Below, one piece after another: positions 1-39,347 of a stretch of 39,347 nt of DNA; the first letter of the stretch is position 1; each line of letters opens with the position of its first letter. Both the position numbers and the translations under genes were made by a program. The notes under the pieces were generated by a model. That model searched no databases. It saw only the letters and a list, made by a program, of their open reading frames with translations, and had not been told where the DNA came from. Origin of the DNA: Bacteroidales bacterium (GTDB lineage Bacteria; Bacteroidota; Bacteroidia; Bacteroidales; WCHB1-69); NCBI GenBank assembly GCA_017438945.1, contig JAFRUI010000001.1, positions 1-39,347 of the forward strand. Reading direction: 5' to 3'.

Positions 1-1059
1 CAAAACGGCATCTCTGTCACCAGCGTCGGATTGTCTAGCGGATCTTCCGCAACGGAGACCGTACTCCTCTGCGATGGTCTCCAGACCTCTCTCGTGTGGC
101 ACTCCGGCAGCTATGATTCAGAAGTTAGCTTTACCGTGGATGGCCCTGACGGCACTGAAGTGTACAGCGCTTCCAGCGTCTCTTCTGGCACGCTGACCAC
201 CTTCACGACCGACTGCGGCGGTTCCGGTCCTGTCATCACCGACCCGACTGTGGCCACCACCGCTGCCACCAGCATCACGCAGACGGGCGCCACGCTGAAC
301 GGTACCATCACCAATCCCGACAACGTGGCTATCACGGCCAAGGGCTTCGAGTGGAAGGCTACCGCAGGCGGCACCTACGCTCCTGTGACGGTGACGGGCA
401 ACAACCTCACCTACAACCTCACCGGTCTGACCGCCAACACGGGCTACACCTACAAGGCGTTCATCACCTTCAACGGAGAGACCGTCTATGGCAGTGAGAT
501 GACCTTCACGACCTTGCCTGAGGATGCTCCCGACCCGTGTGACGTGCCTACCAACCTGCACGCCACGGACATCCAGAACGAGTCCATCTCCATCACTTGG
601 AACACCAACGCCAACGTGAACAGCTGGAACGTTCAGTATCGTCCGGCAGCGGGCGGTCAGTGGACGCAGGTGACCGTCAACACCAACAGCTACACTATCA
701 CCAATCTCACCGGCAAGACCGACTACGAGATCCAGGTGCAGGCCAACTGCGGTGACGGCAACCTCAGTGACTGGAGTGCCTCCATCACGGTACAGACCAC
801 CGATGTGGGCATCGTGAACTACCTCGAAAACAGCATCACTTTGTTCCCGAACCCTGCCAACGACGTTGTCAATGTTCAAAGTTCAATGTTCCAGGTTCAA
901 TCCATTGAGGTGATCGATGTGTATGGTAAGGTGATCAACACGGTGAATGTGACGGATAATCCGGCCCGCATCAACGTCAGCGGTCTCGCCAACGGCATGT
1001 ATTTCGTGCGCGTGACCACCGACGAGGGCGTCGTGACGAAGACCTTCATCAAGAGATAA
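1..1059 (+). CDS. T9SS-secreted fibronectin-type protein, 5' end missing
   Basis: The reading frame is open from base 1, so the gene starts outside the window; 352 residues are visible. Two fibronectin-III-like domains can be seen, roughly residues 80-175 (starting near TVATTAATSITQTGATLNG) and 180-270 (PTNLHATDIQNESISITW). A type A T9SS C-terminal sorting domain follows from about residue 281 (LFPNPANDVVNV) to the final KTFIKR, the usual length of about 70 residues. Such proteins are exported by Sec, cross the outer membrane through the Por/T9SS machinery and are released or anchored on the cell surface. The N-terminal catalytic or binding part is not visible, so substrate and role are unknown. 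The sorting domain contains a 4x7-nt tandem repeat (874-901), and another repeat begins at the stop codon. A strong terminator follows. Confidence 0.85.
   Translation, partial: QNGISVTSVGLSSGSSATETVLLCDGLQTSLVWHSGSYDSEVSFTVDGPDGTEVYSASSVSSGTLTTFTTDCGGSGPVITDPTVATTAATSITQTGATLNGTITNPDNVAITAKGFEWKATAGGTYAPVTVTGNNLTYNLTGLTANTGYTYKAFITFNGETVYGSEMTFTTLPEDAPDPCDVPTNLHATDIQNESISITWNTNANVNSWNVQYRPAAGGQWTQVTVNTNSYTITNLTGKTDYEIQVQANCGDGNLSDWSASITVQTTDVGIVNYLENSITLFPNPANDVVNVQSSMFQVQSIEVIDVYGKVINTVNVTDNPARINVSGLANGMYFVRVTTDEGVVTKTFIKR
874..901 (+). repeat. In-frame 4x7-nt tandem repeat inside the sorting domain
   Basis: Four consecutive 7-mers, GTTCAAA, GTTCAAT, GTTCCAG and GTTCAAT, encode the VQSSMFQVQS stretch of the T9SS sorting domain. 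The unit length matches the intergenic repeats elsewhere in the window. Confidence 0.8.
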
Positions 1060-1090
1060 TTCATAATTCATAATGCATAATGCATAATTA
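1056..1090 (+). repeat. CATAAT-type tandem repeat after the stop codon
   Basis: Tandem copies of TTCATAA and TGCATAA (7-nt period) begin at the stop codon of the T9SS protein. A nearly identical tract lies at 32609-32640. Confidence 0.75.
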
Positions 1091-1128
1091 ACGGGTATCG
1101 GCAATTTTGTCGATACCCGTTTTATTTT
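1090..1128 (+). terminator. Rho-independent terminator
   Basis: An 11-bp perfect stem (AACGGGTATCG paired with CGATACCCGTT) with a 10-nt loop is followed by a T-rich tail. It would end the transcript of the upstream T9SS protein gene. Confidence 0.85.
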
Positions 1129-1157
1129 CTTCGATAACATAAAATCGAAAAAAATTT

Positions 1158-1165
1158 TATTTTTG
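1158..1165 (+). promoter_or_regulatory. Bacteroidota -7 promoter box for the tsaC-coaD operon
   Basis: TATTTTTG matches TAnnTTTG and lies 18 nt before the ATG at 1184. No clear -33 TTG was found. Because the box overlaps a possible upstream TTG start at 1163, the ATG at 1184 is the better start. Confidence 0.65.
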
Positions 1166-1183
1166 CAGGTTAAATTTTTGGCT

Positions 1184-1747
1184 ATGGAAGAGGAAATAGA
1201 AAAATGTGTTTCCCTCTTAAAAGAAGGAAAAGTGATTCTGTATCCCACTGACACTGTGTGGGGTATTGGTTGCGATGCCACCAACGAGGAGGCCTTGATG
1301 CGCATTTACCGCATCAAGCAGCGCAACGAGAAGAAAAGCATGATCATCCTGCTGGACTCCATGCAAAGACTGCCCATGTATGTCAAGAAGATCCCGCTCA
1401 TCGCTTGGGATTTGTTGGCGCATGTGACCCGTCCGACCACCTTCATCTATCAGACCGCCTACAACCTGCCCGACAAGCTCATCCACGAGGACGGCACCAT
1501 AGCCATACGCATTGTACAGCACGAGTTCTGCCGCCGGGTTATCCGCGGCTTGGGACGCCCGCTGATTTCCACTTCCGCCAACATCGCCGGAGAGCCCACT
1601 CCGCCGACCTACGACAAAATCTCACCGGAGATCATACGCCAGATTGACTACGTGGTTTCCCCCAACCAATCCACTTCGACAGATTTTAAACCTTCGCGGC
1701 TCATCAAATTCATTGATGATTACAACTTCACCATTATCAGAGACTGA
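1184..1747 (+). CDS. tsaC: L-threonylcarbamoyladenylate synthase (Sua5/YrdC/TsaC family)
   Basis: This 187-residue protein is a single YrdC domain. The family makes threonylcarbamoyl-AMP from threonine, bicarbonate and ATP, the first step of the t6A37 modification of ANN-decoding tRNAs in the cytoplasm. Visible signatures are ILYPTDTVWGIGCDA near residue 18, the KQRNEKKSM basic motif, and the STSANIAGEPTP motif near residue 130. The length fits the short TsaC form; the extra Sua5 C-terminal domain is absent. The frame is open back to a TTG at 1163, but that codon lies inside the promoter box, so the ATG at 1184 is chosen. coaD starts 3 nt after the stop, so the two are very likely cotranscribed. 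Confidence 0.9.
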   Translation: MEEEIEKCVSLLKEGKVILYPTDTVWGIGCDATNEEALMRIYRIKQRNEKKSMIILLDSMQRLPMYVKKIPLIAWDLLAHVTRPTTFIYQTAYNLPDKLIHEDGTIAIRIVQHEFCRRVIRGLGRPLISTSANIAGEPTPPTYDKISPEIIRQIDYVVSPNQSTSTDFKPSRLIKFIDDYNFTIIRD

Positions 1748-1750
1748 CCT

Positions 1751-2221
1751 ATGGAAAAAATCGCCGTTTTCGCCGGATCCTTCTGTCCTTTCACCAAAGG
1801 GCATGAGGAGATTGTGTCCAAGGCCTTGCCCCTCTTTGACCGGATCATCATTGCCATCGGGCACAACTACAACAAGCGGGACGTTTTTTCCATAGAGGAA
1901 CGGATAGGCTGGATCCAGAGTCTTTACAGCGCCATCCCTACCGTTGAAGTGCGGTCCTACACCGGGCTGACCGTTGATTTCTGCCGAAAGATCGGGGCGC
2001 GTTATCTTGTACGGGGACTCCGTAACCCGCTCGATTTCATGCAGGAGCAAGAGCTGGCGAAAGTGAACCGGCAGCTGAACGCTGACGTGGAAACCGTTTT
2101 CCTGCTCTCCTCCCCTGAATGGGAAATTGTCTCCTCATCCCTTGTGCGCGAACTCTGGTCGCATGGCGCCGACTACTCCCCCTACGTCTCCTATAAACTC
2201 CCCGAATATCCCACTAGATGA
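1751..2221 (+). CDS. coaD: Phosphopantetheine adenylyltransferase
   Basis: This 156-residue protein catalyses the fourth step of coenzyme A synthesis, transfer of AMP from ATP to 4'-phosphopantetheine to give dephospho-CoA. It has the nucleotidyltransferase signature GSFCPFTKGH (residues 9-18; the HxGH-type motif in CoaD is TxGH), the YLVRGLRNPLDF motif and the C-terminal SSSLVREL motif that contacts ATP. The usual Asp of GSFDP is a Cys here; the TxGH residues are intact. Length matches the family. It starts 3 nt after tsaC, and its TGA stop overlaps the ATG of the next gene in an ATGA arrangement, so translation is probably coupled. Confidence 0.95.
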   Translation: MEKIAVFAGSFCPFTKGHEEIVSKALPLFDRIIIAIGHNYNKRDVFSIEERIGWIQSLYSAIPTVEVRSYTGLTVDFCRKIGARYLVRGLRNPLDFMQEQELAKVNRQLNADVETVFLLSSPEWEIVSSSLVRELWSHGADYSPYVSYKLPEYPTR

Positions 2222-3669
2222 AGATGCGGCGCAGACATATCCTCTTGTTCTGGTGTCTGTTGACCGTTGGAACGGTCTGGGCACAGCCTCCCGTCACCAT
2301 CACGGGCAGTGCTCCGTTTGCCGCCGGCAAGGAAATCCGTCTGCTCGTATTTCACGACCTCCTCAACGGCATCCCGACTGTCGCCGCCACGGATATCATC
2401 GACAAACACGGACGCTTTTCCCTCAAATACGCCACCCCGGACATCCTTCTGGCCCAACTGGCGATCTGCACCTCCAAGGCCGAATTCTTCATCGTACCCT
2501 CTAACGACTATACCATCACGCTCTCTGTGGATAGTGTTCTCTACCAGCGGATTAACCCCGAAAAATATGGCGGGTACCTTCTCATGGAAAACACCAAACC
2601 GGACACAGCGGACCTGAACTTCAAAATCAACCGGTTCAACCGGTATTTCAACGATATTGCGGATGAATACGCCTACCCGATGCTCCACGGCAACAGCCAG
2701 GACATCTTCGATACCGTTCGGTCCGAAATAGCAAAACACTATGAATTCCAGTATATTCCCACAAACTTCTACCAATCCTACGGTTATTACACCCTTGGAG
2801 CCATTGACATGCTGCAATACAGAAAGAAGCCGGTCTTCTTGTACGAAAAATACTTCGACAACGACTACATTCTGTACAACAACCCTGCTTACATGTCGCT
2901 TTTCAACCAATATTACGAAAACTACCTTTATTATTCGCCCCACATCAGCAAAGAGCTGCTTTCCCGCACCATCAACGAGTCCCCCGACTACCCTGCCCTT
3001 TTCAACGAGACCGGTCGTGATCCGAAATTGTCGAACGCACGTCTCCGCGAGCTGGTCATCATCAAGAACCTGATTGCCTTTTTGGACAACCGGGAATTCG
3101 ACCGCGGCAATGTCATCAAGCTGTTGGAATACATCCGTGGCACCTCCTCTTTCGAAAATCACATCCGAATCATTGACAGCAAATTAGGGCAGCTTGAACG
3201 GCAAAGGACCGACACCAGGGAAATTACATTCCTGGATGAGAAAGGGCACAAAGCTTATCTTAAACAATACCAGGGGAAACCTGTCTATCTGCATATCTTT
3301 CAGACCGACTGTATCAATTGTGTCAGGGAAATGATGATCATCAATGAATTATACAACCAATACAATGACAAAATCCAATTTGTCAGCTTGTGTGTCGACC
3401 CTGACAAGACCCAATACCAATCTTTTGTGAAGCAATACGGAAAGCAGTTTGCATGGCCGGTGCTCTATTTCAACGAGCAATACGACTGGCTGACGCTCCA
3501 AGGGGTGGAGACGCTGCCTGAGCACCTCCTGTTCAATGCCAACGGCAATCTGTTGGATCGTTACGCCCCTGCGCCCGAGCTAGGTCTCCCCCAATACCTT
3601 CAACAGGCATTCCCTGAGGAGCTTGAAGAAGACCAAAATCCGCTTTTTTACAATCGAAACAAACAATAA
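2218..3669 (+). CDS. Exported thioredoxin-like protein with N-terminal DUF4369-like region
   Basis: The 483-residue protein begins with a signal peptide (MKMRRRHILLFWCLLTVGTVWAQ). Residues 24-110 look like the beta-rich domain that often precedes thioredoxin folds in Bacteroidota (DUF4369-like; assignment tentative). A long middle region rich in Tyr and Asn follows, then a C-terminal thioredoxin fold from about residue 335 with the active-site pair C365-I-N-C368 (QTDCINC) and a cis-Pro-like segment near ETLPEHLLF. The dipeptide I-N between the cysteines is unusual and leaves the redox role (reductase or isomerase, in the periplasm) undecided. It overlaps coaD and lies 12 nt before a second thioredoxin-like gene, so it is the third gene of the operon. 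Confidence 0.8.
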   Translation: MKMRRRHILLFWCLLTVGTVWAQPPVTITGSAPFAAGKEIRLLVFHDLLNGIPTVAATDIIDKHGRFSLKYATPDILLAQLAICTSKAEFFIVPSNDYTITLSVDSVLYQRINPEKYGGYLLMENTKPDTADLNFKINRFNRYFNDIADEYAYPMLHGNSQDIFDTVRSEIAKHYEFQYIPTNFYQSYGYYTLGAIDMLQYRKKPVFLYEKYFDNDYILYNNPAYMSLFNQYYENYLYYSPHISKELLSRTINESPDYPALFNETGRDPKLSNARLRELVIIKNLIAFLDNREFDRGNVIKLLEYIRGTSSFENHIRIIDSKLGQLERQRTDTREITFLDEKGHKAYLKQYQGKPVYLHIFQTDCINCVREMMIINELYNQYNDKIQFVSLCVDPDKTQYQSFVKQYGKQFAWPVLYFNEQYDWLTLQGVETLPEHLLFNANGNLLDRYAPAPELGLPQYLQQAFPEELEEDQNPLFYNRNKQ

Positions 3670-3681
3670 AATTCCACCAAT

Positions 3682-4191
3682 ATGAAAAAGAATCTCATCA
3701 TCATTATCTGCATGATGCTCAGCATCAACATTTTCGCACAGGAAGCCAAAGACAAACACCTGGCGAAACTTCCTGCCGTGGAAATTCAGGACATGAACGG
3801 CAACGCTTTTAACACCAGAGATATCCAAAACGACGGAAAGCCTGTGATTATCAGCTTGTGGGCCACTTGGTGCAAGCCCTGCATCGCCGAGCTGTTGGCT
3901 ATCGCGGACGAATACGAGGACTGGGTGGAGGAGACCGGCGTGAAGTTGTATGCCGTTTCCATTGACGACGCGAAGACCTCTGCGCGCGTGGCTCCTTTCG
4001 TGAAAGGGAAAGGCTGGGAATACACTGTGCTGTTGGATGTGAACTCCGATTTCAAGCGCGCCATGAACGTCAATGATGTGCCCTATATGTGCATTCTGAA
4101 CGGTGACGGCGAAATCGTGTGGCAGCACACCTCCTACGCGCCCGGCAGCGAGGAAGAGGTCTATGAAGTCATCAAATCTCTGGTCAAATAG
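3682..4191 (+). CDS. TlpA/ResA-like periplasmic thioredoxin
   Basis: The 169-residue protein has a signal peptide (MKKNLIIIICMMLSINIFAQ) followed by one thioredoxin fold. The active site is W-C64-K-P-C67 within LWATWCKPCIAE, typical of the TlpA/ResA group that reduces disulfides in the periplasm, for example in cytochrome c apoproteins or partner thioredoxin-like proteins. The cis-proline segment is VNDVPYMCILNGDGEIV. It directly follows another exported thioredoxin-like protein and precedes an outer-membrane barrel gene by 24 nt. This suggests a common transcript and perhaps a role in folding or redox control of envelope proteins; that link is inference. Confidence 0.88.
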   Translation: MKKNLIIIICMMLSINIFAQEAKDKHLAKLPAVEIQDMNGNAFNTRDIQNDGKPVIISLWATWCKPCIAELLAIADEYEDWVEETGVKLYAVSIDDAKTSARVAPFVKGKGWEYTVLLDVNSDFKRAMNVNDVPYMCILNGDGEIVWQHTSYAPGSEEEVYEVIKSLVK

Positions 4192-4215
4192 CATTGTTCA
4201 CTTCAATACAACTTT

Positions 4216-5937
4216 ATGATTTTCAAATCTATCAAGCGATTTCTGCTTGCCACAGCACTTTTGGCGTGCGGTTTTTCCATGAGCGCACAGCACCAGATCG
4301 GGAACGGCCGCATCAGCGGTGATTTCGGTTTCAACGGCATGTACTACATCCCCGACTCCATCATCGGGGCGGAGCCGGTGGACTCCAAAGTCCGCGGCAA
4401 CGCTTTCCTCAACATATTGTATAGCAACGGCGGTTTCTCGGCAGGTGCGAGATACGAGTTCTACCTGTTCCCGCTCATCGATTTCGAGAAGATCGGTTAT
4501 CAGGGACAGGGGATCAGGTATTTCTTCGCCGACTACACCAACAAGTTCATTTCGGTGACGGCAGGAAACTTTTACGAGCAGTTCGGCAACGGATTGACAC
4601 TCCGGGCCTACGAGGACCGGCAGCTGGGCATTGATAACAGTCTGCTCGGCGCGCGCATCAAGATCACCCCCTACAAGGGCATCACGCTCAAGGGTGTTTG
4701 GGGAATCGAACGCAACAATTTCGAGTCCTACCTTGGCCGTAAGGACTATGTTCGCGGCGCGGACCTGGAACTCTCTTTCGGAGAAATATTCCCGAAGATT
4801 CAGGAGAAAGGCTTTATCGCCCGTGTGGGTGCCAACATTGTGAGCAAGTTCGAAAAATCCGACGATGACATGTACTTCGGCATTGGCTCCGGAGACACCA
4901 CGGCCGTAATTCCTCACTCCCAAATCCCCCAAAACGTGGCCGCTTGGGCAGCCCGCGCCACTTTCGGTTATGAGGGATTCCGTCTTGACGGAGAATACGC
5001 CCGCAAGATGAACGACCCCAACATCAGCAACAACTTCATCTACAAGCCCGGCGAGGCGCTCTTCCTGTCCGCCACTTATGCCATGAAAGGCTTTGGCGTA
5101 GCCGCCTCGTTCATCCGCGCCGACAACATGGAGTTCCGTTCGCAACGCTGGGAAAACAACAATTCCGAATTGTTCGTCAACTGCATCCCGGCCATCAACC
5201 GGCAATACTCCTATCAGCTCATCGGCGACTACAGCTACGCCTCACAGCCCAACAGCCAGATCGGGGCACAGCTGCAGATCAACTACCAGATTCCCAAGAA
5301 GTCCAAACTCGGCGGCAAATACGGCACCGACCTCACCTTCAACTATTCGCGCTTCCACAACACCGACCAGCAGCCGGTGCAGGAGGCCATTGAGAACGGA
5401 ACGCCTATGGGCACGATGGGATACACTTCCAAGTTCTTCAAGTTCGGTCCGACACTGCTCTACCAAGATATCGGTCTGGAAATCAGCCACCGTTTCAACA
5501 ACAAGAAATGGAAATGGATTTTGGCCTACAACTACATCACCTATAATCTGGAAGTTCTGCAAGGGCACGCCGGCATGATGCGCGGTCACCTGGTGGCCTC
5601 GGATTTGTCTTACAAGATCACCCCGAAGCACGCTCTCCGTCTTGAGTTGCAGCATCTTTACACGAAAGACGATGACGGCAGCAGCGTTTATGGCATGTTG
5701 GAATACTCCTTCAGCCCGAACTGGTTCGTTTCCATCGGCGACGACTGGAACTACGGCAATCCGCTGGCCGACCATAAGACGCACTACTACAATATCTCGT
5801 GCGCCTACGTCTGGAACACCACGCGCATCGCCGTGAACTTCGGCAAGACCAAGGAAGGCATCCTCTGCGTCGGCGGTGTCTGCCGCGCCGTGCCCGCCTC
5901 TTTCGGGGCTGGTTTGTCAGTGACGACGTCGTTCTGA
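4216..5937 (+). CDS. Outer-membrane beta-barrel protein, DUF6029-like
   Basis: The 573-residue protein has a signal peptide ending FSMSAQ and then alternating hydrophobic/aromatic strands over its whole length, ending in Phe as barrels usually do (SVTTSF). The opening HQIGNGRISGDFGFNGMYY and the YEQFGNGLTLRAYEDRQLG motif resemble the uncharacterised DUF6029 family of Bacteroidales. It has no TonB box, plug or CarboxypepD_reg domain, so it is not a TonB receptor. The function of the family is not known to me. It is probably the last gene of the tsaC-coaD-thioredoxin operon, being only 24 nt after the tlpA-like gene. No terminator was found after it. Confidence 0.75.
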   Translation: MIFKSIKRFLLATALLACGFSMSAQHQIGNGRISGDFGFNGMYYIPDSIIGAEPVDSKVRGNAFLNILYSNGGFSAGARYEFYLFPLIDFEKIGYQGQGIRYFFADYTNKFISVTAGNFYEQFGNGLTLRAYEDRQLGIDNSLLGARIKITPYKGITLKGVWGIERNNFESYLGRKDYVRGADLELSFGEIFPKIQEKGFIARVGANIVSKFEKSDDDMYFGIGSGDTTAVIPHSQIPQNVAAWAARATFGYEGFRLDGEYARKMNDPNISNNFIYKPGEALFLSATYAMKGFGVAASFIRADNMEFRSQRWENNNSELFVNCIPAINRQYSYQLIGDYSYASQPNSQIGAQLQINYQIPKKSKLGGKYGTDLTFNYSRFHNTDQQPVQEAIENGTPMGTMGYTSKFFKFGPTLLYQDIGLEISHRFNNKKWKWILAYNYITYNLEVLQGHAGMMRGHLVASDLSYKITPKHALRLELQHLYTKDDDGSSVYGMLEYSFSPNWFVSIGDDWNYGNPLADHKTHYYNISCAYVWNTTRIAVNFGKTKEGILCVGGVCRAVPASFGAGLSVTTSF

Positions 5938-6157
5938 CGGCTGTTGACTTGTCATCGCAAGCGGAAGCCCCCCAGCCCGTATCACGGCCAAATCCGGGTT
6001 CGCGCTTGCTGCACTGGCCATACGGAATGCCCTTGAAACGAAGACTGTTTCCCATTAAATGAGTCTGAACGGCTTGATTCTTCCTTTTTAACAATTAATA
6101 GGGATTGAGACAGGGAAACTCCCCTTTCTTGATGATATTCCACCCTAAGATTAACCG
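5938..6157. other. Intergenic stretch without a recognised gene
   Basis: About 220 bases between the barrel gene and the promoter of the His-rich gene. The first 120 are GC-rich and contain GCAAGCG (5956) and its complement CGCTTGC about 45 nt apart, too distant for a convincing hairpin. The remainder contains a short GGG-AAACT-CCC hairpin near 6107. I see no ORF with coding character, no tRNA and no riboswitch core. Confidence 0.5.
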
Positions 6158-6165
6158 TATTTTTG
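6158..6165 (+). promoter_or_regulatory. Bacteroidota -7 promoter box before the His-rich gene
   Basis: TATTTTTG matches TAnnTTTG. The transcript would start near 6172, leaving a short leader before the ATGs at 6184 and 6208. No properly spaced -33 TTG was seen. Confidence 0.6.
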
Positions 6166-6207
6166 CCGACGATTTGGAACGTGATGATTTCAGCGTTCGG
6201 AAACATT

Positions 6208-6564
6208 ATGGGAAATCTTAAGAAAAACTCTGCCATACTCCTGCTGTTCGTGTTTTTAGGACAGTTCCTGGGAAGTTCGCTCTTTCCTCACACACATGTT
6301 TATAGAGGTGTAGTTGTGGCGCATTCCCACCCTTACAATATTTTTTCCCATCATCAGCACCAACATTCGGAACAAGAACTCCTTGTCATCCATAAGCTGT
6401 CCCATGCAGTATTCACCTCTCCGGTGATCCTCTGGGTGGGCAGTTTGCCATGCACCATACTTCTCTTGGTTTTAGTAGAGAACGTTGGCCATGCGAAAAC
6501 CAATTCAATCAGGCACCACTCTACTCGAGCACCCCCTTTTCTTTTTTTTCAGTCCGCAAAATAA
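6208..6564 (+). CDS. Small histidine-rich membrane protein next to a TonB receptor
   Basis: This 118-residue protein starts with a positively charged N-terminus and a hydrophobic segment (MGNLKKNSAILLLFVFLGQF). A histidine-dense loop follows (HTHVYRG, AHSHPYN, SHHQHQHSE), then a second hydrophobic segment near VILWVGSLPCTILLLVLV. Thirteen residues are His. The pattern HTHxxxGxxxxHSHP is one I recognise from small Bacteroidota proteins encoded before TonB receptors, but I cannot give it a family name. A role in sensing or handling a transition metal in the envelope is inferred from the histidines. Another start, ATG 6184, would add eight residues; a TTG at 6163 lies in the promoter and is rejected. 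The receptor gene begins 26 nt downstream. Confidence 0.7.
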   Translation: MGNLKKNSAILLLFVFLGQFLGSSLFPHTHVYRGVVVAHSHPYNIFSHHQHQHSEQELLVIHKLSHAVFTSPVILWVGSLPCTILLLVLVENVGHAKTNSIRHHSTRAPPFLFFQSAK

Positions 6565-6590
6565 TTTTATTCACAAAAAAAACGAAAAGA

Positions 6591-8888
6591 ATGAAAAACA
6601 TACTTTTGTCAGCAATTTTGCTGGCAGGGGTTCTCTGTGTGTGTGCACAGGAACGCCGTCAAAAACAAAAAGAAACCGACACCCATATTTTCGGCCATGT
6701 GGTAAACAAAACCACAGGCGAACACCTTCCGTACATCAGCATTGTGGTGAAGGGCACAACGGTATCCACAGTCACCGATGCCAGCGGCCACTACCTCATC
6801 AACAGCCCACCCACAGGCCAGCAGACCTTGGTGGCCCATCTGGTTGGCTACATCCCGCAGGAGAAGCAGGTGGAGGTGAACGAGGGAAAGAGCATCGAGC
6901 TCAATTTCGAGTTGGAGGATGACGCCATCCTGCTGAACGACGTAGTCATCTCAGCCAACAAAAACGAGACCAGTCGCAGGGAGGCACCTGTGATGGTGGC
7001 CGTGATTTCCCCGAAGATTTTCCAAAACACGAACTCTGTATGTCTAGCGGAGGGGCTTAGCTTTCTTCCGGGCCTTCGGTTGGAGAGCAATTGTCAAAAC
7101 TGCGGCTTCCAACAGGTGCGCATCAACGGCTTGGAAGGTGCCTATTCGCAGATCCTCATCGATGGGCGATCCGTGAGCAGCGCACTTTCTCAGGTTTATG
7201 GAATTGAGCAGATTCCCGCTAATATGATTGAAAAGGTGGAAGTGATACGCGGGGGCGGTTCCGCCATCTTCGGCTCCAATGCGGTGGCCGGCACCATCAA
7301 CATTCTCACGAAAGAACCAAAGGTGAACAGTGCCTCCGTGGGAACAAACCTTACGTTTACGGGCATGAAAAAGATTGACGCCAACACGGTGCTGAATGCC
7401 TCGATAGTGTCCAGGAACAACCGGTCGGGCATCACCCTCTTCGCTTCTGCCCGTCAGCGGACCCCCTACGACCACGACGGGGACGGTTTCACGGAAATCG
7501 GGAAGCTGAACACCAAAAACTTGGGCTTTCGCGGATTTGTCAAGCTTGGCACCCACTCGAAGCTCTCCGTAGAATACCACACGCTCAACGAGTTCCGGCG
7601 AGGCGGCAACCATCTGTCAAAACCCGCCCATGAAGCCGATATCACGGAGCAGACCGAGCACAGCATCCATTGCGGCGGGCTGAAATACGATTTCTACAGC
7701 AAAGACGCCCGTCACTGGCTACAGGTGTACACCTCTTTGCAGTCCATCTTCCGGAACAGTTACTATGGTGCAGGGCGAGACCCTAACGCCTACGGAAACA
7801 CCAAGGATCTGTCTGCGGTGGCCGGAACGCAATATGTCTTCAACATGAAGAAATTCCTTTTCATGCCCGCCACCTTGACCTCCGGAATAGAATACAATCA
7901 CAACAGTCTATACGATGTTTCATTAGGCTATAACAGGATAATAGACCAGAAGGTGAACATCTATAGCGCATTCCTACAAAACGAATGGAAAAACAGGAAA
8001 CTGTCATTGCTGGTCGGAGTCCGACTTGACAAGCACAACATGATCAAAGCCCCTATTTTCAGTCCTCGCGCCAACATCCGTTATGCTCCCTTGGAATGGA
8101 TGACTCTTCGTGCCGGTTATGCCAAAGGTTTCCGTGCGCCGCAAGCTTTCGATGAGGACTTGCACATCACCGCCGTGGGTGGTGGCGGTTCGGTCATCCG
8201 TCTGGCTCCCGATCTGAAACCCGAACATTCCCACTCTGTAAACTTGTCCGTCGACTTCAACCGGCAGTGGACGAACTCCGCCGTAGATGTGCTGATAGAA
8301 GGGTTCTATACGATGCTGAAAGACGTTTTCGTGCTGGTGTCGGAAGGTACCGATGATGCCGGGAACCTCCTCATGATGCGACAAAACGGATCTGGTGCCA
8401 TGGTAGGTGGATTGAACGTGGAGGCGAAATACATCCCCATACGCAACCTCGAAATCCAGGCGGGCTTCACTTACCAGCAGAGCCGCTACCGCGAGCCCGA
8501 ACAATGGAGCGAATCCGTCCCTGCCCAAAAGAAAATGTTCCGCTCCCCCGACACCTACGGTTTTCTGATGATCTATTATTCCCCTGCCAAACGGCTTGAC
8601 CTTTCGGTCACCGGAACCTATACGGGCAAAATGATCCTTCAACATTTCGCCGGCTACATTGAGTCTGACCGCGAGGAGGTCTCAAAACCATTCTTCGATC
8701 TGAATGCCAAAGTGGCTTACGGAATCAAACTTAAGGACAACACCTTTCTCGAACTCTGCATAGGAATCAAAAACATTTTCAACAGTTATCAAAAAGATTT
8801 CGACAAGGGCGAGCTTCGCGATTCGGGATACATCTACGGCCCCACCTTACCGCGAAGTGTCTTTGCAGGAGTGAAATTTTCCATCTGA
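6591..8888 (+). CDS. TonB-dependent outer-membrane receptor, probable metal or metal-complex uptake
   Basis: The 765-residue protein has a signal peptide (MKNILLSAILLAGVLCVCAQ), a CarboxypepD_reg-like domain (HIFGHVVNKTTGEHLPYISI, about residues 30-115), a plug domain containing the NCQNCGF Cys pair and VRINGLEGAYSQILIDGR, then VIRGGGSAIFGSNAVAGTIN, and a long C-terminal barrel. This plug version (NCQNCGFxQVRxNGLEG) recurs in Bacteroidota receptors. The His-rich protein immediately upstream suggests metal or metallophore uptake, which is inference. The frame is open back to an ATG at 6450, but that extension overlaps the His-rich gene and lacks signal-peptide character, so the ATG at 6591 is used. 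A strong terminator follows. Confidence 0.88.
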   Translation: MKNILLSAILLAGVLCVCAQERRQKQKETDTHIFGHVVNKTTGEHLPYISIVVKGTTVSTVTDASGHYLINSPPTGQQTLVAHLVGYIPQEKQVEVNEGKSIELNFELEDDAILLNDVVISANKNETSRREAPVMVAVISPKIFQNTNSVCLAEGLSFLPGLRLESNCQNCGFQQVRINGLEGAYSQILIDGRSVSSALSQVYGIEQIPANMIEKVEVIRGGGSAIFGSNAVAGTINILTKEPKVNSASVGTNLTFTGMKKIDANTVLNASIVSRNNRSGITLFASARQRTPYDHDGDGFTEIGKLNTKNLGFRGFVKLGTHSKLSVEYHTLNEFRRGGNHLSKPAHEADITEQTEHSIHCGGLKYDFYSKDARHWLQVYTSLQSIFRNSYYGAGRDPNAYGNTKDLSAVAGTQYVFNMKKFLFMPATLTSGIEYNHNSLYDVSLGYNRIIDQKVNIYSAFLQNEWKNRKLSLLVGVRLDKHNMIKAPIFSPRANIRYAPLEWMTLRAGYAKGFRAPQAFDEDLHITAVGGGGSVIRLAPDLKPEHSHSVNLSVDFNRQWTNSAVDVLIEGFYTMLKDVFVLVSEGTDDAGNLLMMRQNGSGAMVGGLNVEAKYIPIRNLEIQAGFTYQQSRYREPEQWSESVPAQKKMFRSPDTYGFLMIYYSPAKRLDLSVTGTYTGKMILQHFAGYIESDREEVSKPFFDLNAKVAYGIKLKDNTFLELCIGIKNIFNSYQKDFDKGELRDSGYIYGPTLPRSVFAGVKFSI

Positions 8889-8912
8889 TTCGAGACCATA
8901 ATCACCCTGAGC

Positions 8913-8945
8913 AGAGCCGCCTTCATTCTGGCGGCTCTTTCTTTA
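8913..8945 (+). terminator. Rho-independent terminator
   Basis: A 9-bp perfect stem (AGAGCCGCC with GGCGGCTCT), an 8-nt loop and a T-rich tail lie 25 nt after the TonB receptor stop codon. Confidence 0.9.
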
Positions 8946-8970
8946 TTATAGGGGATATTTGAAATTTGTA

Positions 8971-8978
8971 TATTTTTG
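8971..8978 (+). promoter_or_regulatory. Bacteroidota -7 promoter box for the aminopeptidase gene
   Basis: TATTTTTG matches TAnnTTTG. It implies a leader of about 105 nt before the ATG at 9091 and rules out the open frame extension to 8959. Confidence 0.6.
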
Positions 8979-9090
8979 CAGGTTTGAATTCCGGCCTGAC
9001 CATAAAGTCCTATATAAAACATTGTCAAGTAAAAAGCATCTGATTATAAACACTTTACATTTCAAAACAGTAAATCCAGCAACCCCTTTT

Positions 9091-11409
9091 ATGAAAAACC
9101 GCATGAACAAACGAATCCTTTTTGTTTTATTGACACTGACCACATTGGCCGGACACGCGCAGCAACGTACTGATTCCGTGCATGTGGCGCATTACGACAT
9201 CAATTTGTCTGTAACTGACTTCACCAGCAAGGTTATTGATGGTTATACGGACATTTCCGTGGTAGCCAAAGTCGGCAACCTCACGCAGGTGCGTCTCGAC
9301 TTGATGGTCCTGACTGTGGACTCCGTGACCGTGAACCAAAATCCGGCCACTTTCATGCACTCCGGAGAGAATCTGCGGGTGAATGTCCCATCCCTGCAGA
9401 TCGGTGACACGGCGTTAGTGCGGGTTTACTATCACGGTTCGCCTGCGCACGACGGCTATTTCGGCGGATTCTACTTCAACGGTGGATATGCCTACAACGT
9501 GGGGGTTGCCCTGAGCGACATCCCGCACTCTTACGGTCGCTGTTGGTATCCCTGTTTGGACGAGTTCACCGACAAGTCCTCCTACTCCTTCCACATCCGC
9601 ACGCTGGGCAACCACAGGGCTGTCTGCAACGGCCTGCTGACCGACTCACTCAACATGTCCGACGGCACAAGGCTTTGGACGTGGCAACTTGACGAGGTGA
9701 TTCCCGCATACTTGGTCTCCATGGCGGTGGGCAATTATCTTTGCTACGCTGACACGTTCCAAGGGATAGAGGCGACCATTCCCATCAACATCTACGCATC
9801 TCCTCAAGTTTATCCCAATATCGGAGCGTCTTTCGTGCATTTGAAAGACATTCTTCGCAACTACGAGAAATATTTCGGGCCCTATCGTTGGCCGCGAGTG
9901 GGTTACGTGTGCGTGGGCATGACCGGCGGGGCCATGGAGCACGCCACCAACATTGCTCTGCCCAATGCGGCGGTTAACGGAACGCTCGCATACGAGCACA
10001 CCATCATGCACGAGCTCTTCCATCATTGGTTCGGCGACCTGATTACCTGCGAACATCCTGAAGAGATGTGGATAAACGAGGGGTTTGCCGACTACTCGGA
10101 AGCGCTGGTCGAAGAGTGGCTCTACAACACGGAGACCACCGACGCCTATGCGGAGCACATTCGGAACGAGCACATCACGACCTTACAAAACATTGCCAAG
10201 CAGGACGAAGGTCTATATGCCTTGGACAATGTTCCGCAAGACCAAACCTACGGGATGCACTCCTATCAGAAAGGCGGCCAGGTCATCCACACTTTGCGCT
10301 ATTACATGGGCGATTCGTTGTTTTTCAGCAGTCTGAGCCAACTTCTGAATCATTTCGCGTACCAAAACGTCAATTCCGAGGAGTTTTTCAGTTATCTGTC
10401 ACAAGTTTCGGGCATGAATCTGATGAACTTCTACGAAGACTGGATCCACCAGCCGGGATTTTTGGATTTTGATGTGGAGAAACTTCAGAGTCATGGTTGC
10501 GGAATCTACACGGTTTTGATTCGTCAAAAGGGCTACGGGACAGAACATTCTGGCAATCAAGTTCCAGTGGATGTAACATTCGTTTCCCAAGACATGGAAT
10601 TTTACACGCATGAAAAGCAGATGATCACAGGAGATTCCACCGAGTTGTTGCTTTTTGCTCCATTCCAGCCTGCATTTGTCATCTTAGACCGAAATGGAAA
10701 GTTGTCGGATGCCACCATTGATGTGACGAAAAAAGTGACCACCACCGGAAATATTTCCTTTGCGGATGCTTCCTGCAGCGCGCAAATCAACCAGCTTTCA
10801 GACACCGTTTTGATCCACGTGGAGCATCACTACGTAGCTCCTGACGCTCCCAACCCGCTGCCGGAAGGGTACTATCATTATTCCGGAACACACTATTGGA
10901 CTGTCAATTACGCTGGGGCCGCACCCGATGGAAATTGGAAATTCCGGCTCGTACGGGCAAACGGCCAGCCAGATGCCGATCTGTTTGCGAACGATAACAC
11001 TTTCGACAATCTGAAACTAATGTACCGTCCTGACGGGCATTCGGCCTGGAGTCCCATTGCCTACACCCGCACTGGAAGTCCCTACAATTCCACCATCATC
11101 ACAACAGACATGTTGCCAGGACAATACTGTTTTGCCATGGCGGAAAAAGAGGTGTCTGTAAATGCCCTTGACGCTACGTCGTTCAAGTTGTTCCCCAATC
11201 CTGCAAACAGCACCATCACATTATGTTCAGATGTGACAAAGGCTGACAAAGCGGTCATTTTCGACTCTCTCGGGCACAAAATCAAGACGGTGAAGATTCA
11301 TTCAAACGTCCAAGCTATTGACATAAACAATTTATCTACAGGAAATTACTTAATCGTACTGTATCATAAAGGAAAATCGGTGTCACGCAAGATGTTCGTG
11401 AAAGCGTAA
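9091..11409 (+). CDS. Secreted M1-family metallo-aminopeptidase with T9SS sorting domain
   Basis: The 772-residue protein has a signal peptide (MNKRILFVLLTLTTLAGHAQ) and an M1 peptidase core. The substrate-binding motif is GGAMEHATNIALP, with His where classical GxMEN has Asn. The zinc site is H307-E-L-F-H311 followed by E330 in WINEGFADY, the HExxH-x18-E arrangement. After the peptidase core there is a beta-rich region of about 200 residues, then a type A sorting domain from about residue 700 (LFPNPANSTITL) to KMFVKA. It should release N-terminal residues from peptides outside the cell or on its surface, feeding on external protein. ATG 9091 is chosen; ATG 9103 is also possible. It is a single-gene unit followed by a tRNA gene. 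Confidence 0.92.
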   Translation: MKNRMNKRILFVLLTLTTLAGHAQQRTDSVHVAHYDINLSVTDFTSKVIDGYTDISVVAKVGNLTQVRLDLMVLTVDSVTVNQNPATFMHSGENLRVNVPSLQIGDTALVRVYYHGSPAHDGYFGGFYFNGGYAYNVGVALSDIPHSYGRCWYPCLDEFTDKSSYSFHIRTLGNHRAVCNGLLTDSLNMSDGTRLWTWQLDEVIPAYLVSMAVGNYLCYADTFQGIEATIPINIYASPQVYPNIGASFVHLKDILRNYEKYFGPYRWPRVGYVCVGMTGGAMEHATNIALPNAAVNGTLAYEHTIMHELFHHWFGDLITCEHPEEMWINEGFADYSEALVEEWLYNTETTDAYAEHIRNEHITTLQNIAKQDEGLYALDNVPQDQTYGMHSYQKGGQVIHTLRYYMGDSLFFSSLSQLLNHFAYQNVNSEEFFSYLSQVSGMNLMNFYEDWIHQPGFLDFDVEKLQSHGCGIYTVLIRQKGYGTEHSGNQVPVDVTFVSQDMEFYTHEKQMITGDSTELLLFAPFQPAFVILDRNGKLSDATIDVTKKVTTTGNISFADASCSAQINQLSDTVLIHVEHHYVAPDAPNPLPEGYYHYSGTHYWTVNYAGAAPDGNWKFRLVRANGQPDADLFANDNTFDNLKLMYRPDGHSAWSPIAYTRTGSPYNSTIITTDMLPGQYCFAMAEKEVSVNALDATSFKLFPNPANSTITLCSDVTKADKAVIFDSLGHKIKTVKIHSNVQAIDINNLSTGNYLIVLYHKGKSVSRKMFVKA

Positions 11410-11427
11410 ACATTTTTTTCAAACCTG

Positions 11428-11457
11428 TTGCAGATATTCAAAAAAAGTGTATTTTTG
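11428..11457 (+). promoter_or_regulatory. Complete Bacteroidota promoter for the tRNA gene
   Basis: A TTG at 11428-11430 and TATTTTTG at 11450-11457 are separated by 19 bases, matching the -33/-7 pattern. The transcript would begin about 20 bases before the tRNA. Confidence 0.8.
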
Positions 11458-11483
11458 CCGCGTCTTTTTGAGACACCAAACAT

Positions 11484-11558
11484 GGCGGTTGTAGCTCAGT
11501 TGGTTAGAGTACCGGATTGTGGTTCCGTGGGTCGTCGGTTCGAATCCGACCTGCCGCC
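11484..11558 (+). tRNA. tRNA-His (anticodon GTG)
   Basis: The cloverleaf can be laid out by hand: acceptor GCGGTTG, D-arm GCTC...GAGT, anticodon loop TTGTGGT with anticodon GTG, and T-arm GTCGG-TTCGAAT-CCGAC. G at position -1 (11484) faces C73 (11558), the identity feature of histidine tRNA. CCA is not encoded. Two pairs are broken: U6-U67 in the acceptor stem and C27-U43 at the base of the anticodon stem; U5-G68 and G10-U25 are wobbles. It has its own promoter and a strong terminator, so it is probably expressed. Confidence 0.92.
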
Positions 11559-11562
11559 CGAG

Positions 11563-11589
11563 AAAAAGCAGCAGTTGCTGCTTTTTTTG
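11563..11589 (+). terminator. Rho-independent terminator of the tRNA gene
   Basis: AAAAAGCAGC pairs with GCTGCTTTTT across a 4-nt loop and is followed by more T, starting 5 nt after the tRNA. Confidence 0.9.
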
Positions 11590-11667
11590 TTTTCAGATAT
11601 CCGTAGAAATCCAAATTCTCAAAATAGTCAGCATCCTATTTATTAACACCCTAGAAATGACAATCAA

Positions 11668-14217
11668 ATGATCCATAAAAAGCTCCTCTTCTTACTTCTA
11701 GCGCTTATCACACTCACCATCAACAACTTACATTCGCAGCCGGAGATGCAGCGTCCCCAGCAGACCGCCCACACTACCGGTACCGTGATGGGCACCATCG
11801 TGGATGCCCACAATGTGCCACTCCAATATGCCTCCGTGAACGTGAAACGCGTGGCCGACTCGGTGACAGCGCAATACGGGCTCACCGACGAAGCCGGAAA
11901 GTTCCTCCTTGAAGGCATCCCGTTCGGGCAATATTTCGTGGAAATACAGTATGTGGGGTATCACAAATCGACTTCTCCCGCCTTCGAGATTTCCCCCAAC
12001 AACGCCGTCTATCGAATCCCGAAATACAAAATGACCGACAAGCTCACCGAATTGGGCGCGGTGGTGATCCGTGCACAGAAAGACGCACTGCAGACCAACC
12101 TTGACAAGACCGTTTATAACGTGGAGTCGAACATCAACGCGCAGGGAGCCTCTGCCGTGGAGGTGTTGGAGGAGATCCCCTCCGTGCAGGTTGATATCGA
12201 GGGCAACGTGAGTCTGCGCGGCAGCGAAAACGTGACCATTTTGGTGGACGGTCGCCCCACGAACCTCACCCTCGACCAGATTCCCGCCGACATGATTGAG
12301 AGTGTGGAGGTTATCACGAACCCGTCTGCGCGGCTCGAACCCGACGGCATGGCCGGCATCCTCAATGTGATTCTCAAGAAGAAGAAAGAGTCGGGGTTCA
12401 ACGCCATGTTGCAGGCCGGCGGCGCGATGGCGTTCGTCTATCACGACAAGCACATTCCCTTCATCAGCGGCTACAACGCCGGGTTCAGCTTCAACTACCG
12501 TTACGACAAAATCAACATTTTCTTCAACTACGGCTATCGCGGGCATGCGCACAAGAGCGGCGGCACACTCTGGCGCGACTCCTGGCACGATGCCGACAGC
12601 AGCCATCTTGAGCAGGACAACTTCGGCGAGCACCGCGGCGGCTTCCACAACGCCAATCTCTCCTTCGACTGGTTCATCAACAAATACAACACCCTCACTT
12701 TCGGCATCAGCGGAAATCTGGGTAACATGCGCAACAAAAGCGCACTCAACTCTTTGACATACAACTTTTTGGATGACATTTACGACACCACCTTCTATTA
12801 CGAACGTTTTGGACAAAGCCGACGCACGTTCAAGAGCATTGAGGCCAGCATCAACTACAAGAAGACCTTCCTGACGCCGGGGCGCGAGCTCACCGCCGAC
12901 CTTTTCTTCACGCAGCGCGGTGGCACGGCCATTGACAGCTTCAACCAACACTCGTTCCTCGACGTTCCCGACTATTTCCAGATGACCAACACCATCGAGA
13001 GGAACCGCAACGCCACCGCACAAGTCGATTTCGTCACACCCGTCGGTAATGGCGGACGCATCGAGACCGGCTACAAGTTCTCCTACCGCAAGGTGGGTCA
13101 GGACTACTCACTCTTCGACGGGCAGAACAGCGCGTCAGCCACAGAGGTTCTCAACCAGCGTAACGACTTCACCTACTACGAGTTCCTGAATGCTGCCTAC
13201 TTTATCTACTCCAACACCTTCTGGAAGAAGCTAAGTGTGCAGGCGGGATTGCGCGGCGAAATCGCCAACACCATCTCCGACCTCCGCAGCGCGGACACGG
13301 CCTACCACTTCAACTACTACAGTCTCTTCCCCACCCTGCACATCAAATACGACATCACGCCGAACCACACGCTGCAGTTAAGCTACTCCCGCCGCGTGTC
13401 GCGCCCGCGCATCCACCAGCTCAACCCGTTTATCAACTACTCCGACCGCGAGAACCTGTCGCAAGGCAACCCCTACCTGAAGCCCGAAATCGCCAACTCC
13501 ACAGAACTGGGCTACATGTTCAACAAAGACGCCACCACCGTTACGCTCACCGCATTCTACCGCCTGAGAACCAACATGATAACCCGCTACACGGAGATTC
13601 TGCAAGATCCGGAAACCGAACGTTTCTACACGATGACCTCCTATCAGAATCTCAACAAGGGACACAACTTCGGTATCGAAGGCTTCTTCAGCCAGCGGGT
13701 CAAGAAAGTGTGGAAGGTAAACGTTACCGGTAGCTTCTACCGCAACATCATCGAAAGCAACGACCTTTTGGACGAAAACCTCTCCCGCGACTGGGTGTGG
13801 ACGCTGGGACTCGACCAGACCTTCACTGTGGGCAAAGATTTCGACATCCAGCTCAATTTCCGTTATCGTTCCCGTACGCTGACGGCCGGCAGTATGGGCT
13901 GGGGCACCGGTGGTGTGGGACAGGGCCGACGCTCACCAAGCTATCGCGCCAGCCTCGGCATCAAGAAGGGATTCTTCGACAACAACCTGATAGTCAGCCT
14001 GAACATACGCAACCTGCTCTACTGGATTCCCGCCGTGCGCTGCACCGAAGTCGAGTCGTGGTCCGGCTTGAACGAACCTTCCGGTTACTACTCCTACAGT
14101 ATCCGCGAGAACGACGGCAGCCGCATCTCCATCAACCTGACCTACAAGTTCAACAACTACAACAGCCGCAAGCAACGCATAAGTGAAGACGAGTACGGAG
14201 AGGGTGAAGGCGAATAA
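11668..14217 (+). CDS. TonB-dependent receptor / outer-membrane barrel (OMP_b-brl_3 type)
   Basis: The 849-residue protein has a signal peptide (MIHKKLLFLLLALITLTINN, ending LHSQ), a CarboxypepD_reg-like domain (GTVMGTIVDAHNVPLQYASV, about residues 38-120), a plug domain (VEVLEEIPSVQVDIEGNVSL, then ILVDGRP and VEVITNPSARLEPDGMAGI) and a large barrel. The conserved NPSARLEPDGMAGILNVILKK block and the barrel type fit the OMP_b-brl_3 receptors of Bacteroidota, whose substrates are mostly unknown. The C-terminus is acidic (SEDEYGEGEGE) and does not end in an aromatic residue, which is unusual for a barrel. No recognisable -7 box was found between the tRNA terminator and the ATG. The next gene starts 29 nt later. 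Confidence 0.88.
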   Translation: MIHKKLLFLLLALITLTINNLHSQPEMQRPQQTAHTTGTVMGTIVDAHNVPLQYASVNVKRVADSVTAQYGLTDEAGKFLLEGIPFGQYFVEIQYVGYHKSTSPAFEISPNNAVYRIPKYKMTDKLTELGAVVIRAQKDALQTNLDKTVYNVESNINAQGASAVEVLEEIPSVQVDIEGNVSLRGSENVTILVDGRPTNLTLDQIPADMIESVEVITNPSARLEPDGMAGILNVILKKKKESGFNAMLQAGGAMAFVYHDKHIPFISGYNAGFSFNYRYDKINIFFNYGYRGHAHKSGGTLWRDSWHDADSSHLEQDNFGEHRGGFHNANLSFDWFINKYNTLTFGISGNLGNMRNKSALNSLTYNFLDDIYDTTFYYERFGQSRRTFKSIEASINYKKTFLTPGRELTADLFFTQRGGTAIDSFNQHSFLDVPDYFQMTNTIERNRNATAQVDFVTPVGNGGRIETGYKFSYRKVGQDYSLFDGQNSASATEVLNQRNDFTYYEFLNAAYFIYSNTFWKKLSVQAGLRGEIANTISDLRSADTAYHFNYYSLFPTLHIKYDITPNHTLQLSYSRRVSRPRIHQLNPFINYSDRENLSQGNPYLKPEIANSTELGYMFNKDATTVTLTAFYRLRTNMITRYTEILQDPETERFYTMTSYQNLNKGHNFGIEGFFSQRVKKVWKVNVTGSFYRNIIESNDLLDENLSRDWVWTLGLDQTFTVGKDFDIQLNFRYRSRTLTAGSMGWGTGGVGQGRRSPSYRASLGIKKGFFDNNLIVSLNIRNLLYWIPAVRCTEVESWSGLNEPSGYYSYSIRENDGSRISINLTYKFNNYNSRKQRISEDEYGEGEGE

Positions 14218-14246
14218 GATGATTTCGACATTATAATTCAACAATT

Positions 14247-14741
14247 ATGAACAACAGATATCCTTTGACAATTTTTCACGATAACAGACCGGTGGTCGTA
14301 CGTGATGAGGCGGAATGGACACGTTTCTCGCAGGATTTCCGCATCATACATGCTGCCGGCGGCATCGTTTCCAATGAAAAGGACGATGTTTTGATGATTT
14401 TCCGGTATGGATGCTGGGATTTCCCCAAAGGTAAAGTCGAAGAGGGCGAAGACTGTGAAACGGCGGCTCTGAGAGAGGTGGAGGAGGAAACGGGATTGCA
14501 AGACATCGCCCTGCAAGAGCCTCTCCCGAACACGTATCACACTTACATTCTGCACGACACCCCCATCTTGAAAATCACCCACTGGTACGCCATGCAGGCT
14601 CCGATGCAGTCGCTTGTCCCGCAAACCGAGGAGGACATCAGCCAAGCCGTCTGGGTGCCGCGAGAGGAGGTGGCGGAAAGGCTGCATGACTCGTATTTAT
14701 CGCTGCGGGAGCTGTGGGGACAGTTAGCAGTTAGTAGTTAG
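14247..14741 (+). CDS. NUDIX hydrolase
   Basis: The 164-residue cytoplasmic protein carries a complete Nudix box at residues 62-84: GKVEEGEDCETAAL followed by REVEEETGL, with the metal-binding REVEEE core intact. NUDIX enzymes hydrolyse nucleoside diphosphates linked to another moiety; the sequence does not reveal the substrate. The N-terminal 60 residues include DNRPVVVRDEAEW, and the sheet preceding the box contains AAGGIVSN and VLMIFRYGCWDFPKG. The last five residues, LAVSS, and the stop codon are encoded by a tandem-repeat tract identical over 25 nt to the one at the end of uvrA. The natural C-terminus was probably near RELWGQL. It lies just before an exported hydrolase gene, 22 nt apart. 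Confidence 0.9.
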   Translation: MNNRYPLTIFHDNRPVVVRDEAEWTRFSQDFRIIHAAGGIVSNEKDDVLMIFRYGCWDFPKGKVEEGEDCETAALREVEEETGLQDIALQEPLPNTYHTYILHDTPILKITHWYAMQAPMQSLVPQTEEDISQAVWVPREEVAERLHDSYLSLRELWGQLAVSS

Positions 14742-14763
14742 TAGTTAGTAGTTAGTAGTTGTT
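14722..14763 (+). repeat. TTAGTAG heptamer tandem repeat over the NUDIX gene end
   Basis: Four to five copies of the 7-nt unit TTAGTAG start inside the NUDIX coding sequence, include its TAG stop and continue to the next start codon. The first 25 nt are identical to the reverse complement of 35779-35803. Confidence 0.9.
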
Positions 14764-16200
14764 ATGAGACAGTCGTTTGCTTTGTATAGTATTTTATTCC
14801 TGTTGGCGGTAGGTAGTCTCTCCGCCCAGAATCTCGCTGGCTACTGGGAGGGCAAGATCGCTATCTCGAAGAAAGATTCCCTGACCGTCGGTTTGCAACT
14901 GGAATACCAGGCCGACACGCTCTATGCCGAATTGGACAGTCCCGACCAGTTTTTCTCGGGGCAACCGGTCTCGAGCCTGCGGTTCGCAGACTCCACCCTG
15001 TCGTTCCGCGTCCCCGACTTCAACCTGAGCTACGAAGGGCGGATTTCCTCTGACGGGCAGCGGTTCACGGGCGTGTGCACGCAATACGGGAAAAAGTTCG
15101 ACTGCATCCTGTCGCAGGGCGCGACACGGAAGCTGTTCCTGCGACCACAGACTCCCAAACCACCCTATCCGTACCGTACCGAGGAGGTCAATTTCCGCGA
15201 CCGCAGCGGCAAACGCCCGCTCATCAACGGCACGCTGACCCTGCCCGACAGCACGCCCAAAGGGCTCATCATCTTCATCAGCGGGTCGGGCTGGCAGGAC
15301 CGTGACGAGGCCATCTTCTCGCACCGTCCCTTCGCCGTCATCGCCGACACCCTCACCAAGGCCGGCTTCGCCACCTACCGCTACGACGACTTCCCTGTGG
15401 CCATCTTCCGCAAATCCACCACTTACGACTTTGCCGACGGCGTACGACTGATTCTGGACTCTCTATTGCAACGCAAAGACCTACAAGGAGTTAAAATCGG
15501 ATTGTTGGGTCACAGCGAGGGCAGTTTGGTGGCCAGCATGGTGGCGGCTGACGACCATCGAGTGGATTTCACCATCCACCTCGGCGGGATTGCGCAGCCG
15601 ATTGACGAAATCCTGCTCTACCAGAGTGAAGCCATCGCCCGTGCCTCAGGAGAACTGACGGAAAAGGAAATTGCGAACGGTAATGCCATCAACAAGCACA
15701 TCTACAGCATCGTGAAGATGTGTAAAAACAAAGATGAATGTGCGGAAAAGATCAGCAAAGTGTGGGACGAACTCGCTGCAAAACTCACCGACGAGGAGAA
15801 AGTCAAATACAACATGACACCGGAAAACAAATTCACGGCCATACAGACCTTTAGCTCGCCGTGGTACTACGAGCTTTTCCGCATCGACCCGAAAAAATAC
15901 CTCAAGAAAATCAAAACCCCAGTGTTTGCCATTTCGGGGCGGAAAGACTTGCAGATTGATGCGAACAGCACGGAGAAGATTATGGACAAATACTTGACCG
16001 GCAAGACGTTATACTACTTCTACAAGATGCCGGGGTTAAACCACCTGCTCCAGCCTTGCACTACAGGAAGCCCCGATGAATATGGACAGATTGAGACCAC
16101 CATTGCGTCCGAAGCGCTGGAGTCGATTGTACGTATTACAGAATTGTTCGCGAGATGTGGGCATCCCGTTCTGAAAGTAGTAAAAGAAAATAAAGAGTAA
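14764..16200 (+). CDS. Exported alpha/beta hydrolase
   Basis: The 478-residue protein has a signal peptide (MRQSFALYSILFLLAVGSLS, ending AQ), an N-terminal beta-rich domain of about 100 residues (LAGYWEGKIAI...) and a C-terminal alpha/beta hydrolase fold. The likely catalytic triad is Ser251 in G-H-S-E-G, Asp395 in ISGRKD and His427 in GLNHLLQP. An oxyanion-hole candidate is IFISGSGWQDRDE near residue 170. The fold covers esterases and S9-like peptidases; the substrate cannot be told. The start codon follows directly on a heptamer repeat tract, so no ordinary leader or ribosome-binding site is present. It is probably cotranscribed with the NUDIX gene 22 nt upstream. Confidence 0.82.
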   Translation: MRQSFALYSILFLLAVGSLSAQNLAGYWEGKIAISKKDSLTVGLQLEYQADTLYAELDSPDQFFSGQPVSSLRFADSTLSFRVPDFNLSYEGRISSDGQRFTGVCTQYGKKFDCILSQGATRKLFLRPQTPKPPYPYRTEEVNFRDRSGKRPLINGTLTLPDSTPKGLIIFISGSGWQDRDEAIFSHRPFAVIADTLTKAGFATYRYDDFPVAIFRKSTTYDFADGVRLILDSLLQRKDLQGVKIGLLGHSEGSLVASMVAADDHRVDFTIHLGGIAQPIDEILLYQSEAIARASGELTEKEIANGNAINKHIYSIVKMCKNKDECAEKISKVWDELAAKLTDEEKVKYNMTPENKFTAIQTFSSPWYYELFRIDPKKYLKKIKTPVFAISGRKDLQIDANSTEKIMDKYLTGKTLYYFYKMPGLNHLLQPCTTGSPDEYGQIETTIASEALESIVRITELFARCGHPVLKVVKENKE

Positions 16201-16218
16201 CGGGTTTCTGTCCCGTTA
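16198..16218 (+). terminator. Possible weak terminator hairpin
   Basis: TAACGGG and CCCGTTA form a 7-bp stem with a 7-nt loop that includes the stop codon of the hydrolase. There is no T-run after it, so termination here is uncertain. Confidence 0.35.
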
Positions 16219-16301
16219 TGCTGTTTGCGTCCGAAACGCCAATGCAAAGCCAATATAGCTCATTGATTTTCAATCATAAAACAAAAAAAAATTAGTTTCA
16301 T

Positions 16302-16330
16302 TGTAACATAATCACGGCTATGTGCGACAA
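16302..16330 (+). promoter_or_regulatory. ECF-sigma-like promoter before the FISUMP gene
   Basis: TGTAAC (16302-16307) and CGACAA (16325-16330) are separated by 17 bases, 47 bases before the ATG at 16378. The same two boxes, spacing and distance occur before the gene at 23304. No TAnnTTTG box is present. The shape (GTAAC/CGAC) resembles extracytoplasmic-function sigma promoters; the responsible factor is not in this window. Confidence 0.5.
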
Positions 16331-16377
16331 TGCAAGTATAGAGATGTTCCATCTTTAACCTTTAAACCTCAAACTTT

Positions 16378-17766
16378 ATGAAAAAACATCTGCTTATTGT
16401 ATTGGCGCCCTTGCTGGCAGCGGCGAGTCTGTCTGCCCAAACCGTCTCCCTCCAATTCACCGCCCGTGATGCCACCGACCATTACGTGCAGCTGGACAGC
16501 GTGACCATCACCAACTACACCCGAAGTTGGCAGGAGACTATCTTTTGGCCCGACACCACCCTCACCTTGCAGATCGGCGTGGGAATTGAAGATGCAGGAA
16601 CAGGGGGCATGCCGTCCCTGAAATTGTCGCAAAACAATCCGAACCCTTTCAGCGGCATGACCGAAGTGGAATTATCGGTGGCTGACAAGGGGGAAGTCAC
16701 GTTGGAAATATCTGATATAAACGGACGCATCATGGAGACTTTCCATGGAACGTCTCTACAACGTGGCATCCACCGTTTTCGTGTGGGACTTTCCACCGCC
16801 GGCACCTATATGATGACCGCCCGGCAGAGAGGCAGAGCCTCTTCCATCAAAATGGTGTGCAACGGTGGCTCTTCCAACAATATTGAGTATGTGGGACTGT
16901 CAACGGAACCTGCTTCCATGCTGAAATCCTTTACTACCAAACCGTTTGATCTCGGCGACATGATGGAATATGAGGGTTGTGCCGTGGTCAACGGCACAGA
17001 AGTGGTGAGCCAGACTGTTATGCAGGCACAGAACGCCTCGGAGACGGTCGTGCTGCGATTTACAGGAGTGGTTTCCGGCGACGGCATGCCCTGTCCAGAT
17101 GCGGCCACCGTGACCGACCACGAGGGTAATGTCTATAATACCGTGCAAATCGGCGGCAAGTGCTGGACCCGGGAGAACATGCGCTGCACCACTTCGCCGA
17201 ATGGATACCTCACGGCAGGCGGGAATCTGACCAGCTGCTACGTGGCTTATTACTACGATTACTCCTCTTCCCCGATCCCTTTGGTTGACCGAGGTCTGTT
17301 GTACAACTGGGCGGGCGCAATGGACACCACCGCAACCACCTACTTCTCCGACTCGTTCATTGGCCGCAGGGGCATCTGTCCGGCCGGTTGGCACGTGCCC
17401 GATGATGACGAATGGGCCAATCTGTTCAACTATGTGAGCAACATTAGCGCCTACAGGTGCAACGACAACCCCTCATACATTGCCAAGTCCTTAGCTTCCA
17501 AACAGTATTGGGACACTTTCTCGGGCAACTGTGTGCCGGGCAACAACCACGACGACAACAATACCACAGGATTCTCCGCTGTCCCTGCGGGAGGCGGTCA
17601 GACCACGTCGTTCAGCAGTTCCGGTTTTGAAACCCTTTTCTGGACCTCTACGTCCTACAACGGTGCCTTCGCGACTCACTACAGCATAGCTGCCATTCGT
17701 GCAACCATTTATAAGTCCGACACCAACAAACAATACGGCCGTTCCGTCCGCTGCCTCCGCGACTAA
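16378..17766 (+). CDS. FISUMP-domain surface protein with an internal sorting-domain-like module
   Basis: The 462-residue protein has a signal peptide (MKKHLLIVLAPLLAAASLSA). Its C-terminal half, about residues 239-462, is a Fibrobacter succinogenes major paralogous (FISUMP) domain, recognised by GGKCWTRENM, GLLYNWAGAM, CPAGWHVPDDDEWANL, GFSAVPAGG, FWTSTSYNG and the ending GRSVRCLRD. Residues 78-160 look like a T9SS type A sorting domain or FlgD-like module (LSQNNPNPFSGMTEVELSV, ISDINGRIMET, STAGTYMM), but sit in the N-terminal half instead of at the end. The role of FISUMP domains is not established; surface binding is often assumed. The gene stands alone, with an ECF-like promoter upstream. 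Confidence 0.85.
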   Translation: MKKHLLIVLAPLLAAASLSAQTVSLQFTARDATDHYVQLDSVTITNYTRSWQETIFWPDTTLTLQIGVGIEDAGTGGMPSLKLSQNNPNPFSGMTEVELSVADKGEVTLEISDINGRIMETFHGTSLQRGIHRFRVGLSTAGTYMMTARQRGRASSIKMVCNGGSSNNIEYVGLSTEPASMLKSFTTKPFDLGDMMEYEGCAVVNGTEVVSQTVMQAQNASETVVLRFTGVVSGDGMPCPDAATVTDHEGNVYNTVQIGGKCWTRENMRCTTSPNGYLTAGGNLTSCYVAYYYDYSSSPIPLVDRGLLYNWAGAMDTTATTYFSDSFIGRRGICPAGWHVPDDDEWANLFNYVSNISAYRCNDNPSYIAKSLASKQYWDTFSGNCVPGNNHDDNNTTGFSAVPAGGGQTTSFSSSGFETLFWTSTSYNGAFATHYSIAAIRATIYKSDTNKQYGRSVRCLRD

Positions 17767-17846
17767 TCTTCAGACATCGGCCTGCGACCAAACGCCTAAT
17801 CATCTTACCCTCCCCATCTTTTTTTCACATTTTTTCAACAATCCAC

Positions 17847-17885
17847 AACGGCAAAAGTATATTTTATACCTTTGCCGTTTTATTA
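17847..17885 (+). terminator. Bipartite hairpin that also carries a -7 box
   Basis: AACGGCAAA pairs with TTTGCCGTT (9 bp) and inside it GTATA pairs with TATAC (5 bp), with one A-C mismatch and a 3-nt loop, followed by TTTATTA. It could terminate the FISUMP transcript 80 nt after its stop. The right arm also holds the promoter box of the next gene. Confidence 0.55.
17867..17874 (+). promoter_or_regulatory. -7 promoter box before the TonB/DUF5689 operon
   Basis: TACCTTTG fits TAnnTTTG, 36 nt before the ATG at 17911. A second box in the opposite orientation (TACTTTTG on the minus strand, 17852-17859) lies in the left arm of the same palindrome. Confidence 0.6.
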
Positions 17886-17910
17886 CATAAGGATTATAAT
17901 TTTATCAAAT

Positions 17911-20454
17911 ATGAAGAAATTCCTACTACTGACGGTTTTGGCCCTTTTCTGTTGCGGCAGTGTTTTCGCCCAAGAGAACAAGACGGACAAAAAAGGCAAG
18001 AAAAAACAGAAAACAGAGGTGGTGAACGACGGCGAGAGTCCGGCGGAAAACACACCCGTGGTGAACGAGGACTCGGACGACGACGACCTCGACAGCGGCG
18101 GCGGGCAGTATGTTCCGAGTTTGCTCCATAGCAGCCAGGATGTCTATACCAACAACACCTCCTACACGTTCAGCATTGCCTACTTCCGGATGCGCGGTTA
18201 CGACAACCGCTACCAGGGCGTGTTCGCCAACGGTTTCGAAATGAACAACATGGTGACGGGACGTGCCAATTTCTCGCAATGGGGCGGGTTGAACCATATC
18301 TTCCGCTATCCGGAGAATGTCAGCGGGTTGAACATGGCGACCTTCGATTTCGGTGATATCGGCGGGTGCAGCAACTACAATTTGCGGGCCAGCAACTTCC
18401 GCAAGCAAGTGCGCGCCACCTACTCACTGTCGAACCGCACCTACACCAACCGTTTGATGCTTACGGGCAGCACCGGGCTCACCGCCAAAGGCTGGGCCAT
18501 CACCGGTTCCTTGTCGGCGCGTTTCGGCAATGAACTGGCATACGTGGACGGAACCTCATACACCGGTTTCGCGGGTTTCGTGGCTGCCGAGAAAAAAATC
18601 AACTCCCAACACTGGCTCAATCTCGCGGCATTCGCCTCCTACATCCAGCGCGGCATGCAGTCCAACTCTGTGCAGGAGGCCTACGACCTGCTTGGCAACA
18701 ACTACTACAACGCCAACTGGGGTTGGTATCAGGGCAAACAGCGCAATGCCCGCGTGCGCACGCAATGCGAACCCACCTTCCTGTTGACCCACAACTTCAA
18801 CTCCGCAAACAACAAGGTCAACATTCAGACCACCGCAGGACTCTCTTTCGGTTTCAACAACACCACTTCTCTCAACTGGTACGATGCCCAGGACCCAAGA
18901 CCGGACTACTACCGCTATCTCCCGAGCTACCAGATTGACGGCACGGACACCACACAAGCATACTATGATGTGCTTGCGCTGTGGCAGAACAACGACCAAA
19001 GCTACACCCAGATCAACTGGGACCATCTCTATACCGTCAACCAGACAGCCGCGCTGCAAGGCAAACGTGCCCAGTACATGGTGGAGAACCGTCGTTACGA
19101 CCAGCTGACGGGCGGAATCAGCACCAATCTGAACTGGTCCATCAACGAGCATTGGAAGCTCTATGCCGGTGCCTCCGTGAACCATTTCAAACAGCACAAC
19201 TACAAGACCATCGAAGATCTTTTAGGCGGTGCATATTGGCTTGACGTCGACAAGTTCTCCGAAGGAGACTTCCCGGCAGACCAGAACGTGCAGTACAACG
19301 ACCTGCTCCATATCGGCGACACACTCCACGAGGGCGATGTTTTCGGCTACGACTATGACTACCAAGTCTTCAAACAAAAAGTATGGGGCATGGTGAAGGC
19401 CACATACAATCATTGGGACTTCTATTTCGGTCTTCAGTTCGGTGCCTCGGAGCTGTGGCGCGAAGGACACATGCAGAACGGCCGCTTCCCCGACAATTCC
19501 TACGGCCGGTCGGAGACGCGAATTTATATGGACAACGGCGCGAGAGCCGGTGTCACCTACAAAATCAACGGTCGTAACTACATTGTCCTCAACGGTTTGG
19601 GAGAAACCAAGTCTCCGAACATCCTCAACTCGTTCCTTTCGCCTCGTATCAACAACAAATTCGTTGACAACCTGACCTACGAGACCATCTTCTCCGGTGA
19701 CCTTTCCTACGTGCTCAACTATCCGGTCATCAAGTTGCGGGCGACGGTCTTCGGCACGAAAATCAACAATTCCACGCGACTGATCAGCTTCTACAACGAC
19801 GACATGTCGAGTATGGTCAACTACGCCATCTCGGGCATCGATGAGTTGCATGTTGGCGTGGAAGCCGGAACGGAGATCAAACTGGGCAGCATGTTCTCGC
19901 TGATCTTGGCGGGCACCTGGGCCGACTATCGCTACACCGACCGCGCCCACGTGACGATGAACGCCGAGAACGGTGTCGATTTCGACGGGCAGGTGGAACG
20001 CACGGTCTATTGGAAGAACTACCACGTGGCCGGCACCCCGCAAGTGGCCGCCACCGGAGGCCTGAAGTTCAACTACAACTATTGGTGGGTGAACATCAAC
20101 TGCAACTGGTTCGACAAGATTTATTGCGACCTGAACCCCGAGCGCAGAACCTCCACTGCCCGCGGCTCTTTGGACCAAGATTCCGAACTCTACCATTTAA
20201 TAGCTGACCAGACCCGCATGAAAGGGCAGTTCACGATGGACGTCTCTGTGAGCAAGTCGTGGCGCATCAAGCACAAATACAACATCGGCTTCAACGCCAG
20301 CGTCACCAATTTGCTGAACAACAAAAAGTTAGTAACCACCGCGTGGGAGCAGTACCGTTTCGACTACACCAACTACAACGTCAACAAATACGCTAACAAA
20401 TACTACTACGCTTTCGGTACAACGTTCTATTTGGGTATTAATTTCCAGATGTAG
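17911..20454 (+). CDS. TonB-dependent receptor of the DUF5689-lipoprotein system
   Basis: The 847-residue protein has a signal peptide (MKKFLLLTVLALFCCGSVFA). A Lys-rich then acidic linker follows (KKGKKKQK ... DSDDDDLDSGGG), and a plug-like domain starts near residue 65 (FRMRGYDNRYQGVFANGFEM, then FDFGDIGGCSNYNLRASN). The rest is barrel, ending in FGTTFYLGINFQM. The usual CarboxypepD_reg domain is missing. It sits directly before two lipoproteins with DUF5689-like OB folds, an arrangement I recognise from other Bacteroidota; the cargo is not known. The frame runs back to 17872, but that start lies in the promoter hairpin and gives no signal peptide, so ATG 17911 is used. It is separated from the first lipoprotein by 73 nt of repeats. 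Confidence 0.85.
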   Translation: MKKFLLLTVLALFCCGSVFAQENKTDKKGKKKQKTEVVNDGESPAENTPVVNEDSDDDDLDSGGGQYVPSLLHSSQDVYTNNTSYTFSIAYFRMRGYDNRYQGVFANGFEMNNMVTGRANFSQWGGLNHIFRYPENVSGLNMATFDFGDIGGCSNYNLRASNFRKQVRATYSLSNRTYTNRLMLTGSTGLTAKGWAITGSLSARFGNELAYVDGTSYTGFAGFVAAEKKINSQHWLNLAAFASYIQRGMQSNSVQEAYDLLGNNYYNANWGWYQGKQRNARVRTQCEPTFLLTHNFNSANNKVNIQTTAGLSFGFNNTTSLNWYDAQDPRPDYYRYLPSYQIDGTDTTQAYYDVLALWQNNDQSYTQINWDHLYTVNQTAALQGKRAQYMVENRRYDQLTGGISTNLNWSINEHWKLYAGASVNHFKQHNYKTIEDLLGGAYWLDVDKFSEGDFPADQNVQYNDLLHIGDTLHEGDVFGYDYDYQVFKQKVWGMVKATYNHWDFYFGLQFGASELWREGHMQNGRFPDNSYGRSETRIYMDNGARAGVTYKINGRNYIVLNGLGETKSPNILNSFLSPRINNKFVDNLTYETIFSGDLSYVLNYPVIKLRATVFGTKINNSTRLISFYNDDMSSMVNYAISGIDELHVGVEAGTEIKLGSMFSLILAGTWADYRYTDRAHVTMNAENGVDFDGQVERTVYWKNYHVAGTPQVAATGGLKFNYNYWWVNINCNWFDKIYCDLNPERRTSTARGSLDQDSELYHLIADQTRMKGQFTMDVSVSKSWRIKHKYNIGFNASVTNLLNNKKLVTTAWEQYRFDYTNYNVNKYANKYYYAFGTTFYLGINFQM

Positions 20455-20520
20455 GCGATGAAGGAACGATGAATGAAAGATGAATGAAAGATGAATATAC
20501 GATGAATAAAAGATGAATTT
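20455..20520 (+). repeat. GATGAAT-containing tandem repeat
   Basis: Five spaced copies of GATGAAT, two of them in an 11-nt unit, fill the space between the receptor and the lipoprotein gene. The last copy supplies a spurious in-frame ATG at 20513 upstream of the true start. Confidence 0.75.
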
Positions 20521-20527
20521 GTATAAT

Positions 20528-21778
20528 ATGAAAAAAATATCGATAATAGTAATTGCAATCGCAGCCATCCTTACCGGCTGTAATTTGGATCCCGATGTGG
20601 CCCCCATGCCCACCTTCGTCGGGGAGGCCAACACCACTATCGCCGAGCTGCTCGCCATGCACACCATCCGCTCGGAGGATTCCTACGATTCCATCCCCGT
20701 GGGGTCGAACATCATCATCTGCGGTTACGTCACCACCTCCGACGAGTGGGGCAACAACTACAAGTACCTCAACATCGAGGATGAAACCGGCGGCATCCAG
20801 ATCAAAATCGACAACAAAGCCCTGTACCACAAATACAGAATCGGGCAGAAACTCTATGTAAAATGCGACGGATTAGTGCTGGGCGACTACCGCAAGCTGC
20901 CACAGCTCGGCCTTTGGGCAAACGGTTCCATGCAGGCTATCCCGTCGTTCAAGACATATCTCTACCTTTTCCCCGACGGTTCCCCCATGGGTGCGCCCAA
21001 TCCCATCGTGATGACCTCCATCCCGTCTGCCAACGAAATCCCAAGCACCATGTACAACCGGCGCGTTATCCTGCAGGGAGCCACATTCGTGGAAGGCGGT
21101 TTGGCCACTTTCTCGGATCCTGGCGCTGCCACCAGCCACGACATCAAGATGGCGGACGGCACCACTGTCACGCTGAGAACCAGCAACTACGCCACTTTCG
21201 CCAGCGAGATGCTGCCCGTAGGCACTGGCGAAATCACCGGCATTCTCACTCGATACAACAACTACGTACAGCTCGTTATCAATAGTCCCGCTGATCTGGT
21301 GGGCTTCACCGTTCCCTTGGAGCGGCAGACCGTCTTCAGTGTCAATTACGCCAACGCCTTCAACGAAGGATGGATCCAGACTGGCAGCGGCAACCCCTGG
21401 CAAACCCTGGTGAACAGCAGCTTCAGCGGCTTCTTCGTCAACCCGTCCGCTGACGAGGACCACTACCTGATCTCCCCGGCCATCAACCTGAACAGCACCG
21501 AAAGTCCGGAGCTGAGTTTCACGCACCGCGCCCCGCAGGGCTTCGACCCCAACACCATGATGTGCTTCTACACCCCTGAATACACCGGCGATGTGAACAC
21601 CACCCTCTGGATCCCGCTGCCGCTCACCGCTTCCAACGGGGTCACGACTTCTGTGAACGAACTTTTCGCCCTGCCCGAAGGCGCCCAAGCCTCCAACTTC
21701 CGCCTGATGTTCCATATCACGAACGCCTCTTCGTCATGGTACCTTTCGGATATCAAGATCACGGGATTGGTGAGATAG
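20528..21778 (+). CDS. DUF5689-type OB-fold lipoprotein, first copy
   Basis: The 416-residue protein has a lipoprotein signal (MKKISIIVIAIAAILTGC, lipobox LTGC), so it should be lipid-anchored and perhaps surface-exposed. Residues about 35-250 are DUF5689-like with an OB-fold look: ELLAMHTI, then IICGYVTTSDEWGNNYKYLN and IEDETGGIQIKID. The C-terminal part (about 270-416: FNEGWIQTGSGNPWQTLV ... YLISPAINL ... WYLSDIKITGLVR) looks like a choice-of-anchor J / cleaved-adhesin beta-sandwich. It follows the TonB receptor and is paralogous to the next gene. A binding partner role for the receptor is inference from position. ATG 20513 in the repeat is possible but would push the lipobox away from the N-terminus. 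Confidence 0.8.
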   Translation: MKKISIIVIAIAAILTGCNLDPDVAPMPTFVGEANTTIAELLAMHTIRSEDSYDSIPVGSNIIICGYVTTSDEWGNNYKYLNIEDETGGIQIKIDNKALYHKYRIGQKLYVKCDGLVLGDYRKLPQLGLWANGSMQAIPSFKTYLYLFPDGSPMGAPNPIVMTSIPSANEIPSTMYNRRVILQGATFVEGGLATFSDPGAATSHDIKMADGTTVTLRTSNYATFASEMLPVGTGEITGILTRYNNYVQLVINSPADLVGFTVPLERQTVFSVNYANAFNEGWIQTGSGNPWQTLVNSSFSGFFVNPSADEDHYLISPAINLNSTESPELSFTHRAPQGFDPNTMMCFYTPEYTGDVNTTLWIPLPLTASNGVTTSVNELFALPEGAQASNFRLMFHITNASSSWYLSDIKITGLVR

Positions 21779-21884
21779 GACTTAAGACTGAGGACTTTGA
21801 TATTGAAAATTATCAAGGTGACATAAAATAAAGCCAATAGCTAAAAGATAATAGCTGATTATAAACAGAGATAAAAGTAAAAAA

Positions 21885-23165
21885 ATGAAAAATAGAACAT
21901 TATTTGTGATTTTAGTCTGTATGGTGCTGGCGGGTTGCAACCGCTGGGAAGCTCCCGAGTTGACCGCTCCCGTATATGACGGGCCTGCCGCCAACAAGAC
22001 CATCGCTGACATCAAGGCAATGCACCCGTCCTTGGGCAATGGCACCCAAGACTCCATCTGCCGGTACGACGAACAATTCATCGTCAAAGCCGTGGTGGTC
22101 AGCTCCGACGAGGGCGGCAACTGCTACAAGTACCTCACCGTCCAGGACGAGACCGGCGGCATCGAGATCGCCATCGACCGTTCCAGTCTCTACAACGATT
22201 ATCCCGTGGGGCAGACAGTCTATCTCAACTGCGCCGGGCTTATTGTGGGCGATTACCACAACAAATACCAGGTCGGCTGGGTGTATCAGGGTTCTGTGGG
22301 CCGTATCGCGCCCGCCGCGCTCGACCGCTATCTGAGTAAAGACGGGCTGCCTGACCTGAACAACCCGCTGGTGGCCCATCCCATCGAAATCAACGGTTCC
22401 AGCGACCTTACGGCCGAGAACGTGAACTGCCTGGTGAAGATTGACGGATGCAAGTTCGATGCTGCAGACAACGGATTGCCTTTGTCGAACAACGATTTCA
22501 CCACCGACCGAAATGTGACTTTCAACGGAGGAAGCATCACCGTACGTACCAGTAACTATGCCTACTTCCGCAACACCCTCATCGATGCCAGCAAAGAATA
22601 CTGCCTATACGGCATCCTGAGTGTTTACAACTCCACCTACCAGCTCACTCTGCGCACCAAGAATGACATCCAGTTCTCCAGTGCCTCACAGGTCGAGACG
22701 ATCGCGGACCTCACCTTCGACGCGAACTGTTTCACTTCTGGCGGCTGGTCGCAGTATCCTGACAACCAGTCGTGGAAATTCCAGGCATACGGTGGCAACA
22801 ACTTCGTCTATCACAACACCGCCACAGAAAGCTGCGACGACTGGCTCATCTCGCCGGAGATGACTCTCGGTGACTTGAACGGCGCCCAGCTCTTCCTCGA
22901 TCACCAGAACAACGTGGGCGGCAGTCCGGCGACCTACTACCAGGTCTATTACTCCACCACCTACAACGGCGGTGCCTTCAACGAGAGCGAATGGACGGCC
23001 TTCAACCCGAACCTGAACAACTACCCGAGCAGTTTCGGCCTCAGCAACGGTTTGGATTTGAGCGCTATCGGCAGTCAGAAGTTCCGCATCGCACTCCGCT
23101 ACCGCAAGAGCGGCACCGCCGACGGCACCCGCTGGGCAGTTCGAGGCGTGAAGATTACGCGATAA
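21885..23165 (+). CDS. DUF5689-type OB-fold lipoprotein, second copy
   Basis: The 426-residue protein has a lipoprotein signal (MKNRTLFVILVCMVLAGC, lipobox LAGC) and the same architecture as the preceding gene. The DUF5689/OB region carries DIKAMHPSLG, VVSSDEGGNCYKYLTVQD, ETGGIEIAID and LNCAGLIVGDYHNKYQVG. The C-terminal domain has CDDWLISPEMTLGDLNGAQL and ends WAVRGVKITR, again a choice-of-anchor J type sandwich. Block-by-block similarity to 20528-21778 shows an old tandem duplication with strong divergence. It is the last gene of the receptor-lipoprotein unit; no clear terminator follows. Confidence 0.8.
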   Translation: MKNRTLFVILVCMVLAGCNRWEAPELTAPVYDGPAANKTIADIKAMHPSLGNGTQDSICRYDEQFIVKAVVVSSDEGGNCYKYLTVQDETGGIEIAIDRSSLYNDYPVGQTVYLNCAGLIVGDYHNKYQVGWVYQGSVGRIAPAALDRYLSKDGLPDLNNPLVAHPIEINGSSDLTAENVNCLVKIDGCKFDAADNGLPLSNNDFTTDRNVTFNGGSITVRTSNYAYFRNTLIDASKEYCLYGILSVYNSTYQLTLRTKNDIQFSSASQVETIADLTFDANCFTSGGWSQYPDNQSWKFQAYGGNNFVYHNTATESCDDWLISPEMTLGDLNGAQLFLDHQNNVGGSPATYYQVYYSTTYNGGAFNESEWTAFNPNLNNYPSSFGLSNGLDLSAIGSQKFRIALRYRKSGTADGTRWAVRGVKITR

Positions 23166-23225
23166 GGCAATCATTTACGACAAAACAACTGATATCCATA
23201 TTGTTACAAAAAAATTAATTTTGAA

Positions 23226-23254
23226 TGTAACAAAATTACCGTTTGGTACGACAA
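23226..23254 (+). promoter_or_regulatory. ECF-sigma-like promoter before the type B cargo gene
   Basis: TGTAAC (23226-23231) and CGACAA (23249-23254) are 17 bases apart and 49 bases before the ATG at 23304, matching the element at 16302-16330. TTGTTACA at 23201-23208 forms an inverted repeat with TGTAACAA at 23226-23233, so the -35-like box could also be an operator arm. Confidence 0.5.
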
Positions 23255-23303
23255 AACATTACGGGGAGGTAATACCCGAAATAATCAACTGTAAACCAAA
23301 AGG

Positions 23304-25709
23304 ATGAACGGAATGACTACAAAACGGTCAAGTGCGATAAGACTACTTTTTGTGCTAATTTATTCCCTGGTGGCGATCATCCCTGCATCGTCACAAATTG
23401 ACACCGAGTTCTGGTGTTCTGTGCCGCACGTCGTTGCCGACTCGTGCCAAATTAACGTCTGGCTCAACACGGCCCGCATGGGCACGACTGACATCCCCGA
23501 AATCCGGTTCCCGGCGATGAACAACCAGTTGTTCTTCACCACCGACCCGTGGATGTTCCAATATACCGACGGACATACCCATATCGGCTACGGTATCTCC
23601 TGCGATGACAGTGTCGGCATGTTTCCCGAGGACATCTCCTATTATCCAAACACCATCACCCCGTTCGATTCCATCTCCAACAACGGTTTCTTCACGCACA
23701 CGGACCATGTCATACAGGCCCATTTAGCGGTGACCGCACGCAACAGCGAGACCACATCCCTGAAAGGACAGAAAGCTCTGGGCAAACGCTTCCTTATACC
23801 GTGGCAATGTCTGTTTCCCAACTCGCCGGATTTCCCCGAGGCCCGCAACAGTGCGCAGGTGATTGCCACGGAAGACGGGACCACGGCAACCATCATCCCC
23901 TCGGTTGATTTATATGGCGGGCATCCTGCGGGCGTGCCGTTCAACGTGCAGCTTAACCGTGGACAGGTCTATTGTTTCGCTGCCGCCTCCCAGTCAGCGG
24001 AAGGGCATCTCGGCGGAAGCGAAATCCACAGCGACAAACCCGTGGTCGTGGAGGTCGCCGACAATGCCGTCACTCCCGACGGCACACAAACCGACATGTT
24101 GTTAGAGCAGCTTCTGCCGGAAGAATACGCCGACCGCGAATACATCGTGATTCCCGCGCCGGCAGCTGCCTTGTTTGCCACCACCGCCCCTTTGGAAGAA
24201 TATGCTTTCATTTACGCCATTGAGAACAACACCGAAATCGAGATTCTGCACGGGAACCAGACGCAAACCGTATCTTTGAACCGTGGCGACTGCCACACGT
24301 TTGTGTTCCCCAACCGTACGCCCGCCCACATTCGCTCCGACAAGCCCTTTTTTGTCTTCCAAGTCAGCGGGTTTGGCGGCAACCTGTGCGGCTCGCTGCT
24401 TTCACCTTGGCAATGCCGTGGCATTGACGATTTGGAATACAAAGTCATGCACAAAGCATACGGGGACAACACCCCGCTCAGAAAACATTTGATATTCACC
24501 TTTATCTGTGAGGATAATGCCCGTAACGGTTTTACGACCCACCTCTACCACATCGACAACTGGGAGAGACCTCGGTGCATCACTTTCACGCTGGATCCTT
24601 CCAGCTGGTCCATGATTCCAGGGACAAATCTATGGTATTGTGTCAAGGATATCACGAGTAACAGCGTTTACAATGACATCTGGAAATGCATCCATGTCAC
24701 CAATGACGACGGGCCGTTCCAAGCCACTGTCATGGAATACGACATGCCCACCTTATACACTGTAAAAGGAACATCCGCCGTGCACTATGCGGACTTCGAC
24801 ATCGCTTGCAAGCTTCATTTCGACACCATCGCCATGCAAAGCGAATATTGCGAGGGCGAGGATATCCTGTTTGCATTCGACACCGCCAAAATCACGGGTC
24901 TGCAACTTTTCGCCCCCGACCACACCCCAATAACTGGCTTTTTATTGAACAATGTAACCATTAGCCAGTCGGGTTATTATTATGCCATGGGCTATGATGC
25001 CAGCGGCTGTCGTGCGGAGCCATTCACCGACTCCATCTTCATCAACATCACACCGTCCGTCACTGTCCACATTGAAGATTCCGTATGTGTCGGGCAATCC
25101 TACAATGGATTCGGATTCCACTACTCTGCTGATCTGTTAACAGAATCCGGCGTCCTGATTGACAGCTTGACCATTACATCCTCCGAAGGGTGCGACAGCA
25201 TCCTCATCCTGCACCTGAACGTGCAGCAGACCTCTGTGGAGATTGTCTCTTCCGACAGTGACTTCTGTGATAAGGGCGAGTTGGCGCTGACCGCCGTTTC
25301 CCCTGCCGACGACTATTTATGGAATACGGGAGAGACCACCCCTGTCATCATCGCCAACCAAACCGGTCGTTATAGCGTAACGGTTACCGATGGGGATTGC
25401 GAAGCATCCGCATACGTGGACATGCCTGCCTGCGACTTCCAGTTGCTTCTACCCAATGCCATCACGCCTTACAACGCAGACGGGCTGAATGATTACTTCA
25501 GTATTCCCGAATCCATTCAACGAAATATAATGATCTTCAGCATAGAAATATACAACCGCGAGGGAACGCTCGTTTTCAAGTCTGACCGTCCGGATTTCCG
25601 CTGGTACGGCGAAGCCGTTTGCATCCCCGGCGTTTATATCTATTTCATCCATTTGAAAACCAAAGACTACCGTATTCTCGACTTAAAAGGTCAAATCACG
25701 GTGTTGTAG
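23304..25709 (+). CDS. IgGFc-binding-like protein with T9SS type B (CHU_C) sorting domain
   Basis: The 801-residue protein has a signal sequence with a charged start (MNGMTTKRSSAIRLLFVLIY...ASSQ). Residues about 30-370 resemble the IgGFc_binding domain: QVIATEDGTTATIIPS, LNRGQVYCF, GGSEIHSDKPVVVEVADN, PAHIRSDKPFFVFQVSG. Ig-like segments follow with SVCVGQSYNGF and GCDSILILHLNV. Residues 717-801 are a gliding-motility-type, type B sorting domain (PNAITPYNADGLNDYF, IEIYNREGTLVF, PGVYIYFIHL, ending KGQITVL). It should be exported by T9SS and attached at the surface; the domain name reflects homology and does not prove antibody binding. An AAAGG precedes the ATG at 23304. It is a single-gene unit under an ECF-like promoter. 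Confidence 0.85.
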   Translation: MNGMTTKRSSAIRLLFVLIYSLVAIIPASSQIDTEFWCSVPHVVADSCQINVWLNTARMGTTDIPEIRFPAMNNQLFFTTDPWMFQYTDGHTHIGYGISCDDSVGMFPEDISYYPNTITPFDSISNNGFFTHTDHVIQAHLAVTARNSETTSLKGQKALGKRFLIPWQCLFPNSPDFPEARNSAQVIATEDGTTATIIPSVDLYGGHPAGVPFNVQLNRGQVYCFAAASQSAEGHLGGSEIHSDKPVVVEVADNAVTPDGTQTDMLLEQLLPEEYADREYIVIPAPAAALFATTAPLEEYAFIYAIENNTEIEILHGNQTQTVSLNRGDCHTFVFPNRTPAHIRSDKPFFVFQVSGFGGNLCGSLLSPWQCRGIDDLEYKVMHKAYGDNTPLRKHLIFTFICEDNARNGFTTHLYHIDNWERPRCITFTLDPSSWSMIPGTNLWYCVKDITSNSVYNDIWKCIHVTNDDGPFQATVMEYDMPTLYTVKGTSAVHYADFDIACKLHFDTIAMQSEYCEGEDILFAFDTAKITGLQLFAPDHTPITGFLLNNVTISQSGYYYAMGYDASGCRAEPFTDSIFINITPSVTVHIEDSVCVGQSYNGFGFHYSADLLTESGVLIDSLTITSSEGCDSILILHLNVQQTSVEIVSSDSDFCDKGELALTAVSPADDYLWNTGETTPVIIANQTGRYSVTVTDGDCEASAYVDMPACDFQLLLPNAITPYNADGLNDYFSIPESIQRNIMIFSIEIYNREGTLVFKSDRPDFRWYGEAVCIPGVYIYFIHLKTKDYRILDLKGQITVL

Positions 25710-25728
25710 AACGTGTAGAGACGCAAAA

Positions 25729-25760
25729 AAGCAGATCGTCCCATCCGGATCGACCTGCTT
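25729..25760 (-). terminator. Terminator between convergent genes
   Basis: AAGCAGATCG and CGACCTGCTT form a 10-bp stem with one G-T pair and a 12-nt loop. On the minus strand it is followed by six T, so it fits termination of nhaD; it may also act weakly on the plus-strand gene ending at 25709. Confidence 0.75.
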
Positions 25761-25785
25761 AATTCTTAATTCTGAATTCTTAATT
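25761..25785. repeat. AATTCTTAATT-type short repeat
   Basis: AATTCTTAATT occurs twice around TCTG, just past the nhaD stop codon. It resembles the other short repeats at gene ends. Confidence 0.55.
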
Positions 25786-25790
25786 GAAAA

Positions 25791-27167
25791 TCACCCTGCG
25801 ACCGCCGTGGCCAGATTGTGGAACACAAGGTTGTTCATTAGCACATAACAGCCGGCGCCAGCGAGATACCCCAACAGGGCGTATGGGGTGATATGTTTCA
25901 GATACCAGATGAAGTCGATCTTCTCCATGCCCATGACAGCCACACCTGCGGCGGAACCGATGATGAGGATGCTGCCGCCCGTGCCGGCGCAGTAGGCCAG
26001 GAAAATCCAGAACATGTGATCCATCGGGAAATTGTACATACCCATGGCACCTGCCACCAACGGCACATTGTCGATGATGGACGACAGAATGCCTATCACC
26101 GTGTCAATCAGATAGTAATTGCCGTTGAAGAGCGTGTCGAGACTGCCGGCGAGCAATGAGAGATGCCCCGCGCTCTGCAGACCGGAAACGGCTAACAAAA
26201 TGCCGAGGAAGAAGAGTATGCTGGGCAAGTCGATGCGAGTGAGCACCCCTGATATCGTGAACTTGCGGTACTCTTCTTGATTCGTCTTATGCAGGATTTC
26301 GGTGGTAATCCAGAGGATGGAAAGGCCGAGCATGATGCCCATATAGGGTTTCAGATGGGTCAGAATCTTGAAGACGGGGACGAACAACAGTGCGGCAATA
26401 CCCATGAAGAAAATGAGGTTGCGCTGCCACGTGGGCACACCCGCAATTTTGGTATCCTTCGGACGCATGGAAGCGTCAATCTCGCCCTTCTCCACAAAGG
26501 AAACCACGATAAGCGGAATAATCATGGAGATAAGGCTCGGAATGAAACATTCGAGGATGACGCTGCCTGTGGAGACCTTGCCCGCGATCCAGAGCATGAT
26601 GGTGGTCACGTCGCCGATAGGGCTCCACGCACCGCCCGCATTGGCTGCCAGAATCACCATACCGCCGAAGAACCAACGGTCGTGCTGGTCGGGCAACAGT
26701 TTCCGCAACAACGCGACCATCACGATGGCGGTGGTCAGGTTGTCGAGAATGGCAGAGAAAAAGAACGTGATGAAGCTCAGAATCCAAAGTAGCTTCACCT
26801 TGTTGGTTGTCTTGATGTTGTCGGTGATGATGTTGAAACCGCCGTAGGTGTCGATGAGTTCCACCACCGTCATGGCGCCCATCAGGTAGAAGAGGATCTC
26901 GGCGATGTCGCCCAGATGATGGATAAGCTCGTGAGTGGTGATGAAATCGACAAACGGATGCACGGAATCAGGATGCGCATCCTTGAATGCCTCGTATCCA
27001 GCCCCGAAGTCAGCAAACTCAAAGATTTCCGGCCCCGAAAGAATGAAACATGTCCAAATCAGCACTCCTATCAAGAGTGCGAAAGCCGTTTTGTTGATTT
27101 TCAACGGATGTTCAAGGGCTATGCATAGATAACCGATGACAAAAATGACGATCATTAAATAAAACAT
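25791..27167 (-). CDS. nhaD: Na+/H+ antiporter NhaD
   Basis: The 458-residue protein is almost wholly made of membrane helices, consistent with about a dozen crossings of the inner membrane, and lacks a cleavable signal. NhaD exchanges intracellular Na+ (or Li+) for H+ and helps with pH and salt balance. Family features are the early CIALEHPLKINKTAFALLIG, the HELIHHLGDIAEILFYLMGA segment, the charged intramembrane FSAILDNLTTAIVM, and GGAWSPIGDVTTIMLW. The late IIDNVPLVAGAMGMY and GTGGSILIIGSAAGVAVMG also fit. Length agrees with the family. The ATG is 24 nt after the stop of a barrel gene on the same strand, so the two are probably cotranscribed. Confidence 0.92.
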   Translation of the reverse strand: MFYLMIVIFVIGYLCIALEHPLKINKTAFALLIGVLIWTCFILSGPEIFEFADFGAGYEAFKDAHPDSVHPFVDFITTHELIHHLGDIAEILFYLMGAMTVVELIDTYGGFNIITDNIKTTNKVKLLWILSFITFFFSAILDNLTTAIVMVALLRKLLPDQHDRWFFGGMVILAANAGGAWSPIGDVTTIMLWIAGKVSTGSVILECFIPSLISMIIPLIVVSFVEKGEIDASMRPKDTKIAGVPTWQRNLIFFMGIAALLFVPVFKILTHLKPYMGIMLGLSILWITTEILHKTNQEEYRKFTISGVLTRIDLPSILFFLGILLAVSGLQSAGHLSLLAGSLDTLFNGNYYLIDTVIGILSSIIDNVPLVAGAMGMYNFPMDHMFWIFLAYCAGTGGSILIIGSAAGVAVMGMEKIDFIWYLKHITPYALLGYLAGAGCYVLMNNLVFHNLATAVAG

Positions 27168-27191
27168 AACGGAAAGGGTTGTTGTGAATTT

Positions 27192-27908
27192 TTAAAAAAT
27201 ACTCAAGGAAATACCCAAGGACATGGGATAAATCTTCGGTCCTTTAGACTCGATGAAGAGCGGGGTCGGCTGGAAGCAGTAATAAACGTTGACGAATTTC
27301 CAACCTATACGCGCATAAACATCCACATGATACTTCGTCCTGTTCATCATCAGGAGATTCTTGTACCTTGCCGTGTCCGCCGGAACAGCGGGGTCGTCGC
27401 CCTTGTATTTCTGGGACACCTCAGCCACCCAACCCACGCGGGCGCCCACGGAAAACTTGAAGCCATTGGGATGACGATATCTGAACTCCAACGGAACATT
27501 GACATTGAAGTAATTCATCTTCAAGACTTTGTAACTAACCCCTTCTGGAAGAAGATAGTATTTCATCAAATCCGACTCTTTATCATGGCGCAACAAAGCA
27601 TTGCTATACTGGGTGTAATAGCTCACGCCGACCCCCAATCCAATGGCAATGGGTTTGTTTTTGATCTTGAAATCCCAAATCGCGGACACATTGAAACCCG
27701 GGTCGAATTTCATGTGAGACACTTCAGTCGGCATGTTCATCCAAAAGGTGTGGTAAATGTCCATGATCAAGCGGTCACGGAACACCACCGGACGTTCATC
27801 GGTGGCCGTATCTTTTGGGGTTGTATAAGGGGTTTGGGGCGTCTGCGCACTCAGCGTCTGCAATGCGCAAAAACACAACAATACTATGGTTAAAAACTGT
27901 CTTTTCAT
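27192..27908 (-). CDS. Outer-membrane beta-barrel protein (PorT-like)
   Basis: The 238-residue protein has a signal peptide (MKRQFLTIVLLCFCALQTLS, ending AQ) and alternating strands typical of small eight-strand barrels: FNVSAIWDF, IAIGLGVGVSYYTQY, YFNVNVPLEFRYRH, FKFSVGARVGWV, VDVYARIGWKFVNVYY and the C-terminal MSLGISLSIF, which ends in Phe. The family (outer membrane beta-barrel, PorT-like) is common in Bacteroidota and mostly without known function. PorT itself is needed for T9SS, but this resemblance is only in fold. The longer frame to 27938 would start within the promoter; ATG 27908 is preferred. nhaD follows 24 nt downstream. Confidence 0.78.
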   Translation of the reverse strand: MKRQFLTIVLLCFCALQTLSAQTPQTPYTTPKDTATDERPVVFRDRLIMDIYHTFWMNMPTEVSHMKFDPGFNVSAIWDFKIKNKPIAIGLGVGVSYYTQYSNALLRHDKESDLMKYYLLPEGVSYKVLKMNYFNVNVPLEFRYRHPNGFKFSVGARVGWVAEVSQKYKGDDPAVPADTARYKNLLMMNRTKYHVDVYARIGWKFVNVYYCFQPTPLFIESKGPKIYPMSLGISLSIF

Positions 27909-27927
27909 CGCTGTTAAAATCAATCGG

Positions 27928-27935
27928 CAAAGATA
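27928..27935 (-). promoter_or_regulatory. -7 promoter box for the barrel-nhaD unit
   Basis: On the minus strand TATCTTTG matches TAnnTTTG, 19 nt before the ATG at 27908. Confidence 0.65.
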
Positions 27936-27994
27936 CAATTTTTTTAACTATGACTATGACCCAAGCCAGCGACTTTTTCTAACGGAAAATTTCC

Positions 27995-28002
27995 TATCTT
28001 CG
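27995..28002 (+). promoter_or_regulatory. Probable -7 box for trxB
   Basis: TATCTTCG differs from TAnnTTTG by one base and lies 54 nt before the trxB ATG, divergent from the barrel-nhaD promoter. Confidence 0.45.
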
Positions 28003-28056
28003 CATCGGATATTTTTTCCGTCCAAACAAGTATAAACCTTTATAATTCAAAAAGAT

Positions 28057-28998
28057 ATGTCAAGAAACGTCAAATGTCTCATCATCGGTTCCGGTCCCGC
28101 AGGTTACATGGCCGGCGTATATACGGCACGTGCCGACCTGAAACCCCTTCTCATCGAGGGCATGCAGCAGGGCGGTCAGCTGACCATCACCAACGAAGTG
28201 GAGAATTTCCCGGGATTTCCGGGCGGTGCGGGCGGTCCGGTCATCATGGACAAGCTGCGTGAGCAAGCACTGAAACTGGGCGTGGAGATGCAGCCCAAAA
28301 GCGTCGCGAAGGTCGATTTCAGTAGCCGGCCGTTCCACTGCCAACTGGATGATGGTGAGGAGATTATCGCGGAGACGGTCATCGTGGCCACGGGCGCAAG
28401 CGCACGTTGGCTGCACCTGCCCGGCGAGGACGAGTTCCGCGGCTTCGGGGTCTCCACCTGCGCCACCTGCGACGGCAACTTCTTCCGCAACAAGACCACC
28501 GTGGTCATCGGCGGCGGCGACACCGCGCTAGAGGACGCCCTCTACCTGTCGCAGCTCTGCACGAAAGTCTATATCATGCACCGCCGCGACCAGTTCCGGG
28601 GCACCGTCGCGCTGCAGAAGAGCGTGTTAGCCACCCCGAACATCGAGGTTGTGTGGAGCCACGTGCCCGTGGAGATCACCGGCGAGCAGAAAGGGTTCAT
28701 CAAGAAGGTGACGGGTCTGAAGGTGAAGCATGCGCAAACTGGCGAGGAACGCACCTTGGCGGTCGATGGCGTGTTCGAAGCCATCGGTGTGGTGCCGACC
28801 ACCGAACTTTTTGTGGGACAGTTGGACATGAACGAGCAGGGCTATCTCGTCACGAAGCCCGACAGCACGAAGACCAACGTCGAGGGCGTGTTCGCAGCCG
28901 GCGACGTGCAGGACCCCGTCTTCCGCCAGGCCGTCATCGCCGCAGGAACGGGCAGCATGGCGGGCATCGAGGCGTCGCGGTTCTTGATGGAGAATTAG
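28057..28998 (+). CDS. trxB: Thioredoxin reductase (NADPH)
   Basis: The 313-residue flavoprotein transfers electrons from NADPH through FAD and an active-site disulfide to thioredoxin in the cytoplasm. It shows the N-terminal FAD motif (IGSGPAGYMAGVYTARADL), the redox-active CATC within GVSTCATCDGNFF, the NADPH motif (VVIGGGDTALEDALYLS) and the second FAD motif (GVFAAGDVQDPVFRQAVIAA). Length matches low-molecular-weight bacterial TrxB. No thioredoxin gene lies beside it; the thioredoxin-like proteins at 2218-4191 are exported and so not its direct partners. It is a single gene, divergent from the nhaD unit. Confidence 0.97.
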   Translation: MSRNVKCLIIGSGPAGYMAGVYTARADLKPLLIEGMQQGGQLTITNEVENFPGFPGGAGGPVIMDKLREQALKLGVEMQPKSVAKVDFSSRPFHCQLDDGEEIIAETVIVATGASARWLHLPGEDEFRGFGVSTCATCDGNFFRNKTTVVIGGGDTALEDALYLSQLCTKVYIMHRRDQFRGTVALQKSVLATPNIEVVWSHVPVEITGEQKGFIKKVTGLKVKHAQTGEERTLAVDGVFEAIGVVPTTELFVGQLDMNEQGYLVTKPDSTKTNVEGVFAAGDVQDPVFRQAVIAAGTGSMAGIEASRFLMEN

Positions 28999-29027
28999 GG
29001 AACCAACGGCGTCCCGCAGTTGAAATG

Positions 29028-29055
29028 CTGAATTATGAATGCTGAATGCTGAATA
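29028..29055 (+). repeat. TGAATGC heptamer repeat
   Basis: Copies of the 7-nt unit TGAATGC follow the end of trxB (GAATTATGAATGCTGAATGC). Confidence 0.75.
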
Positions 29056-29111
29056 TTTTGGACTTATACGGAACGATATTCATCATTCATATCGGCAATC
29101 CTGAAAAATCG

Positions 29112-29119
29112 TATCTTTG
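29112..29119 (+). promoter_or_regulatory. -7 promoter box for sufB
   Basis: TATCTTTG followed by CCGCC is a full TAnnTTTG match. The resulting leader of about 120 nt would contain two heptamer repeat tracts. Confidence 0.65.
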
Positions 29120-29135
29120 CCGCCCGAAATCAGGG

Positions 29136-29180
29136 GACGTAAGACGTAAGACGTAAGACGTTAGACGTTAGACGTTAGAC
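29136..29180 (+). repeat. GACGTAA/GACGTTA heptamer repeat
   Basis: Six consecutive 7-nt units, three GACGTAA then three GACGTTA, lie in the presumed sufB leader. There are no spacers between units. Confidence 0.92.
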
Positions 29181-29214
29181 AAAAGATGTGGGATTTCTGA
29201 CGCGACCACAAAAC

Positions 29215-29242
29215 CTGATCACTATTCACTGATCACTGATCA
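29215..29242 (+). repeat. ACTGATC heptamer repeat
   Basis: TGATCACTATTC followed by copies of the 7-nt unit ACTGATC ends 7 nt before the sufB ATG. Confidence 0.8.
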
Positions 29243-29249
29243 CAAAAAA

Positions 29250-30705
<1,456 letters not shown>

Positions 30706-30707
<2 letters not shown>

Positions 30708-30741
30708 TGTAGAATGTAGAATGTAGAATGCAGAATGATGA
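30706..30741 (+). repeat. ATGTAGA heptamer repeat between sufB and next gene
   Basis: Three ATGTAGA-like 7-nt units and variants (GCAGAAT, GATGAAT) begin in the sufB stop codon and run into the ATG codons of the gene at 30735. Confidence 0.88.
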
Positions 30742-31652
30742 ATATATTCAGGCAGATCGTACTATTTGTAGGTATTCTCTTAATGGGCTGCGCGTTGCAG
30801 GCGCAGAATGTCGAGTTTATCGCGGATTGGCATCCGGGGGATGTCTTCAAGTACAATGTCTCCAAAATCGTGCAGAAAGACAACGCCATCGACACCCTGA
30901 ATTACACGATGTTGATGACCGTGGTGGATTCCACCGAGGAAAAATACCACATCAAGATGGTCTATGACGGTCTGTACAACAACCCTATTCTCGACACCCT
31001 GTTGGACGGCAAACTGAGCTTTAAAGATTACGAAATACTCCAAACCGTCTATTATTCCACAAACAATGTGGGTGAAGTCATCGAAATTGAGAATGCGGAC
31101 ACACTGATAAAGAGCATCTTCAAATATACGGACGCATTAATGTCGGCCACAGGCGATGACGCAGCTGATAAAGTAATGAGCACTCTGAAGTCGTTATACA
31201 ACAAAGAGTACCTTTTGTCCAGTGTATATAAAGAAATTTCACTCATACACAGCGTGTTAGGTTATTCTTATCCGCTAAACAAACCCATAAAGGCGAAAGT
31301 CAAAGTGGAAAACACCTTGACGGGTGGATTTTTTGACGCAAAAACCTTCGTAGCGATTGAGGAATTCGACCCTGAACGCCAGTTCTGCCGGATCAGGGTG
31401 AACACAGAATATGACAGCAAACAACTCGGAAAGGCCGTTGTCGACCTGCTGAAATCCTTCGGCATGGACAAAAAGGAGCTGAAACAATCCCGGTTCCGCT
31501 TGAGCAAGGTGGACGAAGAAGTGTATGAATACTTAGCTTATCCCGGCATTCTTTTGCATGCCGATTTCTCACGGGGAACGATGCTCACCTCCTCCACGGA
31601 AGCACCATCCGGCAAAATAGAACGATACATTATCACCTTAAATCAACCTTGA
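30735..31652 (+). CDS. Exported protein of unknown function
   Basis: I do not recognise this 305-residue protein. It starts with a signal sequence (MMNIFRQIVLFVGILLMGCA, then LQAQ). Either cleavage after AQ or a lipobox LMGC is possible, so it may be periplasmic or a lipoprotein. The remainder is a mix of beta strands and helices with no familiar motif. The segment FIADWHPGDVFKYNVSKIVQ and the repeated D/N-rich strands suggest a soluble beta-rich fold. The two possible ATGs (30735 and 30738) come from the end of a heptamer repeat tract, so the leader and any ribosome-binding site are made of repeat. It follows sufB by 27 nt and could share its transcript. Confidence 0.72.
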   Translation: MMNIFRQIVLFVGILLMGCALQAQNVEFIADWHPGDVFKYNVSKIVQKDNAIDTLNYTMLMTVVDSTEEKYHIKMVYDGLYNNPILDTLLDGKLSFKDYEILQTVYYSTNNVGEVIEIENADTLIKSIFKYTDALMSATGDDAADKVMSTLKSLYNKEYLLSSVYKEISLIHSVLGYSYPLNKPIKAKVKVENTLTGGFFDAKTFVAIEEFDPERQFCRIRVNTEYDSKQLGKAVVDLLKSFGMDKKELKQSRFRLSKVDEEVYEYLAYPGILLHADFSRGTMLTSSTEAPSGKIERYIITLNQP

Positions 31653-31662
31653 ACCCGACAAA

Positions 31663-31705
31663 GCGTATGCGATATGTTTCTACGGCGTATGCGATACGCC
31701 TCTAC
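31663..31705 (+). repeat. Two direct copies of a 21-nt palindromic sequence
   Basis: GCGTATGCGATATGTTTCTAC (31663-31683) and a copy with three changes (31685-31705) are spaced one base apart. Each contains the imperfect palindrome GCGTATGCGATACGC. Confidence 0.75.
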
Positions 31706-31714
31706 ATTGAATCC

Positions 31715-31728
31715 TGAAACTTGAAACT
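31715..31728 (+). repeat. TGAAACT heptamer pair
   Basis: Two adjacent copies of TGAAACT lie just before the kinase-acetyltransferase fusion gene; the second contains the TTG that opens a false upstream start at 31721. Confidence 0.65.
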
Positions 31729-31738
31729 AAAAACCACC

Positions 31739-32626
31739 ATGTACATAACCGACTACATCACCGGAACTGTCATCCAAGGACTCGGAAACGGGCACAAGTT
31801 CGGTTTCCCAACCGCCAACGTGCAGCCCGACACGCCCGTCACGCTGGAGAAGGGAGCTTACGCCACATGGGTGAAATACGACGGGAAACGCCACAAGGGG
31901 ATGCTCTACGTGGGCACGCGCCCGACGCTGAACCTTCACGAGCTCACCTACGAAATCCACGTCATCGACGCCAGCCCCAGACTTTACGGCAAAAAGATTG
32001 CGTTCAAGCCGGTTTACAAGATAGCGGAGGAGAAAAAATTCAAGAGCCAGAAAGAACTGGCCAATGCTCTTGATGATTATAAGCTGACGGCCAAATCCTT
32101 GCTGACTCCAAGCCATTCTCACGTTTTAAACCCGAGATTGGACGACATCAACGACATCATGAAAATCATCGGACAGGCGAAGCGCAGGATGAAGGAACGC
32201 GGCCTCGACCAGTGGCAGGACGGCTATCCCAACGAGGAGGCCGTACGCAACGACAAAAGGAAACATCAAGGGCATTATTTCCGCAAATGTATGGAACCTG
32301 CCGCCTACGCCGCCATCGTGTTTGACAAAGACCCCTATTACGAAAAAATTGACGGGAAATGGCTCAGTGACGGTGAGCCCTACGTTGTCGTGCACCGTCT
32401 CGCCGTCGCCGACGAATTCCTTGGTCTCGACCTCGCCAAGCACGTTCTCAGATTCGCGGAACGGAAAGCCCGTGCCAAGGGCGTAAGATGGTTCCGCATC
32501 GACACCCACCACGACAACCTCCCGATGCGCAACCTCATCCGCGACTTCGGGTTCACCCTCTGCGGCGTGGTGCAGGTAAGGGACGGGAAGAGGATGGCGT
32601 ATGAGAAGATAATTCATAATGCATAA
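31739..32626 (+). CDS. Riboflavin kinase-GNAT acetyltransferase fusion
   Basis: The 295-residue protein joins two domains. Residues 1-118 are a riboflavin kinase domain, which makes FMN from riboflavin and ATP: GTVIQGLGNGHKFGFPTANV carries the PTAN Mg-ATP motif, KGMLYVGTRPT follows, and E72 in YEIHVID is the expected catalytic Glu. Residues 131-290 are a GNAT N-acetyltransferase: MKERGLDQWQDGYPNEE, VVVHRLAVADEFLGLDLAKH, RIDTHHDNLPMRNLIRDFGF and CGVVQVRDGKRMAYEK. The FAD synthetase domain that normally precedes riboflavin kinase in RibF is absent. The acetyl-CoA loop FLGLDLA departs from the usual R/QxxGxG/A. The last residues IIHNA and the stop come from a repeat tract. ATG 31739 is chosen over TTG 31721. 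Confidence 0.85.
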   Translation: MYITDYITGTVIQGLGNGHKFGFPTANVQPDTPVTLEKGAYATWVKYDGKRHKGMLYVGTRPTLNLHELTYEIHVIDASPRLYGKKIAFKPVYKIAEEKKFKSQKELANALDDYKLTAKSLLTPSHSHVLNPRLDDINDIMKIIGQAKRRMKERGLDQWQDGYPNEEAVRNDKRKHQGHYFRKCMEPAAYAAIVFDKDPYYEKIDGKWLSDGEPYVVVHRLAVADEFLGLDLAKHVLRFAERKARAKGVRWFRIDTHHDNLPMRNLIRDFGFTLCGVVQVRDGKRMAYEKIIHNA

Positions 32627-32651
32627 TGCATAATTAAGAATTATGAATGTT
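32609..32651 (+). repeat. CATAATG heptamer repeat joining two genes
   Basis: CATAATG units begin inside the fusion gene, supply its stop codon and end in AAGAATTATGAATG, which provides the start ATG of the LRR gene. It is nearly the same as 1056-1090. Confidence 0.88.
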
Positions 32652-33281
32652 ATGGGCAGAAGAGGTCTATTTTTCATTTTAATAATGACTGTTTTTTGTA
32701 CTAGCGTTTTTGCGCAGAAGACGACTCTGCTTTACGCGCCTGATGATGACGGGAAGGTCTTCACATCGATTGAGGAGGCATTGAAGGCGGAGAGTCCTGT
32801 CTATCGGTTGAAAATCACCAAGTTGGCTAATAAGGATTCGTTGCCGGAAGAGTTGTTCCGGCTCACGGAGTTGCGCGAGCTCACCGTGAAGGGGTGCAAA
32901 CTCTGCCGGTTGAATCAGAATATCGGCAAACTGACGAAGTTGCAGTACCTCAATGTTGACCACAACAAGTTGTTGCGGCTGCCCGAAACGATAGGCGCGC
33001 TCAGAGACCTGCGCACGCTCGTCATTTCCCGCAACATCCTCGAGGAGCTACCCGAGAGCATCGGGAACCTGCACCAGCTCGTCACCATCGACGCATGGGG
33101 GAATCCGCTTTATGTACTCCCCCACTCCATCAGCGATATTAGCAACACATTGAAAATATTGGACTTACGGCAGATCCCGCTTACAAAATGGGAATACGAA
33201 GCCATGGAGCAACTTCTTCCTAAAACTGACATCCAGTTCACGAATATCTGCGAGTGCGAGAACAGGAGGGATCATGATTAA
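32643..33281 (+). CDS. Exported leucine-rich repeat protein
   Basis: The 212-residue protein has a signal peptide (MGRRGLFFILIMTVFCTSVF, ending AQ) and about five leucine-rich repeats between residues 65 and 175: LPEELFRLTELRELTVKGC, IGKLTKLQYLNVDHNKLLRL, IGALRDLRTLVISRN, IGNLHQLVTIDAWGNPLYVL and a degenerate last repeat. They are of the type with LPxxIxxLxxLxxLxxxxN. LRRs mediate protein binding; the partner is unknown. It ends CECENRRDHD with no sorting domain, so it is probably periplasmic. The ATG at 32643 lies in a repeat; ATG 32652 would serve as well. The last codons and TAA lie inside the left arm of a long terminator hairpin. Confidence 0.8.
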   Translation: MNVMGRRGLFFILIMTVFCTSVFAQKTTLLYAPDDDGKVFTSIEEALKAESPVYRLKITKLANKDSLPEELFRLTELRELTVKGCKLCRLNQNIGKLTKLQYLNVDHNKLLRLPETIGALRDLRTLVISRNILEELPESIGNLHQLVTIDAWGNPLYVLPHSISDISNTLKILDLRQIPLTKWEYEAMEQLLPKTDIQFTNICECENRRDHD

Positions 33282-33327
33282 AAAAGAAAACGCGGCCGAA
33301 TGACCGCGTTTTCTTTTTTAATCATGA
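33272..33327. terminator. Bidirectional terminator with 24-bp perfect stem
   Basis: Bases 33272-33295 pair perfectly with 33304-33327 around an 8-nt loop. T-runs in both directions make it suitable for ending both the LRR gene (plus) and argF (minus). The LRR stop codon (33279-33281) lies within the stem. Confidence 0.92.
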
Positions 33328-33336
33328 CCCGATGGA

Positions 33337-34338
33337 TTAGTCGCCGAGGGTGGCCACCATCACAGCCTTGATCGTGTGCATACGGTTTTCAGCCTCGTCG
33401 AAGACGATGGAGTTCTCGGATTCGAAAACGTCCTCGGTAACTTCGATGCCGTCCAGACCGAATTGTTTGTGCACGTCGCGGCCAACCTGTGTTTCGAGGT
33501 TGTGGTAAGCGGGCAGGCAGTGCATGAACTTGCATTTCGGGTTGCCGGTAAGAGCCATCGTCTCTTTATTGACCTGATAAGGTTTGAGCAGTTTGATACG
33601 CTCAGCCCACACTTCGACGGGTTCACCCATGGAGACCCAAACGTCGGTGTAGAGGAAGTCGCAGCCCTTGACGCCCTTCTTGACATCGTCGGTGACGGTC
33701 ACCTTGGCGCCGGTCTTTTTAGCGATTTCCTGACATTGTTTCACGAGGGCTTTGTCGGGTTGCAGGGCCTTGGGAGCCACGATGCGGACATCCATTCCCA
33801 TCTTCGCGCCGCCGACCATCAGGGAGTTACCCATGTTGAAGCGGGCATCGCCGAGGTAAGCGTAAGTGACTTGGTTCAGGGGTTTGTCAACATGCTCGCT
33901 CATGGTGAGGAAGTCGGCGAGGACCTGCGTGGGGTGGAATTCGTTGGTGAGGCCGTTCCAGACGGGAACACCGGCGTATTCAGCCAGTTTCTCGACGGTT
34001 GCCTGGGCGAAGCCACGGTATTCGATGCCGTCGAACATGCGTCCGAGTACGCGGGCGGTGTCTTCCATAGACTCCTTCACGCCGATCTGGGAACCGGTGG
34101 GTCCGAGGTAGGTGACATGTGCGCCTTGGTCGTAAGCAGCCACTTCGAAAGCGCAACGGGTACGGGTGGAGGTCTTCTCAAAAATCAAGGCAATATTCTT
34201 GCCTTTCAGACGAGGTTGTTCCGTGCCGGCGTATTTCGCGCGTTTGAGGTCGCGGGCCAAGTCAAGCATGAATTGGATTTCCGTCGGAGTGAAGTCCAAC
34301 AGTTTCAGGAAGCTTCTGTTTCTTAAATTGAATGCCAT
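33337..34338 (-). CDS. argF: Ornithine carbamoyltransferase
   Basis: The 333-residue protein transfers the carbamoyl group of carbamoyl phosphate to ornithine, giving citrulline, in arginine synthesis or, in the reverse direction, arginine deiminase catabolism. All diagnostic motifs are present: STRTR (carbamoyl-phosphate site), the [13 protein letters not shown] segment, and HCLP in [10 protein letters not shown] (ornithine site). The N-terminus [20 protein letters not shown] and [20 protein letters not shown] are close to E. coli ArgI/ArgF and ArcB. No other arginine gene is nearby, so direction of use is unclear. ATG 34338 is used; the longer frame to 34383 would include the promoter. A minus-strand TATCTTTG box lies 42 nt upstream. 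Confidence 0.95.
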
Positions 34339-34380
34339 AATTGAAATTTTGATATTTAATGATGTTTGATTTTCCGGCGG

Positions 34381-34388
34381 CAAAGATA
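34381..34388 (-). promoter_or_regulatory. -7 promoter box for argF
   Basis: On the minus strand TATCTTTG followed by CCGCCG matches TAnnTTTG, 42 nt before the argF ATG. Confidence 0.7.
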
Positions 34389-34441
34389 CGATTTTTTGTG
34401 AATAATGAATCGGGATTTGTGCATAGAAACCCGTTCAACGA

Positions 34442-34475
34442 ATAAAAAAAAACGGGACAAAAGCGATTGTCCCGT
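34442..34475 (-). terminator. Rho-independent terminator of the small lipoprotein gene
   Basis: ACGGGACAA pairs with TTGTCCCGT (9 bp, 6-nt loop) and is followed on the minus strand by a run of at least nine T. Confidence 0.92.
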
Positions 34476-34500
34476 CTTCATATCGTCAAAAGATGATTTC

Positions 34501-34905
34501 TTAATCAGCCACGACATCGAGGATCTCCTCACCACCGTCTTTCGTGTATTTGTACTGGTGAAGAATGGTGTTATCCTCATTTCTCTTAAGAGTGTAAATG
34601 AAATAGTCACCTTCCTCGAAATATTGGGCCAACTTGTTATTGAAATTGGAAGAAATGGCAAGATTAGCCTCGAGGGTAAAACGGGCATCAGCTTTCAAAT
34701 CCGTGAATTCGACATCACCTCTCCAAGTGTAGTCACCTTCCCAGAATGCAGACAATGTGCCGAGGACAGCCTTCACCGCCACCTCATTGTCGTGACTGGC
34801 GAAATGATATTCCGAGACAGCAGCATTGTAAGTGTGCTGATCTCTGTGACAGCTTGAGAAAACAAATGCCATGCACACGCATGCAAGAACCATAATCTTT
34901 TTCAT
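34501..34905 (-). CDS. Small lipoprotein of unknown function
   Basis: The 134-residue protein begins with a lipoprotein signal (MKKIMVLACVCMAFVFSSCH, lipobox FSSC), so it is probably lipid-anchored in the envelope. The mature part has short beta strands, charged and aromatic residues (FWEGDYTWRGDVEFTDL, QYFEEGDYFIYTLKRNED) and no motif I recognise. The gene stands alone, with its own -7 box (34946-34953, minus) and its own strong terminator, which supports it being real and independently expressed. It is divergent from the HAD gene. Confidence 0.78.
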   Translation of the reverse strand: MKKIMVLACVCMAFVFSSCHRDQHTYNAAVSEYHFASHDNEVAVKAVLGTLSAFWEGDYTWRGDVEFTDLKADARFTLEANLAISSNFNNKLAQYFEEGDYFIYTLKRNEDNTILHQYKYTKDGGEEILDVVAD

Positions 34906-34945
34906 AGGATGTTTTTTTTAAGAATGATATTTGAATTTATGGCGG

Positions 34946-34953
34946 CAAAAATA
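34946..34953 (-). promoter_or_regulatory. -7 promoter box for the small lipoprotein gene
   Basis: Minus-strand TATTTTTG matches TAnnTTTG, 40 nt before the ATG at 34905. Confidence 0.65.
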
Positions 34954-35046
34954 AAAAAATAATCAAAGCAATTCCTGTTTTGCCTTTGGATTTTTATTTT
35001 TTTATGAGTCGCACCTTCTCTGATTTCACCATATCCACAAATTATG

Positions 35047-35054
35047 TAAATTTG
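35047..35054 (+). promoter_or_regulatory. -7 promoter box for the HAD hydrolase gene
   Basis: TAAATTTG matches TAnnTTTG, 24 nt before the ATG at 35079. Confidence 0.65.
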
Positions 35055-35078
35055 CAGACCAATTTTAGAAAAGCATAA

Positions 35079-35693
35079 ATGATGAACGACATCACTCATA
35101 TCGCATTGGACATGGGCGGCGTGGTACTCCACATCGACCATGAGCAGGCCGTGACGCGTTTCGAGGAGATCGGAGTTTCCAACGCCCGCGAATTCCTCAA
35201 CCCCTACCACCAGCAGGGGATTTTCGGACAATTGGAAGGCGGGCAAATCTCGGCAGAGACATTCGTCGAAGAACTCAGCCGCCTCATTGGCAAGCCGCTC
35301 ACGCACGAGCAGTGCCTCTATGCGTGGCTCGGTTACCTCAAGGAGATTCCACAGCGCAATCTCGACACTATCCGACGACTTCGCGAAAAAGGCTATCGTG
35401 TCTGCCTGCTCTCCAACACCAACCCCTTCTTCTTCGAATGGGCCGAAAGCGGTGCTTTCGACAGCCACGGCCACCCTATCCGCGACTACTTCGACGCACT
35501 CTACGTCAGCTTTCAATGCAAACTGCTGAAACCATCGAGGGAAATTTACGAACACGTGCTGCGCAGCGAAGGCATACGTCCCGAACAACTGCTCTTCATC
35601 GACGACAGCGAGCGCAACACCGAAGCCGCCGCCGCGTTGGGCATCCGAACAATGCACGTGGAAACAAACGCGGACTGGACCTTGTTAATGTAG
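35079..35693 (+). CDS. HAD-superfamily hydrolase (YihX-like)
   Basis: The 204-residue cytoplasmic protein carries the four HAD motifs. Motif I is ALDMGGVVL, with the nucleophile Asp and Gly at the +2 position as in YihX-type members. Motif II is LLSNTN, motif III is the Lys in QCKLLKPSREIY, and motif IV is FIDDSERN. The cap is a small helical one inserted after motif I. YihX of E. coli is a sugar-phosphate phosphatase; the substrate here is not shown by sequence. The stop codon is provided by the first unit of a heptamer repeat. ATG 35082 is an alternative start. Confidence 0.9.
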   Translation: MMNDITHIALDMGGVVLHIDHEQAVTRFEEIGVSNAREFLNPYHQQGIFGQLEGGQISAETFVEELSRLIGKPLTHEQCLYAWLGYLKEIPQRNLDTIRRLREKGYRVCLLSNTNPFFFEWAESGAFDSHGHPIRDYFDALYVSFQCKLLKPSREIYEHVLRSEGIRPEQLLFIDDSERNTEAAAALGIRTMHVETNADWTLLM

Positions 35694-35732
35694 AATGATG
35701 AATGATGAATGCAGAATGTAGAATGTAGAATA
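35686..35732 (+). repeat. ATGTAGA/ATGATGA heptamer repeat after the HAD gene
   Basis: Six 7-nt units (variants of AATGTAG, AATGATG and AATGCAG) begin in the last codons of the HAD gene and include its TAG stop. They are the same type as 30706-30741. Confidence 0.88.
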
Positions 35733-35778
35733 TGTCTTTAAACGTAAACAAATACACCTTACACTCTTACGAGCCCAA

Positions 35779-35803
35779 AACTACTAACTACTAACTGCTA
35801 ACT
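35779..35803 (-). repeat. TTAGTAG heptamer repeat over the uvrA gene end
   Basis: On the minus strand this is identical over all 25 nt to 14722-14746. It encodes the final LAVSS and the stop codon of UvrA. Confidence 0.92.
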
Positions 35804-38621
35804 TATCTCGCAGCCATTCCGCCGTATAAGAACCCTTACATTTCACCAACTCTTCCGGAGTACCTTCAAACACGATGTTGCCGCCGGCGTCGCCACCCTC
35901 GGGACCGAGGTCGATGATCCAGTCGGCACACTTGATGAGCTCCGTGTTGTGCTCGATGACCAAAACCGTGTTGCCGTGCTCGATCAGCCGGTTGAAGGCG
36001 TCGTAGAGTTTGTGGATGTCGTGGAAATGAAGACCTGTGGTTGGCTCGTCGAAGATGAAGAGCTTGCGCTGCTTGTCATCGTCCTGCGCTAAGAAGTTGG
36101 CCAATTTCACGCGCTGCGCCTCACCGCCCGACAAGGTCGAGGACGGCTGTCCCAGCACCAGGTACTCCAACCCCACATCTTTTAACGGCTGCAAACGGCG
36201 CAAAATATTTGCTGTGATATCATTGGGTGTCAGACTGTTGAAGAAGTCCAACGCCTCGTTTACCGTCATGTTCAGGATATCGTTGATATCCTTGCCGGAA
36301 ACCTTGATGTCCAGAGCGTCGTCGCGGAAACGTTTGCCCTGACACGACGGGCAGACCATCTCCACATCGGCCATGAACTGCATGTTGATATGGATGATGC
36401 CCTCGCCTTCACACTCCTCGCAGCGGCCGCCCGCCACGTTGAAGGAGAAAAAGCCCGCCTTGTAATTGCGCTGCTTGGACAACGGCTGAGCTGCGTAAAG
36501 GTCACGAATATAGTCGAAAATCTTGAGGTAAGTAGCAGGATTGGATCGCGAGGAACGCCCGATGGCATCCTGATCGACCATCACCACGCCGTTGACCTTG
36601 GTCATGTCGCCCGACACGCCGCCGCAACGACCCGGCCTCGGCACATTGGCATCGCCCAAGAGCCGTGCCACAGACGGATAGACAACGTCTGTCACCAGAG
36701 AGCTCTTGCCCGATCCGCTCACGCCGGTCACCACCGTGAAACATTCCAACGGAATCTTCACGCTGATGTTCTTGAGGTTGTGCTCGCGAGCATTCTGCAC
36801 CTCGATATAGTTGCGCCATTTCCGGCGGTATTTCGGCAACGGGATGCGCATCACGTCTTTACCGTCGACACTCGGTACCATACCCCGCAAATAGCTGGCT
36901 GTCAGATTCTTTTTCTGCGACAACAACTTGTCGAACGTGCCAGAGAAGACCACCTCGCCGCCAAACTGCCCGGCCATGGGACCGATATCGACAATGTAGT
37001 CGGCAGCTTTGATGATGGCTTCGTCGTGCTCGACCACAACCACCGTGTTGCCGATGTCGCGCAACCGTTTCAGCACGTTGATAAGGTTCTGGGTGTCTCG
37101 GGGATGCAGTCCGATACTCGGTTCGTCAAGGATGTAGAGGGACCCCACGAGACTGCTGCCCAGCGAGGTAGCCAGGTTAATGCGCTGTGACTCACCGCCT
37201 GACAATGTGGAACAGTTGCGGTCCAAGGTCAGGTATCCGAGTCCCACCTCGTCCAACAGTCCGATACGGGTGGTCAGCTCGCGCATCAGAATCTTGGCGA
37301 TTTCTTTTTCATTATCGTTTTGATATTCAAAGTTTTCGAAGTATTTCTTCAGTTCTGAAACCGGCATGTTCTGCAATTCGGCGATGGACTTGCCGTTGAC
37401 CTTCACGTACTGTGCATCCTTGCGCAAGCGCGTGCCGTGGCATTCGGGACAGAGTTCGCGCCCGCGATAGCGCGCCTGCATCACCCGAAACTGGATCTTG
37501 TAAGTGTTCGCAGCCACAAAATCGAAAAACTGCGTGATACCATGCACATCATGCTTCACATCGCCGTACCAAAGCAGGTTGTACTCCTCTTCGGTAAGGT
37601 CATCAATGGCGCGATAAACGGGGAAATCGAGTTTGGAGGCATAGCGGATGAAATGGCGTTTCCACTCGCTCATGATTTCGCCGTGCCAGCAGGCCACCGC
37701 ATCCTCCGCCACCGACAACGAGCGGTCGGGGAAGACCAGATCGGGGTTCACGCCCTCCACCATGCCCGTGCCGGAACAAGTCTTGCACGCCCCGTAAGGG
37801 TTGTTGAAGCTGAACATGTTCACCGTCGGTTCCTCAAACGTCATGCCGTCGGCTTCGAAAAAGTTGCTGAACGACTTCAACTCGCTCTTTTCCCCTTCGC
37901 GGAGCACCGCACACACGCCCTTTCCTTCCGAAAAAGCCACGTTCACGGCATCCGTCACGCGAGTCTGCTGCGCCGCCAAATTGTCGGACTTGAAACGGTC
38001 CACCATCACATACAGTTTCTTCGGATCGGGTTCCTTTTCGAACTTGATAACATCATCGATTTCAAATAGTTGCCGGTCATACACCATTCTGTTGAAGCCC
38101 TGCTGCCGGAGAATCAGCAGCTGGTCGCCGACGGAACGCCCTTCGGGAATCACCATGGGGGCAAGCACATAAACGCGCTCACCTTCAGGGGTTTGCATGA
38201 TGAAACGCAACACATCCTTCACGTCGTGGCGTTTCACCTCCTGTCCGCTCACCGGCGAAAAGGTGTGGCCGATGCGGGCGAAGAGAAGCTTCAGGTATTC
38301 GTAAATTTCCGTCACGGTGCCCACGGTCGATCGGGGGTTCCGCGACAGGATCTGCTGCTCAATAGCGATGGCCGGCGGGATGCCCGTGATGGACTTCACC
38401 TCGGGCTTTTTCATGCGTCCCATGAACTGGCGGGCATACGAGCTGAGGCTCTCCACATAGCGCCGCTGCCCCTCCGCATAGAGCGTATCGAAAGCTAACG
38501 AAGACTTTCCAGAGCCGGACAATCCCGTGATTACTACGAACTTATTGCGCGGAATATCCAAATCGATATTCTTCAGGTTGTTGACCTTCGCGCCACGTAT
38601 GGAAATTTTTTTCTCTTTCAT
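35784..38621 (-). CDS. uvrA: Excinuclease ABC subunit A
   Basis: The 945-residue ABC ATPase recognises damaged DNA and loads UvrB in nucleotide excision repair. Two nucleotide-binding domains are seen: Walker A motifs GLSGSGKSS (residues 33-41) and GVSGSGKSS, with two LSGGE signatures ([20 protein letters not shown] and [20 protein letters not shown]). The C-terminal zinc finger is complete ([11 protein letters not shown] ... CPSCQGKRF). In the insertion-domain finger only the second CxxC (ACKTCSGTG) is present; FFEADGM stands where E. coli has the first. The last five residues, LAVSS, derive from a repeat tract, so the ancestral end was probably near RDKL. The frame extends to 38765, but ATG 38621 matches the family start ([20 protein letters not shown]). 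Confidence 0.97.
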
Positions 38622-38633
38622 AATTTGAGGGCG

Positions 38634-38641
38634 CGAAAATA
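38634..38641 (-). promoter_or_regulatory. Probable -7 box for uvrA
   Basis: On the minus strand TATTTTCG, one base off TAnnTTTG, lies 12 nt before the uvrA ATG. The leader would be very short. Confidence 0.4.
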
Positions 38642-38858
38642 CGATTTTTTTTGTGACTAGTGAAAGGTATTCAAGGAACAAAATGACTTCTCCTTCATCC
38701 AACACTTTCCCTTTCACGAATAAAAAACAAAATTCATGAACTTTCTCCGATTTTCCGCGAAACAAATATTTTATTTTAACTATTAATTATCAAATAATTT
38801 TCAATAAAATTCAACAAACTGTTGATTCACAGCTAAAAACAAAAATTTTCAAAACCTC
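38642..38858. other. AT-rich divergent intergenic region
   Basis: About 215 bases between uvrA and the Rpn-family gene. It is markedly AT-rich with A- and T-tracts and AATTATCAAATAATTTTC-like sequence. The uvrA frame is open through part of it, but no plausible start or conserved protein is seen. I see no RNA gene here. Confidence 0.5.
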
Positions 38859-38889
38859 TTGACAAAGGGGGTTTCTTGTTGTATCTTTG
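38859..38889 (+). promoter_or_regulatory. Complete Bacteroidota promoter for the Rpn-family gene
   Basis: TTG at 38859-38861 and TATCTTTG at 38882-38889 are separated by 20 bases, matching the -33/-7 consensus; the ATG follows 20 nt later. Confidence 0.8.
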
Positions 38890-38909
38890 CGGCAGGAAAT
38901 TATTCAAAC

Positions 38910-39347
38910 ATGATGACATATTGCAAATATTACAGCCCAGTGACCGATGTCACTTTCCGGAAGGTCTTCGGGGAGCACCCCGACCTGACTGCCAGCCTGC
39001 TCAACGCCTTCCTCCCGTTGGAGGAGGGCCGCACTATCACCGAACTGCGCTACCTTCCGCCCGAGCTGATGCCCGAGACACCCGCGCGCAAGCACAGCAT
39101 CGTCGATGTGCACTGCACCGACTCCGCTGGCGCGACGTTCCTCGTTGAGATGCAACTCAACTATGACTCGGACTTCTTCCAACGCGTCTTCTTCAACGCC
39201 TCCAAGGCATACGTCAGGCAGCTCAAGGCTGGGGAGCAGTTCAAGCTGTTACAACCCGTCTATTCCCTCAACTTTGTCAGCGGCGACCTGCACAAGGGAC
39301 TCAACGAATGGTATCATCCTTATCAATTTGTCCACATCTACCATAGC
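38910..39347 (+). CDS. Rpn/PD-(D/E)XK nuclease family protein, 3' end missing
   Basis: The gene runs off the window; 146 residues are visible in frame from the ATG at 38910. The opening YYSPVTDVTFRKVFGEHPDL and the pattern D66 ... E80-x-Q82 (HSIVDVHCTD, then FLVEMQLNYDSDFFQR) are those of the Rpn / PD-(D/E)XK nuclease transposase family, with Y-x-x-x-L and QPVYSLNFV following. Members in E. coli promote RecA-independent recombination and act as DNA endonucleases; in Bacteroidales they occur in many stand-alone copies. No inverted repeats are visible at its 5' side, so it is not shown to be a mobile element here. The short second reading frame at 38876-39148 is a shadow. Confidence 0.85.
   Translation, partial: MMTYCKYYSPVTDVTFRKVFGEHPDLTASLLNAFLPLEEGRTITELRYLPPELMPETPARKHSIVDVHCTDSAGATFLVEMQLNYDSDFFQRVFFNASKAYVRQLKAGEQFKLLQPVYSLNFVSGDLHKGLNEWYHPYQFVHIYHS

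Follow-up and report, generated by a model that had tools for sequence, protein, structure and literature searches.

Our preferred reading of the heptanucleotide repeats in this Bacteroidales bacterium, to which we assign a probability of about 0.45, involves two layers: arrays with a 7-nt step arise and change length at gene ends, and some unit families would then be kept by selection as recognition sites. Most likely, the arrays were made by slippage at gene ends and one family, GGTTATN, has turned into a selected element. GGTTATN itself is a defined dispersed element of fixed length and with fixed ends. Many short repeats with a 7-nt step, of a known kind, occur in the intergenic gaps of this bacterium and its relatives. 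Why seven is a favoured step in bacterial tandem repeats is an old open question, and the genus supplies dozens of genomes in which arrays can be tracked locus by locus; GGTTATN, in turn, is clearly under constraint and has a built-in control, a nearly free base at each seventh position. With these genomes and this internal control, slippage origin and signal use are therefore separately testable.

Distribution of the heptanucleotide arrays

The window, that is, the whole 39,347-nt stretch of DNA analysed, is contig 16 of an assembly (1.86 Mb, 44 contigs, 63% complete) whose nearest named relatives are uncultured Bacteroidales, including RUG312, a yak omasum genome and an SRR12081301 bin. Genes were called with our own simple codon-usage script, with which individual start sites may be off, and arrays were detected with Tandem Repeats Finder (TRF). 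An earlier note had claimed period-7 repeats at eleven places and an 11-nt unit at one more. TRF returned a period-7 row at each of the eleven, found period 11 in the window only at 20457-20518, and added one array at 25758-25785:

869-901, plus strand: 7/14-nt array of the TTCAAAG/TCAATGT type (TRF, gene calls), inside called gene 1-1059; the sole clear coding exception
1056-1089, plus strand: 7-nt array ATAATTC/CATAATG (TRF), overlapping the end of gene 1-1059
14722-14760, plus strand: 7-nt array TTAGTAG (TRF), across the stop of gene 14247-14741, with its end 3 nt short of gene 14764
20457-20518, plus strand: 11-nt array GATGAATGAAA (TRF, gene calls), between gene 17911-20454 and gene 20513
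25758-25785, plus strand: 7-nt array CTTAATT (TRF) in a convergent spacer, also in G013; missing from the earlier list
29024-29054, plus strand: 7-nt array TGAATGC of the GAATGNN family (TRF); one unit fewer in G013
29112-29119, plus strand: promoter-like TATCTTTG (from the sequence), present also in G013, G009 and RUG312
29136-29180, plus strand: 7-nt array of three GACGTAA then three GACGTTA (TRF, sequence); 2+6 in G013
29215-29243, plus strand: TCACTNN (T[GA][AT]TCAC) array (TRF, sequence), ahead of six A and the sufB start codon (29250); G013 has it in identical form
29250-30707, plus strand: sufB (NCBIfam, above the curated cut-off), the downstream gene of the central spacer
30706-30737, plus strand: 7-nt array AATGTAG of the GAATGNN family (TRF) at the stop of sufB; shorter by one unit in G013
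31707-31728, plus strand: weak 7-nt array CCTGAAA (TRF) where gene 31721 starts; longer by one unit in G013
32609-32634, plus strand: 7-nt array CATAATG (TRF) over the stop of gene 31721-32626
35687-35731, plus strand: 7-nt array GAATGNN (TRF) from the stop of gene 35079-35693 onward; G013 lacks it
35779-35803, plus strand: 7-nt array AACTACT (TRF, gene calls) over the stop end of the minus-strand uvrA gene 35784-38765

The claim that all arrays but one lie between genes stands in that only 869-901 is well inside a gene, but several others overlap a gene's last bases. No Rfam family covers any of the window arrays, the sole Rfam match in the window being a tRNA gene at 11485-11558. The window also holds a 22-nt tandem repeat, GCGTATGCGATACGCCTCTACG, at 31663-31705, whose motif recurs in other spacers of this genome and of relatives (for example L028 2008-2045 and L245). 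Dispersed intergenic pieces, all hairpin-like (CCCCTTCTTTTTAAGAAGGGGTGCCCGAAGGGCGGGGTAGTA, GAGCAGCCCCGNNGGGGCAAGAGCTCGGTAG and GTAGAGACGTTTCATGAAACGTCTCTAC), recur beside heptad arrays at L028 452-664, at L037 497-616, and in the window spacer 33281-33337 and its counterparts in relatives.

To measure the period excess, we took 20 stretches of this genome that exclude the window (399,168 bp, 60,274 of them intergenic), counted exact lag-p runs of at least 9 bases with p from 3 to 30, and used the mean of 10 segment-wise dinucleotide shuffles as control. Period 7 gave 75 intergenic runs (60 kb) and 11 coding runs (339 kb), against 0.9 and 0.9 in the shuffles, at a density that is possibly biased upward since the stretches sit on contigs known from array matches. 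The next intergenic period below 14 is 8, a minor peak with 16 intergenic and 2 coding runs; period 12 is coding-heavy (11 and 18), period 5 is empty (0 and 0), and periods 14, 21, 24 and 28 are also raised. A smaller intergenic peak is visible at periods 8, 16 and 24.

Congeners show the same preference in runs of at least 10 bases (two tiny contigs, L187 and L188, omitted): intergenic and coding counts are 90 and 6 in G020, 43 and 2 in G013, and 23 and 3 in G029, all from contig-start samples not picked via array matches, and 57 and 4 in 20 loci of the genus, 3 of which also belong to those three sets. Both the sharp period-7 peak and the rarity inside genes on which the claim of the earlier note depended are thus borne out. 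Seven of nine further genomes (eight from other families of the order plus G033 of the genus, 360 kb in total) have no period-7 run. In 80 loci around sufB from varied Bacteroidota, 74 runs have period 7, compared with 10 of period 6, 13 of period 8 and 29 of period 9, and 21 of the 74 come from three loci of the own genus. These counts indicate a patchy distribution that is not limited to the genus.

Arrays also concentrate at gene ends. Spacers of at least 60 bp in four genomes hold 176 arrays, and 83 of these are no more than 10 nt away from a gene end, where 34 would be expected (s.d. 4.9); 59 are near stops against 19 expected, in agreement with the clustering at stop codons noted earlier, and 25 near starts against 15.

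Turnover of arrays between relatives

The central spacer of the window, flanked by the thioredoxin-reductase gene trxB (28057-28998) and sufB, illustrates how arrays change. Before sufB the order is TATCTTTG, which we take to resemble the Bacteroidetes promoter consensus TAnnTTTG, then the GACGTAA/GACGTTA array, the TCACTNN array, six A and the start codon; unlike the prevailing stop-adjacency, the TCACTNN array sits just upstream of a start. In G013, whose sufB is 97% identical, the spacer has 2+6 instead of 3+3 GACGTAA/GACGTTA units and one TGAATGC unit less, and its TCACTNN array is the same. In RUG312 the promoter-like site is retained, followed by different heptamers (TGACTTA, later CTAAACC and TTGAACC); G035 retains a TCACTNN-like array, and G022 has none. 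This spacer is comparable in eight of the 23 relatives' loci (in nine the genes are more than 1,500 bp apart and six are without a trxB match). The same spacer of G023 (L055) carries a long array with a 9-nt step, of the CACCCCATT type, where the own genome has 7-nt arrays.

Between spacers of the own genome and G013 that align at more than 75% identity, in a set mixing pattern-fetched own loci (L201-L250) with unbiased stretches, 11 of 46 gaps in or near arrays measure 7 or 14 nt (nine and two, respectively), against 7 of 123 gaps elsewhere in the same spacers (five and two). Presence was scored in 62 orthologous spacers with a mean flank identity of 90%: arrays occur in both genomes in 16, in the own genome only in 5, in G013 only in 9 and in neither in 32. 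Loci that hold an array in one genome thus tend to hold one in the other (odds ratio 11, P = 7e-5), in a test biased by own loci that were fetched for holding arrays. At some loci one unit family replaces another family of the relative, as at L034 18454-18605, where ATAATTC units in one genome correspond to AGACTTN-type units in the other.

The comparison with relatives that the earlier note had proposed therefore shows copy number shifting by 7-nt steps and arrays gained, lost or replaced between species. Whole-heptad changes and turnover are observed; slippage as their cause is what we infer. Decayed remnants of old arrays were considered and rejected: after masking the detected runs, the intergenic match rate at lag 7 (0.278) is not above those at lags 6 (0.282) and 8 (0.279).

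Recurrent units and the GGTTATN element

The unit sequence had been described as free, a view that the counts do not support. In the sample of the own genome, 72 intergenic arrays use 36 distinct units, whereas 500 GC-matched random draws average 65 and never fall below 57, and some families combine fixed bases with one or two free ones. The broader proposal of a fixed length, free sequence and copying of local DNA is consistent with the 7-nt steps between relatives, but not with units that recur, nor with GGTTATN, which is dispersed with fixed length and ends.

For the array before sufB, a TCACTNN 21-mer has 21 matches in the own genome when up to two mismatches are allowed, whereas its reversal has 0. 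By our count 23 of the 26 mismatches among these matches, some shared by overlapping matches, sit in the two free positions. In lenient chains, whose admission via a core-holding consensus somewhat favours the core columns, GGTTATN has constant columns at 95–100% and a free one at 53%, GAATGNN has constant columns at 90–100% and free ones at 36% and 61%, and TCACTNN is less sharp (87–99%, with 59% and 47%). The chains of TAATTNN and CATAATN present no such contrast, and departures within arrays hit their core columns too.

A single consensus for all units was rejected, the enrichment being modest (TAA occurs in 39 of 79 units, where 24.1 would be expected), and clustering of units at two mismatches was discarded because it merged unlike families. 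G056, from another family of the order, has TCACTTG/TCACTCG arrays and variable-length GGTTATC arrays mixed with GATAACT and GACAACT units (L271-L280), that is, the same cores outside the own family; the reversed-pattern control of that search is void, since the letters of TCACT read alike both ways.

The GGTTATN element reads TAAT-(GGTTATN)3-GGTTAT-TGAAG, with TAAT- and -TGAAG as common ends. It is found elsewhere in the genome and not in the window. The pattern has 105 matches in the own genome (up to three mismatches, overlapping registers counted) against two for the reversed control. An exact three-heptad pattern occurs in 20 of 36 genomes of the genus, with 2 to about 200 matches, and in 1 of 24 other genomes, so that the element is plentiful in some members of the genus and nearly missing from the others. 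Its length hardly varies: 44 of 52 chains of at least three heptads have four, 7 have three and 1 has eight; in a second count, which allowed one mismatch per heptad and included pattern-fetched loci, 70 of 90 have four. The GGTTATC arrays of G056 were taken as a separate occurrence, since their copy number varies and the ten loci viewed lack the TAAT...TGAAG ends.

The element is also polar. In 47 of 59 elements the TAAT end is no more than 15 nt from a gene (29 at a start, 18 at a stop), while the opposite TGAAG end is that close in 3 of 57. Of 54 elements, 47 stand in same-direction spacers, which make up 514 of 755 (P = 0.0012). Elements at starts and at stops are oppositely oriented, which a simple mRNA signal would not explain; the two orientations speak for a DNA-level or two-way role.

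Conservation was compared in 15 of 19 orthologous pairs, leaving aside four of unequal unit number and the last N of each element. While the adjoining flanks are 91% identical, 13 of 45 N bases differ and only 2 of 360 core bases do; this core constancy is an upper estimate, because pairs with a decayed core escape the pattern search and 3 of the 15 pairs come from one locus. That six of seven bases stay nearly unchanged hints at a real function for GGTTATN; its absence from part of the genus means that it is not essential. No match was returned by Rfam for the 17 scanned loci among the 30 GGTTATN loci L221-L250. A hairpin between GGTTAT and ATAACC of one spacer was rejected, with 0 opposite-orientation pairs within 400 bp among 59 matches. 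RRM (Rbp) proteins were likewise rejected as array readers: PF00076 is found in 0 of 36 genomes of the genus, the own one included, and in 16 of 24 other genomes of the order.

Origin, possible role and known systems

Mechanistically, arrays would be generated and resized in short gene-end DNA, most likely via replication slippage, and selection would then retain some families as evenly spaced recognition sites, leaving some bases of the heptad fixed and others free. GGTTATN, the clearest case, is best read as a DNA or RNA site in which a putative factor would make four contacts, spaced 7 nt apart, with the six-base core; the TCACTNN array before sufB could represent a similar but looser family, a suggestion we make with less weight. 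We count in favour of the two-layer reading the intergenic period-7 peak, the 7- and 14-nt indels, the recurrent units and the TCACTNN mismatches in free positions, together with the four heptads, gene-adjacent TAAT end, preference for same-direction spacers and constant core of GGTTATN. Against it we count TAATTNN and CATAATN without a fixed/free contrast, the exclusion of RRM readers, the opposite GGTTATN orientations, the overstated core constancy, the three of 15 pairs from one locus, the patchiness of GGTTATN in the genus and family replacement. A bolder version, possible but doubtful in our view, makes GGTTATN an intercistronic signal of part of the genus, with four six-base contacts for a putative factor, a free seventh base and fixed polarity relative to stop or start codon, and makes the other heptad families, such as TCACTNN before sufB, swappable dialects that keep the pitch.

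Slippage alone, by a replication machine that slips by 7 nt everywhere while selection purges the genes and the arrays remain functionless, would explain the period-7 peak with whole-unit indels, the scarcity of arrays in coding sequence, their replacement at one place and the broad length spread of TAATTGA and GAATG chains; an origin in polymerase contacts is credited to Mrazek 2007 in the part of MacGregor 2015 (PMC4679880) compared here. We regard it as rather unlikely to be the whole story, as it leaves unexplained the recurrence of units and the excess at gene ends, and also why GGTTATN keeps to four units, with fixed ends, a polarity and a constant core. Alternatively, GGTTATN and similar families might be copies of a short mobile or REP-like element, spread and kept alike by transposition or ectopic copying and not by selection. 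About a hundred pattern matches with common ends in one genome, and a distribution that is abundant in part of the genus and near zero elsewhere in it, would suit such an element, but orthologous copies persist between species with differing N bases and the same core, and uniform copying would not spare each seventh base. We consider this origin improbable.

Selection for stops in all three frames, obtained from a 7-nt step and a stop triplet, would account for arrays at stop codons and for the 69 of 79 distinct units that carry a stop triplet on either strand, compared with 60 ± 3 in letter permutations and 51 ± 4 in GC-matched intergenic 7-mers. Yet the bias towards the sense strand is weak: among 130 arrays more than 3 nt from a stop, 51 have such triplets on the sense strand only and 32 on the antisense strand only (28 and 22 of 81 by distinct units). 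Moreover, where GGTTATN follows stop codons it holds no sense-strand stop, and of the stop-free pairs in GAATGNN, CA is rare (4 against 12.2 expected) but AA is not (14 against 11.9). As the sole reason it was rejected on this weak strand bias despite some enrichment, and we hold the explanation very unlikely. A two-tier G-quadruplex seems remoter still: GGTTATN does offer exactly four evenly spaced GG runs, and quadruplex-forming G-rich heptamers are reported from Xanthomonas and Nostoc in the part of PMC4692102 compared, but the intervening TTAT is as constant as GG and needless for a quadruplex, and the other heptad families are not G-rich.

The arrays can be set beside known systems. STRR are repeats of filamentous cyanobacteria, and Paludibacter is a member of Bacteroidales. 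In Haemophilus influenzae, 7-bp promoter repeats of high copy number reportedly tune hmwA expression by phase variation. As there, a heptanucleotide array can stand upstream of a gene here, although with mostly 3–6 units. By their period-7 excess, mostly extragenic position and whole-unit copy-number variation, the present arrays are heptanucleotide simple-sequence repeats of the LSSR/STRR kind. Heptanucleotides are the commonest repeat class in most genomes (Mrazek 2007, via the part of PMC4679880 compared), and the arrays share with those LSSR and with STRR the predominance of period 7 and the intergenic position; both are general repeat classes, and a fixed-length element with a free seventh base is not described in the material compared. 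SARP regulators are reported to bind heptameric direct repeats.

The statement in the earlier note that Bacteroidales have no equivalent description was too strong. Intergenic TAACTGA direct repeats are described, in the part of MacGregor 2015 (PMC4679880) compared, from marine Beggiatoaceae, some Cyanobacteria and five Bacteroidetes including Paludibacter propionicigenes, some of the five carrying other heptamer repeats as well; TAACTGA is also reported in Thiomargarita, in the excerpt of PMC4853749 compared. A literature search for heptamer repeats in Bacteroidetes or Bacteroidales gave nothing further beyond MacGregor 2015; searches with literal array strings returned no paper on repeats by title, and no description of the GGTTATN element was found within the literature searched.

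The GGGAATC and GGGGA(C/T)T repeats of Xanthomonas and Nostoc (PMC4692102, in part) are likewise intergenic heptamers with variable positions, many lying between the same genes in two related organisms while length and sequence vary, as here; those repeats are G-rich, of variable copy number and quadruplex-forming, whereas the present families are mostly not G-rich. TAACTGA itself is not among the 60 most frequent of our 79 units, among which TCACTGA, one base off, is present (as ACTGATC) and stands before sufB. Like the TAACTGA repeats in the same part of PMC4679880, the present arrays are short intergenic heptamer arrays, often near a start codon, and differ between strains by 7-nt increments. 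In the TAACTGA system, however, one unit dominates and its one-base variants are rarely repeated, while here many families coexist, with degenerate positions and with one fixed four-unit form that has polarity.
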